Shown: one piece after another, positions 1 to 64,000 of the stretch
How positions within the stretch are numbered: the first letter of the stretch is position 1
How the letters are laid out: each line of letters opens with the position of its first letter
Source: Candidatus Scalindua sp. SCAELEC01
GTDB lineage: Bacteria > Planctomycetota > Brocadiia > Brocadiales > Scalinduaceae
DNA: 64,000 nt
Assembly: GCA_004282745.1 (NCBI GenBank)
Contig: SHMT01000007.1
Location: forward strand, 62,001 to 126,000
Reading direction: 5' to 3'
Notes under the pieces: generated by a model
The model's database searches: none
What the model was told of the DNA's origin: nothing
Seen by the model: only the letters and a program-made list of their open reading frames with translations
Program-made: the position numbers and the translations under genes

Positions 1-1
1 T

Positions 2-361
2 CAGGCAATCTTTTGGATTATTCCAATATCAATCGGACATGTTGTCTGGAAATTTATTCGAAAAGGAACATGGGCATATGGCCTGATCCTTTTAGGTTTT
101 TTCGGTCAATGGCTTCCGTGGGTATTTGTAGGTCGGGTAAAATTTTTCCATTTCTTTTATACCGCAATGCCTTTTGCCTGTATGTCTATAGCTGTTCTTC
201 TTCTTTGGATATGGCAAATGAAAAAGTTGGGAAAAATTGTTGTTATTGCTTATCTGTTTTTAGTCTTAAGTCTGTTTATTTACTGGTATCCTCTACTCAC
301 CGGTTTTCCAATAACCTATAAATATTACCTGCAGCACATGTGGTTTCGATCGTGGATTTGA
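2..361 (+). CDS. C-terminal part of a PMT/ArnT-like glycosyltransferase (membrane protein), cut by window start
   Basis: The open frame runs in from the left edge without a start and ends at the TGA at 359-361. It encodes about 119 residues of alternating hydrophobic segments and short charged loops. The segment FFGQWLPWVF followed by GRVKFFHFFYTAMPF resembles the C-terminal four-helix domain (PMT_4TMC) of dolichyl-phosphate-mannose-protein mannosyltransferases, where a conserved W-P-W and a F-x-Y/H-Y-x-x-P pattern occur. Such enzymes transfer a sugar from a polyprenyl phosphate donor at the outer face of the membrane. The GT2 gene 18 bp downstream is of the type that makes polyprenyl-phosphate sugars, so the two probably act in sequence. 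The catalytic N-terminal half is outside the window, so substrate is not known. Confidence 0.7.
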   Translation, partial: QAIFWIIPISIGHVVWKFIRKGTWAYGLILLGFFGQWLPWVFVGRVKFFHFFYTAMPFACMSIAVLLLWIWQMKKLGKIVVIAYLFLVLSLFIYWYPLLTGFPITYKYYLQHMWFRSWI

Positions 362-379
362 AACAATATTGTACTTATC

Positions 380-1111
380 ATGAAGTATTCCGTAATAATC
401 CCAATTTGCAATGAAGAAGATTCACTTTTGCCCTTGTATAATTCGCTCAAGGACATTATGAATACGTTAAATGAACAATATGAGATCCTTTTCGTGGATG
501 ATGGTTCCACAGACTCCAGCTTGAAACAATTAAGACGTGTTTTCATGGATTCGAAGAGTATGGCAATTGTTATCTTGAAAGAGAGGGTCGGTAAGGCAGA
601 AGCCTTACAGGCCGGCTTTGATAATGCCGTGGGAGAAATTTACATCACACTAGATGGGGATGGACAGGACGACCCGAGAGAAATCCCATCTCTCTTAAAT
701 AAAATGGATGAGGGTTATGATGTTGTCTATGGCTGGCGACGTCGGAGACAGGATCCTTTTATAACGAAAATTGCATCTAAAACTGCCAACATGATTCGTA
801 GATTGATGACAAAAGAGAAAATCCATGATGTTGGCTGCGCTATGCGCGTTTTTAGGAAAAAAGGTATTGAACACGTATGCTTATCGAAAGGACTCCATCG
901 TTTCTTTTCTGCCATAATGGTAAAGTTGGGATATTGTATCGGAGAGGTTGAAGTGGTTCATTACCCTCGGGAAACGGGTATTTCAAAATATGGGATATGG
1001 GATAGGCTGGTAGAAGGAACTATTGATAGTATCCGGTTCTGTTTTCTGGATACTCAGACTCTTATGAGTCACAAAAGAAAATACCGGATTAAAGAAATTT
1101 TAAGAAAATAA
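380..1111 (+). CDS. Glycosyltransferase family 2, polyprenyl-phosphate sugar synthase-like (DPM1/ArnC type)
   Basis: This 243-residue protein has a GT-A fold signature. The N-terminus MKYSVIIPICNEEDSL is the nucleotide-binding start of GT2 enzymes, VDDGSTDSS at about residues 39-47 is the UDP-sugar/metal region, and LDGDGQDDP near residue 93 carries the DxD-like motif. No clear C-terminal membrane helices are visible, so it is a soluble, DPM1-like form rather than a GtrB/ArnC form with two helices. It probably loads a sugar from a nucleotide donor onto undecaprenyl phosphate for the PMT-like transferase encoded just upstream. A LAB_N gene faces it from the other strand. The exact sugar cannot be told. 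Confidence 0.85.
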   Translation: MKYSVIIPICNEEDSLLPLYNSLKDIMNTLNEQYEILFVDDGSTDSSLKQLRRVFMDSKSMAIVILKERVGKAEALQAGFDNAVGEIYITLDGDGQDDPREIPSLLNKMDEGYDVVYGWRRRRQDPFITKIASKTANMIRRLMTKEKIHDVGCAMRVFRKKGIEHVCLSKGLHRFFSAIMVKLGYCIGEVEVVHYPRETGISKYGIWDRLVEGTIDSIRFCFLDTQTLMSHKRKYRIKEILRK

Positions 1112-1157
1112 ACATGATTTTAGCACATGAAATATACTTCGCAACATATCAATCACG

Positions 1158-1466
1158 TCAAACATAAGCATCGGTTTTTTGTCGTTCTTTAGCAATCTTT
1201 GCCTCTTTGCGAACAAGATAAAGGTTGCGGGTATAGATAGCGATACCAATAGACTGCCCAAGAATAAAGACTGGGTCCTTCCGCCAGAGCGCATAGGCAA
1301 GAAGTGTTAATCCCCCAACGATACTGAAATACCAGAACGCAATGGGTATGACACTTTTTCCGGCTTTCTCTGAGGCAAGCCATTGAACAAAAAAGCGTAG
1401 AAAAAATAAAATCTGGCCAAAAACACCCACAACGATCCAGATATGTCCGATCATAACATCCAGCAT
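1158..1466 (-). CDS. Lipid A biosynthesis N-terminal domain (LAB_N) membrane protein
   Basis: A 102-residue protein with about three hydrophobic segments. The features FFLRFFVQWLASEK and SVIPIAFWYFSIVGG (around residues 22-52) are typical of the short LAB_N family (PF07578), which occurs as a stand-alone small membrane protein beside lipid-linked sugar transferases. The start at 1466 is supported by a GGAGG-type Shine-Dalgarno about 8 nt upstream. It is convergent with the GT2 gene, with a 46-bp gap that shows no strong terminator. The family has no firmly defined activity, but the context with PMT- and GT2-like genes points to lipid A or polyprenyl-sugar modification. Confidence 0.85.
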   Translation of the reverse strand: MLDVMIGHIWIVVGVFGQILFFLRFFVQWLASEKAGKSVIPIAFWYFSIVGGLTLLAYALWRKDPVFILGQSIGIAIYTRNLYLVRKEAKIAKERQKTDAYV

Positions 1467-1849
1467 ATTTTTACCCCTCCATTACTTTATGCACGCCCAC
1501 AAGAAGTATAGATTAAAACACCTATAAATGTTACCATTTTTTTCATCTTTCCAAAGTTCATATTTTTGTGACAGACAATATCCTTAAGGAGTGCATATGA
1601 AATCACAGAGAGAGAAATGAATGATTTGGTGGGAGCCTGGAACACCTTTGCCCCCACCTGTTGTCTATCAGCAGGCAGGAAGCTAAGATGTTCAGTGGTT
1701 GTTAATACATACAATTTTGTAAACCAAATTGACGAACGTGGCCATAGCACAAGTGCAACCAGACCCTCATTAAAGGAAGCACTTTTTACATTCAATTCTA
1801 GGTTTTCTTGATATAGCCACTCTGACAGTTATTAAGAATCTATGGCACG
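1467..1849. other. Intergenic stretch with no supported gene
   Basis: About 380 bp between the LAB_N and fibro-slime genes. Overlapping open frames exist on both strands (102 codons minus, 64 codons plus), but neither has a recognisable domain, a good ribosome binding site or a plausible composition. The minus frame could be a decayed gene remnant. I see no hairpin with a T-tract. Confidence 0.4.
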
Positions 1850-2557
1850 CTAAGGTTGATACGTTGCCACGGGAGTTGGCTCGGCAACAAGTGCAATGGA
1901 GGTGTCGACTTTAAAATTTGATTGGGTTTTATGCCTCTCCGCAAAAAAGAGGTCAAAATCATACGTATTACCAACCGTTAACCCCAATGTGTCCAAATTA
2001 ACTGAAGCGGAAGCTGCGGGATGGACACCTCCAATATCAATTACCAATTGACCATCAATAAAGACCCACAAATCATCATCACCCGTAAAATAAAAAGATT
2101 CACCCCCTTGATACGTAAAAGCGGCATGTGCTTCTAAGGTAAAATGAAAATTGTGATCATTCCCTTGATTACCAAATATTTCATCATCAATGATGAAAAA
2201 GGAGGAATTATAGTATCTAAACACATTATCATCCCCCGTATCCTCATTACTCAAAGTCAACGTTTTCGTAGTTTTTTCGTTAACCCCCTCAACGTCATTA
2301 TACCACTGATCAAAATATGTTTGCCCATGTGTTGTCGTATTACTTAAATTAGCGTATACCGGTTTTTTGTCTGCACCCAATGTCGTCTCTACGATCCCCG
2401 TTATTACCGGATAGGAGTTCAGCTCCGTCTCAAAATCTGGGTGATTATCAGTAAAATCTCGAATAGTAACATCAAGGGTAATTTCTTCAGCATGTACTGC
2501 ATTAAAACAAAATATAATGATAGCGGAAACTATCATCAGTCGAGTAAACTTCTTCAT
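1850..2557 (-). CDS. Secreted fibro-slime / PA14-like domain protein
   Basis: A 235-residue protein with a clear signal peptide ([23 protein letters not shown], cleavage near residue 23). The mature part matches the fibro-slime domain: an early [14 protein letters not shown] segment, then [18 protein letters not shown] followed by GGVHP near residues 158-183, and a late [17 protein letters not shown] segment. This is a PA14-related beta-fold, Asp-rich, usually calcium- and carbohydrate-binding. The start at 2557 has AAGGAG 7 nt upstream. The gene lies just downstream of, and in the same direction as, the pilX-like gene, so it may be a surface or pilus-associated adhesin. Its C-terminus contains a short V-A-E-P-T-P segment but no clear PEP-CTERM membrane tail. 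Confidence 0.85.
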
Positions 2558-2605
2558 GAGAATTTCTCCTTAACAATAATTAGAAAAATAAAAGTTTTAC
2601 GTCTG

Positions 2606-4360
2606 TTAGTTGATGTCATGATACCAGCCTACCTTCGATACGACTCTGACGAATGGAGTTCCTGGAGGCATATTATTAACATCCATACCGTATGACCAAT
2701 TACGATCCGGCGGGTAATAAACATTTGATTTTCCCCAACTTGCAGTAGCCTTTTCACTCTGCCAGAGACATACCACTGACCCGCTGTAATTCAGCGTTAT
2801 CCCTGCCCAATTCTCCAGGTATCTTGGGAGATTTTCCAGGCCACCGCTATAATCTCCGCCCAATGTCGACTCTACGTTGCCAGAGACAATAGCAGTATTA
2901 ATCGTTGTAGCAATAGCGTTTCTAGAGCCATAACTCGTGTCATTAGTATCATCCCAATTGTTAGAAAGAATGGTAACGGCATCCCCTAATACAGCAGCCG
3001 GGACATTAGCGGTATTATAATCACCCTGGATATAAATGGGATTCTCAGATGCTACCGTAAATCCCCCCGCTGGAAGCGTATGACCTTTAATTAAACGCAC
3101 CCCTTTATTCGGAGCAGATTCAGATACATACAGGATACCATTGCTTAATTCTGGACTAGCCATGGAGTTTGTTCCTAACAATTCCATGTCAATCGTTGTT
3201 ACCGTAATAAACGCCTCTTCTCTTGCATCCCAAAATGTCTCGTTAGATATTGGGTTTGTTATAGCACCCCCATTTGTTAGATCAACAGATACTCCCGCTT
3301 GATCGTATGCGGTACCATTAAGGATCCGAAGACCCGCCTTCCAATAATACCTGGTATTTGCAATATCTGGATCTGCCGATATCTCTGCAGAATCTGAAGG
3401 GTTGTAGTCATCTCCTTCTTTAATTATCTCAATCTCATCGCTCCCAGAAGGCATAGGTACCAGGTCTATTGAAGATATCCCATGGTCTCCGCTCTTAACA
3501 TTTCCCCCCCATCTACTTTGAGATTCAATCACCCAGTCACTTCTCGTACTATCCAGGATCTCTTCCGTTTCCAAATTTCCGTCAAGATCATCATCTTGTT
3601 TCATTGCCTGATCAACACCACCTGCATCGGTAAATTGTACTACCCCGTCCACATTTTGTTCACTTCCCGTGGTCTTACGAGAGTATAAAATATCACCTGC
3701 AGAGGTTGTCTTTGAATCTATGGTGAGGGTATTCTCGGCACCCAAGTAGATATCACTATTGGAGTGAATCCATCCATTGTCAAAGGTCATATCCGGACCA
3801 GGATGTATTTCCAAGTCGTCATCGTAAAAGACCGCAAATTGGAAAAGGGGGATAAGGTAATCCTCCGCAGATATGACTATCCTTGCACTTGCGGTGCCGG
3901 TGCCTGCTTCAGTGGTAATGTCATAATTATCTATAAGAGCTGAAAGTCCCGCATAGTTACCGGTCGTAATCGGTGTTACAGTGCCAGCTCCTAACGTTTG
4001 TAGAACAGTAAAAGTTCCAAAGGTATAGTCACTCATAGCCGTATTTGTGCCCGTAATACCTGTATTAAAGGCACTAACAACGGCAGTAAGATCTGCACTG
4101 CCTGGATCCAATACCGTACTAAACCTTTGCCTCAGTTGATTGAGACCGTATTCTGCCCCCCCTTCTGCCGCATAAAAGGCCCGCACACTATCCTTGTAAT
4201 TACCACTTATCATAATATCTGTATACGTTGTGTTGACAGATATAGTACCTACAATCGCGAGAAGGGCAACCAACACAATAGACGTAATAAGGGCAAGCCC
4301 CTTTTCACTCCCCTCTATTGATTGTATCTCAGCTTTTTCAGGTTGCTGTTTTGAATTCAC
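2606..4360 (-). CDS. PilX-like type IV pilus assembly protein (large)
   Basis: A 584-residue protein starting with a GTG codon at 4360, supported by AAGGAG with a 5-nt spacer. After a charged leader, residues about 20-45 form a hydrophobic pilin-type helix beginning EKGLALITSIVLVALLAIVG and continue into YKDSVRAFYAAEGGAEYGL, the PilX_N signature of minor pilins that keep a G-L rather than G-F cleavage site. The long C-terminal part is rich in Asn, Asp and Thr and looks like an extracellular beta domain, much longer than the roughly 150-200 residues of classical PilX. It lies downstream of pilW/pilV/fimT-like genes across a 428-bp gap. It is probably a surface-exposed minor pilin. Confidence 0.8.
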   Translation of the reverse strand: MNSKQQPEKAEIQSIEGSEKGLALITSIVLVALLAIVGTISVNTTYTDIMISGNYKDSVRAFYAAEGGAEYGLNQLRQRFSTVLDPGSADLTAVVSAFNTGITGTNTAMSDYTFGTFTVLQTLGAGTVTPITTGNYAGLSALIDNYDITTEAGTGTASARIVISAEDYLIPLFQFAVFYDDDLEIHPGPDMTFDNGWIHSNSDIYLGAENTLTIDSKTTSAGDILYSRKTTGSEQNVDGVVQFTDAGGVDQAMKQDDDLDGNLETEEILDSTRSDWVIESQSRWGGNVKSGDHGISSIDLVPMPSGSDEIEIIKEGDDYNPSDSAEISADPDIANTRYYWKAGLRILNGTAYDQAGVSVDLTNGGAITNPISNETFWDAREEAFITVTTIDMELLGTNSMASPELSNGILYVSESAPNKGVRLIKGHTLPAGGFTVASENPIYIQGDYNTANVPAAVLGDAVTILSNNWDDTNDTSYGSRNAIATTINTAIVSGNVESTLGGDYSGGLENLPRYLENWAGITLNYSGSVVCLWQSEKATASWGKSNVYYPPDRNWSYGMDVNNMPPGTPFVRVVSKVGWYHDIN

Positions 4361-4788
4361 GCGCTTTCTCCTTAATAAGACAACAAATTTTTGTTCAGAA
4401 TACTAATCCGATCAACACGCTACCCATCAGACCTCATACGGGCGGGTAAACATTCTGGCAGATTGTTCTTATGACGGGCAAGCCAGATCCAGCATGAAAT
4501 AGGTTAACACGCAGTTTTGGTGCCATAACAAATCCTAAAAGCATTTATTTTTGTAACTACTCATCTTACTATTACTTAAATGTTGAAACTGTACGTAAAA
4601 TGACAATTACCTCTATTTCAAAAAAGTAAGGTGTGTATCGTTATGAAACATCATAATCTCAATTCTGATTTCAGTAATGTTACCATGCATTGTATTTTTC
4701 TTATTTTTGTTTAGACTGCCTGGTAACTAGCATTCTGGCGTGTTAATCATTTAGGCTAGCATAAACAAATTACAGACAACATATTTGT
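4361..4788. other. Intergenic region upstream of pilX-like gene; no gene seen
   Basis: A 428-bp, AT-rich stretch between the pilW-like and pilX-like genes. No open frame with family resemblance is present. I looked for a c-di-GMP-I type riboswitch, because pilus genes are often under such control and a GGDEF protein is encoded nearby, but did not find its conserved core. It probably holds the promoter and leader of the pilX / fibro-slime pair. Confidence 0.35.
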
Positions 4789-5367
4789 TCAATAACCAAG
4801 GTTTTTCGGGGAGACAAAAGAGGTCTGTGTACCAAACTCAAAGGTACCGGTACGAGGATCTATATTTGCAGTTCTACCCGTTATTTGGATCTGTATCTTT
4901 CTCATATCGGCTACCGTTGCAGTCACAATATCATTGGCATCAAAGTAAGAGAAGTTTAGGCCAGCAATATTCTCAACAAAGGGTTGGTTTCCGCCTCCAA
5001 TATTTCTATCGATTTGAAGGCTTAGGGCATCATAGGAGTATGTTACCGTTTCAGAGCCTACAATTCCACCGCTCCCATCAAGATCCGCCGATACCTGAAG
5101 TGATGTAGCTGTGCTCGTGCCGCTAATGGGAACAAAACCTGTATTTAGGGGATCATATCCGGCCATCCTAATCTCCCTTACCATCATATCCATTGCAGCC
5201 CGGACATTCTGTTGCATCTCACTGCGCTGTTCCTGTATGCTGAAGGTCTTACGCTGTACATCAAACATACTAAACGCAATACCCAGAACGACCAAGCTGA
5301 TTACGGAACCAACCATTAATTCTACAATCGTAAATCCGCCATCATCATTTTTTTGTGGTTTGGACAT
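4789..5367 (-). CDS. PilW-like minor pilin
   Basis: About 192 residues. The N-terminus has a short charged leader, then the prepilin peptidase motif GFTIVELMVGSVISLVVLG, with Glu at +5 of the mature protein. It is followed by QRSEMQQNVRAAMDMMVREIRMAGYDP, which is characteristic of PilW. The ATG at 5367 is preferred over the TTG at 5388 because AGGGAAG precedes it at normal spacing. The gene follows the pilV-like gene directly (10 bp), so the two are co-transcribed. The protein would be inserted in the inner membrane and primed for pilus or pseudopilus assembly. Confidence 0.85.
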   Translation of the reverse strand: MSKPQKNDDGGFTIVELMVGSVISLVVLGIAFSMFDVQRKTFSIQEQRSEMQQNVRAAMDMMVREIRMAGYDPLNTGFVPISGTSTATSLQVSADLDGSGGIVGSETVTYSYDALSLQIDRNIGGGNQPFVENIAGLNFSYFDANDIVTATVADMRKIQIQITGRTANIDPRTGTFEFGTQTSFVSPKNLGY

Positions 5368-5377
5368 TCTCTCTTCC

Positions 5378-5764
5378 CTATTGCGCAATAATAGTATCTA
5401 AGGCAACCGAATGGTTGTCAGAATCCCAAAAGACTTCGACATTCACCGATGTCATCCCAACAAAGGGGTCGTCAACCGTTATCGTTGATACCCTTCTGTA
5501 CAGAGGATGTGCCGTCATCGAACCATAACCTTCCACTACAGGAATTGGACCCGGTAGACCAGCATAACCCAACCTCTTGGCATCTTCCATCCGGTCCTGT
5601 GCCAAGATTGTTGCCGTGGTCATATTGTCGCTGTTTGAATTCCCCCGTATTACGACTACCACTAAACTCATCACAGCAAACATTCCTAGGGTAATGATGA
5701 CAATGGCTATCATAAGCTCTACCATAGTAAAGCCGTTTTCATTGTTCAGTTTGCATACCTTCAT
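5378..5764 (-). CDS. PilV/GspI-like minor pilin
   Basis: About 128 residues when begun at the ATG at 5764. An upstream start at 5824 would overlap the preceding gene and push the prepilin motif about 30 residues in. The motif NGFTMVELMIAIVIITLGMF marks a type IV prepilin with cleavage after Gly and Glu at mature position 5, and QDRMEDAKRLGY follows as in PilV/GspI-type pilins. It lies between the fimT/gspH-like and pilW-like genes, the common order of minor pilin operons. No strong Shine-Dalgarno was seen at either candidate start. Confidence 0.8.
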   Translation of the reverse strand: MKVCKLNNENGFTMVELMIAIVIITLGMFAVMSLVVVVIRGNSNSDNMTTATILAQDRMEDAKRLGYAGLPGPIPVVEGYGSMTAHPLYRRVSTITVDDPFVGMTSVNVEVFWDSDNHSVALDTIIAQ

Positions 5765-5792
5765 ACTATTTTTTTGAATATACGTAACAAAT

Positions 5793-6251
5793 CTAATCGG
5801 TCTTGACACGACCAGTACTAGCAACTCTTACTGTTTCTATACCGCTAGAATTTTCTAAATTTATGGTAATGCCAATAGGCCAATATAATCTCCCCATCGG
5901 GTCGAAGATTGGAAATTGGGTCGGTACAGGATTAAATGTTACATCACCATATTTAGTCTGAATATCTTTCGTTGCAATCCATTCACCGGCAGTTTCCGTA
6001 CCATTGTTATCATCATCATCCAAAATTTGATACTGGTGGTTATCTAAAAAAACAATTCTATACCTATTGTTTTGCTTAACTGCCTGCATCCTTGCCCACA
6101 TGAGATCACCCTGTATCTGCCTGGCTGCTCCCTTCACCCTGAGCTTTGGCTTAAGTTTGAAATAAGCAGAAAGGGTACCAGCAGTCAAAATTCCAGTGAT
6201 TACGATAGTTACCAACAATTCTATAAGGGTAAAACCTTTTTGTCTTTCCAT
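5793..6251 (-). CDS. GspH/FimT-like pseudopilin
   Basis: A 152-residue prepilin with a very short leader (MERQKG) and the motif FTLIELLVTIVITGILTAG. A segment typical of GspH/FimT follows (ARQIQGDLMWARMQAVKQNN, residues about 38-57), then a beta-rich C-terminal domain with a DDDDNNGTE acidic loop. It is the first of four pilin-like genes downstream of pilC and is probably one of the minor pilins that prime fibre assembly. No strong ribosome binding site is visible upstream. Confidence 0.82.
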   Translation of the reverse strand: MERQKGFTLIELLVTIVITGILTAGTLSAYFKLKPKLRVKGAARQIQGDLMWARMQAVKQNNRYRIVFLDNHQYQILDDDDNNGTETAGEWIATKDIQTKYGDVTFNPVPTQFPIFDPMGRLYWPIGITINLENSSGIETVRVASTGRVKTD

Positions 6252-6320
6252 TTTTTCAATGTTAATGATTTAATCTGTTACAATATTGCCGTGAGTATCC
6301 CTTATCAGAGTACCCTTAAC

Positions 6321-7571
6321 CTAAAAAGCATCCATTAGTTTTATGAGCGGCATAAAGAGGGCAATAACTATCGTACCTACTGCACCCCCCAGGAACACAA
6401 TCATTATCGGTTCAATTAAACTTATCATAGCTTCAACGGCAGCATCAATTTCATTATCATAATTATCGGCAACTTTCGATAACATTTTATCTAGTTCTCC
6501 CGATTGCTCTCCTATTTCTATCATATTTACCACTATGGCATCACACACCTTCGATTCACGCAATGGTTTTGCAATGGTTTCACCTTCACGGACACTGTCA
6601 TGAATATGTTCTATCGCCTTCATCATCGCCGCATTTCCAGAAACCTGCTTTACATTTTTTAAAGACTCCAATATTGGTACACCACTAGACGTTAACGTCG
6701 AAAGAGTTCTGACAAATTTTGAAACAACCGACTTATTGATGAGATTTCCAAAGACAGGTATCTTGAATTTCAACCGATCAATAATGAGCCTTGCTCTCTT
6801 GATCTTTCCTATCAGTTTGTATACAATGAAGATGACAACAGGAATTCCAAAGATCGTATACCATTGATGAACCATGAAGTTGCTCACATTTACCAACCCC
6901 AATGTGAGCATTGGCAGCGAGATTTCCATTTCGTCGAACATCTTTGCAAATTGAGGAATTATGAACATCAATATTCCGGATAATATTGCTAATGCAATAA
7001 CGACTACTGCAACAGGATAGGTCATAGAACCTATTATTTTCTGTTTCAGTCTTTGCATTTTCTCCCTGTATGTTGCAAGCCTTGCGAGAATTACATCAAG
7101 TGCACCTCCAATCTCTCCAGCATTAATTACATTTACATAAAGTTTATCGAACGCCTTCGGATGTTTTGACATAGACTTGGAGAGCGTATCCCCCCCCTGA
7201 ATATCTTCTATTATTTGACTCAGTATTTTTTTGAATAACCCTTTCTTTGTTTGTGATTGAAGAATAGTCAAACTCTGCACGATTGTCACACCCGCATTGA
7301 GGAGAGTTGAAAGCTGCCTTGTAAAGGTATTTATCTGTTTCGTCTTCACCTTACCTATTGATAATTCTAAATCCAGGAAACCCTTTTTCTTTTTTCCTCC
7401 TTTTGACTTTGCTTTCCTCTTTTCCACACTCTTATGTGGCTTTATCCGTGTCGGGTAACAATCTTTATTGCGGATCTTTTCACTTGCATCCTCAATTGAT
7501 ATGGCCTCAATGAGATCCTTCACTACTTGACCATCTTTGTCTACTGCCTCAAATTTGAATGTTTGCATCAT
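6321..7571 (-). CDS. pilC: PilC/GspF inner-membrane platform protein
   Basis: About 416 residues; GTG 7577, ATG 7571 and ATG 7568 are all possible starts. The N-terminus FKFEAVDKDGQVV is the usual PilC/GspF start (YxYxAxDxxGxxxxG), followed by a basic linker rich in Lys. Two T2SSF repeats follow, each ending in hydrophobic helices. The first contains QLSTLLNAGV and ends with YPVAVVVIALAILSGILMFI; the second contains TLSTLTSSGV and ends with EPIMIVFLGGAVGTIVIALF. It anchors the assembly ATPase at the inner membrane. It is encoded 79 bp downstream of the ATPase gene on the same strand. Confidence 0.92.
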   Translation of the reverse strand: MMQTFKFEAVDKDGQVVKDLIEAISIEDASEKIRNKDCYPTRIKPHKSVEKRKAKSKGGKKKKGFLDLELSIGKVKTKQINTFTRQLSTLLNAGVTIVQSLTILQSQTKKGLFKKILSQIIEDIQGGDTLSKSMSKHPKAFDKLYVNVINAGEIGGALDVILARLATYREKMQRLKQKIIGSMTYPVAVVVIALAILSGILMFIIPQFAKMFDEMEISLPMLTLGLVNVSNFMVHQWYTIFGIPVVIFIVYKLIGKIKRARLIIDRLKFKIPVFGNLINKSVVSKFVRTLSTLTSSGVPILESLKNVKQVSGNAAMMKAIEHIHDSVREGETIAKPLRESKVCDAIVVNMIEIGEQSGELDKMLSKVADNYDNEIDAAVEAMISLIEPIMIVFLGGAVGTIVIALFMPLIKLMDAF

Positions 7572-7656
7572 GTTCACCTAACAATAAAAGGTTATAAAAT
7601 TTTTTGGAAAAAATGAAATCCATTTCCGACAGACATCATAATGATTAATAGACACC

Positions 7657-9375
7657 CTAGACACAACAGGTTTCCCTTATTACTTCTTCCACGGTCGTTA
7701 AACCACTGTAAGCTGCCTTAAGACCCGCTTCTCTTAAGGTATTCATGCCGCTTTCTCGGGCCTTTTCTCTTAATACCTCCGTAGAAGATTGTTGAATGAT
7801 ATAGCTACGGATTTCCTCGTCTATGATCATTATTTCAAGAATTGACATTCTTCCTTTATATCCTGTACCGTTACAATTTTGACAACCAGTTCCTTTAAAA
7901 AATTGCTTATCTTTCAACTCAAGTTCTGAGATGCTGAGATCTTCAAGAAAACGCAATTCCGGCTGGTATTCTTCTCTACACTCTGTGCATATCTTTCTCA
8001 CCAATCGCTGACTAATAACGGCAAGAAGTGATGCGGTAATGAGGTAAGGCTTAACATCCATATCTATTAACCTCGTTATCGTTGAAGGTGCATCATTAGT
8101 GTGTAGTGTGCTAAATACCAGATGCCCTGTCAGTGATGCCTGAATCGCTATTTCCAATGTTTCTAAGTCCCTTATTTCTCCGATCAGTATAATGTCCGGA
8201 TCTTGCCTTAAAATTGCCCGAAGGCTGCTCGCAAATGTTACTCCTGTCTCATTATTAATTTGTATTTGCATAATTCCCTCAACATCATATTCAACCGGAT
8301 CCTCAGTCGTGATAATCTTTATTCCGGGTTCATTCACATGATTGAGTGCGGAATACAAAGTCGTTGTCTTTCCTGATCCAGTTGGCCCCGTAATTAAGAC
8401 AATGCCATTTGGATTCTTCATCAATTTCTGAATTACACTAATATCATTGGGCATGATACCCAGTTGCGTTAAATCTAGAGAGGTAGCCTGCTTATCAAGC
8501 ACCCTCATGACAATACTTTCTCCGAATTTCGTAGGTAATGTGGAAACGCGTATGTCAACCGAATGTCCCCTAATATTAATCATAATACGGCCATCTTGCG
8601 GTAACCTTCTCTCCGCAATATCCATCTCTGCAAGAACCTTAATTCTTGACAAAATACCGTTTGTGAAACTTGGAGGAACAGGAATCTTTTCAACTAATTG
8701 CCCGTCAATCCTATACCGTACTCTAAAACTATTTTCAAAGGTTTCTAAATGAATATCACTTGCATGGTCAATTACCGCTTGTAACAGTATCATGTTAACA
8801 AAGGTTTTCACTGGTGCATCATTGGCCAACTCTTTAAGCTGTTCTATGTCGATTGTTTCTCGGTTATCTTTACTTTTGCCCTGAGAAATATCATCTTTGA
8901 AATCACCAAGTAACTCCTCAACAGATTCAAAATTACCAGGATAGTACTTTTCCAAAGCGTCCGCTACCTCATCTTTAGGAGCAATAACCGGTTTAATCTC
9001 TTTTTGTAATAAAAACCGGAGTACATCTATCTGCTCAAGATTAAGGGCATATTCCTGCGCGATTGTAAGGGAAGAATCATCATAAGCTATCGGGATCACA
9101 CGATAAAGCTTGGCAAGGGCCGGAGAAATTTTCTGTAATACGTCAAGTTTCAGATCACTATCTTCAAGGCTGACAACCTCCATATTCAAATAATCCCCTA
9201 ATGCCTCTGAAATCAACTCATCTGTGGTATAATCAAGGTCTACCAATACATTTCCCAACCCCTTGCCGTTTATTTTCTGAATTTCAAGGGCCTCCCTTAA
9301 TTGGTCTTGGTTCACCACCCCCTTTTCTACCAATATTTTCCCAAATAGCTTTCTTTGCGCCTTTGTTGAACTCAT
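7657..9375 (-). CDS. pilB: PilB/GspE-type assembly ATPase (first of two)
   Basis: A 572-residue hexameric traffic ATPase. Residues 1-150 form an N1/MshEN-like domain, residues about 185-300 the N2 domain (DHASDIHLETF), and Walker A GPTGSGKTTT lies at 330-339. The Asp box DPDIILIGEIRD and the His-box region GHLVFSTLHTNDA follow. Two CxxC pairs (CTEC and CQNC) form the zinc site. It powers pilin polymerisation at PilC, which is encoded next. A second ATPase of the same family is encoded 12 bp upstream, so this is a tandem duplicate or a specialised pair. I cannot see a PilT retraction ATPase in the window. Confidence 0.92.
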   Translation of the reverse strand: MSSTKAQRKLFGKILVEKGVVNQDQLREALEIQKINGKGLGNVLVDLDYTTDELISEALGDYLNMEVVSLEDSDLKLDVLQKISPALAKLYRVIPIAYDDSSLTIAQEYALNLEQIDVLRFLLQKEIKPVIAPKDEVADALEKYYPGNFESVEELLGDFKDDISQGKSKDNRETIDIEQLKELANDAPVKTFVNMILLQAVIDHASDIHLETFENSFRVRYRIDGQLVEKIPVPPSFTNGILSRIKVLAEMDIAERRLPQDGRIMINIRGHSVDIRVSTLPTKFGESIVMRVLDKQATSLDLTQLGIMPNDISVIQKLMKNPNGIVLITGPTGSGKTTTLYSALNHVNEPGIKIITTEDPVEYDVEGIMQIQINNETGVTFASSLRAILRQDPDIILIGEIRDLETLEIAIQASLTGHLVFSTLHTNDAPSTITRLIDMDVKPYLITASLLAVISQRLVRKICTECREEYQPELRFLEDLSISELELKDKQFFKGTGCQNCNGTGYKGRMSILEIMIIDEEIRSYIIQQSSTEVLREKARESGMNTLREAGLKAAYSGLTTVEEVIRETCCV

Positions 9376-9387
9376 AATCTTGTTTTC

Positions 9388-11079
9388 CTAATTTACAGAC
9401 ACCCTCATCACTTCTTCTAGAGAGGTTGTTTTATCCCGCACCAATCTTAATCCATCTTCCATCAGTGTTGTCATACCATTGGCACGTGCGATCTTCCTTA
9501 ATTCATCAATACTCGCTTTGCTGTAAATTGCCTTTCTCAACTCTGGAGTCAAACACATAAGCTCCAAGACAAGAGTTCTGCCACTGTATCCTGTATGACC
9601 ACAACTATCACAACCTGCACCATGACAGATTTCGTCACTTCCAAGACGATCTATGTCCAATCCCATTACCTTCAAAATGTCTCCTGTTATTCTATAGGAT
9701 ACCTTACATTTGGGACAGAGCACTCTCACCAGTCGTTGGGCAGCTATTGCTTGAAGAGATGATGCTATTAAGAATGGTTTAATTCCCATATCTGTGAGTC
9801 TTGTTATCGCTGAGGGCGCATCATTTGTATGCAGTGTACTTAAAACGAAATGTCCTGTTAGTGCTGATGAAACCGCAATCTCTGCTGTTTCAACATCTCG
9901 CATTTCTCCAATGACGATCGTGTTAGGATCTTGACGGAGAATAGAGCGAAGCACGCGAGGGAATGTTAAACCTATCTTGGCATTTACTTCACACTGGTTA
10001 ACTCCAGGAAGAGTATATTCAATCGGATCCTCTACAGTAATTATCTTTTTACTTATATCGTTCATTTCATTAAGAGCGGCGTAGAGTGTCGTTGATTTTC
10101 CACTACCTGTTGGACCGGTAATCAATACAATACCATTAGGAAGCCTTAACGATTTCTTGAGGTTTCCACAATCATGCTTTGAGAATCCCATGTTACCTAG
10201 ATTCATATACGATGTTGATTTTTCCAACAACCTCATTACTATGCTCTCTCCGCAAGTGGTCGGTATCGTACTCACTCTTACATCAATAGACCTTCCATCA
10301 ATATCTAGATTGATTCTCCCATCGAGGGGTTTCCTTTTTTCTGTAATATCTATATCTGCAAGTATCTTTATTCGGGAAACTTGTGCCTCATGAAAATTTT
10401 TTGGTATCGAATGAGTCTCTTGACACACACCGTCTATCCGGTGTCGAATGCGAACTCGATCTGCTAATGGTTCAATGTGAATATCGCTAGCCCTCGCCTT
10501 GGTCGCTTCAGTCAAGATAGAGGTAACAAGCTTAACGATTGGCGAATCAATTTTTTCTTCCGCCCCTTTAATATGTGCATAGGGTTTTGAAGGGTCACCA
10601 ACCGACTCTGCCAATCCTGCGTATAACCCATCAAAAACAAACTGCTCCTCATTCTCGTAATACTTCTTTATTGCCTTTTCTATATTGTCATGTGTAGCAA
10701 GCACACACTCTACCTTAGTGTTTAGGGTAAAACGCAAATCGTCTGACATGCCAAGATCAAGTGGGTTTTTTATTGCTACCGTAAGCGAACCATTATCTTT
10801 CTCAATGGGGAAAATGTGATATTTCTTTGCCAGATCTTTTGGTATCGCTTGTATAGCATTATCAGGAATAGGAATTTCCAGGGGATTTATGATTTTTAAA
10901 TCAAATTGTTTCGAAAGAGCACATAACATATCATCTGAATCTACATACCCCAGTCTTTGTATTGCCTCATCTAACCTAATAGACAATTTGTTTTGCAAAC
11001 CTATGGCATTCTTTAGCTGTTCTTCAGTTATCGTTCCATTTTCCCTGAGTATTTGCCCCAATGTTTTTGGTGTAATCAT
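9388..11079 (-). CDS. PilB/GspE-type assembly ATPase (second of two)
   Basis: A 563-residue protein colinear with the neighbouring ATPase: MshEN-like N-terminal region, RASDIHIEPLADRVRIRHRI of the N2 domain, Walker A GPTGSGKSTT, Asp box DPNTIVIGEMRD, His region GHFVLSTLHTNDAPSAITRL and zinc-binding CxxC pairs (CPKC, CDSC). It starts at an ATG at 11079, about 110 bp from a long repeat-filled intergenic region that should hold the operon promoter. Sequence divergence from its twin is large, which suggests an old duplication rather than a recent one. One of the two may serve secretion or a different pilus state. Confidence 0.9.
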   Translation of the reverse strand: MITPKTLGQILRENGTITEEQLKNAIGLQNKLSIRLDEAIQRLGYVDSDDMLCALSKQFDLKIINPLEIPIPDNAIQAIPKDLAKKYHIFPIEKDNGSLTVAIKNPLDLGMSDDLRFTLNTKVECVLATHDNIEKAIKKYYENEEQFVFDGLYAGLAESVGDPSKPYAHIKGAEEKIDSPIVKLVTSILTEATKARASDIHIEPLADRVRIRHRIDGVCQETHSIPKNFHEAQVSRIKILADIDITEKRKPLDGRINLDIDGRSIDVRVSTIPTTCGESIVMRLLEKSTSYMNLGNMGFSKHDCGNLKKSLRLPNGIVLITGPTGSGKSTTLYAALNEMNDISKKIITVEDPIEYTLPGVNQCEVNAKIGLTFPRVLRSILRQDPNTIVIGEMRDVETAEIAVSSALTGHFVLSTLHTNDAPSAITRLTDMGIKPFLIASSLQAIAAQRLVRVLCPKCKVSYRITGDILKVMGLDIDRLGSDEICHGAGCDSCGHTGYSGRTLVLELMCLTPELRKAIYSKASIDELRKIARANGMTTLMEDGLRLVRDKTTSLEEVMRVSVN

Positions 11080-11419
11080 TAGATATTTCCAAATTTTCGC
11101 AAAGATGTACCGTTTTTTCTCGATATGAGCAATATTTCATTTTTTAGAATTGAAAACCCCATCTAAATAAAAAAAAGACAGATGATGCTTACAGGTAACA
11201 TATCTATACTCTTTGCATGAAACATTATCGGTAGAAGTCTATAACTATTTATTACATAATTATCAGCTATCATGAACCATAATTATTAAAGCTGTTTTAT
11301 CCTTTATTTTCCGTATAAGTTTCAGACTTATTCAGCTTACGGGAGAATAGTAACAAAATATCGCTGAGATTTTGCAGGGATAAGTTTGAAGTGCTCCTGG
11401 CAGGGTATCGCGGGGTAAC

Positions 11420-11581
11420 TATACTAAAACCGATTTGGTTTTCGGTTTTACCCATCCGAACGGTTGACAGGCCGGGCGGGCCGGAAGCCAAATCTTGGTG
11501 AAGGTATCCCCGGACGCCGAAGACTTTACTCGCTCAATTTTATCTCGGATTTTATCCGAAAACCATTATGAGATGAGTATA
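11420..11581 (+). repeat. MITE-like element, TATACT-ended family, copy 1
   Basis: The element begins TATACTAAAACCGATTTGG and ends GAGATGAGTATA. The two ends are imperfect inverted repeats (TATACT...TGGTTTTCGG against its complement). Inner blocks TTTATCTCGGATTTTATCC and CCAAATCTTGG are shared with copies at 43555-43667 and 51578-51765. Length differs between copies because the GC-rich middle (CCGGGCGGGCC-like) is present in copies 1 and 3 but absent from copy 2. It has no coding capacity, so it would need a transposase from elsewhere. Confidence 0.75.
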
Positions 11582-11820
11582 CATCCTTATGAGAATGAAG
11601 TGTAAATTTTATCTCAGCACACCTGATTGGGATAATACAGAAAACAATTGCAAAAACCTAACCGGATACTACTGATTTGCAATGAGTAGTATTACCGTGA
11701 GTATATAATGAATGGCAATTAATCTTGAGGTCTGTATGATTTGGAGTATTTGGGAGTGTCAAATAGTATTTCTAAACGAAGCACGACACATATTCTTATC
11801 TAGTGCGTGAACGAAAACCC

Positions 11821-11946
11821 AGTGTTTGAACCAAAACTGCCCAGGTACAAGGCGCGAAATAATTACGTAACCGGAGCGTACTCAAGTACGTGAGGATTAC
11901 GTAATTGTTGCAAAAACACCGTAGATGGGTAGTTTTCGTCAACACT
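11821..11946 (+). repeat. Palindromic dispersed repeat of about 126 bp (AGTGTT-ended), copy 1
   Basis: The ends are exact inverted hexamers AGTGTT / AACACT, and the element folds into one long imperfect hairpin centred on TACGTAACCGGAGCGTACTC and its partner. Copies of the same family, in the opposite orientation, are at 21431-21558 and 40473-40600. All three lie in intergenic spaces. Confidence 0.75.
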
Positions 11947-12191
11947 ATCTAAACAAAATCCTGCGAATTTGTAGTGAGCGTTTTGAGTATTCATCCAATA
12001 CGCTAACTAGATCACTACGAATTGTAATAAATTGTACTTCAATGGAAACCCGTTGGTTCAAAGAGAAGTGTATTAAAAACACCTTATCTGTTACGTAGCG
12101 TTATCACCCAACAAAGGCAATATTACGATCAGGTTTTAGAATCAAAAAGCCTCTTTTTTTAGTGTATTACGGTTGTTTATAATGGAAATAT

Positions 12192-12596
12192 CTATTTTTT
12201 TACCACTTTTTTAGCTGGCGCTTTTTTTACTACTCTCTTTTTCTGGGTGGCGGGTTTTTGGGAAACAGCAGTTTTCTTTGTCGGGGTTTTTTGGCGAACA
12301 GTAGTTTTCTTTATCGGGGATTTTTGGGAAACAGTAGCCTTCTTTATCGAGGATTTCTGAGTTACAACATTTTTTTTCCCGTTTTCTGCTAAAATTTCTT
12401 TAATTTCTTCACGCATTTTTCCACAAATTTCCTGTCCAGATTCAGAAACATTTTTTCTCAAGCTTTCCAAATCCAAGCGGAATTCGTAAAACTTTGAATC
12501 AAGCTCAACCTTTATTTCTTTAAAACGGTCAGAAATTAAATCGTTGATCTTATCAACAACAACGTGCTGGAAATATTGTTCTAATACCGCACTCAT
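12192..12596 (-). CDS. Histone H1-like basic-tail protein of unknown function
   Basis: A 134-residue protein. The first roughly 75 residues are a charged helical, probably coiled-coil region (DRFKEIKVELDSKFYEFRLDLES). The last roughly 55 residues are a Lys/Thr/Ala/Pro tail in which a 10-residue unit of the type (K)KTTVxQKSPI repeats, ending APAKKVVKK. Such tails occur in bacterial histone H1-like and phasin-like nucleoid proteins that bind DNA through charge. The start at 12596 is preceded by an AAAGG stretch. It is divergent in composition from its neighbours and separated from mobB by about 100 bp. DNA binding is an inference from the tail only. Confidence 0.65.
   Translation of the reverse strand: MSAVLEQYFQHVVVDKINDLISDRFKEIKVELDSKFYEFRLDLESLRKNVSESGQEICGKMREEIKEILAENGKKNVVTQKSSIKKATVSQKSPIKKTTVRQKTPTKKTAVSQKPATQKKRVVKKAPAKKVVKK
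12250..12365 (-). repeat. Tandem 30-bp repeats encoding the Lys-rich tail
   Basis: About three degenerate 30-bp units (GGAAACAGTAG-TTTTCTTTATCGGGG type on the plus strand) lie inside the basic-tail gene and encode its 10-residue periodicity. Units differ by point changes, so this is an older expansion. Confidence 0.6.
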
Positions 12597-12699
12597 GTTA
12601 ACACCGACCTTTCACAAAAAAGATTTAAGAACTCGAAAAAATAACAAAAAAACACCATATATAGTTTATGAAATGTTATTTCGTCTATATATAGTATTT

Positions 12700-13230
12700 T
12701 CAAGCATTTTGCAAGTATTTTTTTGAATTATATTTTTTACAGGAAATAATGTTCTTTAAAAAAAGGAACGCATTGTTTATATCGCGATCGGAAAAACTCC
12801 CTATTTTTGTGCCTTCCATAGAGAGTGACAATCCATTCTTGTTCTCATCCTTTTTAATTTTTTCAAATTCCAACGAATCAAGGATCTCAATCTCTGGGAT
12901 CTCCTCGCCCCTATATCCTTCAAGGAGAACGATGTTTACATCATAAAAATATTTTTCAAGTATCTCGCCAATTTTAGGTAAAACTTCCGTCCTCCTCATC
13001 ACTGCTATCTGGTCATGTGAAGAGATAGCAACTGTCTCTGCTCCCGATTGAAAATACTTGTATGTATCTTTGTTTTTATGATCAATCTCCAGTTTCCTAA
13101 TGTTGTACTTAAATGTCCCAACTCTATATCCGCTCTTCTTTAATTTAGGAATGAGCGATTTAATTAGTGTGGTTTTGCCAACATTTTGCTTTCCAACAAT
13201 TGATACGACTGCTGCACCTTTAAAATTCAT
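12700..13230 (-). CDS. mobB: Molybdopterin-guanine dinucleotide biosynthesis protein B
   Basis: About 176 residues from the ATG at 13230; a longer form from 13296 would read through the preceding gene. The N-terminus AAVVSIVGKQNVGKTTLIKS carries the P-loop GKxxxGKTT of MobB GTPases. EVDxxx-type switch residues and the conserved VLLEGYRGEEIPEIEI segment (E-G-Y/F-K/R) follow at about residues 100-115. MobB assists attachment of GMP to molybdopterin for molybdo- or tungsto-enzymes. Its first 11 bases overlap the end of the flavoprotein gene, so it is translationally coupled as the last gene of the Flx-Hdr operon. No Mo/W enzyme gene was recognised in the window. Confidence 0.85.
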   Translation of the reverse strand: MNFKGAAVVSIVGKQNVGKTTLIKSLIPKLKKSGYRVGTFKYNIRKLEIDHKNKDTYKYFQSGAETVAISSHDQIAVMRRTEVLPKIGEILEKYFYDVNIVLLEGYRGEEIPEIEILDSLEFEKIKKDENKNGLSLSMEGTKIGSFSDRDINNAFLFLKNIISCKKYNSKKYLQNA

Positions 13231-14053
13231 CTGGCATCTTATTGATTTCTTGGGCGGTAAAAACGGGGCCCTCCTTACAGACATAGGTACAGCCAATATT
13301 ACATCTGCCGCACTTCCCCAATCCGCATTTCATTCTATTTTCAAGAGTTGTATACACCCTGTCTTGTTTGAAACCTAACTTCTCAAGCACAGGCAACGTA
13401 AACTTAATCATTATGGGAGGACCGCAGACAACTGCTATTGTGTTATTGCTGGAAGGCTCGGCCTGCTCCACAACAGTAGGCACAAAACCCACTTTACCAG
13501 GCCAATCCGGCGTCTCACCACCTGGATCAACGGTAGTAACCAAATTTACATCATCCCTCGCATCCCACTCTTTTAGTTCGTGTTTATAGACAAGATCGGC
13601 AACCGTTTTCGCACCGTAAATAATGGTGACATCCTTAAATTTATCACGCAAATCTAGACAATTCCAGATAACGGATCTTAAAGGAGGTAAAGCTATACCC
13701 CCTGCAATGAACACGAGGTTTTTCCCTTCCCACTCATCAATAGGGAATACATTTCCATACGGGCCTCTAAAGCCTAAGGTATCTCCTACATTTAACTCTC
13801 TTAACGCATTGGTTACCCTTCCAGCCTGCCTAAAGGTACATTCAATATAGTCCATTCGTGTAGGTGATGAGGCTATACAAAAGGTACATTCTCCGTAACC
13901 AAACACAGAATAGAGTGCAAACTGCCCTGCCCTGAATTGAAATTTCTTTCCCTCATCTTCGTTTAAGAAATTGAGCCTGTATGTTCTCACACCCGGCGCC
14001 TCTTCTACCATATCACTGATGTTCATGAGATAAGGTCTATATATATTATCCAT
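13220..14053 (-). CDS. flxA: FlxA-like FAD/NAD-binding oxidoreductase subunit
   Basis: A 277-residue ferredoxin-NADP-reductase-fold protein. RAGQFALYSVFGYGE at about residues 41-55 is the FAD-binding region, FIAGGIALPPLRS the start of the NAD-binding domain, and VVCGPPIMIKF the C-terminal nucleotide motif. CGLGKCGRCNIGCTYVC near residues 243-259 binds a [2Fe-2S] cluster, as in the gamma subunits of sulfhydrogenases and anaerobic sulfite reductase B. In Flx-Hdr complexes this subunit exchanges electrons with NAD(H). It follows the FlxB-like gene by 2 bp and overlaps mobB. Confidence 0.85.
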   Translation of the reverse strand: MDNIYRPYLMNISDMVEEAPGVRTYRLNFLNEDEGKKFQFRAGQFALYSVFGYGECTFCIASSPTRMDYIECTFRQAGRVTNALRELNVGDTLGFRGPYGNVFPIDEWEGKNLVFIAGGIALPPLRSVIWNCLDLRDKFKDVTIIYGAKTVADLVYKHELKEWDARDDVNLVTTVDPGGETPDWPGKVGFVPTVVEQAEPSSNNTIAVVCGPPIMIKFTLPVLEKLGFKQDRVYTTLENRMKCGLGKCGRCNIGCTYVCKEGPVFTAQEINKMPDEF

Positions 14054-14055
14054 AT

Positions 14056-15084
14056 TTATTCCTTATTTTCCGATTGGCTTGCTTCGGTTTCAATTATTTC
14101 AAGCATTTCAGAAATATTCATGTCTGCCGGGCAAACCCGTGAACACCTTCCACAGCCAACACAGAGAATACTGTCAAACTTTTCTACATAATATTTAAAC
14201 TTGTGCATAATTCTCTGGCGCCACCGTTCGCCTTGGGTGGATCGCGGATTGTGCCCAGAAGTATGCATCGTAAACATCTTGAACTGGCACCCGTCCCAGT
14301 TCTTAACTCTGTCACCCTTTGTCATCGTACACTCATCGACAATGTCAAAACAATGACACGTAGGACACACAAACGTACAAGCCCCACAGCCGATACATTT
14401 CAAAGAAAAATCGGTCCAAACAGCGTGAACAAAATTCTCATCAAGCCAGGGCTTCACCTTCTCAATTTCAAATTTTTTCTCAACTGTTGCAACCTGTCGG
14501 TCCGAAGAGTCTGATGACGGTCCAGAAAAAACTGATTCAAATTCTTTTATCAGGCTTTCTCCCTTTTCAGTAACTGTTTCAACAACATAGTTATCACTGG
14601 AAATCTTAGTAAGCAGCACATCGCTGCCCTGCTTTGCGTCTGGTGCCAAACCTACCGATGTGCAAAAGCAATAACTATCACACTTATCACATGCAATGGT
14701 TACGATCGTAATGGCCTCTCTCCTCTGCACCCAGAATTTATCACTGCAGTCCCAGTTAAAGACCTTATCCATTACGGGAAGGCTGAAAGCGTCGCACGGC
14801 CTCGATCCAAAAATTACGGCTTTAACGGCAAAACCTTCCGGCTCTTCAATCTGAACCTGATTCTTCTCCATCCTGTAAGATAATACATTTTCTGTTTTTG
14901 GGAAGAAGAACTCTTTAATCGAGTTATTGGTTATTACGTGGTCAAGGGAGATCTCATCAGCCCCTTGAACCTCATCAAGAACAACAAGGTTGTTGTTCTT
15001 TTTTGGGGCAAACGTCTTATACCCCTTCCCTCTTAAACTGGTTATAAAATTATCAAAATCTTTTTTATTTAAGCTTTTTTCCAC
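14056..15084 (-). CDS. flxB: FlxB-like iron-sulfur subunit (hydrogenase beta / AsrA-like)
   Basis: A 342-residue protein with a GTG start at 15084. The N-terminal roughly 220 residues resemble the sulfhydrogenase beta / AsrA family (RPCDAFSLPVMDKVF; CDKCDSYCFCTSVG). Two ferredoxin-type [4Fe-4S] motifs close it: CIGCGACTFVCPTCHCFD near residue 232 and CVGCGRCSRVCPADM near residue 314. It probably carries electrons between the NAD-linked FlxA subunit and FlxC/FlxD. Assignment of the letters B and C between this and the next subunit follows family resemblance and could be swapped. Confidence 0.8.
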   Translation of the reverse strand: MEKSLNKKDFDNFITSLRGKGYKTFAPKKNNNLVVLDEVQGADEISLDHVITNNSIKEFFFPKTENVLSYRMEKNQVQIEEPEGFAVKAVIFGSRPCDAFSLPVMDKVFNWDCSDKFWVQRREAITIVTIACDKCDSYCFCTSVGLAPDAKQGSDVLLTKISSDNYVVETVTEKGESLIKEFESVFSGPSSDSSDRQVATVEKKFEIEKVKPWLDENFVHAVWTDFSLKCIGCGACTFVCPTCHCFDIVDECTMTKGDRVKNWDGCQFKMFTMHTSGHNPRSTQGERWRQRIMHKFKYYVEKFDSILCVGCGRCSRVCPADMNISEMLEIIETEASQSENKE

Positions 15085-15153
15085 GGCTGGATTCCAAAAT
15101 AGTTTTCAGCAATTTATATTGAAAATAGACAGAAAAGTTTGCGGACACGTGTT

Positions 15154-15999
15154 CTACCTGACGAAATCCTGGTTATCCTTTTCATTGTATGTAGACATCG
15201 CGAGTTCATCATCAATATTGTAGCCCGGTCTATAATTAAAATTCTTTTCTGCCTCCTTGGCGAGCTTTTTGTTCAGGAGATTAAGGGGGATATCTACCGG
15301 ACAAACCCTCTGGCACTCTTCACAATTGATACATCTACCGGCTAAGTGATAAGCCCTTGTAACGTTCCATGAAAGGTTGCCGCGCGCGTGCGCACTGGGA
15401 TCTATCCATTGTGGCTGGTTTTTCTCAACAATACATCTGTCACAGAAACAGAGAGGACAGATATTGCTACAGGCGTAACATTTAATGCATTTCTCAAACT
15501 GTTTCTGCCAGAATTCCCACTTCTCCTTTTCTGACAGATTCTCATATTCATCGAGTTCCGCATATCTTTCATCAAAGGGAAGCTCCTTGTTCTCCCCCTT
15601 TTCACCTATCAAGTCATCGTATATTCGGGGAGTATGCACATCACACGCTTTACATTTCTCAGCCAAAGGGTCCCCAACACCATCACAAGATACACCAAGG
15701 ATATATACATCTTCACGCTTAATCTGGCTCTCTTTCATGAGAACAATCAGTGTCCTCGCATCACACCCCTTCACAACAATTGCCGGTTTCCCGAGTTTTC
15801 TGGTTTCCTGTCTCTTGAGGTAAGTTGTGAGATTATAGACACAGTATTTGTTCCATGTCAATTTATTTACCTCTTCGGGTTTTGTAATAAAGACGGGCCT
15901 GGTTCTTTCAGGTGTACTCCCCTCACCATAACCAAAAACAACGCTTACCGTCTTATTTTTGAGGAGCTCCTCAGCCTTTTTTCTTAACGCCTCAATCAT
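15154..15999 (-). CDS. flxC: FlxC-like ferredoxin subunit
   Basis: A 281-residue protein. The first part has a KGCDARTLIVLMKESQI motif as in coenzyme F420 hydrogenase/AsrA-type accessory subunits, then CxxxxxCKACDVHTP. A Cys-rich stretch CIKCYACSNICPLCFCDRC near residue 171 and CINCEECQRVCPVDIP near residue 223 form two [4Fe-4S] sites. The HARGNLSWNVTRAYHLAGRC segment between them is typical of this subfamily. It lies between the FlxD and FlxB genes and is surely part of the same complex. Confidence 0.78.
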   Translation of the reverse strand: MIEALRKKAEELLKNKTVSVVFGYGEGSTPERTRPVFITKPEEVNKLTWNKYCVYNLTTYLKRQETRKLGKPAIVVKGCDARTLIVLMKESQIKREDVYILGVSCDGVGDPLAEKCKACDVHTPRIYDDLIGEKGENKELPFDERYAELDEYENLSEKEKWEFWQKQFEKCIKCYACSNICPLCFCDRCIVEKNQPQWIDPSAHARGNLSWNVTRAYHLAGRCINCEECQRVCPVDIPLNLLNKKLAKEAEKNFNYRPGYNIDDELAMSTYNEKDNQDFVR

Positions 16000-16058
16000 T
16001 CAAATATTCTCCCTCTATTTACTACCAGAAACGGCTTATCAGCCTGCCCATATTGCAC

Positions 16059-16556
16059 CTATTTACACTCACACCCTGTTGTATCACTTGAAGGTGCAAA
16101 CCCCTCTCCGGGTCCCTCAGGTCCAATTGCATTAATCTTTTGATACCCTTCAAAAGGTCCCAAAACCCTCACGGCGTCAATTACACTGTTTATGGTTTCC
16201 ACCCACTTCCCACCTTCAGCAGCTGAAATCCATGAGAACTGGATCCTGTCCGGATTGATACCACAGAATTCAAGCAGTGGTTTAAACACATTCCACCTGC
16301 GCCTGGCGTGGTAATTACCCGAGTTGTAGTGGCAGTCTCCAGGGTGGCACCCCGAAACAAGGATTCCATCTGCACCTCGCTCAAATGCCTTTATCAAAAA
16401 CAGGGGATCTATTCCACCGGTACATGGCAGCTTGATTATGCGAACATTTGCCTGATACTGCTTTCTCCCCGTGCCCGCAAGGTCAGCCCCCGCATATGTA
16501 CACCAGTTACAGAGAAATGCAACTATTCTTGGCTCAAATGTAGTTTCGTTTGACAT
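16059..16556 (-). CDS. flxD: FlxD / MvhD-like [2Fe-2S] electron-transfer subunit
   Basis: A 165-residue MvhD-family protein. Conserved Cys groups are seen at FLCNWCTYAGAD (residues about 14-25), KLPCTGGIDP, VSGCHPGDCHY and the C-terminal CEC. In methanogens MvhD passes electrons from the hydrogenase to HdrA; in bacteria the FlxD form links FlxABC to HdrABC. It sits directly downstream of hdrA (21 bp) and upstream of flxC, the order expected for this complex. Confidence 0.9.
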   Translation of the reverse strand: MSNETTFEPRIVAFLCNWCTYAGADLAGTGRKQYQANVRIIKLPCTGGIDPLFLIKAFERGADGILVSGCHPGDCHYNSGNYHARRRWNVFKPLLEFCGINPDRIQFSWISAAEGGKWVETINSVIDAVRVLGPFEGYQKINAIGPEGPGEGFAPSSDTTGCECK

Positions 16557-16577
16557 AATATAAAAATAAAATTTTGG

Positions 16578-18623
16578 TTAATTAAATTCAACGGAGTTGA
16601 TTTCTGCATACACCTGTTCGTCACTAAATCCGGCCAGCTCAACACTCTTTGACCTGCAAGTGGCCGCACACAAACCGCACCCCTGGCACAACCCCTCATT
16701 TACCCTGGCAACAGTCTTTATTACACTGCCATCACGAGCCTTGATATCTTCCTGCTCAATGGCACCATACGGACACACTCTTTGACAGTAAAAACATCCA
16801 ATGCACGTTGAAAACACCGGTGGAGGCAACCTGTCAACTTTAGCAACTACCGGTTCACGTTCTAGCTCATCAGACGACAGCAAAGCCATAACCTTAGCCG
16901 CAGCTCCGCTTGCCTGTGCTACCGTTTCCGGTATATCCTTCGGCCCCTGACATGCTCCGGCAAGAAAAATACCCGCATTACTGCTTTCAACGGGACGTAG
17001 TTTCGGATGTAATTCTGAAAAAAACCTGTCTTTGTCATATTGAATGCTGAGAGTTCGTGCAACGACTTCGGCATCATCCTGTGCCTTCATTGCAGAGGCA
17101 AGAACAACCATATCCGCTTCAATCTCAACCTGAGAACCTGTTAACGTATCAGCCCCCAAGACGATAAGCTTCTCCCCTTTTTTGTAAATCCTCGACACAC
17201 GGCCTCGCAGGTATGTAGCCCCCTCTTCTTCGATCGCCCTAAGTGAAAACTCTTCATAATTCTTTCCAGCGCATCGAATATCAATATAGAAAACAAATGC
17301 ATGCCCATGATGAACCTTATGCTTATACAACATCGCATGTTTGGCCGTATACATACAGCAGGTTTTTGAGCAATAGGAACAGCCTTTGGCAGGATCACGG
17401 GAACCAACACACTGTATAAATACGATAATCTCCGGCTCTTTACCATCAGAAGGCCTTCTTATCTCACCTTCCGTTGGCCCGGAAGCACTCGCAAGACGCT
17501 CAAACTGCAACCCCGTTATCACATCTTGATATTTACCTTTACCATATTCACCATAGACATTATTGGGCAACTCCTTATAACCAGTAGCCACAACAATAGC
17601 CCCTACTTTCACTTCAACAATCTCGTCTTCCTGGGCATAGTCTATGGCCTTAACGGGCGCTATCGGACACACGTCGTAACATTTTCTGCACACCTTAGAA
17701 TCTTCCGGCGGAATATTCTTCTTCCGCGCATCCCGATACAAGAGACAGTGCTCTTTATCAATCACCGGTTTACTTGGAATTGCCTGTGGAAATGGAATAT
17801 AAATAGCCGTCCTATTCCCTAACTCCGTATCAAACTCACTCTTGATCTTTTTACTTGGACATACCTGCCAACACGAACTGCAGCCGGTGCACAAGTCAAG
17901 ATCTACCGCTCTCGCCTTTTTTCGGATTTTTACATCAAAATTTCCGATATAACCACCCACAGACTCCACCTGGGACCAGGTGTAGAGCTTGATGTTCTCA
18001 TGCTGTGCGACCTCAACCATCCTTGGAGTCAAAATGCATTGCGAGCAATCAAGAGTTGGAAACGTCTCAGACAATTGGGCCATATGACCACCAATCGACG
18101 CATCTTTCTCTACAAGTATGACCTCATTCCCTCCATCAGCGATATCCAACGCCGCCTGTATCCCCGCAATTCCACCCCCAATAACCAGAGCACGCTTCGT
18201 AACAGGAACCTTTATCGCATCGAGAGATGTGTCCTTTCGGGTTTTTTCGGTCATCATCCTCACCAAATCAATGGATTTTTCCGTACCCACCGCCTTGTCC
18301 TGATGCACCCATGAACACTGCTCCCGGATATTTGAGACCTCAACTTGATACGGGTTTAAGCCTGTCTTTACCGCTGCGTTGCGAAATGTTCGTTCGTGCA
18401 TCTTTGGAGAGCAAGCGGCCACCACTACACCAGTCAACCCCTCTTCCTTAATTTTATCCCTCAACAACTTCTGGCCAGGATCCGAACACATATACTTATA
18501 TGTCGTAGCGTACGAGACACCCGGATACTTCTTTTTGGCCTCTTCAGCTACTTTCTCAACGTCAACTGTAGCAGAGATATTCGTACCACAATGACAGACA
18601 AAAACACCTACCTTCTTACCCAC
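16578..18623 (-). CDS. hdrA: HdrA-like flavin-bifurcating subunit
   Basis: A 681-residue HdrA. The N-terminal CHCGTNIS segment (residues 10-17) is followed by the FAD-binding VIGGGIAGIQAALDIAD (about 147-163) and the HdrA-specific DCSQCILTPRM (192-202). A ferredoxin-like insertion CTGCSSCWQVCPSK, a further CRKCYDVCPIAP and two C-terminal [4Fe-4S] motifs CIGCFYCQRVCPYGA and CQGCGLCAATCRSK are present. HdrA carries the FAD at which NADH or ferredoxin and disulfide electrons are bifurcated or confurcated. No selenocysteine-like in-frame stop is present. The gene lies between hdrB and flxD. Confidence 0.93.
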   Translation of the reverse strand: MGKKVGVFVCHCGTNISATVDVEKVAEEAKKKYPGVSYATTYKYMCSDPGQKLLRDKIKEEGLTGVVVAACSPKMHERTFRNAAVKTGLNPYQVEVSNIREQCSWVHQDKAVGTEKSIDLVRMMTEKTRKDTSLDAIKVPVTKRALVIGGGIAGIQAALDIADGGNEVILVEKDASIGGHMAQLSETFPTLDCSQCILTPRMVEVAQHENIKLYTWSQVESVGGYIGNFDVKIRKKARAVDLDLCTGCSSCWQVCPSKKIKSEFDTELGNRTAIYIPFPQAIPSKPVIDKEHCLLYRDARKKNIPPEDSKVCRKCYDVCPIAPVKAIDYAQEDEIVEVKVGAIVVATGYKELPNNVYGEYGKGKYQDVITGLQFERLASASGPTEGEIRRPSDGKEPEIIVFIQCVGSRDPAKGCSYCSKTCCMYTAKHAMLYKHKVHHGHAFVFYIDIRCAGKNYEEFSLRAIEEEGATYLRGRVSRIYKKGEKLIVLGADTLTGSQVEIEADMVVLASAMKAQDDAEVVARTLSIQYDKDRFFSELHPKLRPVESSNAGIFLAGACQGPKDIPETVAQASGAAAKVMALLSSDELEREPVVAKVDRLPPPVFSTCIGCFYCQRVCPYGAIEQEDIKARDGSVIKTVARVNEGLCQGCGLCAATCRSKSVELAGFSDEQVYAEINSVEFN

Positions 18624-18665
18624 TACTCACTCCTTGTAAAATCAAAAATTCTCAACACCCCTCTT

Positions 18666-19535
18666 TTACGTATACGCATCAACGACAGACTTCGTATCAA
18701 CAAAGTGCTTATCCAATCCAAGACCAATGGCACCCAAGCCCAAGGCCAGTCCAATAAGCTCGGAAATATAGACAATGGGGATATCATATTTACGCTTATA
18801 CTCTTTTTCAATCTTTTTTTGCCTCATATCAAGATTCGCATGGCACATTGGACATGCAACGGCTATTGCATGCGCACCCGCCTCCTGGGCACCCTCAAGA
18901 ATATCATTTGTCAACTTTACGACCACATCTGGACGGCTAAGCGTAAACCCGCCTCCGCAGCAATTTGTTTTAAATTCCCAGTCTATAGGTTCTGCGCCTA
19001 TCGCCCTAACAATCTCATCCATCGACTGAGGGTCTTCCGGATCATCAAACTTCAACACCTTTGGAGGCCTCACCAAAAGACAACCGTAATAGCACGCTAC
19101 CTTCAAACCTTTTGCTGTTTTTTTTATCTTCTGCTTAATTTCATCCATACTATAATTCTTGATAATCTCAAGATAGTTGGAGACCTTAACGTTTGTACCA
19201 CAAGGCATCTCTATAGCGTCCTCAACCTCCCTTTTCAATACATCATCATCCTGCACATCTTTTTGGGAAATAATGAGCCTCTGAGAACACATCGGACAAG
19301 GAGCCAAAATTTCTTCATATTCATGTTGTTCCGCAAGGCTTAGATTTCTCACCGACAAAGCCGTAGACAACTTGTGGTTTGTTGCGTGTGCCGAAGAAGC
19401 ACCACAGCAACTCCAATCCGGAATCTCTTCTATCTTGGGGCCAATCACTTCAGACACCTTCATTACTGAAGTACCATACTCCTCAGAAGTTGCCCCCTTT
19501 GTTATTGCACAACCTGGATAATAACCAATCTTCAT
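18666..19535 (-). CDS. hdrB: HdrB-like CCG-domain subunit
   Basis: A 289-residue protein with two CCG domains. PGCAI (residue 7) with WSCCGASSAH (about 41-50) and CPMCSQRL (about 79-86) form the first; CYYGCLL, NCCGGGFTLS and CPMCHANLDMRQ form the second. These Cys ligands hold the paired non-cubane [4Fe-4S] clusters at which heterodisulfide is cleaved in methanogens. The substrate in bacteria is uncertain and may be a protein disulfide such as DsrC-like partners. The order hdrC-hdrB-hdrA is tight, with a 34-42 bp spacing. Confidence 0.92.
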   Translation of the reverse strand: MKIGYYPGCAITKGATSEEYGTSVMKVSEVIGPKIEEIPDWSCCGASSAHATNHKLSTALSVRNLSLAEQHEYEEILAPCPMCSQRLIISQKDVQDDDVLKREVEDAIEMPCGTNVKVSNYLEIIKNYSMDEIKQKIKKTAKGLKVACYYGCLLVRPPKVLKFDDPEDPQSMDEIVRAIGAEPIDWEFKTNCCGGGFTLSRPDVVVKLTNDILEGAQEAGAHAIAVACPMCHANLDMRQKKIEKEYKRKYDIPIVYISELIGLALGLGAIGLGLDKHFVDTKSVVDAYT

Positions 19536-19569
19536 TTTTCCCTCTATTTTGCTCGTAAGCGATAACCCG

Positions 19570-20130
19570 TTATTTGGGTTTACATTTCTTAAAAATCCGA
19601 CTTATGGCATCCTTGCCTTTTATGTTGTGAGGCACGAACGATAATTTCCCTTTCACTACCATCTGAGGCGCAACTGCCAGATCCTGCAAAGCCGTTTTGG
19701 GTCTCTTCATCTTATACTCGTTCAACATCCACACTTCAGAGATCCGGCCATGTTTTTTGACCGAATTGAGAAATGATTCGTGAAACGAAGTAATATTTTT
19801 CTCTGATGGATTGGCAAGACCCTCTTCCAATGCCATCTCCCGTAAAACATCCATCAATTCTGCAATCATGACCTCTTTAGGGCACCTTGTGCTACAAGTA
19901 ATGCATGATGCACACAACCAGATAGTTCTCGATGTTAAGGCCTCACGACGAGCACCAATTTGCACTAACCGTATAATTTGATTTGGCATATAATCCATCT
20001 CATATGCAACCGGACATCCCGCCGTACACTTACCACATTGGTAACACTCTTTCACCTTAATCCCGCTTCGTTTCTCGACTTCTTTAGCAAAATCGGAACT
20101 TCTCTCGTTTAAATTAATCTTTATCTTCAT
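19570..20130 (-). CDS. hdrC: HdrC-like iron-sulfur subunit
   Basis: A 186-residue protein with two [4Fe-4S] motifs, CYQCGKCTAGCPVAYEMDYM (residues about 29-48) and CASCITCSTRCPKEV (about 73-87). The helical C-terminal half contains VKKHGRISE and NEYK, as in HdrC. It is the first gene of the minus-strand operon hdrCBA-flxDCBA-mobB. The promoter should lie within the 178-bp AT-rich space to the divergently transcribed regulator gene. HdrC wires HdrA to HdrB. Confidence 0.92.
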   Translation of the reverse strand: MKIKINLNERSSDFAKEVEKRSGIKVKECYQCGKCTAGCPVAYEMDYMPNQIIRLVQIGARREALTSRTIWLCASCITCSTRCPKEVMIAELMDVLREMALEEGLANPSEKNITSFHESFLNSVKKHGRISEVWMLNEYKMKRPKTALQDLAVAPQMVVKGKLSFVPHNIKGKDAISRIFKKCKPK

Positions 20131-20308
20131 GATATTTTCAGTTATAAATACATTGAATTCGCATTATACTATAAACAACAAATAAATGTCAAAAGATTAA
20201 ATCATAATAATGGCCCCTGATTAATCATTTTTGAGAGTATGGGCGCTATGTCCCGCCCCCCATAAGCCCATACTTCAAAACGTAACCTATTCATGATATA
20301 TATGCCTA

Positions 20309-21352
20309 ATGACGGATGAGATAACGGCAAGGATCCTCCTTGTTGACGATAGAGAACAAAACCTTTTCGCACTTGAAAAAATCCTTGAGAGGCCTGGCTT
20401 GGAAATAATGAAAGCCGGCTCGGGGAATGAGGCCCTTGCGTTGGTACTCGAATTTGATTTTGCACTTATTCTCCTTGATGTTCAGATGCCAGATATGGAT
20501 GGGTTTGAGACTGCCGAACTTATGAGGGGAGACGAAAAAACAAAGCATATCCCCATTATCTTCGTCACCGCAATTAACAAAGAGCAAGGATTTGTATTTA
20601 AAGGATACGAATCAGGGGCAGTAGACTACCTATCTAAGCCGTTGGACCCTCATACTATAGAGAGCAAGGTCTCCGTTTTCTTAGACCTCTATACACAAAG
20701 AAAGCTCCTTTTAGATACAACAAAAAAGCTGAAGAGAACGATAGATGAGTTAAAGGCTTCTCAAAAAACCATTAAAGAACAAAATGCCCTTTTAAAAGAG
20801 ACTTCACTGCGAGATGAATTAACCGGTCTATACAATCGCCGTTATATGAACGAAATCCTGGAGAAGGAATTTTCACGTGCCATACGATACAAAACGGACC
20901 TCTCCTGTCTCCTTTTAGATATCGATTTCTTCAAAAATATTAACGACACCTATGGACACACCTTCGGCGATGTTGTATTGCGAGGTATTTCCGATTGCCT
21001 GAGGAATAACATAAGAATGACGGACGTCTCTTTCCGCTATGGCGGCGAAGAATTTATGATATTACTCTTCAATACTGGTATTGAGGGTGCCGGGATTGTT
21101 GCAGAAAAAATTCGTTCTACGTGCGAGTCAACTATACACCAAGATGACACCAATTCGAAAACGATAACCATCAGTATCGGTGTAGCATCAGTGAAACAGC
21201 ATCAGCCAGCTGACGGTAAGGAGCTCATAGTATTTGCAGACAGAGCCCTTTACCGTGCAAAGGAAGAGGGACGTAATCGGATCAGTATCTATGGGGAAGA
21301 AAAATCTGGAGAAATTAAAAATGAGAAACCAACAAGCACGCATCCCTCTTGA
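20309..21352 (+). CDS. Response regulator with GGDEF output domain (diguanylate cyclase)
   Basis: A 347-residue two-domain protein. A receiver domain spans residues 1-125 (LLVDDREQN acidic pocket, phospho-acceptor Asp in LILLDVQMPDMDGFE, Lys in DYLSKPLDP). A coiled-coil linker follows, then a GGDEF domain from about residue 170 (RDELTGLYNRRYM, DIDFFKNINDTYGH, catalytic YGGEEF). An RxxD inhibitory site (RMTD) stands five residues before GGEEF. It should make c-di-GMP when phosphorylated and be product-inhibited. It is divergent from hdrC; no partner kinase is seen nearby. The type IV pilus genes to the left are possible targets of the messenger. Confidence 0.92.
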   Translation: MTDEITARILLVDDREQNLFALEKILERPGLEIMKAGSGNEALALVLEFDFALILLDVQMPDMDGFETAELMRGDEKTKHIPIIFVTAINKEQGFVFKGYESGAVDYLSKPLDPHTIESKVSVFLDLYTQRKLLLDTTKKLKRTIDELKASQKTIKEQNALLKETSLRDELTGLYNRRYMNEILEKEFSRAIRYKTDLSCLLLDIDFFKNINDTYGHTFGDVVLRGISDCLRNNIRMTDVSFRYGGEEFMILLFNTGIEGAGIVAEKIRSTCESTIHQDDTNSKTITISIGVASVKQHQPADGKELIVFADRALYRAKEEGRNRISIYGEEKSGEIKNEKPTSTHPS

Positions 21353-21430
21353 CCCGGTACACTCAATGCAAAGTGGTTTCCCTCTTTTACGTTAATTGTG
21401 TTTACTTATCATAAGGGTCTACATATAATC

Positions 21431-21558
21431 AGTGTTTGAAAGAAAACTACCCACCTACTGCGTTGTCATAATAATTTCGTAATCCTCAAGTACGTTAGTA
21501 CGCTCCGGTTACGTAATTATGACGCGTCTTGTATCTGGGCACTTTTGGTTCAGGCACT
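21431..21558 (-). repeat. Palindromic dispersed repeat (AGTGTT-ended), copy 2
   Basis: Starts AGTGTTTGAAAGAAAACTA and ends in CAGGCACT. The core TACGTTAGTACGCTCCGG matches the other two copies at 11821-11946 (opposite orientation) and 40473-40600. It separates the GGDEF gene from cysS. Confidence 0.75.
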
Positions 21559-21657
21559 AATTAGTCAATTACCCATGGCATGCATTCAGGACTCTAAGCA
21601 ATAATACTATCTATCAACTATCTAAATTTAAGACTTTTTTCGAGAAATAACATTAAA

Positions 21658-23121
21658 ATGGCTTTAAAAATCTTCAACACATTGACTAAGCAAAAAGAAA
21701 TATTTACACCATTAAAAGAAGGAAGAGTAGGGATTTATGTGTGCGGCCCTACCGTTTACGATCATCCGCACATCGGCCATGCCAAGAGTTATATCAGCTT
21801 CGACGTAGTCGTTCGCTACCTGAGATATCTTGGTTACAAAGTTCGTTATGTACAAAACATTACCGATGTCGGCCATTTGACGGATAATGCGGACAGCGGT
21901 GAAGACAAGATTGAGAAGAGGGCCAAACTTGAGGAAGTAGAACCCATGGAACTGGTTGAGATGTATATGCGAAGCTATTACGACGACATGGACAGATTGA
22001 ATAATTTGCGGCCTGATATCTCTCCTCGCGCAACCGGACATATTCCCGAGCAGATTGACCTTGTGAAGGCGCTCATTGATAAAGGCTTTGCCTATGAGGC
22101 GAACCAGTCTGTCTATTTCGATGTCTCTAAATTTGCAGAATATGGCAAACTTTCAGGGCGGAAATTGGAAGAGCAAGAGATGGGGGCACGTATTGATATA
22201 AACCCTGAGAAAAGACATCCGGCAGATTTTGCCCTTTGGAAGCGGGCTGAAACCGGTCACATTATGAAGTGGAACAGCCCATGGGGAGCAGGGTTTCCCG
22301 GTTGGCATCTTGAATGTTCGGTCATGTCAATGAGATATTTAGGTGACACCCTTGATATTCATGGTGGTGGTATCGAGAATGTCTTCCCTCATCACGAGTG
22401 TGAAATCGCACAAAGCGAAGCTGCCAACTCCCTCCCGTTCGCCCGTTATTGGATGCACAATAATATGGTAACGGTTGATGGGCAGAAGATGGGAAAATCG
22501 TTGGGAAACTTCGTTACCCTCAAAGATGCATTTAAAAAGTTTTCTCCCATAACGGTACGGTTTTTTGTGCTTAACACCCATTACCGGAGCCCCATCAACT
22601 ATAGCGACGAAGCGCTAGAAGGGGCCGAAACGGGAAGAGAGAGATTGCAGAACACTATACGCAATGTGAGAAAACGGCTCATCTCTTCTGAGGGTTCGGA
22701 AGGAGAAGATGTGTGGAAGGCCAAATTGGAGAAATACAAAGGCGACTTTGAAGAGACGATGAATGAGGATTTCAATACTGCGGGAGCGCTGGCCGTTCTC
22801 TTTAATGTAACCCGAGAGGTTAATCATCTTCTCAATTCCGTTGAAAAAGCCAGTAAAGGTGTATTATCAGAAATAGACTCGTTCTATAGGGTTTATGGTG
22901 GTGATATTCTCGGTATAGTCCCAGATCAATCGCTCCAAATTGAAGAGAAAGAAAAAGATTTTGAACTGGAAGACAGTCTGATAAAGGCTTTGGCTGAAAC
23001 ACGAAATGAATTGCGAGAATCAAAACAGTGGGAGCTTTCAGATAAAATAAGGGATCGTCTAAGTGAGCTCGGAATTGTTATTGAGGATCGAAAGGACGAA
23101 GTAGTTTGGCGAAAGAGATAG
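21658..23121 (+). CDS. cysS: Cysteinyl-tRNA synthetase
   Basis: A 487-residue class I synthetase. GPTVYDHPHIGHAKSY (residues about 30-45) contains the HIGH-type motif, the zinc-binding segment PGWHLECSVMS and the HHECEIAQSE motif are present, and KMGKSLGN replaces KMSKS. Length is normal. It ligates Cys to tRNA-Cys. It is followed after only 6 bp by an archease gene, a recurrent arrangement in which tRNA charging and RNA ligation genes share one transcript. Confidence 0.96.
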   Translation: MALKIFNTLTKQKEIFTPLKEGRVGIYVCGPTVYDHPHIGHAKSYISFDVVVRYLRYLGYKVRYVQNITDVGHLTDNADSGEDKIEKRAKLEEVEPMELVEMYMRSYYDDMDRLNNLRPDISPRATGHIPEQIDLVKALIDKGFAYEANQSVYFDVSKFAEYGKLSGRKLEEQEMGARIDINPEKRHPADFALWKRAETGHIMKWNSPWGAGFPGWHLECSVMSMRYLGDTLDIHGGGIENVFPHHECEIAQSEAANSLPFARYWMHNNMVTVDGQKMGKSLGNFVTLKDAFKKFSPITVRFFVLNTHYRSPINYSDEALEGAETGRERLQNTIRNVRKRLISSEGSEGEDVWKAKLEKYKGDFEETMNEDFNTAGALAVLFNVTREVNHLLNSVEKASKGVLSEIDSFYRVYGGDILGIVPDQSLQIEEKEKDFELEDSLIKALAETRNELRESKQWELSDKIRDRLSELGIVIEDRKDEVVWRKR

Positions 23122-23127
23122 CTGATA

Positions 23128-23556
23128 ATGAAAAGATATACATTAATAGATCACACCGCAGATATAGGGATCGACATCTTTGGAGATACCCTAAGTGACC
23201 TATTTTCAAATGCTGGATTTGCGATGTTTGACATTATCACAGACATTACGACTGTTGAGGCAAAAGATCAGCGCATCATCAAAGTTGAAGGTATCGATAG
23301 AGAACAACTACTTGTTGATTGGCTCGGAGAGTTATTATATTTGTATGATGTGAAAAATTTACTTTTCAAAGATTTCCTGATCACAGATATGAACGAAAAC
23401 CAGCTAACGGCTTCGCTGACGGCTACGATACGTGGTGAGAAATATTGCGAGACGAAACACACTATTAATACCGAGATAAAGGCTGTTACCCACCATGCCT
23501 TATCAGTAAAACTGGAACATAATCGGTGGAAGGCAAGGGTGATTTTTGACTTATAA
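23128..23556 (+). CDS. Archease (RtcB activator)
   Basis: A 142-residue protein with the archease pattern: DHTADIGIDIFGDTLSDLFSNAGFAMFD at the N-terminus supplies metal-binding acidic residues, and KAVTHHALSV near residue 119 supplies the conserved HH region. Archease accelerates RtcB guanylylation and turnover. The rtcB start lies inside its last codons, so the two are translationally coupled. Confidence 0.9.
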   Translation: MKRYTLIDHTADIGIDIFGDTLSDLFSNAGFAMFDIITDITTVEAKDQRIIKVEGIDREQLLVDWLGELLYLYDVKNLLFKDFLITDMNENQLTASLTATIRGEKYCETKHTINTEIKAVTHHALSVKLEHNRWKARVIFDL

Positions 23557-24994
23557 GTACACTATTGAAAAAATAGATGAGTATAGTTGGCGTATTCCAC
23601 GTGAAGGTAAGATGCGCGTTGATGGAATTGTATACGCAAGTGAAACGATGATGAAGGAGATACAAAAGGATGAAAGTTTACAACAGGTAATAAATGTGTC
23701 TCATCTTCCCGGCATTGTAGGACACTCCCTTGGAATGCCGGACATTCACTGGGGGTACGGTTTCCCCATTGGTGGCGTAGCCGCGTTTGACCTCGATGAT
23801 GGCGTGGTATCTCCTGGTGGAGTAGGGTACGATATCAATTGTGGGGTAAGATTGCTCCGCACGGATCTACAACGAATAGAAATTTTCCACAAATTGGATT
23901 CCCTGGTTAACGCCCTATTCAAGAGCATTCCTTCCGGCCTTGGATCACATCGTAAGGATTTAAGGCTCTCTTACCAGGAAGAAAAAAACGTGTTGAAAAA
24001 TGGTGCGCAGTGGGCCGTTTCTCAAGGGTATGGTACAAAAAACGATCTGGAACATATAGAGGAAAACGGTTGCATTGCTGGGGCCGATCCGGAACTGGTA
24101 TCAGAGCGAGCATTAGAGAGGGGAAAAGCTCAATTGGGCACTCTTGGTTCAGGAAACCACTTTGTTGAGGTCGGCTATGTCTCTGAAGTGTACGATACAA
24201 AGACCGCCCAGGTTCTCGGCCTTAAAAAGGATGGCATTACTATCATAGTCCATACAGGCTCGCGGGGATTTGGTTATCAGGTGTGTGACGATTCTATACG
24301 CACCATGATAAAGGCCTCAAAAGAATTTAATATTGAATTACCAGACCGGCAACTATGCTGCGCGCCAATTAAATCACAACAGGGGCAGGACTATCTTGCA
24401 TCAATGGCCTGTGCTGCAAACTACGCATTTGCCAATAGACAGATGATCACTCACTGGATAAAAGAGTCATTCGAAAGAGCACTGCATATAAAACCAAGTG
24501 AGTCTAAAATATCAGTGGTTTACGATGTCTGTCATAATATAGCAAAGATCGAAGATCATATCGTGGATGGCCAGAAAAAGCCCTTGTGTGTGCACCGCAA
24601 GGGAGCAACACGCGCATTCCCCCCCTATCACGCGCAAACTCCTGATGCGTACAAGGCGGTCGGCCAACCGGTCTTGGTACCAGGAGATATGGGACGATGT
24701 TCATATGTACTTGTCGGTACCGAGAAGGCATATACCACTACCTTTGGAAGCACGTGCCACGGGGCAGGCAGAGTGTTGAGCAGGGGAAAAGCAAAGCAGT
24801 TGGCAAGAAGCAGAAACATCTCAAGGGAACTGAGAGAAAAAGGAATACTTGTAAGGGCGGACAGCAGGGCAACAATGGATGAAGAGATGCCGGAAGCATA
24901 TAAGAACGTGACTGAAGTAGTGGACGTAGTAGAACACGCAGGGATCAGCAAGAAGATCGCCCAACTGAAACCGTTATGTGTCATTAAAGGATAA
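23546..24994 (+). CDS. rtcB: RNA-splicing ligase RtcB
   Basis: A 482-residue RtcB. Metal and GTP ligands are visible in DINCGVRLLRT (Cys metal ligand), GSGNHFVEV, HTGSRGFGYQV, the VYDVCHNIAK stretch and the guanylylated-His region FGSTCHGAGR. The TTG at 23546 is chosen because the translated N-terminus YTIEKIDEYSWRIPREGKMR aligns with the family start, and an AAGGGTG lies 8-10 nt upstream. An ATG start would lose about 21 residues. It joins 2',3'-cyclic phosphate or 3'-phosphate RNA ends to 5'-OH ends, either in tRNA repair or after toxin cleavage. Confidence 0.95.
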   Translation: MTYKYTIEKIDEYSWRIPREGKMRVDGIVYASETMMKEIQKDESLQQVINVSHLPGIVGHSLGMPDIHWGYGFPIGGVAAFDLDDGVVSPGGVGYDINCGVRLLRTDLQRIEIFHKLDSLVNALFKSIPSGLGSHRKDLRLSYQEEKNVLKNGAQWAVSQGYGTKNDLEHIEENGCIAGADPELVSERALERGKAQLGTLGSGNHFVEVGYVSEVYDTKTAQVLGLKKDGITIIVHTGSRGFGYQVCDDSIRTMIKASKEFNIELPDRQLCCAPIKSQQGQDYLASMACAANYAFANRQMITHWIKESFERALHIKPSESKISVVYDVCHNIAKIEDHIVDGQKKPLCVHRKGATRAFPPYHAQTPDAYKAVGQPVLVPGDMGRCSYVLVGTEKAYTTTFGSTCHGAGRVLSRGKAKQLARSRNISRELREKGILVRADSRATMDEEMPEAYKNVTEVVDVVEHAGISKKIAQLKPLCVIKG

Positions 24995-25374
24995 AAAGTA
25001 CAAATCATCTTCCCTGGCTTATTCGTCTACGGAATACCCCTGACAAACATCAGGATTTTTCTGATCGCCCACGCTACAAGCTTCGTGAGACACCCCAAGA
25101 CAACATTTCCCCTGTTTCTCCCAGCTCTTCAATATTTAAACGACATCAGCTCATAATTATATATGACTCTGTTGATTTAATACGGTTTTAGCCAATTATT
25201 TAAAATTCTTTTATCGTCAGCCATTGCTATTATTAGGGTAAAATTTTGGTAGTTTAACGAAATCGGATTAAACCAACAAGGTCATAGTATATGCATAATA
25301 TTTTCGGTTCAGAAGCAAAAAAAATAATTATGTTTTCAATTCAGGTAAATCCTTAACGAACCACACAGCCTATA
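24995..25374. other. Intergenic boundary between housekeeping genes and an accessory island
   Basis: About 380 bp, AT-rich towards the right. No gene, tRNA or clear repeat was recognised. It marks the change from cysS-rtcB to a region of decayed defence genes. Confidence 0.4.
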
Positions 25375-26013
25375 ATGGCGACATATTTTTTATATAGTTT
25401 CTCAAACGCTAAATATTTTAAGAAATCTTCTATTAAATTATCCAACTTGGCAGAGATAAAATCAGGATACCTATTTCGTTCTCGACTAACCAAAGACATT
25501 AAAGGGAACGTTAAAGTTGTGCAGCTAAAGGATGTTGATAGCAATGGCAATTTAAATCTAAATGATTTGATTACTATTAATTCCATACAAAAAGAAAGGG
25601 GCCATTTTCTCCAGGATGGGGATGTAATCTTTAAGGCAAAAAGCAACCGGCACGTAGCAGTCGTTTTCCGTAGTGGCATGAAAAATGGTATCACTACACT
25701 GCATTATTTCGTTTTAAGCCTAAAAAATTCAAATATATTACCCGAATATTTAGCGTGGTATCTCAATCAGAAACCAGCGCAGAAATATTTTCACTCAAAT
25801 GCTGCGGGTACGAGAATTCCAATAATAAACAAACAGATTCTCAGTGAATTGAATATTTCAGTAATACCTTTAGAAAAACAACAGAGGGTTATTGAAATAC
25901 ATAAATTGATGTGCAAAGAAAATGGTCTTGTTAAGCAGATTGCTGAAAAACGCAAAAAACTTTATGACTGTTTATTGCTTATGCTGGCTAATGGTAATAA
26001 TAAATATCAATAG
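25375..26013 (+). CDS. HsdS-like specificity protein with one target-recognition domain
   Basis: A 212-residue protein. VKLSNLAEIKSGYLFRSR-like start, VVQLKDVDSNGNLN, FLQDGDVIFKAK, YLAWYLNQKPAQKYF and AGTRIPIINKQILSELNISV-I-PLEKQQR form one complete TRD and its spacer helix. Normal HsdS proteins have two such halves and about 400 residues. Half-size S subunits can dimerise to give symmetric DNA recognition. Here the cognate methyltransferase gene downstream is decayed, so the protein is probably an orphan. The real N-terminus may be later than the ATG at 25375, since residues 1-18 do not look like HsdS. Confidence 0.75.
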   Translation: MATYFLYSFSNAKYFKKSSIKLSNLAEIKSGYLFRSRLTKDIKGNVKVVQLKDVDSNGNLNLNDLITINSIQKERGHFLQDGDVIFKAKSNRHVAVVFRSGMKNGITTLHYFVLSLKNSNILPEYLAWYLNQKPAQKYFHSNAAGTRIPIINKQILSELNISVIPLEKQQRVIEIHKLMCKENGLVKQIAEKRKKLYDCLLLMLANGNNKYQ

Positions 26014-26020
26014 AGGTAAT

Positions 26021-26423
26021 TGTAATGAGGTCTATCGAAAGCAAGTAGATATTAAGCGGAATGACTTTAAAAGGCGAGGAAAGAACGTTCAGTACTTTAA
26101 AGGTATCGAAACATGGTTTGATCGTATCAATCAATTTATTCAAAATCACGCAAACGGCAAAATCAAAATACGCCATTACATTATAACTGCTGGGTTAAAA
26201 GAAATCCTTAGCTGTCTATAACGATTATGGAGAAGGTAAGAAGGAAGCAAGGAATGTATGCAAAAAACTTCTTAAAAACGGAAGGGCAAATTTTATTGCC
26301 CCCGCTGATTATTCGCCAAACAGCCTACTTGAAAAAAGAGTCCATTTGCTACTCAATTCAGTTATTGCACATATTGACTACGAACATGAGTTGTTTGATT
26401 GCAGACGTAAATATGATATTTAG
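26021..26423 (+). pseudogene. Decayed HAD-family hydrolase gene
   Basis: Two fragments in different frames resemble one HAD-like phosphatase that often accompanies restriction loci. The first (to about 26207) reads YFKGIETWFDRINQFI then IKIRHYIITAGLKEI. The second (26199-26423) reads SLAVYNDYGEGKKEARN and RANFIAPADYSP and ends in a TAG. The middle of the protein, which should hold the catalytic acid residues, is missing, so an internal deletion has joined the two at about 26205. No start codon or intact phosphatase motif DxDxT is seen. Confidence 0.6.
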
Positions 26424-26440
26424 TGCGGGGAGAGACATTA

Positions 26441-27249
26441 TGAGTAAAATTTCACAGAAAGAGATCAATGATACCGCATGGGTGGCATGTGACACCTTCC
26501 GGAGTGTGGTCGATCCGGACCAATACAAGGACTATATTCTGGTAATGCTTTTTCTTAAATATATTTCCGATGTCTGGAGGGGTCATTATGAGAAGTACAA
26601 AAAACAGTACGACAATAATGAGGAGCGAATTCGAAGAAAGCTGGAACGGGAACGTTTTGTACTGCCAATTGTAAAAATGAAGGAAACCGACACGGGAACG
26701 ATAACAGATTCCTTCCTTGCAGGCTATTATCGTTTGTATGTCATCGGCAACACCTATATATACCTTATAGAGCGTTTTGGCAGTGACGCGGGTAAGAAGG
26801 CGGGTGAATTCTATACCCCGCATCAGGTTTCAAAGCTGCTTGCCGCATTAGCAAGCACGAAGGCCGGCGACAGGACATACGATCCGTCCTGTGGTTCAGG
26901 CGGACTGCTGATCGAGGCGGCCCGTAAAGTTGGTGAGAAGAATTTTGCGCTCTTCGGTGAAGAGGTCAACGGCTCTACCTGGGCGCTGAAGATGCTGCGG
27001 ATGATCCTTACCGGCGTTTTATACGTGGAGTTCCGCCGAAGAGCAAAGGCGACTGGGCATTTATCCTGATCCTTTGAGGAGGTTAAGGAGAACGACTTCA
27101 ATCTCAACATACCGCGCTATGTGGATACCTTTGAAGAGGAGGAGGAGATTGACATCGATGCCGTACAACTGGAGATTGATGAGCTGGAAAAAGAACTTTC
27201 CGGTGTGAGGAAGAAGATGGCGAAAATGCTTAAAAAGGTGGTGATATGA
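26441..27249 (+). pseudogene. Decayed type I methyltransferase gene (hsdM)
   Basis: The ATG at 26441 starts an HsdM N-terminus (ISQKEINDTAWVACDTFR, YILVMLFLKYISDVW). After residue about 75 a stretch typical of HsdM is missing, and the frame resumes at VIGNTYIYLIERFGSDAGK and GEFYTPHQVSKLLA with SAM motif DPSCGSGGLLIEA. After NGSTWALKM the central catalytic block, including the NPPF motif, is absent. Pieces PPKSKGDWAFI and FEEVKENDFNLNIPRYVDTF continue in other frames to a TGA at 27247. At least two deletions and two frameshifts are visible, so no active enzyme is made. Its tail overlaps the rhuM start (ATGA). Confidence 0.8.
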
Positions 27250-28328
27250 AAAAAACACGAAAAGGAGTAAATGATCTCAACTCTTTTCCGGAAGAGATCG
27301 GAAAAAGCGAGATACTGGTCTACAAGACCGATGATGGGCAAATCAAGATTGATGTGCGTCTGGAAGAGGAGACCGTTTGGCTCACCCAGCAACTAATGGC
27401 AAAGTTGTTTCAGACCACACAGCAGAACATCAGTCTGCATATCCGAAACATATATGAGGAGAGCGAATTAGAACCGCACGCAACTTACAAGAAATACTTG
27501 TCAGTTCGGCGTGAGGGCAACCGGAAAATACAACGCCTTCTTGATTATTACAATCTGGATATGATTATTTCAGTCGGCTACCGGGTAAAAAGCTTAGTTG
27601 CTACGCGGTTCCGAATATGGGCAACCCAGCGCTTAAAAGAGTATATCATCAAAGGATTTACCATGGACGACGAACGGCTGAAGAACCCGCCAGTAGCTGG
27701 TTCTCCTGTGCCTGATTATTTTGATGAAATGCTGGAGCGCATCCGTGATATCCGCGCCAGTGAACGGCGGATGTATTTACGGGTGCGAGAAATTTTCTCC
27801 ATGGCAGGCGATTACGATCCGTCATTGTCGGAAACGTCAAAGTTTTTCAGCATCATTCAGAATAAGCTGCATTTTGCCGCCACAGGAATGACAGCAGCGG
27901 AATTACTCCAAAACCGTGCCGATCACTCTCTGCCAAACATGGGGCTTACCAGTTGGAAGGCTGGCGAAGTACTCAAGTCAGATGTAACCGTTGCCAAGAA
28001 CTACCTGAAAGAGGACGAAATTGAAGAACTAAACCGAATTGTGGTCATGTGGCTTGACTATGCCGAAGACCAGGCCAGACGCCGCAAACAGGTTTTTATG
28101 AAAGATTGGGAACGGAAGCTGGACGAGTTCTTGAGATTCAACGAACGGAATGTGCTTCCTGACGCTGGCAAGGTTGGAAAGAAGGCTGCCGATGACCATG
28201 CTAAACGGGAATATGGCAGGTTTACTGAGCGCCGCCGGAAGCATAAGGAAGCCATTGGTGAGGCTGAGTCCATCAAGGCGCTAGAAGAAGCGGCCAAAAG
28301 TCTGCCGAAGGGGAAGAAAAATGAATAA
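27246..28328 (+). CDS. RhuM family protein (virulence RhuM-like)
   Basis: A full-length 360-residue RhuM-type protein. The N-terminal KIDVRLEEETVWLTQQLMAKLF followed by VRREGNRKIQRLLDYYNLDM and RFRIWATQRLKEYIIKGF is the conserved Fic/DOC-adjacent RhuM core. The C-terminal half is helical and charged. RhuM genes are commonly inserted between type I restriction genes; their function is not established, though a regulatory or toxin-related role has been proposed. It starts at an ATG overlapping the decayed hsdM stop. A truncated relative is encoded at 57607. Confidence 0.88.
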   Translation: MKKTRKGVNDLNSFPEEIGKSEILVYKTDDGQIKIDVRLEEETVWLTQQLMAKLFQTTQQNISLHIRNIYEESELEPHATYKKYLSVRREGNRKIQRLLDYYNLDMIISVGYRVKSLVATRFRIWATQRLKEYIIKGFTMDDERLKNPPVAGSPVPDYFDEMLERIRDIRASERRMYLRVREIFSMAGDYDPSLSETSKFFSIIQNKLHFAATGMTAAELLQNRADHSLPNMGLTSWKAGEVLKSDVTVAKNYLKEDEIEELNRIVVMWLDYAEDQARRRKQVFMKDWERKLDEFLRFNERNVLPDAGKVGKKAADDHAKREYGRFTERRRKHKEAIGEAESIKALEEAAKSLPKGKKNE

Positions 28329-28507
28329 CAGTGCTTTCACCGAAAGGTGTGCATACCCAATTTTTGTAGATGAAAAAGGTGGATTCACGCCTGCCGTCGG
28401 GCAGGAAGGACGAAGGACGAATCCACATATACACGGTACCACGCTTGATTTACAAAGCATTGGGGGATACTCCCACCGAAAGAGCTTAGAAAGAAAGAGG
28501 TAATAAG
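28329..28507 (+). other. Spacer between rhuM and fic with a short palindromic repeat
   Basis: Contains GTGGATTC...GAATCCAC arms around a GCCTGCCGTCGGGCAGG core (28379-28427). A 60-codon frame runs through it but has no family resemblance. Confidence 0.4.
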
Positions 28508-29248
28508 ATGGATTTCGAAAAGCTGGACCAATTGAAGCAGAGGCTGGACTCCTTTCGTCCTCTGCCTGTCGAGATCATGAGAAACCTGCACGACGATCTG
28601 GTTTTGCGCTGGACATACAATTCCAACGCCATCGAGGGCAATACCCTGACCCTTAAGGAAACCAGAGTAGTTCTTGAAGGGATTACTATCGGCGGAAAAA
28701 CCCTGAGGGAGCACCTGGAGGTGATCAACCATCGTGAAACAATTTTGTATGTGGAAGAGTTGGCGCGGCAGAAGGAAGCGCTCTCCGAATGGCAGATCAA
28801 ATCTCTGCATCAACTTATTCTCAAGAAGATCGACGATGCCAATGCCGGAAGATACCGCACCATAAACGTTACTATTTCCGGCGCTACGCACAGGCCGCCC
28901 GACCATTTCAGGCTGGCGGAAGAGATGGCCGGCTTCATTAGCTGGTATAAGACTAAAGGCCGGGACCTCCATCCGGTTGAGCGTGCCGCCCTTGTTCATG
29001 CGGATTTTGTCAAGATCCATCCCTTTGTCGACGGAAATGGCCGCACCTCGCGCCTGCTCATGAATCTGGAACTGATGAAATCTGGATTCCCCCCGGCGGT
29101 TCTGCCCGTCGAGAAACGGTTGGCCTATTACGAGGCGCTGGATACTGCCCACACCCGGGAGAATTACGAGCCATTTCTTGCCTTGATTTTTGAGGTTGTA
29201 GAGCAGAGTTTTGAGCCTTACTGGTTTGCGCTGGGAGAGAAAGCGTGA
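28508..29248 (+). CDS. Fic family AMP-transferase
   Basis: A 246-residue Fic protein. The active-site loop HPFVDGNGRTSR lies at about residues 178-189, and the N-terminal inhibitory helix SNAIEGN (residues 39-45) matches (S/T)xxxE(G/N), so it is an auto-inhibited class II Fic. It would transfer AMP from ATP to a protein Ser, Thr or Tyr. The GGTAATAAG before the ATG gives a modest ribosome binding site. It is separated from rhuM by about 180 bp that contains a short hairpin-forming repeat. Confidence 0.92.
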   Translation: MDFEKLDQLKQRLDSFRPLPVEIMRNLHDDLVLRWTYNSNAIEGNTLTLKETRVVLEGITIGGKTLREHLEVINHRETILYVEELARQKEALSEWQIKSLHQLILKKIDDANAGRYRTINVTISGATHRPPDHFRLAEEMAGFISWYKTKGRDLHPVERAALVHADFVKIHPFVDGNGRTSRLLMNLELMKSGFPPAVLPVEKRLAYYEALDTAHTRENYEPFLALIFEVVEQSFEPYWFALGEKA

Positions 29249-29295
29249 AAAATGGTTTATGCCTGCACAATTAACACATATTTTTATTAAAACGT

Positions 29296-29332
29296 CTTAT
29301 ACTTGTCATTCTCGCATGCTTTTAGCGGGAAT
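29296..29332 (+). repeat. Short GTCATTCCCGC-type palindrome
   Basis: TTGTCATTCTCGC and GCGGGAATGACAA arms enclose a TGCTTTTA loop. The same hairpin family recurs inside the element at 39772-39937. Confidence 0.6.
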
Positions 29333-29357
29333 GACAAAAAGGGGAAAAAAGATCAAA

Positions 29358-29468
29358 AGCAAATCAGAAGCCAACAAGACCCATCATGAGGTCGGCGCCA
29401 GGGTACGTCAGACCATCAAGGAACTTGGCGGTACTATGCCAGAGGAGTTGCCTGCGCCGGAGAAGAGC
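29358..29468 (+). pseudogene. Fragment of DNA-damage-inducible protein D gene (dinD)
   Basis: The 37 codons from about 29358 read KSEANKTHHEVGARVRQ followed by IKELGGTMPEELPAP. This closely matches the C-terminal end of DinD (known pattern VRQTIxELGGTMPEELPTP). The N-terminal BRO-like domain and most of the gene are missing, replaced by a palindromic repeat. The open frame around it (29211-29510) is therefore accidental. Confidence 0.7.
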
Positions 29469-29615
29469 GCATTTGTAGGAGCACACAGGGCAGTGTGCGC
29501 GAAACCGTAAGTTTTACTGACCTTGAAGCAATACTTTTTCCGCTTCCACCGCTGATATACCAAAAAAAATAGCAGAAACCTTAAACACCGCCCCGGCAGG
29601 AAATCAACTGCAAAT

Positions 29616-30575
29616 GTGAATGGTGGCTATATTGTTTTTGGTATTGCAAACCGACCTCATACTTTGAGGGGATTACAAGGAGCGAATTTAGAAACTTTTG
29701 AACGTCTTGACCCCGAACAGCTAACTAATCATTTCAATGAGCATTTTTCTCCTGAAATAGAATGGAGTATACATCAATATGAGCTTGAAGAAAAGGTATA
29801 CGGCCTGCTTTATGTAAACGAGTCTAAAAGCAAGCCGGTAATTTGTTGCAAGAATGCGGGCAACGAGCTAAAAGAGGGAGATATTTATTACCGATATAGA
29901 GGACGCACTCAACGTATTAAGTACCCTGAACTCCGTGCGATTCTTGATGCACGGCGTGAATACGAACAACAAATATGGATGCGGCATATCTCAAACATTG
30001 CCCAGATAGGTGTTCGTAATGTTTGTATATTCGATCTTCACACAGGCCAAGTTACAGGGTCTGGCGGGTCATTTCTCATCGAAGAATCACTTCTCAGTCA
30101 ATTGTCTTTCATAAAAGAAGGCGAGTTTTCTGAAGTGAAAGGCAAGCCGGCACTCAAGCTAATTGGTAATGTCGAATCAATTGGTACCATTCCTTCGCGT
30201 ATCGGCAAGAAACAGATTGTAAAAACAAAAGGGATTCGCGTAGGGGATATCGTCGGAACCTTCTTGAACAAAAGTCCTGTCACAGAGCCACATGAGTTTA
30301 TCAAACAAATATGTTTTGAAAGCACGGCTTTTCTACCTGTTTATTATTACATGCATTTGGCAGGTCTTGATAGAGACAATACTATTGAGATGTTAAATAG
30401 TGTTGTTTCAAGGTCAACATCCAAGGCAAAACTTAAAGAACGACTAACGAACAAATCAACTCAACAGTTAAGCCTGTCTAATGTTGATACTTCTTCTGCT
30501 AAAAAGAAACGCGAATTTGCAATGCAACTGATAAACAACTCTGTGGATCCAATGTTGTCTGGTAAAAAACCTTGA
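29616..30575 (+). CDS. AlbA_2 / Schlafen-type domain protein, probably N-terminally truncated
   Basis: From a GTG at 29616 the 319-residue product starts inside an AlbA_2 domain (NGGYIVFGIANRPHTLRGL). In intact homologues this is preceded by about 50 residues containing EFK and AFAN motifs, which are not seen here in the same frame. The sequence continues with EGDIYYRYRGRTQRIKYPEL as in helicase-like Schlafen AAA_4 proteins and then an unrecognised C-terminal region. The upstream in-frame stop at 29553 leaves room for only about 20 more codons. It is likely a truncated, possibly inactive gene. Nucleic-acid binding is inferred from the family. Confidence 0.6.
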   Translation: MNGGYIVFGIANRPHTLRGLQGANLETFERLDPEQLTNHFNEHFSPEIEWSIHQYELEEKVYGLLYVNESKSKPVICCKNAGNELKEGDIYYRYRGRTQRIKYPELRAILDARREYEQQIWMRHISNIAQIGVRNVCIFDLHTGQVTGSGGSFLIEESLLSQLSFIKEGEFSEVKGKPALKLIGNVESIGTIPSRIGKKQIVKTKGIRVGDIVGTFLNKSPVTEPHEFIKQICFESTAFLPVYYYMHLAGLDRDNTIEMLNSVVSRSTSKAKLKERLTNKSTQQLSLSNVDTSSAKKKREFAMQLINNSVDPMLSGKKP

Positions 30576-30762
30576 GTACTGTCTACAGGCAGTACGGGGA
30601 CTCTCTATCGAAGAAATATCGAATCACTCTGTATATCTATGCAAAATAATGCAAGCTTGGTTTAATCAGTACTACGCATCTTCCAAAGGAACTATAGCGA
30701 ATTATCTTCGCCGGGCAATCTGCTGGATTGATGAAGCGATGTATGGAGGAGAGGGTAAATAA
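30546..30762 (+). other. Possible small ORF overlapping the AlbA_2 gene end, then a short relic start
   Basis: In a frame overlapping the end of the preceding gene, an open stretch reads LEYCLQAVRGLSIEEISNHS and later ANYLRRAICWIDEAMYGGEG before a TAA at 30760; the first ATG is at 30649. It ends in a GGAGG-preceded ATG at 30762 that opens a 19-codon relic frame (MKDKLPNLAKPKPKK). No family was recognised. The coupled stop/start suggests the remains of an operon rather than chance. Confidence 0.3.
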
Positions 30763-30903
30763 TGAAAGACAAATTGCCCAACCTGGCCAAGCCAAAACCA
30801 AAAAAGGAATGTATGTCTTAAGGTAAAACCGCTTTCAGCGGGTTGTCATTCATCAGTCTTAATTTGAATAGTATAGTCTTTTTGAGCCTTCAGTATTTTA
30901 CTT

Positions 30904-31385
30904 TAACGCAGAGGATGCAGAGGGTATAAATACTGATGTTAAATATGAAGGGAGCTCTTCATTATGCATGAAAACGAGATATCAGAAAATATAATCGGTG
31001 CTGCAATAGAAGTACATCGTATTTTGGGACCAGGACTTCTAGAATCTGTTTATGAAGATGCGCTTTGCCATGAGTTACATCTGAGAGGTTCGCAATTTAA
31101 AAGACAACAGAGTGTACCAATTCCTTATAAAGGAATCAAGCTCGGAACAGAACTTCGCTTGGACTTATTAGTAGAAGATAAGGTGATTGTAGATTTGAAA
31201 GCTAAAGAAGACTTAACAACGCTAGATAAGCCGAAACTGCTGACATATTTACGGCTTGGTGATAAACATTTAGGTTTGATAATCAATTTTCATGTTGAAG
31301 TATTACGAGATGGGATTTTCCGGGTAGTCAACAAATTACAGTAAGTTCCCAATAAACTCTGCGACCTCTGCGCCTCTGCGTTAAG
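30904..31385. mobile_element. GxxExxY cassette bounded by inverted GCAGAGG repeats
   Basis: Left end TAACGCAGAGGATGCAGAGG (30904-30923) and right end ending CGCCTCTGCGTTAAG (31357-31385) are inverted copies of each other. They enclose exactly one gene. The same ends without a gene are at 43336-43460, and an analogous GCAAAG-type pair lies at 41927-42010. I infer a mobile cassette; the mechanism is not known. Confidence 0.5.
30964..31344 (+). CDS. GxxExxY protein (PD-(D/E)XK-like)
   Basis: A 126-residue protein with the family signature: IIGAAIEVHRILGPGLLESVY (residues about 10-30, G-x-x-x-E-V-H), RLDLLVEDKVIVDLKAKEDL (D...K nuclease-like core) and the ending LGLIINF. The fold is predicted to be PD-(D/E)XK-like (PF13366). 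AGGGAGCTC precedes the ATG. Function is unsettled; such genes are often flanked by repeated DNA, as here, so it may promote its own mobility or repair. Confidence 0.9.
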   Translation: MHENEISENIIGAAIEVHRILGPGLLESVYEDALCHELHLRGSQFKRQQSVPIPYKGIKLGTELRLDLLVEDKVIVDLKAKEDLTTLDKPKLLTYLRLGDKHLGLIINFHVEVLRDGIFRVVNKLQ

Positions 31386-31770
31386 GTAACTTAATTTTCA
31401 GTTTAAACATTATCAATTTAACAACTTACAAAACTAACGAAAACATGTTGGTCATTTTGGCGTGGTAAGCGCCTAGGAGATAATTGAATGGAAGGCTTCC
31501 GCTTCAACGAAAAATACCTCTCACAAATTCCAGCGCTTCAGCGTAAAATGTCGCTAACTTATTTTTACTCGCAGGAATAGAATCCGGTCAAATTACAGGA
31601 ATTTTATCAAAAAGTCCCGTGTGCAGGAAACAGTAAAATCAGTTCTTCTCCCGACAGGCGATATTTCTCCCTGTAATGAGAAATATTTTTTCGTGTAATA
31701 AACATCAACGTTGACTATAATGAGACGAGTAGAAAAACTGTTTGTATGAATATTTCGACAAGGAGTTCCG
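31345..31770. other. Intergenic stretch before the first 2-oxoacid oxidoreductase operon
   Basis: Holds the right repeat of the GxxExxY cassette and AT-rich sequence. The promoter of the plus-strand operon should lie near 31690-31750, with GGAG before the ATG at 31771. No gene is seen. Confidence 0.4.
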
Positions 31771-33483
31771 ATGTCTTTCGACCTTACCATCATGATTGCC
31801 GGAGAAGCGGGCCAAGGATTGAATACGCTTTCGAACATACTGCTCAAGGTTCTTGCGAGAAGCGGTTACCACCTGTTTGCATCCCAGGACTATATGTCCA
31901 GAATCCGCGGCGGCCACAACTTCACGAAAATCCGAGTGAGCGATAAGCAGCTTTACTCTCCCGCTTCCGCTTCCCATTTACTCGTTGCACTCAATCAGGA
32001 AAGTGTCGATCTGCACGGCAACCATCTATCCAATCCTTCTCTCATTGTCCACGATCTCGATACGGTACAGGTAAACAAAGCAGGGGGAATATGTGATATT
32101 GCTGTCCCCATCAGAAAAATAGCATTAGATAGCGGCAACGCTCTATATGGTAATTCTGTGGTACTCGGTATTCTTACGGCGCTCTTAAAGCTCGACTTCT
32201 CCATTCTCACAACCATCCTCAAAGCCAGTTTCGCAACAAAATCTGTTGAACATAAAAAAGGAAATATAAAGGCTGCTACTGATGGATTCAAGTACCTCTT
32301 AGACAATTTCCAAGGCCTTAACACTCCTATTGGCAGGGTAAAAGAGAAAAAGAGAATGTTGATAAGTGGTACTGAAGCAATGGCAATAGGAATGATGGCA
32401 GGGGGTCTGCGATTTATCAGCGCATATCCAATGTCCCCCTCTACGGGGGTATTTACCTATGTAACCAATAAAGCCGGAAGACTTAACATCGTATCGGAGC
32501 AGGCGGAGGACGAGATAGCCGCCTGCAATATGGCCCTGGGAGCCTCTGCGGCAGGGGCACGCGCTGCGGTTACAACCTCGGGTGGAGGTCTTTCTCTCAT
32601 GTGCGAAGGCATCAGCCTGTCAGGAATGGCTGAGATCCCCCTCGTAACGGTAAACATGCAAAGGCCAGGGCCTGCAACCGGTTTTCCAACACGCACCGCT
32701 CAGGAAGACCTCGACTTAGTCCTCCATATCGGGCATGGTGAATTTCCCCGTTTTATCTTCGCACCCGGCACAGCAGAAGAGGCCTTTTATACCTCCATAA
32801 TAGCAATGAATCTTGCCGAGAAATATCAGGTACCTGTTTTTCTCCTAGGAGATCAGCATCTGGCAGACAGCTATGTTACTCTCGATAAATTAAACACAAA
32901 CAGGGTGAAATACAGAAGCTATCTAGTTAAAAATGGGACGTTAAAAAAACCTTACCTTCGATACAAAATTACCAAAAGCGGGGTGTCCCCTTTGGCCTAT
33001 TATGGCCAGGAGAAGATACATTTCATTGTAGATAGCCATATTCACACAGAGGATGGACATATTTCAGAAGAGATGAATGTGGCAAAAAAGATGGTAGAAA
33101 AACGATTTAGGAAACTCAATGGCATGAAAAAGGAATTTCCCGGACCAACCTATTATGGTCCGGGAAAAGCTAAAACCCTTTTTGTCTCGTGGGGATCTAC
33201 GTATGGTGCCGTGAGAGAAACGATAGATTGTCTCCTTGCAAAGGGAAAAAGCGTAGCAATGGTTCATTATAATAAAATCTGGCCATTCCCCGTTCAAGAG
33301 TCAATCGAAATCCTCAAATCGAGGAAGGATATCTGTGTTGTTGAGAATAACTATCAGGGGCAATTCGGACGATTACTTCAGAGGGAAACAAATATAAAAA
33401 CCGGAGAACCTATTCTCCGGTATGACGGACGTCCATTTGATGTCCAGTTTATCATTGATACGTTTGAAAAGAGGCAGAAATGA
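31771..33483 (+). CDS. 2-oxoacid:ferredoxin oxidoreductase, fused gamma-alpha subunit (first set)
   Basis: A 570-residue fusion. Residues 1-180 are the gamma domain (IMIAGEAGQGLNTLSNILLK; MSRIRGGHNFTKI). From about 193 comes the alpha pyrimidine-binding domain (GTEAMAIGMMAGGLRFISAYPMSP), with EQAEDEIAACNMALGASAAGAR and the MQRPGPATGFPTRT stretch. The C-terminal domain has SWGSTYGAV and ENNYQGQFGRLL. This architecture is shared by 2-oxoglutarate and branched-chain oxidoreductases; the substrate cannot be fixed from sequence alone. It overlaps the beta subunit gene by 4 bp (ATGA). Confidence 0.9.
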   Translation: MSFDLTIMIAGEAGQGLNTLSNILLKVLARSGYHLFASQDYMSRIRGGHNFTKIRVSDKQLYSPASASHLLVALNQESVDLHGNHLSNPSLIVHDLDTVQVNKAGGICDIAVPIRKIALDSGNALYGNSVVLGILTALLKLDFSILTTILKASFATKSVEHKKGNIKAATDGFKYLLDNFQGLNTPIGRVKEKKRMLISGTEAMAIGMMAGGLRFISAYPMSPSTGVFTYVTNKAGRLNIVSEQAEDEIAACNMALGASAAGARAAVTTSGGGLSLMCEGISLSGMAEIPLVTVNMQRPGPATGFPTRTAQEDLDLVLHIGHGEFPRFIFAPGTAEEAFYTSIIAMNLAEKYQVPVFLLGDQHLADSYVTLDKLNTNRVKYRSYLVKNGTLKKPYLRYKITKSGVSPLAYYGQEKIHFIVDSHIHTEDGHISEEMNVAKKMVEKRFRKLNGMKKEFPGPTYYGPGKAKTLFVSWGSTYGAVRETIDCLLAKGKSVAMVHYNKIWPFPVQESIEILKSRKDICVVENNYQGQFGRLLQRETNIKTGEPILRYDGRPFDVQFIIDTFEKRQK

Positions 33484-34337
33484 CCGAAAAGAATCATTTC
33501 CACTCTTCCGGAGAGAGAGCATGGTGTCCGGGATGTGGAGACTTTGGCATACTCTCATCAGTAGAAAATGCCCTCATGAATTTAGGAAAGAGACCTCATG
33601 AGGTGCTTATTGTTTCAGGAATTGGACAGGCAGCAAAGCTGCCCCATTATATCAATACGAACGGTTTTGACGGGCTGCACGGCAGAGCGCTGCCTGCCGC
33701 CTTTGGCGCAAAAGCGGCAAACCATCGTCTCCAGGTACTCGTCACGAGCGGAGACGGAGATATCTACGGGGAAGGCGGCAATCATTTCATACACGCCATA
33801 CGCAGAAACATTGATATCACCTTAATAGTCCACAATAATCAAATATACGGACTTACTAAGGGACAGGCTTCTCCTACTTCTGATTTGGGAATGGTAACAA
33901 AAACTCAGCCCAATGGAGTGAGCACCATCCCTTTTAATTCACTGGCGATTGCGATTACGCTGGATGCCGTTTTCGTTGCGAGAAGCTTTTCACGAGAAAT
34001 GGAATTTACGACACAATTAATAGAGGAAGGGGTTCGCACCCCGGGCTTTTCACTTATCGAAATACTTCAGCCGTGCGTCTCTTTTAACACCGTCAACACA
34101 TACAAATGGTATAGTGAGAGGGTATATAAACTTGACAGTCCGTATGATCCTGCAGATAAATTACAGGCATACAAAAAATCGGGTGAATGGGGAGAGAAGA
34201 TTCCCATAGGTGTTCTCTACAAAAAACCAAGAAGAACTTTTTTGGATAACCAATTTAAACCAAAAGATCTCCCCTTATTTCAGAGAAAAACAGTTATGAA
34301 AGAGATTATTTCATTAACGAATGAGTTGTTTGAATAA
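33480..34337 (+). CDS. 2-oxoacid:ferredoxin oxidoreductase, beta subunit (first set)
   Basis: A 285-residue thiamin-diphosphate subunit. WCPGCGDFGIL near residue 16 gives Cys ligands, SGIGQAAKLPHY and NGFDGLHGRALPAAFG follow, and the TPP motif GDGDIYGEGGNHFIHAIRRN ends in NNQIYGLTKGQ. No separate ferredoxin (delta) gene is attached, so an external ferredoxin is the electron acceptor, as usual for KorAB-type enzymes. Combined with the preceding gene it oxidatively decarboxylates a 2-oxoacid to the acyl-CoA or runs in reverse. Confidence 0.9.
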   Translation: MTEKNHFHSSGERAWCPGCGDFGILSSVENALMNLGKRPHEVLIVSGIGQAAKLPHYINTNGFDGLHGRALPAAFGAKAANHRLQVLVTSGDGDIYGEGGNHFIHAIRRNIDITLIVHNNQIYGLTKGQASPTSDLGMVTKTQPNGVSTIPFNSLAIAITLDAVFVARSFSREMEFTTQLIEEGVRTPGFSLIEILQPCVSFNTVNTYKWYSERVYKLDSPYDPADKLQAYKKSGEWGEKIPIGVLYKKPRRTFLDNQFKPKDLPLFQRKTVMKEIISLTNELFE

Positions 34338-34468
34338 GCAATTTTTTCTTTGTTAAAATAGGTAGTTTTAGTATGGTATAGATAGAGTTTGAGCCGCGTT
34401 TGTGTTAACGGGCTTCTTTGACCTCCAAGTAAATATTGGTTTTACTTTAACATAAATGGAGTGGTGAG

Positions 34469-36157
34469 ATGAGTATAGAGAGTGCAGACAACAATTCATA
34501 CAAGTCTACAGACAAGATCGACAGGAAGTGGATTGACATCAACATCCCCTGTAGTGATGCCTGTCCCATAATGACTGATATCCCAGGTTACATCCAGGCT
34601 ATTATGGAAGGTGATTATAAAACCGCTTACCGTATCAATAGAGAGGATAACGTGCTACCTGGTGTCTTGGGCCGTATTTGTAACCGTCCCTGTGAACCGG
34701 TCTGTCGGCACGGTCGTGATGGACTTGGCGACCCTGTATCTATCTGTTTCCTGAAGCGTTCTGCCGCCGACTATGGGATGGAACCCGTAAAGGCGAAAAT
34801 AGAACCAAATGGCAAAAAAGTTTGTATCATTGGCGCCGGACCTGCCGGATTAACGGCTGCCAATGATCTTGCCTTAAAGGGATACCAGGTAACGATCCTT
34901 GAGCAATTCGAACAACCGGGAGGAATGTTACGGTACGGCATCCCACAATTTCGACTCCCCTATGATATCGTTGCCGCAGATGTAAAGTCTATTACCGATC
35001 TCGGTGTAACGATTAAGACCAATGTTCGAATTGAAGATCAAAGAGAGTTCGAGAAATTAAAAAAAGAGTATAATGCCGTGATTCTGGCAGGTGGATGTAT
35101 GCTTCCCAAACAGATCTCTATCCCTGGAATGGATAGCAAGGGGGTCTATTTGGGTCTCGATTTTATGGCTACCGCAAACAGGGAAGAATTTGATACACCT
35201 CTTGAAAAGGTAATCGTTATCGGTGGAGGGTTTACTGCTGTGGATTGTACTCGCATGTCCTACCGTTTAGGTGCCAAAAGAATTACACTAGTATACCGCA
35301 GAACAAAAAACGATATGTATGTGGGCGAGCATGAACTTGATGTGATGGAAACTGAAGGAATCAAATTGATCTATTTAGCCTCTCCGGTACTCATCGAAGC
35401 ACAAAACGGTATTGTAGCAGGTGTAAGGTTCATTAACAATTCTCTTGGCGATGATCATTCAATAACTCCGATTGAAGGATCTGAATTCTTTGTCGAAGCA
35501 GACACGATCATTTTTGCAATCGGACAAAAGGCAGAGGAGAATATTTTTGGTAACAGCCGCATACAAAATAAGGACTTTTTTGTAACCGGTGATTTCAGGA
35601 ACGGTTCTTCCACGGTGATTGAGGCCGCAGCTGATGGACGTAAGGTTGCCAGAAAGGTACATGACTCCCTTTCTGATAGTAAAGGATTGCAAGATGTCAT
35701 CGTAATAAGTGAAGTAAAAGATACGGGGAGGAAGCGGGAGTATGATTTTATACCTGTCCAACCCATGGGAACAACGCACATGCATGATAGACGGATCAAA
35801 AATAGTGAGGTAGAAACGGGGTACACGAAAGAGCAGTCTGTGATAGAAGCCCAACGCTGTTATCTCTGCCATTACAATTTTCAAATCGATATCAAACGTT
35901 GCATTTATTGCCTGGCCTGTATCGATGTAATGCCGGTAGATTGCATAAAAATGGCAAAGGACATCAAGGTAACGGAGGATGGAGATTTGCACTATATTGA
36001 GACAAAAAAATGGGATGAGGTAGAGGCCATTACTATCGACAACGACAACTGTATTCGTTGCGGAAACTGCGTCCGGGCATGCCCCGTAGATTGTATCTCC
36101 ATTTCCAAATACAAGCTGGAACAGGTGGAAAAGTATAAAGGAGCCGATATCAGGTGA
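34469..36157 (+). CDS. GltD/NfnB-like flavoprotein with C-terminal ferredoxin domain
   Basis: A 562-residue protein. The N-terminal [4Fe-4S] domain has PCSDACPIMTDIPGYI and GRICNRPCEPVCRHG. A FAD domain follows (IIGAGPAGLTAANDLALKGY, about residue 118) and an NAD(P) domain (VIVIGGGFTAVDCTR, about residue 249). A two-cluster ferredoxin closes it (CIYCLACIDVMPVDC; CIRCGNCVRACPVDC). Resemblance is to the glutamate synthase small subunit and its free-standing relatives such as NfnB. Placed directly before a second set of 2-oxoacid oxidoreductase genes, it could pass electrons between their ferredoxin clusters and NAD(P)H. GAGTGGTGAG gives a weak ribosome site at the ATG. Confidence 0.88.
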   Translation: MSIESADNNSYKSTDKIDRKWIDINIPCSDACPIMTDIPGYIQAIMEGDYKTAYRINREDNVLPGVLGRICNRPCEPVCRHGRDGLGDPVSICFLKRSAADYGMEPVKAKIEPNGKKVCIIGAGPAGLTAANDLALKGYQVTILEQFEQPGGMLRYGIPQFRLPYDIVAADVKSITDLGVTIKTNVRIEDQREFEKLKKEYNAVILAGGCMLPKQISIPGMDSKGVYLGLDFMATANREEFDTPLEKVIVIGGGFTAVDCTRMSYRLGAKRITLVYRRTKNDMYVGEHELDVMETEGIKLIYLASPVLIEAQNGIVAGVRFINNSLGDDHSITPIEGSEFFVEADTIIFAIGQKAEENIFGNSRIQNKDFFVTGDFRNGSSTVIEAAADGRKVARKVHDSLSDSKGLQDVIVISEVKDTGRKREYDFIPVQPMGTTHMHDRRIKNSEVETGYTKEQSVIEAQRCYLCHYNFQIDIKRCIYCLACIDVMPVDCIKMAKDIKVTEDGDLHYIETKKWDEVEAITIDNDNCIRCGNCVRACPVDCISISKYKLEQVEKYKGADIR

Positions 36158-37155
36158 AGAGTGTCATTATTGGTGCCGGAGTCGCTGGAATAACGGCCGC
36201 CAAAACCATCAAAGAGATAGACAGAGATGCCGAAGTGGTCGTTATCGGAGATGAGATGTTTCTCCCATACAAGCGCTATTTGCTGACGGAACTGCTGTGC
36301 GGTTTATTAACTCAAGATGATTTAATATTCCTGTCTCTGGAATTATTGCATAAACTGGATATCAAACTGCGCATGGGAGAATCCGTTAAATCCATCGAAC
36401 CGTCGAAAAAGTTAATCACGCTCCATCATAACGAAATCATACCCTATGATAAACTCCTCATTGCCACCGGGTGCATACCGAGCCTAGGGCTTATATTACG
36501 CCCCTACAAGAGTTACATCCAACACTATTACTCTCTGAATGATATCCTGGTATTGAAAAATAGATTGCCAGAAATTAAAAAGTGTATTGTTTTCGGGAAA
36601 GGCGTAAGTTGTTTAGATTTGATTAGCGGATTGTACAATCTTGAAAAACAGATTACTTATATTACGAAAGGAAAACGTGCCCATTTTGGTTTGAAAGAAT
36701 CTGAATTTAAGGACAAATTGCATGATTTTCTGGAAGAGAAGGGAATAGACATAGTAACGGAGGATAGAATTGTATCAATTGATACGTCAAAACACGGTTA
36801 CCGGGTCGATACATTAAGGCAAAAGAAACTCACTGCTGATATTATTTTTGGGTGGGACCATTATACACCCAATATTTCATGTATCGAGAATACATCAATC
36901 AAAAAAAGACTAGGTATCCTCGTGAACGCTCGACTGGAAACATCCGAGAAAGATATCTATGCAGCCGGAGATTGTATGGAGATATACAACCCGTGCTTAA
37001 AAAAATACTGGATAAATTTTGGTTTTCCAAATGCATTGGAACAGGGAAGAGTTGCTGGAGAAAACATGTTGGGCCGAGAAGAAGAGTATAAAATATATGA
37101 AACCATTACCTTTAACCTGATGGGAAAATCACTAAAGGCACGGTGGTGGAAATGA
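36154..37155 (+). CDS. NAD(P)/FAD-dependent oxidoreductase (rubredoxin/nitrite-reductase flavoprotein fold)
   Basis: A 333-residue pyridine nucleotide-disulfide family protein begun by a GTG that overlaps the previous stop (GTGA). FAD motif VIIGAGVAGITAAKTIKE at the N-terminus, PYDKLLIATGCIPS in the middle and DIYAAGDCMEIYNP for the second FAD contact are clear. No redox-active CxxxxC pair follows the FAD motif, so it is not a disulfide reductase; it is closer to NADH:rubredoxin reductase or to the flavoprotein part of nitrite reductases. Co-transcription suggests it serves the same electron-transfer unit. Confidence 0.85.
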   Translation: MKSVIIGAGVAGITAAKTIKEIDRDAEVVVIGDEMFLPYKRYLLTELLCGLLTQDDLIFLSLELLHKLDIKLRMGESVKSIEPSKKLITLHHNEIIPYDKLLIATGCIPSLGLILRPYKSYIQHYYSLNDILVLKNRLPEIKKCIVFGKGVSCLDLISGLYNLEKQITYITKGKRAHFGLKESEFKDKLHDFLEEKGIDIVTEDRIVSIDTSKHGYRVDTLRQKKLTADIIFGWDHYTPNISCIENTSIKKRLGILVNARLETSEKDIYAAGDCMEIYNPCLKKYWINFGFPNALEQGRVAGENMLGREEEYKIYETITFNLMGKSLKARWWK

Positions 37156-38909
37156 GATATTCCGAAATAACCATTCGGTTTTGTGGAATAGCGGGTGACG
37201 GTGTCGTCTCATCAGGAAAGATTTTTGCTGGCGCCTGTGCCAAAATCGGATTACACGTAATGGTAAACGATATCTATAGCGCTGAGATCAGAGGCTTGGG
37301 CAAATCATCATCAACAATCAGATTTTCAACATCAAAACTGAATAGTATGGGTGACGGTATAGATCTGCTTGTTGGTATGGCCGCAAAAGAATCGATTGTT
37401 GATCTACATGATATTAAGCAGGAGGGTAGTGTGATGTATGATACCAGCACCCCCGGCAGCGTAGTGGAAGAAGATAGTCTTGTTGCTCACATCACTCCGG
37501 AGATCCATGGCTACGGGATACCCATAAAACAACTTGCCAATGAGGCATCCGGTACCAATCAAGGAAAAAACCTCGTTGCAATCGGAGCCATATGCTACTT
37601 TTATTCTCTACCGCCCGACATGTTTATCGAGCAAATAAAGGCAATATTTGCCCGTAAAGGGGAACGAATCGTAGAGACTAATATTACGGCCTTCCGTTTA
37701 GGTTATGACTATTTCAAGGAGCACTATCCCTTAAACAACCAGTTTGAGATCAGTAAAGGGTTAAAACCTAAGACATTGATCAGCGGAAATGAAGCTATTG
37801 CTCAAGGCGCTATCGATTGTGGTTTAAAATTTTTTGCCGGATATCCCATTACGCCTGCAACAAAAATTATGGAAATAGCAGCGAAAGAGTTACCGAAATT
37901 GGAGGGCTGGACGCTGCAGATGGAAGATGAAATTGCAGCGATAAGTGCCGTATTAGGAGCCTGGTTTGCGGGAAAACGTGCAATGACAGCCACCGCAGGA
38001 CCTGGTCTCTCCCTGATGAGCGAAATGATTAATATGTCAGTAATGGCGGAAATCCCCGCAATCATTGTAAATGTTCAACGCGGTGGACCATCAACAGGTC
38101 TTCCCACAAAAGTAGAACAGGGTGATCTCAATATTGCGCTTTATGGCGGCTCAGGAGATTCACCCAGGGTGGTAATGGCACCTTGTGATTCGGAAGAGTG
38201 TTACAACGGTATTCAACTGGCCTTTGACATTGCAGAAAAATACCAGACACCTGTTATCTTCCTCAGCGATCTGTTCCTCGGACAACGTATAGAAACGGTT
38301 GCAATTGAACCAAATATCGACAGAGAGAGATGTACACGAAAGAGACCGACTCCTGAGCAATTGAAAAATTACTTACGCTATCAAATTACTGACGATGGTG
38401 TTTCACCCCTGATTGTTCCCGGAGAATCAGGGGCAATATACTCAATTACTGGCCTGGAACATTCTGTTACCGGTAATCCCAACTACGAGTCCGACGTACA
38501 TAGTATGATGACGGCCAAACGGTTTCGCAAATTCGAATCCATGGTGGCAGACCTTCCCCAAGCAGATATCATTGGAGACGAAAAGGCCGTTATTGGATTG
38601 GCTGGTTGGGGTTCTACGATCGGTTCAATCCTGGAAGGAATGGAAATCGCCAGGAAACGTGGTGTTACCTCAAAATTGATCAAATCAATTATGATTCATC
38701 CGCAGCGAGAAGATCTGTTTCAAGAATTTTTTGCTTCATGTAAAAAGATTATCGTACCTGAAATGAATTACCAGGGGCAATATGCCGATCTCTTAAAATC
38801 ACGCTACGGTATTAGGCCAATAGAGGTTCATATACCTTCGGTCAATCCCGTAAGCCCTTTGAAAATTGCTCAAAAGATTATGGAGGCCAATGATGAGCTT
38901 TCTCAGTAA
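37152..38909 (+). CDS. 2-oxoacid:ferredoxin oxidoreductase, fused gamma-alpha subunit (second set)
   Basis: About 585 residues from the ATG at 37152, which overlaps the preceding TGA (ATGA) and has GGTGG upstream; a GTG at 37143 is also possible. The gamma domain IRFCGIAGDGVVSSGKIFAG and the alpha domain SGNEAIAQGAIDCGLKFFAGYPITPAT are well conserved, as is MEDEIAAISAVLGAWFAGKRA. Compared with the first set it is much more like 2-oxoglutarate:ferredoxin oxidoreductase KorA. It forms an operon with the two flavoproteins before it and the beta subunit after it. Confidence 0.9.
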   Translation: MRYSEITIRFCGIAGDGVVSSGKIFAGACAKIGLHVMVNDIYSAEIRGLGKSSSTIRFSTSKLNSMGDGIDLLVGMAAKESIVDLHDIKQEGSVMYDTSTPGSVVEEDSLVAHITPEIHGYGIPIKQLANEASGTNQGKNLVAIGAICYFYSLPPDMFIEQIKAIFARKGERIVETNITAFRLGYDYFKEHYPLNNQFEISKGLKPKTLISGNEAIAQGAIDCGLKFFAGYPITPATKIMEIAAKELPKLEGWTLQMEDEIAAISAVLGAWFAGKRAMTATAGPGLSLMSEMINMSVMAEIPAIIVNVQRGGPSTGLPTKVEQGDLNIALYGGSGDSPRVVMAPCDSEECYNGIQLAFDIAEKYQTPVIFLSDLFLGQRIETVAIEPNIDRERCTRKRPTPEQLKNYLRYQITDDGVSPLIVPGESGAIYSITGLEHSVTGNPNYESDVHSMMTAKRFRKFESMVADLPQADIIGDEKAVIGLAGWGSTIGSILEGMEIARKRGVTSKLIKSIMIHPQREDLFQEFFASCKKIIVPEMNYQGQYADLLKSRYGIRPIEVHIPSVNPVSPLKIAQKIMEANDELSQ

Positions 38910-39747
38910 AAGGTCTGTTCTTGAAGGTTTAAATAGCGCCAAGGCATCAAAAACAAAAGAGTGGAGAGATAATCTACCCACCTGGTGTCCAGGATGTGGC
39001 CACTTTACCGGACTACATGGATTATACGAAGCGGTAGAAAAACTCAAAATACCCCAGAAAGACTTTGTCGTAGTCTCAGGCATTGGCTGTTCTGGGAGGT
39101 TTCCCTTTTTCATCAAGGGATTTGGTCTGCATGGATTGCACGGCAGGGCCCTCCCATTAGCTACTGGCATTAAGATCGCCAATCCTGCATTAACGGTTGT
39201 CGTGGTAGGTGGTGATGGTGACGGGGTCGGAATCGGAGGAGGTCATTTTCCCCATGCGGCAAGAAACAACTTTAATCTTACCTATATTCTTTTGGATAAT
39301 AGTATCTACGGTTTAACCAAGGGACAAATCTCCCCTACCTCACCAATGGGTATGAAAAGCGGCACATCCCCTTATGGGAATATTGCACGACCAATTAATC
39401 CTACTACGCTTGCCTTAGCGTATGAGGCCACATTTGTTGCACGTGTCTTTTCCCGTGAAAGGGATATGGTGTCTGATATTATTACCAAGGCCATCCAACA
39501 TAACGGGTTCTCCTTTATCCACGTCCTATCTCCCTGTGTGGTATTTAATAAACTTATTACGTATAACAGTTGGCATGAAGTGGTAGCCGATCTTCCCGCG
39601 GACCATGATACTCAAAACCGTTCAAAAGCGATGGGATTAGCCGCAAGTATTGATCCCATTTACCTGGGCATTTTTCACCAGGAAAATACCCCCTCCTTCG
39701 ATGACCTATCGCAGCAGATCAAGAAGGGACTTATTACACCAGCTTAG
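38893..39747 (+). CDS. 2-oxoacid:ferredoxin oxidoreductase, beta subunit (second set)
   Basis: About 284 residues from the ATG at 38893, 6 nt after GGAGG. Starts at 38866 or 38890 are possible but fit the ribosome site less well. WCPGCGHFTGL, SGIGCSGRFPFF and GLHGLHGRALPLATG are present, and the TPP motif GDGDGVGIGGGHFPHAARNN runs to DNSIYGLTKGQ. The stop lies in the first bases of a repeat related to the AGGGCCCAGG family (39747-39770). Confidence 0.9.
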   Translation: MSFLSKRSVLEGLNSAKASKTKEWRDNLPTWCPGCGHFTGLHGLYEAVEKLKIPQKDFVVVSGIGCSGRFPFFIKGFGLHGLHGRALPLATGIKIANPALTVVVVGGDGDGVGIGGGHFPHAARNNFNLTYILLDNSIYGLTKGQISPTSPMGMKSGTSPYGNIARPINPTTLALAYEATFVARVFSRERDMVSDIITKAIQHNGFSFIHVLSPCVVFNKLITYNSWHEVVADLPADHDTQNRSKAMGLAASIDPIYLGIFHQENTPSFDDLSQQIKKGLITPA

Positions 39748-39771
39748 AGCCCAAGAAATAATACTTGAACC

Positions 39772-39937
39772 CATTAGCGTCCGGGTAGGTTTTTGCGTGC
39801 GTAACTTATTACCCCAAAGCAGTCATTCCCGCATGTTTTTAGCGGGAATCTAGGGTGAAACGAGCCCCTGGATACCCGATAGAGGCGTTCGGGTATGACA
39901 AAAGCCGACTACGCAAAAACCTACCCGGACGCTAATG
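39772..39937. repeat. 166-bp element with 27-bp perfect inverted ends
   Basis: Left arm 39772-39798 (CATTAGCGTCCGGGTAGG...) and right arm 39911-39937 are exact inverted copies over 27 bases. Between them lies a GTCATTCCCGC...GCGGGAATC hairpin and a GATACCCGATAG...CGGGTATGAC segment, so smaller palindromes are nested inside. No open frame fills it. Confidence 0.8.
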
Positions 39938-40018
39938 AAAAAAATACAACGCAACGCGGCTTTATCAGTCGTTGAGTAAGAAGATTACCAATCAGGGTAT
40001 TATATAAAATGAGATTTG

Positions 40019-40074
40019 AACAATAACAGATGAAGGCGTATATCGTATAATGCTCCCCTTCATCTGTTATTGTT
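40019..40074 (-). terminator. Perfect 17-bp stem hairpin downstream of the desulforedoxin-like gene
   Basis: AACAATAACAGATGAAG (40019-40035) pairs exactly with 40058-40074 across a 22-nt loop. It lies 27 bp past the stop of the minus-strand mini-gene. A T-rich tail is weak on both strands, so termination is probable but not certain. Confidence 0.5.
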
Positions 40075-40100
40075 TGATTTTGAACAAAATGAAGTCTAAC

Positions 40101-40220
40101 CTAGGCCTGCAGAGTCATTGGCTGCCCACAGCACTCTAAAGTCCCCGCTCCCCCCTCTTTTACCTCAACAACTGAACCACATATTTCGCACTCGTATGTT
40201 TCACCACTTTCTGTTGGCAT
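40101..40220 (-). CDS. Desulforedoxin-like mini-protein (39 residues)
   Basis: A 39-residue open frame with an excellent ribosome site (AAGGAG, 8 nt before the ATG at 40220). The product contains [16 protein letters not shown] and then LECCGQPM. CxxC followed by an adjacent Cys pair is the Fe(S-Cys)4 ligand set of desulforedoxin and of the N-terminal domain of desulfoferrodoxin. It binds one iron and would act as a small electron carrier or as a relic of a superoxide reductase. No superoxide reductase catalytic domain follows. It is divergent from the dehydrogenase gene and stands alone. Confidence 0.85.
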
Positions 40221-40472
40221 TGATATTTCTCCTTTCTATTTACCGTTATCAGTGTAGGGAGTTCGAAAAAACTTTCCCGAACCCTCGTAATAAAAACACG
40301 TAACCTCTTTGATTTGTTCCTCATAAAATCCTGTTTTATTTTATCCACTTATGCGGAAAGCGCAAGAAAAAGTTCGGCCACTATAAAATTTGGTAAATAA
40401 TGTTTATAGAATTCTAACACCTTAGAAAAATATTTAACTTTCTGGATCTATCCGCTCCAGAACAGACTACCT

Positions 40473-40600
40473 AGTGTTTGGATCAAAACAACCCATCTAC
40501 GGCGTTGCTGTAACAATTCCGTAATCCTCAAGTACATTGACACGTTCCGGTTACGGAATTATTGCGCGCCTTGTACCTGGGAGGTTTTGGTCCAAACACA
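40473..40600 (-). repeat. Palindromic dispersed repeat (AGTGTT-ended), copy 3
   Basis: Starts AGTGTTTGGATCAAAACAAC and ends TTTTGGTCCAAACAC, with a core of CCTCAAGTACATTGACACG and its partner. Same orientation as copy 2 and opposite to copy 1. It lies between the mini-gene and the dehydrogenase gene. Confidence 0.75.
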
Positions 40601-40777
40601 GGGTGTCCGTTCAACCACTACTCATAAACGTAATTGTATGATAAGCCTATTTGATAGAATAGATTATGGTCAAATATTAAATACCTATTGCGTTGGTACA
40701 GTGATTGCGACATTATCAAACAGAGGTAAAGATAAATAACGTTGGTAGAGGTTGTTTCTTCTGGAGGTGTAAATGGG

Positions 40778-41842
40778 ATGAACATTGCCGTGATCGGTGC
40801 TTCCGGATCTATTGGGAGTGAGTTAGCCCGCCGAATAATTGCTACTCGTCTGTTGGAACATAATGAGCGGTTGCAGTTGGTTGGGAGGGAAGGTGGCCCT
40901 AGCTCTCATATATTATATGGGCTCTCTACTGATCTTATGGATGCATACGATGAGATTTGCCCGACGGTTGAGGTCATACTCGATCCAAAAGATATTTCAG
41001 CAGATCTCATCATTATGGCTGCCGGTACAACTGCACCGAGCACCCACTCGTCACCGAATCCCACCAGAGATAGTCTAGCCAAGAAAAATATTCCAATTTT
41101 CGAATACTATGCGTCTGTCCTCTCCCGGCATGGGCATGGCAACGAAATTGTGATTTGTGTTTCTAATCCGAACGAGCTGAATGTGGAGATTTTTGCAAGG
41201 CATCTCGACCGTAAACGGGTAATTGGTATGGGCGCTTATCTGGATTCCCTGCGATTCAGAAAGGAGATTGCGCAAGATCTCTGTTTGCATCGACAGAAGA
41301 TACATGGTTTCATGGTCGGAGAACATGGTAGCAATATGGTACCCCTCTGGAGTAATGTTCATGTTTATGGTTTTAAAAAAGACGCCTTAAAAATGGCAAT
41401 CGATAAAATACGTAAGGGTTACGCTACGGTTAACTTTCCGGAAGATATTGCAAGAGCAAGAGACCCCATTAATACATTAATTCAAGAGGGTAACGTCCGC
41501 CGCGCATACGACCTGGCAAATCAATATCCTCCAGATCTAAGGACGGTGTTGAAACCGGATATCACACACTTTAGCGGTTCTAAAACAGTAACGGGAACGG
41601 TAAATGCAACCCTTGAGTTGGTGAATACTATCACCATGGGCCACGATACCTTCATTTCGGGGCAGATCAAATTGGAAGGAGAGTTTTATGGGATCTATGG
41701 AACGATTGGCGTTCCCTTTCTGATAGGCAATTGTGGAGTAGAAAAAGTACTAGAAATTCCTCTGGAAAGAGAAGAAAAGCAACTGCTGATCAAAAATGCA
41801 AAAAATATTAATCAGAAAATCTGTCAGTGGTTAGCCACTTAG
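40778..41842 (+). CDS. Malate/lactate dehydrogenase family protein
   Basis: About 354 residues from the ATG at 40778, which has GGAGG 10 nt upstream; a TTG at 40742 is less likely. NAD-binding IGASGSIGSELARRI at the start, substrate loop ISNPNELN-like CVSNPNELNVEI, and the active-site HGSNMVPLWSNV with its catalytic His. A segment of about 50 residues near 220-275 (RARDPINTLIQEGNVRRAYD) is longer than in typical 310-330-residue enzymes. It most likely interconverts malate and oxaloacetate, which would fit the nearby 2-oxoacid oxidoreductases. The stop codon TAG lies at the first bases of a repeat. Confidence 0.85.
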   Translation: MNIAVIGASGSIGSELARRIIATRLLEHNERLQLVGREGGPSSHILYGLSTDLMDAYDEICPTVEVILDPKDISADLIIMAAGTTAPSTHSSPNPTRDSLAKKNIPIFEYYASVLSRHGHGNEIVICVSNPNELNVEIFARHLDRKRVIGMGAYLDSLRFRKEIAQDLCLHRQKIHGFMVGEHGSNMVPLWSNVHVYGFKKDALKMAIDKIRKGYATVNFPEDIARARDPINTLIQEGNVRRAYDLANQYPPDLRTVLKPDITHFSGSKTVTGTVNATLELVNTITMGHDTFISGQIKLEGEFYGIYGTIGVPFLIGNCGVEKVLEIPLEREEKQLLIKNAKNINQKICQWLAT

Positions 41843-41885
41843 GGTGCAGGAAAGAATGACTTGTTGTTTTATAAGTTGTTAAATA
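41841..41885 (+). repeat. Solo end of the AGGGCCCAGGAAAGAAT repeat family
   Basis: AGGGTGCAGGAAAGAATGAC and TTGTTGTTTTATAAG match the left end of the complete element at 50721-50933 for more than 30 bases. It begins at the dehydrogenase stop codon. Confidence 0.6.
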
Positions 41886-41926
41886 CCTTATGTCTAAACT
41901 GATAATTTCAGATTAAATTACTAATA

Positions 41927-42010
41927 CTCACGCAAAGCCGCAAAGTTCGCTAAGAAAAAACATAGTCCAAAAGCTACATCCCCTTTGCGCTCTTTGCGCC
42001 TTAGCGTGAG
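41927..42010. repeat. Inverted GCAAAG-type repeats without a gene inside
   Basis: CTCACGCAAAGCCGCAAAG (41927 on) pairs with CTTTGCGCCTTAGCGTGAG (to 42010) around a 29-nt loop. It resembles the ends of the GxxExxY cassette and may also act as a transcription terminator for the dehydrogenase gene. Confidence 0.6.
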
Positions 42011-42160
42011 GAAAAAATAAGTTCTCCTTCTATGAATTGTATTATTCCATAACAACGGTAAAAAACTACTTTGTGTTACCAATCTTATTTTTCACCGTTA
42101 TCCTTTGTGTCTTTGTACGTTAAATTTAAAATTAGGACAATTAATGAAAGAGAGGTTAAA

Positions 42161-42922
42161 ATGTTTCACTATTACTTTAAAAGGGCAGTTACCGGGGCAG
42201 CAGCAACAATTGGGTACATTGGTTTGTTTCTCAGTTTGATAATCACAATCCAAGCAGCTACCGCTTCAGAAAAGGAGGATTGTGGTGTTGACAGCGTCAG
42301 CAAATTGAAATATGCAGATCCCGTCAAGGACATACACCTATACCTCAACGCCTTTCACACGGCAAAGGAGAATCCAAAATTTGAGATAGAGGCCCACCAC
42401 TACTGTTCGATGCGGAATCTTGATGTCCAGGGAGAAACCCTTCACCAATGCGCAGTCTATGACTCCAAGGAAGCGCCTGCCAAACTGATCGGTATAGAGT
42501 ATATCGTCAGTAATGAGATCTATCAGAAGCTCCCGTCCGAGGAGAAGAGATATTGGCATCCTCATGCGTATGAGGTAATATCCGGCCAACTCATTGTTCC
42601 CGATCTACCCGATATGGGTAACGAGGCGCTTGAAGGATATATTACAAGCTGGGGGAAGACATTTCACACCTGGCCGGACCCTAAAACCAGTATACCAATG
42701 GGAGAACCTATCCTGATGTGGTCTGCCGGTGCGGATGGACAGATCAGCAGGGGGATGATTGATAAACGCGATAAGAATTTCGGTATCTCATCGGACGAAC
42801 TCAGGAAACAGAGAGAGAAATACGGTTATCAGGTCCCAACTGTTGAAGTACCCCGCTCGGTTGATGAAATTGGCCGACTGTGGACAAGTGAGGGACCAGA
42901 CAAGCCTAAACGGTTAAAATAA
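42161..42922 (+). CDS. Exported DUF1264 family protein
   Basis: About 253 residues from the ATG at 42161 (AGAGG upstream). Residues 1-37 form a signal peptide ending AATAS. The mature part has the DUF1264 pattern: HYCSMRNLDVQGETLHQCAVYD, IGIEYIVSNEIYQKLP, YWHPHAYEVISGQL and TWGKTFHTW-like SWGKTFHTWPDP. The family is related to plant oil-body-associated proteins and has no established bacterial function. It is monocistronic with a terminator right after it. Confidence 0.85.
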   Translation: MFHYYFKRAVTGAAATIGYIGLFLSLIITIQAATASEKEDCGVDSVSKLKYADPVKDIHLYLNAFHTAKENPKFEIEAHHYCSMRNLDVQGETLHQCAVYDSKEAPAKLIGIEYIVSNEIYQKLPSEEKRYWHPHAYEVISGQLIVPDLPDMGNEALEGYITSWGKTFHTWPDPKTSIPMGEPILMWSAGADGQISRGMIDKRDKNFGISSDELRKQREKYGYQVPTVEVPRSVDEIGRLWTSEGPDKPKRLK

Positions 42923-42934
42923 AAGCTATCTTTT

Positions 42935-42991
42935 TCAGCGTTGTCTGTTGGATTATTGAAGAAAACCAACACGGCAACGCTGATATTTTTT
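42935..42991 (+). terminator. Rho-independent terminator after the DUF1264 gene
   Basis: TCAGCGTTGTCTGTTGG pairs with CCAACACGGCAACGCTGA, with one mismatch and a bulge and a loop of about 14 nt, followed by TATTTTTTG. Confidence 0.8.
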
Positions 42992-43105
42992 GTAAGTCAG
43001 GAGAAATTTTGTAACGAATATATCTTCAGACTTCCTGACCTCACGGATCATGATTTGTCCCTGATGATCAAGAACAAATTTCGAATATCGAACAAGGAAT
43101 AATGA

Positions 43106-43327
43106 ATGTCGAAGGACAAGGGATTATTTGATCTTGAGGAACGTTTCATAGATATTGCTGTCAGAATTATTCACACATTGGAATTGCAAATACTGCAAGG
43201 CAAAAGAAAACTTACCCTTTCACTATCTTTCGCCAAATATTTCAATAGTTTTTTATGGATGCATTTTTTAGCGTGTAGCAGCGCAACAATCTTAATTCGA
43301 TTTAGGAGTTCCATTTTAAGCCCTTAG
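43106..43327 (+). pseudogene. Fragment of a four-helix-bundle protein (23S rRNA intervening-sequence type)
   Basis: The ATG at 43106 opens MSKDKGLFDLEERFIDIAV, the typical start of four-helix-bundle (IVP family) proteins, whose normal length is about 115-125 residues. After VRIIHTLELQ the family pattern is lost and the frame ends after 73 codons. The upstream AATATCGAACAAGGAATAAT segment is the kind of leader often seen before such genes. It is a truncated, probably dead copy. Confidence 0.5.
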
Positions 43328-43335
43328 TATTTTTC

Positions 43336-43460
43336 TTAACGCAGAGGTCGCAGAGTAAAGATAGGGATTCCTATTTTGCCCGACCGACTCAGCCGTTCGG
43401 ACGGAAACTCCAGCAACAAAATTTTGTTTTTCTCTGCGATCTCTGCGCCTCTGCGTTAAG
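43336..43460. repeat. Empty GCAGAGG inverted-repeat pair
   Basis: CTTAACGCAGAGGTCGCAGAG (43336-43356) and the inverted end CGCCTCTGCGTTAAG (to 43460) match the ends of the GxxExxY cassette at 30904-31385, but only about 75 bp with no gene lies between them. Confidence 0.6.
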
Positions 43461-43554
43461 GTATCTTAGTCTAAAATTATCCGTTTAAGCACCATGAACA
43501 AAGCTACTTATAAAACGACGACAACATGTTAGTAACTTTGCCACTCTAAGCGCC

Positions 43555-43667
43555 TATACTAAAACCGATTTGGTTTTCGGTTTTACCGGAAACCAAATCT
43601 TGGTTGCAGTTATACTCGCTCAATTTTATCTCGGATTTTATCCGAAAACCATTGTAAGATGAGTATA
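43555..43667 (+). repeat. MITE-like element, TATACT-ended family, copy 2 (short)
   Basis: TATACTAAAACCGATTTGG to GATGAGTATA, 113 bp. It lacks the GC-rich centre of the two other copies but keeps both ends and the TTTATCTCGGATTTTATCC block. Confidence 0.75.
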
Positions 43668-43888
43668 TAATCTGTATTCATATAGTCGTCTCACTCATTA
43701 TGAGCAGGAATCCATGTCTTCTCTTCGTATTCCTGCCAGTGACATGTTTCAGGCAGACTTTTTTAATACGAGCATTAAGTTATTTTTCCCAGAACCCTAA
43801 TGATTAATCTACTAATGCCGCGCTCACCGGCAAATTAGGAGCGCAGCGAGTAAAATTTATCCGTGTGCAGCGTCTTGTTCGACTGCAC

Positions 43889-44257
43889 TTAGAACTCTGT
43901 GCAAATCTCGATGCTTTCACCAGTAGTACCATCAGCCATGTGGTGGAAAAGAGTGGCCTCAGATTTGGGGCCAGAACCCTTTGTCCACCACTCCAACTCG
44001 CCACCAACGTAACGCGAACCACTGCCAGAAACCGCGATTTTCATGTTGTAGTTACTACCCTTGTATTGGACCGTGGCCGAGTCGGTGGAGGGGTAGGTTG
44101 TAGCAATCATTTCGCCGCTCTCACATCGATAGTTATGCACGGAGGACGTAGACAGTGCCACCACATGCGTTTGGACGTCCACTTTATCCTGCAGGGAGCT
44201 TTCACAAGCAGAAACGAGCAGGATTGAAGCGAACGTCAAGGGAACAAGGATTTTCAT
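43889..44257 (-). CDS. MliC-like lysozyme-inhibitor lipoprotein
   Basis: About 122 residues from the ATG at 44257, with GGAGG upstream. A lipoprotein signal MKILVPLTFASILLVSAC puts the lipidated Cys at residue 19. The MliC domain follows: YRCESGEMIATTYPS, ATVQYKGSNYNMKIAVSGSG, YVGGELEWWTKG, and SEATLFHHM, with C-terminal Cys pairing to YRC. MliC proteins bind and inhibit C-type lysozyme in the periplasm. It is monocistronic and near several repeats. Confidence 0.88.
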   Translation of the reverse strand: MKILVPLTFASILLVSACESSLQDKVDVQTHVVALSTSSVHNYRCESGEMIATTYPSTDSATVQYKGSNYNMKIAVSGSGSRYVGGELEWWTKGSGPKSEATLFHHMADGTTGESIEICTEF

Positions 44258-44395
44258 ACGAGCCTCCGTTTTGTTGGTGTAGTGAAATTTCAAAGTTTTT
44301 AGAAACAACCTGACTTTCAACGGTTTTCCCCTAAGCAAAAAACAACAAGCCGTTGATCTAGTATGGATGATATAGAGGTGTATTATGGCATATTT

Positions 44396-45094
44396 TTATA
44401 CCCCGCCCTCATCATCGATTTCTCCTCCTCTCTCCATCTCTTCTCTTTCAATTTCGCGCAGCATCTCTTCTGTCGCCGAATCAATTTCTGTTTCAATCTC
44501 TCCAGGTGCGTCTCCTAACTTATTTCCCTCCTGAAACTCTTCTATCTGGGACCCACCGGAAGTTTCATTTTCATCATCAATCTGTCTCTCTCCTGCCATC
44601 TCTTCTCCTTCCATTTGACGAAGCATCTCTTCGTTCATGGGATCATTTTCCATTTCACTCCCTTCGAATTCCTGATCACCAGGAGAAGCGATATTGGTTC
44701 CCGCGTTTCCCCGATAGCTCTCCCCCTCTCTCGACAGAACGATGACCTTTCTAATCTCTTCCTCCCCCTCTCCAGTTTTCTCTGCTCCAAGAATAATAGA
44801 ATAGTTGTAGCCATGGAGTAACTGCTTCAACCCTTTTTCCAGAGGTAAGCGGGAAAAACTTGTCTGAAAAGGCTCCTCTAAGGATACGAGAAAAACAAAT
44901 TTTATCTCTGTCTGAGTAGCGATCTCTGTCAAAATGTTTTCAAGGGATATTTGACTCTCCTTTACCGTCAAGAGATTGTCCTCCCTTTCCAACTGGATAA
45001 CCGAAGAGACGTCAACGTCCTTATTTTTAGCAACAACAGTAAAAGTTTGAATAGAGAGGATGAAGATAATAAACAGCGGCCTCAATATATTCAT
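44396..45094 (-). CDS. Exported STN-domain protein with an acidic tail
   Basis: A 232-residue protein with a signal peptide (MNILRPLFIIFILSIQTFTVVA). Residues about 38-100 resemble an STN/secretin N0 domain (VKESQISLENILTEIATQTEIKF, LEKGLKQLLHGYNYSII). The rest is a Glu-rich, low-complexity tail in which a unit of the type EEMLRxxExEEMxxxxxIDDE occurs twice (residues about 153-178 and 209-230). The function is unknown. It is last in a minus-strand operon with a MacAB-like exporter, so it may be a periplasmic partner of it. Confidence 0.7.
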   Translation of the reverse strand: MNILRPLFIIFILSIQTFTVVAKNKDVDVSSVIQLEREDNLLTVKESQISLENILTEIATQTEIKFVFLVSLEEPFQTSFSRLPLEKGLKQLLHGYNYSIILGAEKTGEGEEEIRKVIVLSREGESYRGNAGTNIASPGDQEFEGSEMENDPMNEEMLRQMEGEEMAGERQIDDENETSGGSQIEEFQEGNKLGDAPGEIETEIDSATEEMLREIEREEMERGGEIDDEGGV

Positions 45095-45135
45095 AAAAAA
45101 TCTCCTTTTTCATTCATTTATTCATATCCAGTAGG

Positions 45136-45178
45136 GTCCGGTTAGAACAAAAGCCGTCCTCACAAAATCTAACCGGAC
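45136..45178. other. Hairpin between the exporter and STN genes
   Basis: GTCCGGTTAGA (45136-45146) pairs exactly with TCTAACCGGAC (45168-45178). There is no T-tract, so it may be a processing or attenuation structure rather than a terminator. Confidence 0.45.
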
Positions 45179-45324
45179 AATGATGATTAATATCGATAAA
45201 AAGCCTTACTGCAAAAGATTTTCAATGATCATATCTTCTCCGGTAAAGCCATCTTTTTCACTCACAAATATTTTACAATACCAATTGCAAAACAAGTTAG
45301 CAATGGGTATTGTAAAATGTTTTT

Positions 45325-46491
45325 TCAAACCTCTTGGAGAGAATCCACAATGTTCATTCGTGACGCCCTTATGGCAGGGAGTATTCCGCCTATAAAACCC
45401 ATAAAGAGAGAGAACGACATAGATTTTATGACGATTCCCGGTGTAAGAGCAAAACTAAAAGCGAGTTCAGAAAATGTCTGAAAGTTCATTGTGGAAACGG
45501 TAATGAACTGAAGGAGTGAAGCGAACAGGAGACCTGCGCACCCTCCAAAAATACCAAGGATGAGAGACTCAAGAAGAAAAGCGAGGAGAATACTCCAACG
45601 CTGAAAACCAAGGGCACGCAAAGTACCAATTTCCGCAGTACGGTTTGCTACCGCCGCATACATCGTGACCATCGCCCCTACCACTGCACCGATAGAAAAA
45701 ATGAGAGTCAAGGATATGCCTAAGATACGTAAAAAAGTAGCCATCGTCTCGGACTGTTTTTTGTAATACGCTTTCTCCCGTATCGCATCTAAGGTCAATC
45801 GTGGGTCTTGTGCAATACGTTTTTTGAACTTCTTAAACAGAGAAGAGTCGCTCAATCGAAAAACGACAGAAGAGTAATCCATCCGTCGAAATGACTGCAT
45901 GAGCTGATCTGCGTCTCCCCAGATTTCGGAACTAAATCCCGTATCTCCCGCATCAAAGATACCAACGATGTGCCATGGTCGCATGGCAAAAAACAGAGTC
46001 TCCTGGAAACCTGCGTTTTGGAAACGCTTTGCCACACTGCGGCCAACCATGATTTCCGATGTGCCCAACCTGGGTACTCTTCCCGTCATGAGTCTTACCT
46101 GAGGCCGTAAAAGATACGACTCTTTCCCAATTCCGCGGATAACGACATTCGCAATACTGTCGCTCTCTCTTTTTTGCAGGGTAATAAGTACCAATAGCTC
46201 TTTCGCAAGGAGCCGTTGTCCATCATAACCAAAGGCAATTTCCGGTAAGGTTTCTACAATTGATGCCTGATGTCTATCAATGCTACTCTGCACCTCTGTC
46301 TCAGAAGACTTTCTGAGGATGACAACATTATCACTCGATCCTGTTTCAACGAGGGTCTTTTGAAGTCCTTCAGCGAGCATTATGATGGAGGCAAAGACGA
46401 AGACAACAAGGGCCATACCTAATGTTGTAAGTATCGTGGTAAAGCGCCTCGTTAAAAGATTACGCAGTCCATAAAAAAAGAGTAATCTCAC
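45325..46491 (-). CDS. ABC transporter permease, FtsX/MacB family (second)
   Basis: A 388-residue protein started by GTG directly after the previous stop, with GGAGG 12 nt upstream. It has an N-terminal helix (TTILTTLGMALVVFVFASI), a MacB-like periplasmic domain of about 200 residues and three C-terminal helices (the FtsX domain: GAVVGAMVTMYAAVANRTAEIGTLRALGF). The conserved EIGTLRALGF box contacts the ATPase. It pairs with the permease encoded just upstream. Confidence 0.9.
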   Translation of the reverse strand: MRLLFFYGLRNLLTRRFTTILTTLGMALVVFVFASIIMLAEGLQKTLVETGSSDNVVILRKSSETEVQSSIDRHQASIVETLPEIAFGYDGQRLLAKELLVLITLQKRESDSIANVVIRGIGKESYLLRPQVRLMTGRVPRLGTSEIMVGRSVAKRFQNAGFQETLFFAMRPWHIVGIFDAGDTGFSSEIWGDADQLMQSFRRMDYSSVVFRLSDSSLFKKFKKRIAQDPRLTLDAIREKAYYKKQSETMATFLRILGISLTLIFSIGAVVGAMVTMYAAVANRTAEIGTLRALGFQRWSILLAFLLESLILGIFGGCAGLLFASLLQFITVSTMNFQTFSELAFSFALTPGIVIKSMSFSLFMGFIGGILPAIRASRMNIVDSLQEV

Positions 46492-47646
46492 CTAACCAAT
46501 CCTCCCGAAACCTTCGGTGATTTTTACCGTAACAGCCCTATAGGTGGGGACTATACCAGCAAGTATGCCAACAATTACCGTAACTGCAAAGTCCAAACAC
46601 ATCGTTTGCCAGGTAATATTGAATACGGGAAAAAATCTACCAACTGCCGCTGAAAAAACCTTAGCTGCGGGATAGGTAAGGAGAATACCGGTAACTCCAC
46701 CGAGAACCGTTATCACCATGGATTCACCAATAATGAGGAAGGAGATCTGCCAGGCCCGAAAGCCGAGGGTCTTCAATACGGCAAACTCTCCAATCCTTTC
46801 CCGCACGGACATGCCCATCGTATTCGCCACTACCGCCAGGATAATAAAGATAACGACAAGCGATACGAGTTGAATCGCCTTAATAATAGTCTCACTCATC
46901 GCAACAAAGCCCAACTGAAATGCCTTCTCTGTTTCGGTACGGGTCTCGGCAAGGGAATTCTTAAAAACGGCATCGACCGTGTCTGAAATTCTCGCCGCCA
47001 TATAAGGTTTCTCTATGCAAATAATATAAAAACCAACCTGGTCTGATTCAACGGAATCTTTCTTTTTTAGTGACTCATTGAGATAGTCCCAGTGAAAAAG
47101 GAAGAGCGTTTCGTCTATATACTTATCAGATCCTTCATAGATGGCGCTGAGAACGAAGTCCCACCTGCCGGGAAAGATAGTGCCGGTAAGTGTTATTGTA
47201 TCTCCAACACTCCACCCAAATCGTTCTGCAAGTTTTCTCCCTGCCAGACACCCTTTTCTCTCTCTCACAAAACTCATCCGTTGGTCATCGGGGATCACAT
47301 ACTCAGGATAGAGGTCCAGATAGCTCTCTGGTTCGACTGCAAAATTGGCAAAGAAATTCTTCTCTTCGATATAGATCCCACCGAACCAGTTCCCATATGA
47401 GACATTCTGTACCCCTTCAACATGATGAATAGTGTCTCTATACGCAAGGGGTAGTGGAAAGATCAGTGAAATAGAATTCCTGGTTATCAGTCGAGTTGCA
47501 GAAGAGGCACTTACACCAGCGTACCAGGCATCGATTACGGTGTGAAGCAATCCAAAAGCGAGAATAGCGATGGCCATCCCACTCACGGTCAAAAAGGTAC
47601 GGAGCTTGTGCCGGAATGCATTTCTATACAGTATCTTAAAGATCAT
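46492..47646 (-). CDS. ABC transporter permease, FtsX/MacB family (first)
   Basis: About 384 residues from the ATG at 47646; a GTG at 47658 is possible. N-terminal helix FLTVSGMAIAILAFGLLH, a large periplasmic loop, then three helices with GMSVRERIGEFAVLKTLGF, the FtsX coupling box. It overlaps the end of the ATPase gene by 11 bp. The two permeases are probably a heterodimer. Confidence 0.9.
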   Translation of the reverse strand: MIFKILYRNAFRHKLRTFLTVSGMAIAILAFGLLHTVIDAWYAGVSASSATRLITRNSISLIFPLPLAYRDTIHHVEGVQNVSYGNWFGGIYIEEKNFFANFAVEPESYLDLYPEYVIPDDQRMSFVRERKGCLAGRKLAERFGWSVGDTITLTGTIFPGRWDFVLSAIYEGSDKYIDETLFLFHWDYLNESLKKKDSVESDQVGFYIICIEKPYMAARISDTVDAVFKNSLAETRTETEKAFQLGFVAMSETIIKAIQLVSLVVIFIILAVVANTMGMSVRERIGEFAVLKTLGFRAWQISFLIIGESMVITVLGGVTGILLTYPAAKVFSAAVGRFFPVFNITWQTMCLDFAVTVIVGILAGIVPTYRAVTVKITEGFGRIG

Positions 47647-48325
47647 GACTGAGGACACCTTTGTCGAGATGTTCTATAGAGTGTGCCCATTTCCCCGCCC
47701 AAGGGTCATGGGTAACCATAATAATAGTCTTGCCTAGGTCACGATTCAGACGACTCATGAGCTCAAGAACATTCTCCGCAGCTCTCCTGTCAAGATCTCC
47801 TGTCGGTTCATCAGCAACTATAATGGTCGGATCAGTAACGACTGCTCTGGCAATAGCGACCCGTTGTTGTTGCCCTCCGGAGAGTTGATGTGGGTAGTGA
47901 CCGGTGCGTTCCTCCATATGTACAACGCGCAGGGCGGTTGCCACATGTTCCCTGCGTTCCTGCTTGGAAAGCCCGGTCAAAAGGAGTGGAAGTTCCACAT
48001 TCTCAAAAGCGGTGAGTACGGGAATGAGATTGTAGAACTGAAAAATAAAACCTACGTTAATTAAGCGCCAGCGTGAAAGATCAGATTCTGAAAGTGTCGC
48101 AATATCCACCCCCCCTATCTCTATGGTCCCCCGGTCCACCGTGTCCAATCCCGCGATGAGATTGAGAAGCGTACTCTTCCCTGAGCCTGAAGGCCCCATA
48201 AGTGCGAGAAATGTTCCACTCTCAATTTCAAGCGTGATATCTTCAAGGACCCGTATCGTTTGGTTTCCTCTCTGATATGACTTGCTTACGTTATGAATAG
48301 ATACAATCACTTCTCTATTTTTCAC
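47636..48325 (-). CDS. ABC transporter ATPase, MacB/LolD type
   Basis: A 229-residue ATP-binding subunit. Walker A GPSGSGKSTL at about residues 40-49, the MacB/LolD Q-loop region FIFQFYNLIPVLTAFENVELP, signature LSGGQQQRVAIARA, and Walker B IIVADEPTGDLD. It starts at GTG 48325. The operon adaptor-ATPase-permease-permease is that of macrolide/lipoprotein-type exporters. Confidence 0.93.
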   Translation of the reverse strand: MKNREVIVSIHNVSKSYQRGNQTIRVLEDITLEIESGTFLALMGPSGSGKSTLLNLIAGLDTVDRGTIEIGGVDIATLSESDLSRWRLINVGFIFQFYNLIPVLTAFENVELPLLLTGLSKQERREHVATALRVVHMEERTGHYPHQLSGGQQQRVAIARAVVTDPTIIVADEPTGDLDRRAAENVLELMSRLNRDLGKTIIMVTHDPWAGKWAHSIEHLDKGVLSHDL

Positions 48326-48330
48326 GGACC

Positions 48331-49548
48331 CTACTCTTCACTGATCTTTATCTTTTTCCCCTCTTTTATCTTTCTCTGTGGTGAGAGTATTACCCTCTCC
48401 CCCTCTTCAAGACCGGAGAGAATTTCAACCATACTATCGAGTTTTTTTCCTGTCTCAATCCTCTTTACCTTGGCACGATTATTCTCTACAACATAGACAA
48501 TATCCTGCCCATTCTCTCTGGTGATAACTGAGATGGGCAAAGCCTTCAGTGGTTTTTGCTCTTCCTGCGTAATCTCACGCTTGAGAAATGCCACCTTGGC
48601 ACTCATTTCGGGGATGACGCGGGAGTCTTTGTCGATAAAGGCTATCTTAACCTGTACCGATGCCTTGCTCCGGTCCGCCGTGGGTACAACCATATGTACC
48701 TTTCCACGATACCGATCATTAGGTAATGCATCTAACCGAATTTCACAATGTTGTCCCGCTCTGACCTGTTCTATGTTAGATTCTGAAACATCAACCTCGA
48801 CTTGCAGAGAATCCATATCCGCTATGGTTACTACCGAGGCTCGAACATTGGCCGCCGCCCCCACAGGCGTTATAATATCACCAATATCGGCATTTTTGGT
48901 AAGCACAACCGCATCAAACGGTGCCCGGATAAACGTATATTCAAGACTCACCTCAGCCTCCCTTAATGTGGCTTCGGCTGCCTTTGAAACTGCCTGCTTG
49001 GCATATACCGCCGCAACAGCACTCTTATACCTCGCCTCAGCAACATCATAATCGGATGATGAGACAATTTTATCCTCTAATAACTCTTTGGTTCGGTTAA
49101 AGGCCAGAGTCGCTTCGGTCAGCTCTGCTTCGGTCAGTTCCCGCTCAAAACGGGCAACTTCGATATTTGCCTCTGCCTTGTCAATGGCTGCGAGAATGTC
49201 CCTGTTTTCCAAGGTGGCAATGATCTCCCCCTTTTTCACACTATTTCCCTCTTCCACAAAGAGCTCAACAAGCCAGCTCGTGATCTTTGAGGAGACGGCT
49301 GACTTTCGTTGGGCCGCAACATATCCACTCGCATTCATAAGGGTAAATGTCTGAGAAGGATAGATTGTTGTCACATAGGTAACCTCTACCTTTATCGCAG
49401 GCTTTAAAATACCGGCTGCATAGAAAACGCCACCACTCGCACAAATGGCTGATACGATAAGTATGCTAAAAAATCTTTTCCGGCTCTTATGCTGTGCCTG
49501 GTATTTTGTCTTCTCAATACGAAGCTTTGAAAGATCATCACCTTCCAT
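48331..49548 (-). CDS. Periplasmic adaptor (HlyD/MacA family)
   Basis: A 405-residue protein with an N-terminal membrane anchor (FFSILIVSAICASGGVFYAAG, residues 26-46). The lipoyl half EGNSVKKGEIIATLENRDI, a long alpha-hairpin coiled coil (IDKAEANIEVARFERELTEAE) and the second lipoyl half RAPFDAVVLTKNADIGDIITP follow, then a beta-barrel. It bridges the inner-membrane transporter to an outer-membrane channel, which is not encoded here. Confidence 0.92.
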   Translation of the reverse strand: MEGDDLSKLRIEKTKYQAQHKSRKRFFSILIVSAICASGGVFYAAGILKPAIKVEVTYVTTIYPSQTFTLMNASGYVAAQRKSAVSSKITSWLVELFVEEGNSVKKGEIIATLENRDILAAIDKAEANIEVARFERELTEAELTEATLAFNRTKELLEDKIVSSSDYDVAEARYKSAVAAVYAKQAVSKAAEATLREAEVSLEYTFIRAPFDAVVLTKNADIGDIITPVGAAANVRASVVTIADMDSLQVEVDVSESNIEQVRAGQHCEIRLDALPNDRYRGKVHMVVPTADRSKASVQVKIAFIDKDSRVIPEMSAKVAFLKREITQEEQKPLKALPISVITRENGQDIVYVVENNRAKVKRIETGKKLDSMVEILSGLEEGERVILSPQRKIKEGKKIKISEE

Positions 49549-49577
49549 GAATAAACGCCCCTACTCTTTGCAGATTA

Positions 49578-49793
49578 TTATCCTTTAACTTGAATACCTC
49601 TCTTTTTAAAATCATCAAGAACCCCCTTTAATTGAGCCTCCGCACAATCTTCAATATGGTATACATTTTGTATACCGTCCGTGAAGAGCAATATTAATCG
49701 TCCCTCTTCATCCAAGGAGGCCTTCTGAATATAATCACTTGAAAGCCAAGGCTTGATAATTTCCATAAAATCAGGCAAACTGCACGTATTCAT
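49578..49793 (-). CDS. Small protein of unknown function
   Basis: About 71 residues from the ATG at 49793, with AAGGAG 7 nt upstream; the frame extends to 49844 but that start has no ribosome site. The sequence contains SLPDFMEIIKPWLSSDYIQ, then GRLILLFTDGIQNVYHIEDC and VLDDFKKRGIQV. It has a mixed alpha/beta composition and no signal or membrane segment. It lies 29 bp before the adaptor gene and is probably in the same operon. I do not recognise a family. Confidence 0.6.
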   Translation of the reverse strand: MNTCSLPDFMEIIKPWLSSDYIQKASLDEEGRLILLFTDGIQNVYHIEDCAEAQLKGVLDDFKKRGIQVKG

Positions 49794-49957
49794 AAAACCG
49801 CTCCTTCCTAGTTTTCGTTCAACTTTAGGGTTTTCGTAAAACAATTTACTTATTTATTTTTCTAGAATAACAGGATAGACATGATTTGCATCCTGATTAT
49901 CTTGCAAATTCTGCCTAGAAGATTACTGAAAATAGAATCCCCTATACAATCGGTATA

Positions 49958-50698
49958 TTAATACCCACCCGATTCAATCCCCTGCGTCTTCTCAAGCAAA
50001 TCAACAATGATAGTGAATTCGTTAGACAAAAACCAGTCCTTAAGAAATGTTTTTCTGGCATAGTCTTGCATATCACTGACGGTCTTTTCCCAATCTGTTC
50101 TCGATTTGCGTTCAAGAAGTATCCGCGCCGCATCGTGGCAAACCAGGCATTTGGTCACCATGATCTCAGCCGCATGATCATCTCGTATCAACCCGCCTCT
50201 CTCAGCAAGATAATCAGTGAGGATGGGGATGTCTTCATCAAGGAATGAGGATGGTGACTTCTTTTGCATCCTCAACACCGTTTTCTTCCAATCGTTCCTT
50301 GTTTTTCTTGCCAGAACTATCCGGTCAGGAGAGTGACACTCAGTACACCTGTCAATAAAGAGTAATTTGGCATCATCATACCTTTTCTTATGAGGAAAGC
50401 TACCCACAACGTCCTCTCTCGTATTTACTATTTCCCCAACTATCTGCTCCCCCTCTTCAGGCGTAATCCAGAGTGGGCTCTTCTCTCTCATTCGATCGAC
50501 ACAAGCGCGCCACTCATCAGGGGTCTTTGGGTCAGCAAAAACACGTCCAAGAGTATGGCATTTCGAACATTTACTTTCATATAAAAATTGCCTTTTCGTA
50601 ACAGGCAAAACTTTTTCCGTTTCCTGTTCCTCTGCTTGTGACTGAGAGAGAAGCAGATAGATAAGGAGCATAACTCCTGACAGTAGTACATATCTCAT
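49958..50698 (-). CDS. Exported triheme c-type cytochrome
   Basis: A 246-residue protein with a signal peptide (MRYVLLSGVMLLIYLLLSQSQA). It has three heme-binding CxxCH motifs: CSKCH near residue 44, CTECH near 118 and CLVCH near 186. Each is embedded in a repeated unit of about 70 residues (DxxW..xVxxMxxKSPxxx), so the protein seems to have arisen by triplication. The repeats resemble multi-heme PSCyt-type domains found in planctomycetes. It acts in the periplasm or the anammoxosome-type compartment as an electron carrier. A MITE-like element ends 20 bp upstream of its start and may carry or replace its promoter. Confidence 0.85.
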   Translation of the reverse strand: MRYVLLSGVMLLIYLLLSQSQAEEQETEKVLPVTKRQFLYESKCSKCHTLGRVFADPKTPDEWRACVDRMREKSPLWITPEEGEQIVGEIVNTREDVVGSFPHKKRYDDAKLLFIDRCTECHSPDRIVLARKTRNDWKKTVLRMQKKSPSSFLDEDIPILTDYLAERGGLIRDDHAAEIMVTKCLVCHDAARILLERKSRTDWEKTVSDMQDYARKTFLKDWFLSNEFTIIVDLLEKTQGIESGGY

Positions 50699-50720
50699 AC
50701 ATTTTTTTCCTTTTTACCTT

Positions 50721-50933
50721 AAGGGCCCAGGAAAGAATAACTTGTTGTTTTATCGCCCGTCCGAACGGCATGGGCCGGGCGGGCGCTCAGTTTTAGGTCA
50801 GATTTGGTCGATCTGATCGAGCAGGACCACAGGCGTAGCCTGAGCTACAGCGAGGATACTGCGAGTGAAGAGCGGCCGAAGGTGGCCTGAAAATGAGATG
50901 CGAGAACTACAAGTTATTCTTTCCTGGGTCCTA
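50721..50933. mobile_element. MITE-like element with AGGGCCCAGGAAAGAATAACTTGT ends
   Basis: Left end AGGGCCCAGGAAAGAATAAC and right end GTTATTCTTTCCTGGGTCCT are inverted copies over about 24 bases, with a few mismatches. The 213-bp element is GC-rich inside (CGGGCGGGCG) with no long open frame. It overlaps the 3' end of the glutathione peroxidase gene. Confidence 0.75.
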
Positions 50934-51426
50934 AGCCTAATATTTCTTCAATTCTCCTTGTCACCTTTTTGCTGTTTGGTTTGGTTATTGGCGCAAAGCG
51001 ATCAACAACGTTACCCTCACGATCAAGGAGAAATTTCGTAAAGTTCCACTTTATTGTACCAAAAAAACTAGGATTTGTTTCTCTCTCTGTGAGAAATTTA
51101 TAGACGTGCGATATATCACCCCCTTTAACAGAGATTTTTGAAAAGAGTGGAAATGAGACATGGTAATGGAGAGAGCAGAACTGTTTTATATCACTATCTG
51201 TTCCCGGTTCTTGGTGTAAAAAATTGTTTGCCGGAAAACCGAGGATGAGAAAACCGTGCTCTCTATATTTTTCATACAACTCTTGAAGGCCCTTGTATTG
51301 AGATGTAAATCCACACTTACTTGCAACGTTTACGATGAAGAGCACTCTCCCCTTGTATGTATCGAAATGTACCGGTTTACCCTCTATGTCATTCATAGTA
51401 AATTCATAAATCAATCTCTCTTTCAT
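50914..51426 (-). CDS. Glutathione peroxidase family protein
   Basis: About 170 residues from the ATG at 51426 (GGAGG upstream); the ORF also has an ATG at 51450. Catalytic residues are present: NVASKCGFTSQY has Cys instead of selenocysteine, the Gln equivalent lies in FPANNFLHQEPG (with N where a Q is usual), and KWNFTKFL has the Trp-Asn pair. It reduces peroxides with thioredoxin or glutathione. The last residues GPRKE and the stop are encoded by the right end of the MITE-like element, so the native C-terminus was replaced. Confidence 0.88.
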   Translation of the reverse strand: MKERLIYEFTMNDIEGKPVHFDTYKGRVLFIVNVASKCGFTSQYKGLQELYEKYREHGFLILGFPANNFLHQEPGTDSDIKQFCSLHYHVSFPLFSKISVKGGDISHVYKFLTERETNPSFFGTIKWNFTKFLLDREGNVVDRFAPITKPNSKKVTRRIEEILGLGPRKE

Positions 51427-51454
51427 CTCACTTCCTCCGGAATTCTTCAAAATT

Positions 51455-51586
51455 CTATCCCCTCATCTCTCTCTTCAACATTTTCTCTCTTTCCTCAAAC
51501 CGTGATTCATACGCATAACAGATGAACTCTTTTTCACCAGCCCGATCGAGGCTGTTGAGATTACAGACAATTTGTTTTATACTCAT
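51455..51586 (-). CDS. Possible small ORF before the glutathione peroxidase gene
   Basis: A 43-codon frame from the ATG at 51586 (MSIKQIVCNLNSLDRAGEKE then CYAYESRFEEREKM). A longer form from 51664 would start inside a MITE-like repeat. The sequence is compatible with a small helical protein, but no family was recognised and the start sits on the element boundary. Confidence 0.25.
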   Translation of the reverse strand: MSIKQIVCNLNSLDRAGEKEFICYAYESRFEEREKMLKREMRG

Positions 51587-51765
51587 CTCATAATGGTTTT
51601 CGGAGAAAATCCGAGATAAAATTGAGCGAGTAAAGTCCTCGGCGTCCGGGGATACCTTCACCAAGATTTGGTTTCCAGCCCCGCCCAGCCCGTCAACCGT
51701 TCTCCAGCCCGACTCTCTTTCTAGCGGAGACGGGTAAAATCGAAAACCAAATCGGTTTTAGTATA
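51578..51765 (-). repeat. MITE-like element, TATACT-ended family, copy 3
   Basis: Runs TATACTCATCTCATAATGG to CAAATCGGTTTTAGTATA, the reverse orientation of copies 1 and 2, with a GC-rich centre (CCCGCCCAGCCCGTC) as in copy 1. Confidence 0.75.
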
Positions 51766-51865
51766 ACCCCAGCTCAACCCACATGCGCAACATACAAGAT
51801 ATCTTATCTTTTTGTTAAACTCCTGTTACTTCTCGCACATTTACATTTTGGTGGTCATGAAACCG

Positions 51866-52207
51866 TTACAAACTTACAAGTTCTCTTAACGCGTCGTTCA
51901 ATGAAGTATTATCACAGGGACTCAGTTTGCCGAGTTTTCTAAGCACCAAGACCTTCTCAATTGTTGATATGGCAGGTTTAAATGTAGATGGTTTTAACAA
52001 ACCGGCATTTTGCCAATTAACAATAATACTTTCACCAACACCAATGATTTGTTCTTTTTGGGTAGTAATTGCCATAATAATTATGTCCAGAGAAATATTA
52101 TTATAATTATTTGAACTAATAATTACGGCTGGACGTTTTTTTGTTGTGGACTGATCACTAAAAGGAAATGGCACAAGTATAACGTCACCTCGTTCATAAT
52201 TTATCAT
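51866..52207 (-). CDS. MazF/PemK-type toxin
   Basis: About 113 residues from the ATG at 52207. The N-terminus YERGDVILVPFPFSDQS and KKRPAVIISSN are diagnostic of the PemK/MazF endoribonuclease fold, with the conserved Arg and Ser/Thr of the active site downstream (IMAITTQ). Starts at 52243 are possible but would overlap the antitoxin gene further. It cleaves mRNA when free of its antitoxin, which is encoded immediately upstream and overlaps it by 14 bp. Confidence 0.9.
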   Translation of the reverse strand: MINYERGDVILVPFPFSDQSTTKKRPAVIISSNNYNNISLDIIIMAITTQKEQIIGVGESIIVNWQNAGLLKPSTFKPAISTIEKVLVLRKLGKLSPCDNTSLNDALRELVSL

Positions 52208-52391
52208 AAGCGCTATCCTCTTCGTTATCCCAAATTTTTTCAAATGAAGTTTCAGACATTTTTTGGGAGGCTTTGGTAAGCAATTCTCTCTCCTTTTTTG
52301 TCTCTAAAAATCTGACGAAGTCGTATATTTCAATGAGCATACTCTCAGGAAGTTTATCAATTTCTTTCTTTATCATCTCTTTAACAGTCAT
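52194..52391 (-). CDS. Antitoxin paired with the MazF-type toxin
   Basis: A 65-residue protein with DUF2281-like character: MTVKEMIKKEIDKLPESML followed by DFVRFLETKKERELL and an acidic C-terminus. Such short helical antitoxins bind their partner through the C-terminal half. Gene order (antitoxin first, overlapping) is the usual one. Confidence 0.85.
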   Translation of the reverse strand: MTVKEMIKKEIDKLPESMLIEIYDFVRFLETKKERELLTKASQKMSETSFEKIWDNEEDSAYDKL

Positions 52392-52983
52392 TCTTTATAT
52401 CCTCCATTCTTACACAACTATAAAAATATTACGCATTTTGTGCATTCCTATTTAAAATAAAATCTTCCTTGACCGTCACAGACTTTTTTTTAGACGCGGG
52501 AGACAATGCGTGTAACAATGTTCTCCTAATTCTACACATAACCATCGTCTTCCCATTTTGTGAGCGACTGCTCCTGTTGTACCAGAACCTGAGAATCCTT
52601 TAGATAATACGTGCGAAAATGGGCGAAAATAAACTTATTTTTTCACAAAACATTCTAACTCCAATAAGGAACATATTTTGCGTCTCATCTCGATTCCATT
52701 ACTCCAATCTTCTTAATTAATCCTCCTTCAATTGTCGCATTGATCACTCGTGTTATCTCAGCCCCTTTGGATTCTTCAATCCGAACCTTTCGCGTAAGCT
52801 TCTATTCGTCATATTCTTACGCTGAACATATTACAAACAAGCATGCAGGTAACAAGCACGAACTCGGTCTTGTCAATCGAAGATTTAACCCATTTCCGAA
52901 GCTACTCCTTGTCTGCGTATAAACTTATGCATGTAGGCATATAATATTCTCACAGGTTTTTTTACAATCACTTTTATACTGTC
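52392..52983. other. Intergenic stretch before the restriction locus
   Basis: About 590 bp. On the minus strand between 52803 and 52686 a short frame reads RKVRIEESKGAEITRVINAT followed by EGGLIKKIGV, which may be a gene remnant, but it has no start and is interrupted. Nothing else is recognisable. Confidence 0.35.
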
Positions 52984-55900
52984 TCAGTCTCTACAAGTCA
53001 ACTCCTCCGCTATTAACTCCGCCTGTTTTAAAACTGTTTCAGTCGCCAGTTTCTGCATATCAGGCGGATAGCCATATTGTCTTAAAGTCCGCTTTACAAT
53101 AACTTTTAACTTGGCTTTTACGCTTTCTTTAATTGTCCAATCTATTGAGGCGTTTTCTTTTACCTTTTCAAACAAGACAACGGCCAACTCTCTCAGCTTG
53201 TCCTTCTCCATTACCTCACGTGCACTATCATTATTTGCAATAGCAGTGTAAAAAGCATATTCAAAATCTGACATTCCCATTTCCTGTGGTTCTTTGTCCA
53301 TCTTTTGAATGTCCTTGCTCAGTTCAATCAGTTCCTCAATAACCTCCGCTGCTGTTAATATTTTATTATGGTATTTCCTGATAGCATTTTCAAGCATCTC
53401 CATTAATGATTTACTTTGTATAAAGTTCTTTTTAACACGTGATTTAATTTCATCATTAAGCAATTTCTTTAACACTTCAAGAGCAATATTTTTATGCTCC
53501 ATATTCTTGACTTCCAAAAGGAACTCTTCTGACAGTATGGAGATATCCGGTTTCTTGATCCCGGCAGCATCAAACACATCTATGACCTGTTCTGTTACCA
53601 GCGCCTTATCAATTACCTGTCTTATTGCGGTCTCTATCTCATCATCACTCCTGCCGGAACCTGTGCTATCAAATTTTGACAAGCGTGATTTTACTGCCTG
53701 AAAGAATGATAATTCATCTTTTACATCCATTGCCTGTTCATGAGGTATCGCTATCGAAAAGGCCTGAGACAAAGCGGTTACCTCATCAATATATCTCTTT
53801 CTTCCATTGTCTATTCCCAGAATATGTTCTTCCGCGGAAAGAATAAGGGATAGTTTTGTTGAAGTGTCTGCCTGAAAGTAATCTTCATAAGCAAACCCAT
53901 GAAACATCTGAGAGACCACTTCGAGTTTTTCCAGCATCATATGAACGGCCTTTTCCTGAGCGATTGCGGGATCACCCTTTCCTCCACTATCAGAATAAAA
54001 AGACAAGGCTTTTTTCAGGTCAGAGGCAATGCCCAGATAATCAACGACAAGACCACCAGGCTTATCTTTGTAAACCCTGTTTACCCGTGCTATCGCCTGC
54101 ATCAGGTTATGCCCCTTCATCGGTTTATCTATGTAGAGGGTATGCAAACAAGGCGCATCAAAACCCGTAAGCCACATATCTCGAACAATGACCAGCTTAA
54201 GTTCATCATCCGTATCTTTCATTCTCTCCGCTAACATTCTGCGCTGTTCTTTTGTCGTGTGGTGTTTCGATATTTCCGGGCCATCAGAAGAAGAGGAAGT
54301 CATAACCACTTTAATAACACCCTTTTTAAGATCGTCGTTATGCCATCGTGGCCTAATATTGATGATTTCTTTGTACAAATCAGCAGCAATACGACGAGAC
54401 ATTGCCACAACCATAGCCTTACCATCAAGCCCTCCGCCTCCGGGATTATTCCTAAGCTCGAAATGAGTGATAATATCCTGTGCCACCTGCTTTATTCGAT
54501 CTTCACTTCCGATGAGTGCTTCCAGTTGTGTCCACTTGGCTTTTGCCTTCTGGGTCTGTGTCAATTCGTCTGGTTCTAGCTCTTCATCCAGACTCGCAAT
54601 AAGTCTTTTCCCTTCTTCACTAAGCTTTATTTTCGCCAGCCTGCTTTCGTAAAAAATCCTGACTGTCGCACCATCATCAACGGCTTGTAAAATATCATAA
54701 ATATCAACATAGTTACCAAAGACAGCGGGTGTATTCACATCTGTGCTTTCGATGGGCGTACCCGTAAAGCCAAGATAGGTTGCATTAGGCAGGGCGTCCC
54801 GTATATATTTTGCAAATCCATATACAATTTTCTTGCCGATTACGTTTCCCTGCTCGTCCTTATCGTCAATTGTTTTCGCCTTAAACCCATACTGTGTACG
54901 GTGTGCCTCATCTGCTATAACAATTATATTTTCCCTGTCTGATAATTGCTCATACACATTTCCCTCATCAGGTTGAAATTTCTGAATAGTAGTAAACACA
55001 ACACCACCCGATGCGACCTTGAGAAGTTCCTTCAGTTGTTCTCTGTCTTCTGCCTGAACAGGTTCTTGCCTGAGAAGCTGTTTCGATGCCGCAAAGGTAT
55101 CAAATAACTGGTCATCCAGATCATTCCTGTCAGTGATGACCAAAATGGTAGGATTATCTAAGGCAAGAACAATTTTTCCTGTATAAAAAACCATCGACAG
55201 GGATTTACCACTCCCCTGCGTATGCCACACAACACCACCTTTTCTGTCACCAACTGGTTGCGCCTTGACTCCCGGTAAGCCATAGCTTGCAGGTGATTCC
55301 TTTACGGACCCCTCCCGTCTCTCCGAGCCACCCTCCCGAGGGAGGGACTTCCTCCCTTCCCCAATAGGATAAGGCACATTCCCCTCCTCGGTGGGCCCAG
55401 AAATTATGTCCCCCTCCCTGGAAGACCCATGAATTATGTTCCCCTCCCTGGAGGGGCCAGAGGTGGGTTTCCCCTCCTTGGAGGGGTCAGGAATTATGTT
55501 CCCCTCCTGGGAGGGGTCAGGGGTGGGTAATCTCCCCACCAAATCATTTTGATGCTCCTTAATCCAATGCTCTATTACTCCGAGCACATCTTCAATGCTC
55601 TTTTTTATATCCAGATCATGAAAACGCAAAAAACGCACTCCCAATGATTCAAGCCTTTTCTGCCTTTTAATATCATTCTCATAAATCTCTTCATAATTAT
55701 GACTCTCACCGTCAATCTCAATTGCCAGCATTAAATCTTTACAATAAAAATCAACGATATATTCATCAATAGGCCGTTGACGATCAAAATCAAAACCAAG
55801 CATTTTCTTCTGTTTGATCTCATTCCAGAGCAGAACTTCAGAAAGTGTCATGTTTTTTCTTAACTTTCTAGCTAATTCCCTGAGTTTTGGATTATAGGGA

Positions 55901-57057
55901 AGTATTTTTCTACCCACCCCTGTATCCCCTCCAAGGAGGGGACTTTGTCTTCTATTCCCTCCATGGAGGGGACTTACTATTTTACCAGCATCAGGCAATG
56001 GTCTTTTTGTTACACTGCTTGCACGGGAGGTCCGAGAAAATGTATTCCCCTCCTCGGTGGGGCCAGGAATTATGTTCCCCTCCCTGGAAGAGCCATGAAT
56101 TATGTTCCCCTCCTGGGAGGGGCCAGGGGTGGGTACATACCCCGACGCCCGAATCGTAGATTCTACCGCCCTGTTTACAGCATAATACTGATGATAGTAA
56201 GCAAGCTTCTTCACGGACTGGATGGTAATAATGCCGGTCTCTCTGTCCTCTTTTTTAGATTTTTCAAAAACAATAAAATGCCGGATAAGGTCTAACAGAG
56301 TCTTCTTATTCAGCATACCCTTAATGAGTGTTTCCAATTGGCCAATCAGGGAAGACGCTTCAACCTTGCCGTCTGCTGTCTTCCACACCATAAAACGGTT
56401 TAATCCAGCAGAGATAGAACCTGCCTTTGCCTCCAGGCCATCCGAAATAATCATAAATCCGTTGTAGGTAAACAAGGAGGGGATTGACTGTTTGTAGGTC
56501 TGTAGCTGCCTGAATGCAGATATTACGGTCGCGTTCTCATCTGCAGGATTCTTGAGTTCGATAACGACAAGCGGCAGACCGTTTACGAAGAGAATGATAT
56601 CGGGGCGTTTGTTTGCACTGTTTTCGATAACCGTAAACTGGTTAGTAACAAGAAAGTCGTTATTTTCAGGATTATTAAAATCAATCAACCAGACAAAATC
56701 ACCACGGTCACTGCCGTTCTTCTGGTAACTTACCTTTATGCCTTCGGTAAGCATACGGTGAAAGGCCTCATTATTGGTGATCAACTCAGGAGAGTTTAGC
56801 CGGAGTATCTGTTTTATGGCATCTTCCCTGATATCCTCTGGAATGCTTGGATTTATTCTGCCAACTGCTGCTTGCAGACGTTTGATTAATAGCACATCCT
56901 CAAAGGACTCCCTTTCAGGAGTGTCACTGTCTGCCTGTGCGTGATCGCACGCAGACAAGTCTGGGGCGATAGATGGGGCGGATATGTACTTGTAGCCAGA
57001 TTTTCCGAGTAACTCTATGGCAAAGGCCTCTATCGTGTTTTCAGAAATCTTGTTCAT
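52984..57057 (-). CDS. hsdR: Type I restriction endonuclease HsdR with an in-frame DUF559 insertion
   Basis: A 1357-residue HsdR. The N-terminal PD-(D/E)XK nuclease is seen as RPDIILFVNGLPLVVIELKN (residues 151-170). Walker A HTQGSGKS lies at 612-619 and the DEAH box IVIADEAHRTQYG near 717; helicase domain 2 has DMWLTGFDAP and MQAIARVNR. The HsdM-docking C-terminus follows. Residues about 308-586 are foreign: repeats of the type PxPSQEGN / GSSREGN / GPTEEGN enclose a complete DUF559 endonuclease domain (385-503; TLSEVLLWNEIKQKKM, IVDFYCKDLMLAIEIDG). The flanking native sequence (NRAVESTIRASGY and SYGLPGVKAQPVGDRKGGVV) joins exactly as in ordinary HsdR. Whether the long protein works is unknown. 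It overlaps the end of the RAYT gene. Confidence 0.92.
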   Translation of the reverse strand: MNKISENTIEAFAIELLGKSGYKYISAPSIAPDLSACDHAQADSDTPERESFEDVLLIKRLQAAVGRINPSIPEDIREDAIKQILRLNSPELITNNEAFHRMLTEGIKVSYQKNGSDRGDFVWLIDFNNPENNDFLVTNQFTVIENSANKRPDIILFVNGLPLVVIELKNPADENATVISAFRQLQTYKQSIPSLFTYNGFMIISDGLEAKAGSISAGLNRFMVWKTADGKVEASSLIGQLETLIKGMLNKKTLLDLIRHFIVFEKSKKEDRETGIITIQSVKKLAYYHQYYAVNRAVESTIRASGYVPTPGPSQEGNIIHGSSREGNIIPGPTEEGNTFSRTSRASSVTKRPLPDAGKIVSPLHGGNRRQSPLLGGDTGVGRKILPYNPKLRELARKLRKNMTLSEVLLWNEIKQKKMLGFDFDRQRPIDEYIVDFYCKDLMLAIEIDGESHNYEEIYENDIKRQKRLESLGVRFLRFHDLDIKKSIEDVLGVIEHWIKEHQNDLVGRLPTPDPSQEGNIIPDPSKEGKPTSGPSREGNIIHGSSREGDIISGPTEEGNVPYPIGEGRKSLPREGGSERREGSVKESPASYGLPGVKAQPVGDRKGGVVWHTQGSGKSLSMVFYTGKIVLALDNPTILVITDRNDLDDQLFDTFAASKQLLRQEPVQAEDREQLKELLKVASGGVVFTTIQKFQPDEGNVYEQLSDRENIIVIADEAHRTQYGFKAKTIDDKDEQGNVIGKKIVYGFAKYIRDALPNATYLGFTGTPIESTDVNTPAVFGNYVDIYDILQAVDDGATVRIFYESRLAKIKLSEEGKRLIASLDEELEPDELTQTQKAKAKWTQLEALIGSEDRIKQVAQDIITHFELRNNPGGGGLDGKAMVVAMSRRIAADLYKEIINIRPRWHNDDLKKGVIKVVMTSSSSDGPEISKHHTTKEQRRMLAERMKDTDDELKLVIVRDMWLTGFDAPCLHTLYIDKPMKGHNLMQAIARVNRVYKDKPGGLVVDYLGIASDLKKALSFYSDSGGKGDPAIAQEKAVHMMLEKLEVVSQMFHGFAYEDYFQADTSTKLSLILSAEEHILGIDNGRKRYIDEVTALSQAFSIAIPHEQAMDVKDELSFFQAVKSRLSKFDSTGSGRSDDEIETAIRQVIDKALVTEQVIDVFDAAGIKKPDISILSEEFLLEVKNMEHKNIALEVLKKLLNDEIKSRVKKNFIQSKSLMEMLENAIRKYHNKILTAAEVIEELIELSKDIQKMDKEPQEMGMSDFEYAFYTAIANNDSAREVMEKDKLRELAVVLFEKVKENASIDWTIKESVKAKLKVIVKRTLRQYGYPPDMQKLATETVLKQAELIAEELTCRD
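55300..56136 (-). mobile_element. In-frame GGAGGGG-palindrome element carrying DUF559, inside hsdR
   Basis: 837 bp without an in-frame stop. It has direct and inverted GGAGGGG/CCCCTCC repeats at 55300-55527, 55909-55982 and 56044-56136, and encodes repeated peptides PTPxPSQEGN at both sides. A DUF559 (very-short-patch-repair-like PD-(D/E)XK) domain lies between. Ends match the smaller insertions at 62777-62995 and 63759-63890. Confidence 0.85.
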
Positions 57058-57610
57058 AGTATTTATCAGTTAGCCAATGAGAGGGATTCTTGATAATGTA
57101 TTCCGAAATTTTATAATATGATTGTTCGTTGCGTATAATATGTTCGTAATAATTGCGTTGCCATACTGATGGTATGGGTTCAAAATCTTGAACCCTTACA
57201 TTTTTCCGAAACCATTTTGTCACACCAATTTTAAATCCCCGCACCATGGAACCGATTGATCGCGGAATTGTTTTCTGGTATTTGTTTTGTTTGGGTTGTT
57301 GTAGGGGTTCAAAATCTTGAACCCCTACCCCCACATCATTAACAATTTGTATTATTCCGTGCACATGGTTCGGCATAACCACATATTCGTGCAATCTGGT
57401 ATTCGGATAATGTTCCGGGATATCCAACCAAAATTCTTTTGCAATTTTTCCCGCATTATTCAATACCATTTTATTATCAGATATTTTGCCGAAAAGACAT
57501 ACATGGTTATGTGTGCATATCGTAATAAAATAGAACCCTTCCTGTGAATAATCGTATTCTTTTAATCTGATTGACCGACGATGATGTGTCTTTGGATTAT
57601 GTTTTGTCAA
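57041..57610 (-). CDS. RAYT / IS200-like REP-associated tyrosine transposase
   Basis: A 189-residue Y1 transposase, TTG start at 57610 overlapping the previous stop. The HUH motif is in YVVMPNHVHGIIQI (residues about 76-89) and the catalytic Tyr lies in NEQSYYKISEYIIKNP. RAYT proteins act on palindromic REP-like sequences. Two in-frame insertions each encode VQDFEP and correspond to perfect palindromes at 57176-57195 and 57301-57328. The gene sits in the same direction between rhuM' and hsdR. Confidence 0.88.
   Translation of the reverse strand: MTKHNPKTHHRRSIRLKEYDYSQEGFYFITICTHNHVCLFGKISDNKMVLNNAGKIAKEFWLDIPEHYPNTRLHEYVVMPNHVHGIIQIVNDVGVGVQDFEPLQQPKQNKYQKTIPRSIGSMVRGFKIGVTKWFRKNVRVQDFEPIPSVWQRNYYEHIIRNEQSYYKISEYIIKNPSHWLTDKYYEQDF
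57176..57195. repeat. Palindrome inside the RAYT gene, copy 1
   Basis: GGGTTCAA and TTGAACCC arms with a 4-nt AATC loop, in frame, encoding VQDFEP. Confidence 0.85.
57301..57328. repeat. Palindrome inside the RAYT gene, copy 2
   Basis: GTAGGGGTTCAA and TTGAACCCCTAC arms with the same AATC loop, in frame, again encoding VQDFEP. Longer than copy 1 by 4 bp in each arm. Confidence 0.85.
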
Positions 57611-58107
57611 TTTTCAACCTCATTGCTCATCAGTTTTGGCAATATGAGATCGCGTATTTCCCGTATACGCTCCAACAGTTCGTCAAAATAATCTTTACCG
57701 AAAACTTGATTGCCCTGCTTGAGACGTTCGTCATCCAGAACAAAGCCCTTGATGATGAATTCTTTCAGGGTTTTGGTGGCCCATATGCGAAACTGCGTGG
57801 CCTGGTAAGAATTGACGCGGTAGCCGACAGATATGATAACATCGAGGTTGTAATATTTGATAGGTTTATCAGAATGACTAAAGTGCATTTTTTGCACATT
57901 GCTTATTTCTTCCAATTCACCGCTTTCAAAGATGTTCTTCAGATGTTTAGTAATAACACTTCGTTCTTTGCCAAAGAGTTCAGCCAGAGCTTTTTGAGTC
58001 AGCCAGACAGTTTCGTCTTTTAGAAAGACTTCGACATTTACTTTTCCGTCATTTCCGGTGTAGAGAAGGAAATCTGACTGTTTGTCAGGGAGATTGTTTT
58101 TATTCAT
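57607..58107 (-). pseudogene. Chimeric RhuM N-terminus joined to an HsdS tail
   Basis: A 166-residue open frame. Residues 1-150 are the RhuM core (VFLKDETVWLTQKALAELFG, KYYNLDVIISVGYRVNSYQA, RIWATKTLKEFIIKGFVLDD), similar to the full-length 360-residue gene at 27246. The last 15 residues (DLILPKLMSNEVEN) are instead the C-terminal end of a type I S subunit, comparable to DILLPKLMSGEIRV of the hsdS at 61128. A GGAGG stands before the ATG, so it may be translated, but it lacks the C-terminal half of RhuM. The fusion suggests illegitimate recombination between rhuM and an hsdS. Confidence 0.75.
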
Positions 58108-58220
58108 GCCTGTTTACCTCCATGTAGTTTGCTGGCAAAGGCGTAGATGTATTGGTAGCCGGATTTTTCGAGCAACTCTATGGCAAATATTTCAATTGTG
58201 GATTCGGTGATTTTATCCAT
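58104..58220 (-). pseudogene. 5' relic of a second hsdR gene
   Basis: A 38-codon frame from the ATG at 58220 reads MDKITESTIEIFAIELLEKS and GYQYIYAFASKLHGG, matching the first 25 residues of the intact HsdR (MNKISENTIEAFAIELLGKS). It then diverges and ends at a TGA overlapping the rhuM' start. A former hsdR copy was cut after its first codons. Confidence 0.8.
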
Positions 58221-58224
58221 TGAT

Positions 58225-59982
58225 TTATTTCTTCCATTCTTCTACTATTTTCGTAAAATCAACATCTTTCCACTGCTCTTGCCAAATTTCAATGTATTTA
58301 ATATCATTTGATGACGGTTTGTACTCATCACATTCATCTATTTTAACAATACAAGGTATTTCAATAGACTCTCCAATAAGTAACGCTTCACCTGTTTTTA
58401 ACGCAGGCAAAGTATCAGTCATATTACCCATAGAATCAGGCATCAACCTTCTTACATAATTTTGGTCATCTGGATTTGTTAAGCGCATTGCGAGAAAAGT
58501 ATTACATTGCGAGAAAATAGTTTCGGATATTTCCGAGGGCCTTTGACTGATAATACCAAGTGTTACACCATATTTTCTCCCCTCTTTGGCAACCCTTTCA
58601 ATTGCATTCTTTGATGCTCTAAATTTGGCCAATTCGCTTTTTGGAACATATTTATGAGCTTCTTCATAAACCAATAATAGCGGCGTTTCGCAAATTATTT
58701 CTTTGCCATCAAAATATTTTTTATAGTAAAAACCGAATTCAAACAGTATCCTTGTTATTAACGAAACTGTTATACTCAATACCTCAAAAGGCACTCCACC
58801 TAAGTCAATTATCGTAATATTTTGATCGGAACTTGAATTATCTATCTTATAACCTACAAACTGTTTCATCGTATCTTCAAATGATGAATCACGTGATCCA
58901 TCTCCAAAAAGAAAATTAAGTCGTTTTTTAAAGATTTTGTTTTCAAAACGGTCTATAAACTTATCCAGAGTACCATCTGCATAAATCCCACCCTTTATCT
59001 TGCTTGTTTTCCTAGGTTCAAAAGTGTACTGTTTTTTAAAAAAGTGTAAATATTTCTCTTCGATCTTCGAACATTGCTTTTCCTCATTTTCAATTTTAAT
59101 ACACAAATTATCCCTATAGTCAGTTGTCTCGTTTTGGAAATTGTATAAACAATTGTACACCTCTGTTATGTCAAATTTTGTTGGAGTGCCAAAATGAATT
59201 TTTTCTCCAGGATTGTGTTTCTGCTTATTTTCAATTATTGTACGTCTCAATATTGATGATTGGTTATAATTGTTTCTATCACCTGTATCCAAAAATAATT
59301 CTTCAAGTTCCGCTTCATTTAGTAACCAATAGGGTAAAGTTAAATTGCTTGCTTCGACATAATTACACTCTGGAAAAGCGTCTTTATACTCACCATGAAT
59401 ATCAAACAAAACGATATGTGAGTTATTTAAGCCCTCATACTGCCCCTCCTTTTTACTAATTGCTTCTTGTAAAATCTTTGCAACAGTATGAGACTTGCCT
59501 GAACCTGTTGAACCGACAATAGCAAAATGTTTATTAAAGAAGCGGTTCCCATTTACAGGAGTTTCAATTTTTTTATTTTGTGCTAATTTTGAAAAACAAA
59601 ACCTTTCTTTTTCTTTAATCCGTGAATTGAAAATAGCATTTATGTCTTCATATTTTGCTGGCAGCACCTTTGTAGGTGGTATTGTTAAAAAATCACCACC
59701 ACGAGAGAATTCATTTTCCTCAATTATCCCCAGAGGATTTGCTTCGATAATATAAGATCGCTCAGACGGTTTCTTTTCGTCGATTACAATAGAATAACTT
59801 TCAATAATCGCAATTAATTTATGGTTATCGTCATCAGAAATTTCTAAATATGAGCCGACCTTCAACTTTTCAACTTGTTCGTCCGTTGAAACAAACTTGC
59901 TCAAGTCGTCAACAGATATCTTTACCTTATTGGGATATACGGCGATAACCTCTGCATTCATGCTTTTATTTCCATCCTTCAT
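58225..59982 (-). CDS. HerA-like ATPase of a DUF4297-HerA defence pair
   Basis: A 585-residue HerA/FtsK-type hexameric ATPase. An N-terminal beta-barrel HAS domain (VIAVYPNKVKISVDDLSKF), Walker A IVGSTGSGKSHTV (about residues 151-163), Walker B IVLFDIHGEY, and the second ATPase half LLLVYEEAHKYVP plus RKYGVTLGIISQRPSEIS are present. GGAG precedes the ATG at 59982 by about 8 nt. It is 10 bp downstream of the nuclease gene. HerA rings assemble with their nuclease partner to degrade or cut invading DNA. Confidence 0.88.
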   Translation of the reverse strand: MKDGNKSMNAEVIAVYPNKVKISVDDLSKFVSTDEQVEKLKVGSYLEISDDDNHKLIAIIESYSIVIDEKKPSERSYIIEANPLGIIEENEFSRGGDFLTIPPTKVLPAKYEDINAIFNSRIKEKERFCFSKLAQNKKIETPVNGNRFFNKHFAIVGSTGSGKSHTVAKILQEAISKKEGQYEGLNNSHIVLFDIHGEYKDAFPECNYVEASNLTLPYWLLNEAELEELFLDTGDRNNYNQSSILRRTIIENKQKHNPGEKIHFGTPTKFDITEVYNCLYNFQNETTDYRDNLCIKIENEEKQCSKIEEKYLHFFKKQYTFEPRKTSKIKGGIYADGTLDKFIDRFENKIFKKRLNFLFGDGSRDSSFEDTMKQFVGYKIDNSSSDQNITIIDLGGVPFEVLSITVSLITRILFEFGFYYKKYFDGKEIICETPLLLVYEEAHKYVPKSELAKFRASKNAIERVAKEGRKYGVTLGIISQRPSEISETIFSQCNTFLAMRLTNPDDQNYVRRLMPDSMGNMTDTLPALKTGEALLIGESIEIPCIVKIDECDEYKPSSNDIKYIEIWQEQWKDVDFTKIVEEWKK

Positions 59983-59992
59983 AATAAATCTC

Positions 59993-61135
59993 CTATTTTA
60001 ATATTTGTTGTATGTCAGAAAGTTCACTAATTTCAACATTTACTGTATCAATATCAAATGCGAACTCGATTGGGGTCGTACGATAAAATTGATAGATTTT
60101 CTTTGCGCATCCCAAATTGCAACCTAGCATCACTTTTAAATTATCTTCATTATTAATAAACTTTATCGAGATTTCATTTTTAATGGTTGATTTCACTTTA
60201 AGGCTTTTTATATGAAAATCAGAATCCATAAAATCATAACCATCTTTGATTATATTGTTTTCAGTGATTAGCTCAGTTTTTAATCTTTTAAGATTATCTT
60301 TAGAAATATTTGTGAAATAGATATAAGGAGCTCCGGACTTAATTCCTCGAACAAGCTTCTTATAGAATTTCTTCTTTACGTTAAGAACTGTTGTTTTGAT
60401 AGCTGAAGCATCTTCTGTCCCACTTAACTCAATAATAATAAAGCGTTCCCAATGATCTATGTTTCGATAAGTAAAATGGCGTCTTTTGATTTCGGCAATG
60501 TATTGTTGTTTCCCTTTATAAATTCGATAAGCAGAATCAAATACAGTTTTACGGTTTCCAGTGATTATTGCTAAAATTTCAGATTTAGTACACGTCCTGT
60601 CTTTTATATCTAAATTGTTTGTGACAATTTTTCTCAAATGGCTTGCAATACTGCCATAATGAACTAATGCCTCATCGAAATTAGAACAGCTTGTGTTTGT
60701 TTTTATTATTTCTACGGCTTGGATAAAATGTTCTTGAAATGACTTTGAAAAATGCAATTCAAAATTTGAAACAAAACCATCTTTCTGAGGTTTGGGGAAA
60801 TTATCCTTTTTATTTCCTAAAATTCTATCGAACTCATTACTTGTAAATATTTTCTTCCCTTTTTCAAAATTATTAAAATAGCAATACAGATAATACTTTT
60901 TTATTGGAAATGCTTGATACTCATTTATAAGTTGAATAATAGGTTCTTTAATCTTTGCTGGAGTGTATTTTTGAGTCTCTTTGTACTTCACTTGCATTAC
61001 AAAATCGTTTGTATTGATATCTTGAATTTGTTCAAGGCAAATAGGAGTGGAGTCATCTGCTTTGAATAATTCCAGAATAGTTTTGTCTATTTGAAATTCA
61101 AATCCCTTGATTGCGTAGTAACCACCATCAGACAT
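59993..61135 (-). CDS. DUF4297/Cap4-like nuclease of a HerA defence pair
   Basis: About 380 residues from the ATG at 61135, with GGAG 7 nt upstream; the frame extends to 61165 inside hsdS. The N-terminus GGYYAIKGFEFQIDKTILEL, CLEQIQDINTNDFVMQVKYKE is the PD-(D/E)XK core of dsDNA nucleases fused or paired with HerA (E...D...QVKYKE). The rest is alpha/beta with no other motif. Together with the HerA gene it is a recognised anti-phage arrangement. The gene starts within the last codons of hsdS, so it has been inserted into the restriction operon. Confidence 0.8.
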   Translation of the reverse strand: MSDGGYYAIKGFEFQIDKTILELFKADDSTPICLEQIQDINTNDFVMQVKYKETQKYTPAKIKEPIIQLINEYQAFPIKKYYLYCYFNNFEKGKKIFTSNEFDRILGNKKDNFPKPQKDGFVSNFELHFSKSFQEHFIQAVEIIKTNTSCSNFDEALVHYGSIASHLRKIVTNNLDIKDRTCTKSEILAIITGNRKTVFDSAYRIYKGKQQYIAEIKRRHFTYRNIDHWERFIIIELSGTEDASAIKTTVLNVKKKFYKKLVRGIKSGAPYIYFTNISKDNLKRLKTELITENNIIKDGYDFMDSDFHIKSLKVKSTIKNEISIKFINNEDNLKVMLGCNLGCAKKIYQFYRTTPIEFAFDIDTVNVEISELSDIQQILK

Positions 61136-62612
61136 TGCACAACTCCATTTCGACCCGAATTTCACCGCTCATTAGTTTTGGGAGCAAAATATCTCTCATA
61201 GCCTCAAGCAATCTTATTTGATGGCAATTCTCAATAACTTTATCGTTTAACGGCTTTGCTTCATTCTCAAACTTCTCTATTAAATATTCTGGTGCAAGGA
61301 AGGTTTCCATTTGCTGAAAATCAGTTTTACCAATCGAACCAAATACAGTGCCTTCATCATTGAATTTTCTAATTTCATCCATTAATGAACGTAACTTGAA
61401 ATAGGTGTAAGTGTAAAAACTGTTGTTATGTTTATAACGAAAAGCTGCAACTCCACGCCCAATACAACATTCTTTTTGTGCCATATTTTGTGCCCCTACA
61501 GGTGCTCTAACACTTATCAAGGTATCATGTGGATATGCCAATCGTTTAGGTTCTGTTGTATAAACTCGCTCTTCTGGAAACCTGAAACTAAAATCAGCAT
61601 TCCCCTGAAACATTGACATTCCAATACCTTCTTGATTATAAGAACTCCCCGGTGGTGACTGCCCCATAGTGAAATCAAATTCGGCAGGAAGAACTCCTCC
61701 CTCCCAATCATCATTCGCTTCCTCAACAAACCACTGCCTGAAAAGTGTTTCCGCCATGGTTTCGAGGGTTTTGTTCTGGCGGTGGAGCAGGTCTATTTTG
61801 TCATCTAGACTGGAAAGGATAGAGGCAATGGCTTTTTGTTCTGGAAGGGTGGGAACGGGAAATTGAATATTTTGGAAAGTTCCTAAATTAATATTGTCTT
61901 GCACTGAACCTTCACCAATATGCTTCAATTCTCTCTGAAAATGGCTTAGAGTGTAAAAAATAAAATCTAAGTCCGCCAATTTTTCATTTGGGATAAAACC
62001 TAAAACACTGTCTGGAAAACACGCATCGAATGAAAGGATTGCTAATTCTGCTATATTTGCAGCAATAGTTATACATAAAGTACCTTTTGGCCATAGCTTG
62101 CTTTGTTTTAAACCTTCTTCACTATATGTTTGATCATATTTTATGATGTATTTTCTTGCTTCACGTATTTCGCCAGTTTGAATGAAAGGATACTTACCAC
62201 CGTAAAGATGGAAAGCATATCTTGGCCTATGTCGAGAACGTCCCCTTTGTAATTGCCCTAAGTCTTCCAATCTATACTCCTTCCAACTTTCAAGTTCCGG
62301 TTTTTTTTGTAGTACCACATACTTTTCACAAATTTTATTCTTAAATTTTTCCGGTATCTTTTCCCAGGGCATAACATCTACAGAGAAAGGCAGATCACTT
62401 TCGGCAAAGTCTTCCTTCAGTTCTCCCAACTTCATGGTATTAATCTCAAAAACCACTAAATCAAGATCAGAGTGTTGATTTGCTGTCCAGTTGACCCTTG
62501 AACCATAAGCCCATACCGTTTTATAGACAATATGCCGCTTAAGGATTTTTTTAATGAGCTTCAGGTGTTCTGGTTCTACATCGATGATGATTTCTTTGTC
62601 ATATTCAGACAT
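61128..62612 (-). CDS. hsdS: Type I specificity subunit HsdS with an N-terminal nucleotidyltransferase domain
   Basis: A 494-residue fusion. Residues 1-105 are a minimal nucleotidyltransferase (MNT) domain: WAYGSRVNWTANQHSDLDLV has the GSx10DxD metal site, and VDVMPWEKIPEKFKNKI follows. Residues about 108-305 and 310-490 are two target-recognition domains with spacer helices (LPEQKAIASILSSLDDKIDLL; ALLEAMRDILLPKLMSGEI at the end). An S subunit alone is about 390-400 residues. The MNT part could modify or regulate the S or HsdR product. No stop separates the domains. It is followed by the inserted nuclease gene. Confidence 0.85.
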   Translation of the reverse strand: MSEYDKEIIIDVEPEHLKLIKKILKRHIVYKTVWAYGSRVNWTANQHSDLDLVVFEINTMKLGELKEDFAESDLPFSVDVMPWEKIPEKFKNKICEKYVVLQKKPELESWKEYRLEDLGQLQRGRSRHRPRYAFHLYGGKYPFIQTGEIREARKYIIKYDQTYSEEGLKQSKLWPKGTLCITIAANIAELAILSFDACFPDSVLGFIPNEKLADLDFIFYTLSHFQRELKHIGEGSVQDNINLGTFQNIQFPVPTLPEQKAIASILSSLDDKIDLLHRQNKTLETMAETLFRQWFVEEANDDWEGGVLPAEFDFTMGQSPPGSSYNQEGIGMSMFQGNADFSFRFPEERVYTTEPKRLAYPHDTLISVRAPVGAQNMAQKECCIGRGVAAFRYKHNNSFYTYTYFKLRSLMDEIRKFNDEGTVFGSIGKTDFQQMETFLAPEYLIEKFENEAKPLNDKVIENCHQIRLLEAMRDILLPKLMSGEIRVEMELCNV

Positions 62613-62776
62613 CGTCTCTTCTGCTCCTACACTTAATATTCAATAAACCGTTCATTAAAATCAAATTCATCTTCATCATAGGGCAGGCAAACATACCTTC
62701 CCGGCTTAAGCACATAATCTAGTTCTCTTACCTTTTCCATTGTTACAGAGTTACAAAAACCCGTTATACCCGTGTA

Positions 62777-62995
62777 CCCCTCCCGTCTCTCCGAGCCACC
62801 CTCCGAAGGGAGGGACTTTTCTCGGCTCCCCAACACACCCGTACCTGGACAGGAACATTTCCTTTTCCCGGTATGAGGCTTATTTCCCTTTCCAGGGAGA
62901 GATATATTCCCCTCCTGAGAGGGGAAGGAAGACACGTTCTCCACCTGGAAGGGGCCAGAAGTAATGTTCCCCTCCTGGGAGGGGCTAGGGGTGGG
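62777..62995 (-). mobile_element. GGAGGGG-palindrome element in the hsdM C-terminal copy
   Basis: 219 bp in frame. It encodes PTPSPSQEGN at its start and SLPSEGGSERREG at its end, the same ends as the hsdR insertion but without DUF559. Confidence 0.8.
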
Positions 62996-63424
62996 TGCAT
63001 ACCTCCACTTGTGATAAGTTTCAGATATGCAGGTAATGTCTTCTTCCGGATTTTTACACTTTGATATGATGACAATATTGTGTCCCCACGGAATCTGCAT
63101 TAATTGGGCAACAGCTTGTTGCCCAAATGACTTTTTTGCCTTTAAAGTGGTTTATTGCGAATTTTGATCAACAGGTTGTTGGCTATTTTCGAATGCTAAT
63201 TGCGAATCAGGCTGTGTTGCAATTATTTCCTTTTGCCAGAAAGTACACCACTGCTTGATATATTTTAGATTGCTTAAAGAAAAACCCTTCGTATCTGGAA
63301 ATTCAGCCATTAGATCAATGCTTAATTGCTTCAGAAAGCCTTCACCCCACCTGGCATCTTTCTGTTTGTCTGCAATGTCCCGCCCCAGATCCCAATAAAA
63401 CAGCAGTAATTCAGAATTAACCTT

Positions 63425-63441
63425 AGGGCCCAGGAAATAAT
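63425..63441 (-). repeat. 17-bp insertion in yhcG matching a MITE end
   Basis: AGGGCCCAGGAAATAAT on the plus strand differs by one base from the terminal repeat of the element at 50721-50933. It breaks the YhcG frame between QIKVAV and KVNSELL. Confidence 0.6.
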
Positions 63442-63530
63442 AACTGCCACCTTTATCTGAACCAGTCGAACCTTATTTTTCAGTTCCTTCAGCCATGCGG
63501 AATAATCCTTATCTTTCGCCAGTGGATGTT

Positions 63531-64000
63531 TCATACCAGTTTCACCTTTTTCAAGTTCTCAGTAATCAGCGCATTTAATCTCGCTTCCTCTTTCAACTGC
63601 TCTTCAAACTCTTTTTTCAAAGTGGTAAATCGTTCATTAAAATCAAAGTCATCCTCATCATCAGGCAGGCCAACATACCTTCCCGGCGTAAGCACATAAT
63701 CGAGTTCTCTTACCTTTTCTATGGTTGCAGAATTACAAAAACCGGGGATGTCGCTGTACCCCTCCCGACCCTTCGGGCCACCCTCCCCAGGGAGGGACTG
63801 TTTTCGTTTACGGGGGATACCAGTCGATATATTCCCCTCCTGGGAGGAGACCGAAAATATGTTCCCCTCCTGGGAGGGGTTAGGGGTGGGTGCATTCCTC
63901 CACTTGTGATAGGTTTCGGATATATATGCAATGTCTTCTTTCGACAATTCCCTTGTTCTGCGGTTTATTAGGTGCCCCATATTTCGCGCATCAATAAAGA
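63531..64000 (-). CDS. hsdM: Type I methyltransferase HsdM, C-terminal part (continues past window)
   Basis: The frame enters from the right edge reading FIDARNMGHLINRRTRELS and DIAYISETYHKWRN, is interrupted by an in-frame insertion (63759-63890), and continues YSDIPGFCNSATIEKVREL, TPGRYVGLPDDEDDFDFNERF to a TAG region at 63531. This is the C-terminal tail of HsdM, the part that docks with HsdS. The catalytic NPPF/Y motif is outside the window. A second copy of the same tail occurs at about 62633-63040. Confidence 0.85.
   Translation of the reverse strand, partial: FIDARNMGHLINRRTRELSKEDIAYISETYHKWRNAPTPNPSQEGNIFSVSSQEGNISTGIPRKRKQSLPGEGGPKGREGYSDIPGFCNSATIEKVRELDYVLTPGRYVGLPDDEDDFDFNERFTTLKKEFEEQLKEEARLNALITENLKKVKLV
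63759..63890 (-). mobile_element. GGAGGGG-palindrome element in hsdM
   Basis: 132 bp in frame, PTPNPSQEGN at the start and SLPGEGGPKGREG at the end. Shortest of the three related insertions. Confidence 0.8.

Follow-up and report, generated by a model that had tools for sequence, protein, structure and literature searches.

Why should a gene for a small protein of the GxxExxY family lie between inverted repeats, and why should similar pairs of repeats with no gene between them be present in the same DNA? These questions are raised by the window, the whole stretch of 64,000 nucleotides analysed here (contig C14, positions 62001–126000), which comes from a Candidatus Scalindua genome of 4.59 Mb in 104 contigs. 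An earlier note on this DNA had described GCAGAGG-type inverted ends around the GxxExxY gene and around nothing at 43336–43460, as well as a related GCAAAG pair at 41927–42010, and had suggested that a PD-(D/E)XK-like protein travels between such repeats. All three pairs are real. The GxxExxY unit has a length of about 490 bp, and each of its inverted ends is made of tandem copies of a word of about 7 bp. The arms at 30898–30914 and 31373–31389 pair across 17 nt at 94% and enclose the gene, which is confirmed by TIGR04256 and PF13366; the right arm has the layout of a triple repeat, CGCAGAG-N-CGCAGAG-NN-CGCAGAG. In the gene-less GCAGAG pair, 43335–43347 and 43448–43460 match perfectly across 13 nt, and no gene is enclosed. 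The features of the window are as follows:

30889–31392, no strand: mobile unit, with limits set by homology to copies that a different genus has at unrelated sites (G014:C138, 86%; G014:C31, 83%)
30898–30922, plus strand: left inverted end TTACTTTAACGCAGAGGATGCAGAGG, which retains about two units of the word (C)GCAGAG
30964–31344, plus strand: GxxExxY gene, 126 aa, predicted PD-(D/E)XK fold (TIGR04256, PDDEXK_3, AlphaFold, likeness to Cas4/Hjc)
31357–31389, minus strand: right inverted end, with CGCAGAG three times in tandem (reverse complement ACGCAGAGGCGCAGAGGTCGCAGAG)
31393–31475, no strand: outer dispersed repeat, a one-sided companion of several units of the GCAGAG and GCAAAG types
41863–41921, minus strand: outer dispersed repeat, inverted copy adjoining the GCAAAG unit (59 nt, 71%)
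41927–42010, no strand: gene-less unit with the word CGCAAAG/CGCTAAG, inside an insert of about 280 bp that is missing at the syntenic intergenic site of genome G001 from the same genus
43335–43460, no strand: gene-less unit with the GCAGAG word, perfect 13-nt inverted ends, interior partly common to other gene-less copies
43461–43550, no strand: outer dispersed repeat copy adjoining the gene-less GCAGAG unit

When random positions of the window alone were scored, an arm score equal to that of the three pairs was reached at 8/2000, 4/5000, and 4/5000 positions, respectively. Within the window, each pair is only moderately unusual, and the case therefore rests on a wider sample. Across the whole genome, the three-unit word pattern has 60 matches, versus one for the reversed control. 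No Rfam match was found in the window, and no DDE, HUH, or serine transposase gene lies inside the unit; GxxExxY is the only gene between the ends. The outer flank repeat was also considered as an empty host repeat that receives units, and this was rejected, as no contiguous copy of it was found in four genomes.

The GxxExxY protein is a compact predicted PD-(D/E)XK nuclease of the Cas4/Hjc type, in agreement with what the earlier note had supposed. The window copy matches TIGR04256 with 133.7 bits (cut-off 35) and PF13366 (PDDEXK_3) with 126.9 bits (cut-off 22; E 6e-37). The AlphaFold model has a pLDDT of 92.3; its closest solved fold is Cas4 SSO0001 (Z 9.4), followed by lambda-type exonucleases and Hjc (Z 7.4), with a Foldseek E value of only 5e-3, and a sequence search revealed no solved relatives. 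The predicted fold and the active-site pattern are those of the Cas4, lambda-exonuclease, and Hjc nucleases. The active-site residues E27, D67, D/E77, and K79 are conserved in the alignments, position 77 being D in the window copy and E in most others. Two further positions, H88 and Q91, hardly vary across the family; the window copy has D and K there, and with K in place of Q91 it lacks the QxxxY motif. Unlike Cas4, the protein is only 126 aa long and is not in a CRISPR adaptation role, and the window copy has a single cysteine, so it would not hold the Fe–S cluster of Cas4.

The dN/dS values of GxxExxY genes are 0.05–0.18, whether or not the compared copies share a locus, which indicates that the protein is needed; the S23p control set for this statistic consisted of 21 ORFs and was too small and contaminated to yield a firm value. 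Copies stationary at one locus are under purifying selection, with dS up to about 1. Such long retention at low dN/dS points to a role of the protein for the resident copy as well, whereas a jumping gene that is purely selfish would not have to be preserved in this way.

GxxExxY is annotated in 50 of the 59 related genomes, with up to 22 copies in each. The flanks of the gene, whose comparison in many genomes the earlier note had proposed, were examined at 76 loci from named genomes of Planctomycetes, Acidobacteria, Verrucomicrobia, Chloroflexi, Cyanobacteria, Proteobacteria, Bacteroidetes, Nitrospinota, Hydrogenedentota, Armatimonadetes, and other phyla; 334 other ORFs in the same loci served as the control. 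These control ORFs replaced a test of matched versus mismatched arms, which was uninformative because unrelated loci share words. The inverted-end score exceeded the 99th percentile of the control at 57/76 loci and its maximum at 49/76, while at 19/76 loci the score was not above the 99th percentile. Inverted tandem-word ends at GxxExxY genes thus occur in at least ten phyla. They are likewise present in records of Bacteroides, Bernardetia, and Sphingomonas, for example, between fabD and fabG. In each end, the word occurs about three times in a row, as in CGCAAAG-N-CGCAAAG-NN-CGCAAAG. The words vary from element to element (CACAGAG, CGCAAAG, CACGAAG, CACGGAA, CACAGAT, ACAGGAT, and others); within one element, the word agrees between both ends and among the units of one end.

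Two further features of the ends can be noted. A small hairpin similar to CCGACTTGTTCGG is located 10–25 bp beyond the right end of the units in loci L332, L335, L083, L338, and L346; it lies outside units of different word classes and in several genera. In five places in three genomes, the 5' end of a group II intron (RF01999) is inserted in word arrays (L459:1–1583, where an RT ORF is located beside the intron, L460, L466, L467, and L470). The host arrays belong to GxxExxY or gene-less units, and the intron seems to use the unit ends as a target.

The most direct evidence of movement comes from the homology edges. The window unit shares 83–86% identity with two copies in another genus from 30889 to 31387/31392, and the flanks have no homology. 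Among 38 non-syntenic pairs of fetched units that are at least 75% identical, the edges of the homology lie close to the inverted ends, at median distances of 11.5 and 5.5 bp, and both are within 20 bp of the ends in 25/38 pairs. Such copies can be 94.7% identical inside one genome and 96.8% identical between genera. The sample contains one genome per species, including many MAGs, and the element edges were inferred from the arms.

A comparison of sites with and without the unit, also proposed by the earlier note, was possible at loci other than that of the window copy. For five GxxExxY units, the joined flanks match an uninterrupted stretch with no unit in sister species, and the unit is present at that place in other species; gene-less relics at the same site were found in sister species as well. 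A mismatch between the ends and the boundaries of presence and absence, which the earlier note had regarded as fatal to its reading, was looked for and not observed. At the window site itself, the stretch on the left side is not syntenic in G001, and relatives show no synteny at the neighbouring gene. In three close species of the genus g16, no wholly empty site was found among ten loci, only alternative occupants and relics. One junction between RND efflux genes is occupied by a clade A unit in seven species, by a unit of clade B, which has a different word, in G058, and by a gene-less unit in G024; nothing is inserted there in G045 and G036. The junction of cas4-like and cas1-like genes, assigned by eye from the end sequences, contains GxxExxY in G047 and S23p in G034 and G040. 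These data give good support to a unit that is transferred as a block from one intergenic site to another and from one lineage to another.

S23p and GxxExxY units were seen at a junction of cas4-like and cas1-like genes in loci L391, L400, and L404. GxxExxY calls have been reported to adjoin CRISPR-associated RTs (PMC8934634), and units at this junction may explain them. A one-ended unit remnant, CTTCGCGCCTTTGCGGTGAAT, was found in locus L188 (G050), where the site is empty in sister species.

The target duplications that the earlier note had proposed to look for did not rise above background: words shared between the flanks are no longer than in mismatched flank pairs, the sensitivity being limited by the age of the copies. 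No fixed insertion target was found among the unit sites. Both neighbours were called for 76 units; 62 of these were found between same-strand genes, and all 62 are in the sense orientation, none antisense; selection for read-through expression could be the cause. Carriage by phages and plasmids was considered and rejected. There was no match in 50,697 phage records and only three loci in 2.9 million IMG/VR viral contigs, and the seven plasmid records have low identity, several of them resembling chromosome pieces. The 24.8-kb record NZ_OY725952.1 of Bacteroides finegoldii (L215), labelled as a plasmid, contains thrA, radA, and a gene of a TonB receptor and looks chromosomal.

The end word is co-inherited with the protein. 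When the ending of the word (AG versus A/T) is placed on the tree of 109 proteins, it changes 5 times, compared with 24.3 times in shuffles (0/200 as low); this is a short FastTree phylogeny with many open forks. The association of word ending and protein has a Fisher p of 2e-10. In the test of word concordance, the arms were chosen by alignment, which favours concordance. Both GxxExxY clades, each with its own words, coexist in the genome of the window, so it is not the host that determines the word.

A parallel set of units shares this architecture but has words of its own and a protein that is not a nuclease. Genes of S23p, a four-helix-bundle protein, are present in 54 of the 59 relatives and lie between inverted tandem-word ends whose words differ from those of GxxExxY; 15/17 of these units are in the sense orientation. 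The two families look like parallel solutions, and a third party may accordingly move both. At somewhat less than even odds, GxxExxY and S23p units might be two branches of an unrecognised class of transposable elements, in which a protein of about 120 aa co-evolves and moves together with an element-specific word of 7–10 bp, of which each end has about three copies in inverted arrays, in many bacterial phyla and with no known transposase.

Gene-less copies arise by internal deletion. In two sister species, at 97% identity, the full unit in G034 corresponds at one site to a copy without the gene in G040, deleted between GCGAAAGATT repeats; S23p units exhibit the same kind of gene loss. Many copies with both ends and an internal deletion were found in the home genome and its relatives. 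In one gene-less form, a non-coding interior is common to several copies, so this form has multiplied without the gene. Gene-less copies are mostly relics, and some forms multiply as MITE-like passengers. Forms without an ORF are known among the 23S rRNA intervening sequences of Salmonella.

As for the mechanism, we see about an even chance that this is a small mobile element in which the gene of a compact PD-(D/E)XK nuclease lies between word-built inverted ends and the nuclease acts on these ends of its own. We infer that the protein reads the ends mainly because word and protein go together. The nuclease would recognise the word, or the hairpin or cruciform that the ends can form, and would cut or resolve the ends of the unit. 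The excised or copied DNA would then be joined by host repair into a new gap, mostly in operons, and this joining would leave no fixed target duplication. Alternatively, the unit may be mobile with GxxExxY as a passenger or as a gene useful to the host, its ends being moved by a machine shared with S23p units (for example, a transposase, replication slippage, or an RT). This is rather unlikely, although S23p genes, unrelated to nucleases, do lie between the same kind of ends and are found, in sister species, at a junction that GxxExxY also occupies, and stationary GxxExxY copies stay under purifying selection. Each GxxExxY clade and S23p have words of their own, and the fact that the word tracks the GxxExxY tree inside single genomes counts against a shared machine of one specificity.

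An element acting at the level of RNA, similar to the 23S rRNA intervening sequences, with RNase III stems as its ends and spread by an RT in trans, appears improbable. It would agree with the orientation of the 62 sense units and of the S23p units, with the absence of visible target duplications, with the terminal inverted repeats and tandem heptamers of the Coxiella intervening sequence (PMC4990558), and with the location of group II introns in word arrays. However, ordinary operon genes are also mostly sense, and the arm mismatches on the sense strand include 102 G–U and 99 A–C cases; with no bias, pairing of the transcript is not visibly selected. Slightly less probable again is an endonuclease of the homing type, which would cut the empty site anew, so that the unit is copied there by recombination. 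Orthologous sites that contain the unit in several species but not in others, purifying selection on the genes, and the lack of target duplications are expected of it, but the copies are at many unrelated sites with no one conserved target site, and one site accepts unrelated units. It is very improbable that the ends merely act as terminators or processing hairpins of the ordinary kind, with no movement at all: they are intergenic and could form hairpins, but the control ORFs, the empty sites, the homology edges at the ends, and the 97% identity between genera at unrelated sites argue otherwise, and the presence and absence data already contradict this explanation.

The known relatives in kind of a GxxExxY unit with word-built ends are 23S rRNA intervening sequences, MITEs, and the REP/RAYT system, and none of them fits fully. 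The 23S rRNA intervening sequence with S23p is a unit of about 430 nt, sporadically present, with terminal inverted repeats and tandem heptamers that adjoin one ORF of about 120 aa; in Coxiella, these are GACAGAT heptamers before S23p (PMC4990558). GxxExxY units, in contrast, are located between protein genes and not in rRNA, at many sites and with different words, and encode a protein with a predicted nuclease fold. MITEs resemble the gene-less units in being short and without a gene, with inverted ends, and in originating from coding units by internal deletion, whereas for gene-less units neither a target duplication nor a parental DDE transposase was seen, and the parent encodes a PD-(D/E)XK protein. 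REP/REPIN sequences with RAYT are similar in the co-inheritance of protein and palindromic ends, in the dispersed gene-less copies, and in the intergenic location; however, RAYT is a Y1 HUH transposase, while GxxExxY units have a PDDEXK_3 protein and tandem words in inverted arrays. The TAACTGA heptamers of Beggiatoaceae are also tandem, intergenic, and suspected to be mobile, but they are almost always direct and not inverted, and no GxxExxY or S23p was reported alongside (PMC4679880). In the searchable open-access papers, no description of a GxxExxY unit was found, and the family is seldom mentioned by name or accession. A mobile unit that is defined by its GxxExxY gene and whose ends contain a readable code would explain many short intergenic palindromes and odd small ORFs, and would give a gene-based account of the possible spread of S23p-type intervening sequences. 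It also makes the mechanism testable: can so small a nuclease, similar to Cas4 and Hjc, move DNA by means of word-built ends of its own?

Several other elements of the window can be noted. Directly upstream of the GxxExxY unit, at 27246–30575, genes of the RhuM family, Fic-like genes, and Schlafen AlbA_2 genes are located. Two dispersed intergenic repeats, at 39772–39944 and 40106–40241, have many copies in genomes of the family. Adjoining the gene-less GCAGAG unit, at 43555–43667, there is a palindromic repeat of 114 bp with dozens of copies of 90–98% identity in G001 and copies of about 80% in other genera of the family. Apparently, this is another dispersed repeat, recently active or strongly conserved.

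Follow-up and report, generated by a model that had tools for sequence, protein, structure and literature searches.

Class I HepT/MntA systems pair a HEPN protein carrying an Rx4HxY motif with a minimal nucleotidyltransferase (MNT) carrying a GSx10DxD motif (PF08780 or PF01934 with PF01909) (PMC7641770). MntA transfers AMPs to a tyrosine of HepT, which silences the HepT RNase (PMC7641770), and those MNTs of the class that have been characterised target the HEPN partner (PMC7641770, PMC11586414). A type I restriction enzyme that restrains a HEPN nuclease is represented by PrrC/EcoprrI (PMC3874165, PMC12707154). The parts of Anantharaman et al. 2013 (PMC3710099) that concern such loci describe HEPN genes in R-M neighbourhoods, with a proposed multi-pronged defence, and HEPN families fused to nucleases, helicases and ATPases; neither HsdS nor the term "specificity subunit" appears in that paper. 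Two reviews of restriction systems mention neither HEPN nor nucleotidyltransferases, and the papers searched, mostly open-access ones, yielded no report of an MNT-HsdS fusion and no toxicity assay of a HEPN encoded beside HsdS.

The window (the whole stretch of 64,000 nucleotides that was analysed) contains, at 61128-62612, an MNT domain that continues into a two-TRD HsdS of type I, a variant architecture in which two known kinds of system, type I RM and type VII toxin-antitoxin, come together. With HepT/MntA (type VII; HI0074/HI0073, SO_3166/SO_3165) it shares the MNT fold, the GSx10DxD motif and, in relatives of the window locus, an adjacent Rx4HxY HEPN; in the fused family, however, the putative antitoxin is covalently part of HsdS, the pair lies inside the hsd operon, and HEPN precedes MNT, with HEPN gone in the window. 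With PrrC/EcoprrI, in which a HEPN anticodon nuclease lies in a type IC RM operon, the family shares a predicted latent HEPN RNase inside hsdMSR and a proposed restraint by the RM enzyme. PrrC has its own ABC-ATPase and no separate antitoxin, whereas the fused family has a small HEPN and a candidate nucleotidyltransferase antitoxin fused to HsdS; its HEPNs are about 130-140 aa long and match PF08780 only (that of Zymomonas also PF01934), with no N-terminal ABC-ATPase. Type I HsdS proteins (1yf2, 3okg, 5ybb) share with the window protein the two TRDs, the two conserved helices and the hsdM/hsdR operon, and differ from it by the extra N-terminal MNT domain of about 105 aa.

Domains of the fusion gene

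Pfam, PADLOC and the predicted fold agree with the first-pass annotation, which had placed a GSx10DxD MNT domain at the front of an S subunit with two TRDs (Table 1). Polbeta (PF18765) matches residues 20-103 (E 9e-10) and NTP_transf_2 (PF01909) residues 18-98 (E 1e-6), both passing the Pfam cut-offs, and Methylase_S (PF01420) matches residues 108-284 (E 1e-31), i.e. the first TRD only. The second TRD has no Pfam match and is assigned by fold and by the PADLOC Specificity_I models, which cover residues 210-489 and 302-485. The catalytic motif, GSRVNWTANQHSDLD, is a perfect GSx10DxD at residues 37-51, and the third acidic residue, D79 within LPFSVDV, is also intact.

The AlphaFold model (mean pLDDT 76, weak at residues 302-348) comprises an MNT fold and, after it, an HsdS with two TRDs; in Foldseek it matched the two-TRD S subunit 1yf2 (E 3e-22, 424 columns aligned). 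The MNT part superposes on HI0073 (1no5) with a TM score of 0.91 by target, an rmsd of 0.9 Å and 41% identity; 1no5 was also matched by profile (E 8e-35).

Table 1. Features of the fusion gene and of its neighbourhood (window numbering)
Feature	Position	Strand	Basis and remarks
hsdM, 3' part	63531..64000	-	N6_Mtase; whole gene 63531-65201, intact, 556 aa, crosses the window end
hsdM 3' fragment, duplicated; also repeats and part of a DUF1016-like gene	62633..63100	-	DUF1016-like piece assigned by eye
MNT::HsdS fusion gene	61128..62612	-	single open frame, 494 aa, ATG start, no internal stop
Six codons (MSEYDK) apparently left over from the deleted HEPN gene, now start of the fusion ORF	62595..62612	-	DNA comparison with L015; HEPN N-termini
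MNT domain (minimal nucleotidyltransferase, HI0073/MntA-like), residues 10-104	62301..62585	-	PF18765/PF01909; PDB 1no5 by profile and fold
GSx10DxD catalytic motif, residues 37-51, including the fusion-associated Trp42	62460..62504	-	sequence
HsdS TRD 1 and start of central conserved helix, residues 108-284	61761..62291	-	PF01420
HsdS second TRD and distal conserved helix, residues 303-482	61167..61706	-	PADLOC Specificity_I, AF2/Foldseek; model confidence low at 302-348
DUF4297 defence gene	59993..61135	-	ATG at 61135; NF042945, E 4e-59, under its curated cut-off
HerA helicase of the DUF4297-HerA defence pair	58225..59982	-	NF042944, E 9e-255
hsdR of the same operon	52984..57057	-	in-frame insertion including a DUF559 domain

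Gene neighbourhood and loss of the HEPN gene in the window

Both hsdM and hsdR lie in the cluster, in keeping with the assignment of the fusion protein as an HsdS. The nearest named relative of the locus is Candidatus Brocadiaceae bacterium S225, and the host is related to the anammox planctomycetes. Between hsdS and hsdR are found the DUF4297-HerA pair (58225-61165), which is inserted there with an 8-nt overlap with the 3' end of hsdS, a short RhuM gene and a REP-associated tyrosine transposase (57041-57610), the last near the duplicated 3' end of hsdM. In the close relative G012 (L097) the same slot is occupied by other genes, with frames of 165 aa and 597 aa (the latter DUF262-like by eye), which makes the hsdS-hsdR junction look like a site of variable cargo. 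HsdR contains about 300 extra residues in frame between its nuclease and helicase domains, with PSQEGN-type repeats in addition to DUF559, and the two copies of the duplicated hsdM 3' end (62633-63998) carry the same in-frame repeats (TPSQEGN...). Elsewhere in the window, at 25375-28328, what appears to be a decayed second type I system consists of an HsdS of half length (212 aa), an HsdM-like frame that is truncated and a RhuM-like gene, and a MazF/PemK toxin gene with an overlapping small DUF2281 gene is located just downstream of hsdR (51866-52391).

In L015, hsdM is followed by repeats, then by HEPN (ATGACTGAATATGATAAA...) and finally by MNT::HsdS; in the window, ATGTCTGAATATGACAAA directly precedes MNT with no HEPN between, as seen in the DNA comparison of the two loci. 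HEPN proteins of several members of this subfamily start with M(T/I)EYDK (MTEYDK or MIEYDK), and the MNT starts differ; the simplest reading is that a deletion took the HEPN gene and that its first six codons became the start of the fusion gene. Elsewhere in the same genome no close HEPN was found, the only candidate being a 31%-identical HEPN beside an MNT of its own. With no adjacent Rx4HxY HEPN, the window copy is, on this sequence comparison, a disarmed member of the family and not itself a complete system, since its HEPN has been deleted, and the protein probably acts solely as an HsdS whose MNT domain is orphaned. This deletion also explains why the first-pass annotation, which gave neither the strand (minus) nor a missing partner, had overlooked the HEPN.

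HEPN is absent from two of the 25 fused loci (window and L043) and its motif is broken in three (L024, L025 and L048), and GSx10DxD is intact in all five; this asymmetry is mildly biased, the loci having been found through MNT. Loss or breakage of the toxin before the antitoxin would fit a toxic role for HEPN, and is also as addiction predicts. The dN/dS of the MNT domain between the window and L015 is about 0.11, a figure that spans time before the HEPN loss; with three sequences, of which the window is the most divergent, the post-loss lineage is not separable.

In L043 an Abi_2-like protein (by eye; 677-1597) occupies the usual place of HEPN just before MNT::HsdS, and another toxin may have replaced the usual one there; the HsdS part of this locus is split into two frames. 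In G006 (L096, 4557-5726), a DUF1016-like frame ends in a fused HEPN; the MNT::HsdS of this genome has a truncated HsdS and an Asn in place of the second Asp of DxD.

Distribution, operon order and recurrence of the fusion

MNT profiles were scanned against 84,980 species genomes and 80 loci were kept. Further MNT-HsdS fusions were found: in 24 of these loci the MNT frame runs on into HsdS (own HMM), in about ten phyla and including complete chromosomes, and in L020 it enters an apparent HsdS start at the contig end. Fused loci occur in Planctomycetota, Pseudomonadota, Acidobacteriota, Nitrospirota, Chloroflexota, Actinomycetota, Verrucomicrobiota, Truepera, Spirochaetota, Thermodesulfobacteriota, Myxococcota and Caenarcaniphilales, and the relatives L015/G012 (MNT 91% identical), L018 and L053 share the fusion with the window. 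The fusion is nevertheless rare and patchily distributed: of 392 Planctomycetota genomes, four carry it in full and one more in truncated form. When the window protein and 19 full-length fused homologues were scanned, PF01420 and both MNT families were detected in 20 of 20, and the long fusion partner of MNT is always HsdS in the loci examined. Most other relatives of the MNT occur as a HEPN-MNT pair alone, without RM genes. For viral relatives, 28 pattern matches were obtained in IMG/VR, none of them confirmed, and phage records gave no match.

The usual order in the fused loci is hsdM - HEPN - MNT::hsdS - hsdR. HEPN lies upstream in 23 of the 24 and hsdM in 21; hsdR was found downstream in 12, often behind inserted genes, and several contigs or stretches end too early to show it. 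The HEPN was PF08780 in six of six tested, that of Zymomonas also matching PF01934 (HepT-like), and Rx4HxY is intact in 20 of the 23 HEPNs adjoining a fusion, so that the family has the adjacent HEPN that characterises HepT/MntA. The catalytic Asp pair of MNT, for which the first-pass annotation had raised the question of conservation, is retained, with GSx10DxD present in 79 of 79 MNT ORFs examined and in 25 of 25 fusions including the window.

Split forms of the operon are also found. Acetobacter plasmids carry hsdM, HEPN, MNT, hsdS and hsdR as separate genes in that order, with an 8-nt overlap of MNT and hsdS in two of three examined. The fused form is present on pZMOB01 of Zymomonas mobilis, where HEPN (L127, 3-392) overlaps MNT::hsdS (389-1972) by 4 nt, hsdM lies upstream across the plasmid origin and hsdR downstream. 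In a further type I operon (L049, 3546-6352), two HEPN genes flank MNT in the order hsdM, HEPN, MNT, second HEPN (RNLLAHTY), hsdS.

Fusion and/or separation happened repeatedly. A tree of concatenated HEPN and MNT requires 13 changes of the fused state, at least nine of them forced by well-supported branches; its branches are long, and it does not distinguish fusion from separation (a tree of MNT only has too few columns to resolve). A single ancient fusion kept by all fused rows was tried on the HEPN+MNT tree and rejected (p-AU 2e-60).

A Trp adjoining the catalytic loop also marks the fused state: this residue (motif GSRxxW; Trp42 of the window protein) is present in 19 of 21 fused MNTs and in 3 of 43 unlinked ones. 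This is by far the strongest single-residue difference (Fisher 3e-11, next best position 3e-4), with relatedness ignored and the position chosen after seeing the data; the Trp goes with fusion in 7-8 of 9 independent pairs (median p 0.016). In Acetobacter, L049 and L057, where the MNT is RM-linked without being fused, Gly occupies this position, which suggests, despite the Trp of RM-linked L031, that the Trp goes mainly with covalent fusion.

Proposed mechanism and alternatives

The MNT half is best read as an antitoxin tethered to a restriction enzyme, as a guard with PrrC/EcoprrI-like logic, because HEPN (Rx4HxY) together with MNT (GSx10DxD) is the signature of HepT/MntA. In the complete operon (hsdM - HEPN - MNT::hsdS - hsdR), HEPN would be a latent RNase toxin, and the MNT half of HsdS would AMPylate it, or bind it, at the tyrosine of Rx4HxY and so keep it silent. 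With the antitoxin placed within HsdS, the cell would be protected only while the S subunit is made and intact; if the restriction enzyme were lost or disabled, by gene loss or by a phage attack on the complex, HEPN would remain unmodified and growth would stop. We consider it fairly probable that an HsdS with a built-in MntA-type antitoxin holds the HEPN toxin of its operon silent and thereby guards the restriction system. The toxin and antitoxin roles and the AMPylation in the fused systems are transferred from the characterised HepT/MntA pairs, and we infer toxin release upon failure of the restriction enzyme by analogy with PrrC only. For the window this explanation is weakened, because HEPN is gone beside the fusion and nothing is left to neutralise there; for the family, the lone HEPN-MNT pairs of most other MNT relatives, with no RM genes nearby, count against it. 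The first-pass annotation had offered the MNT domain as an antitoxin or modifier of HEPN or other partners, and hence perhaps a self-regulating or target-modifying specificity subunit; the antitoxin option has been strengthened, and self-regulation or target modification as such was not borne out, the context pointing to the upstream HEPN RNase toxin.

An assembly error or a frameshift joining two genes, or absence of the fusion from relatives, would each have spoken against a real fusion gene. Although repeats and a duplicated hsdM fragment occur in the region, no support for an artefact was found, and the open frame and the same fusion in independent assemblies, among them single-contig chromosomes (L019 and L021) and a finished plasmid (L127), leave an artefact virtually no probability. 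Addiction without sensing is unlikely, yet it is the most serious competitor for the family: a HEPN-MNT cassette would stabilise a mobile type I RM operon by post-segregational killing, and the fusion would be a by-product of stop-codon loss between overlapping genes that adds no phage response. Unfused overlapping versions on plasmids, the repeated switching of the fusion state and the patchy occurrence would all fit; that the long fusion partner is invariably HsdS, and that the Trp by the catalytic loop accompanies fusion in most of the independent pairs, which suggests adaptation to the fused state, argue against it.

Very unlikely, in our estimate, is an MNT domain that modifies the restriction enzyme itself (HsdM, HsdR or HsdS) or some other target, as a self-regulating subunit independent of HEPN. 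The window and L043 retain the MNT motif without HEPN and the dN/dS is low, as such a role would predict, but that figure includes time before the HEPN loss, HEPN is kept upstream in nearly all other fusions, and the characterised MNTs of the class target their HEPN (PMC7641770, PMC11586414). For the window copy alone, and compatibly with a tethered antitoxin in the family at large, we give about even chances that MNT is a vestige without present function on a working HsdS: the HEPN has been deleted and no close HEPN exists elsewhere in the genome; on the other hand, the catalytic residues are intact and the dN/dS is low, although the HEPN loss may be recent.

Under the tethered-antitoxin reading, a restriction enzyme may restrain a suicide toxin whose gene has been lost in the window genome, and what recurs in many phyla is a recognisable antitoxin domain joined to the enzyme's DNA-recognition subunit. 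More tentatively, and with rather less confidence than in the guard itself, these loci could represent a widespread and repeatedly formed type I class whose specificity subunit itself serves as antitoxin to an embedded HEPN RNase, and in which an attack on the enzyme (e.g. by DNA mimics) triggers abortive infection. The recurrence of the joined domain also suggests that one guard system includes some of the genes now labelled simply restriction endonuclease subunit S or HI0074 family protein. It makes the coupling testable with one protein and one toxin (Zymomonas mobilis pZMOB01). A natural single-chain HEPN-MNT fusion is encoded in a Syntrophomonadaceae bacterium (L062, 557-1309).
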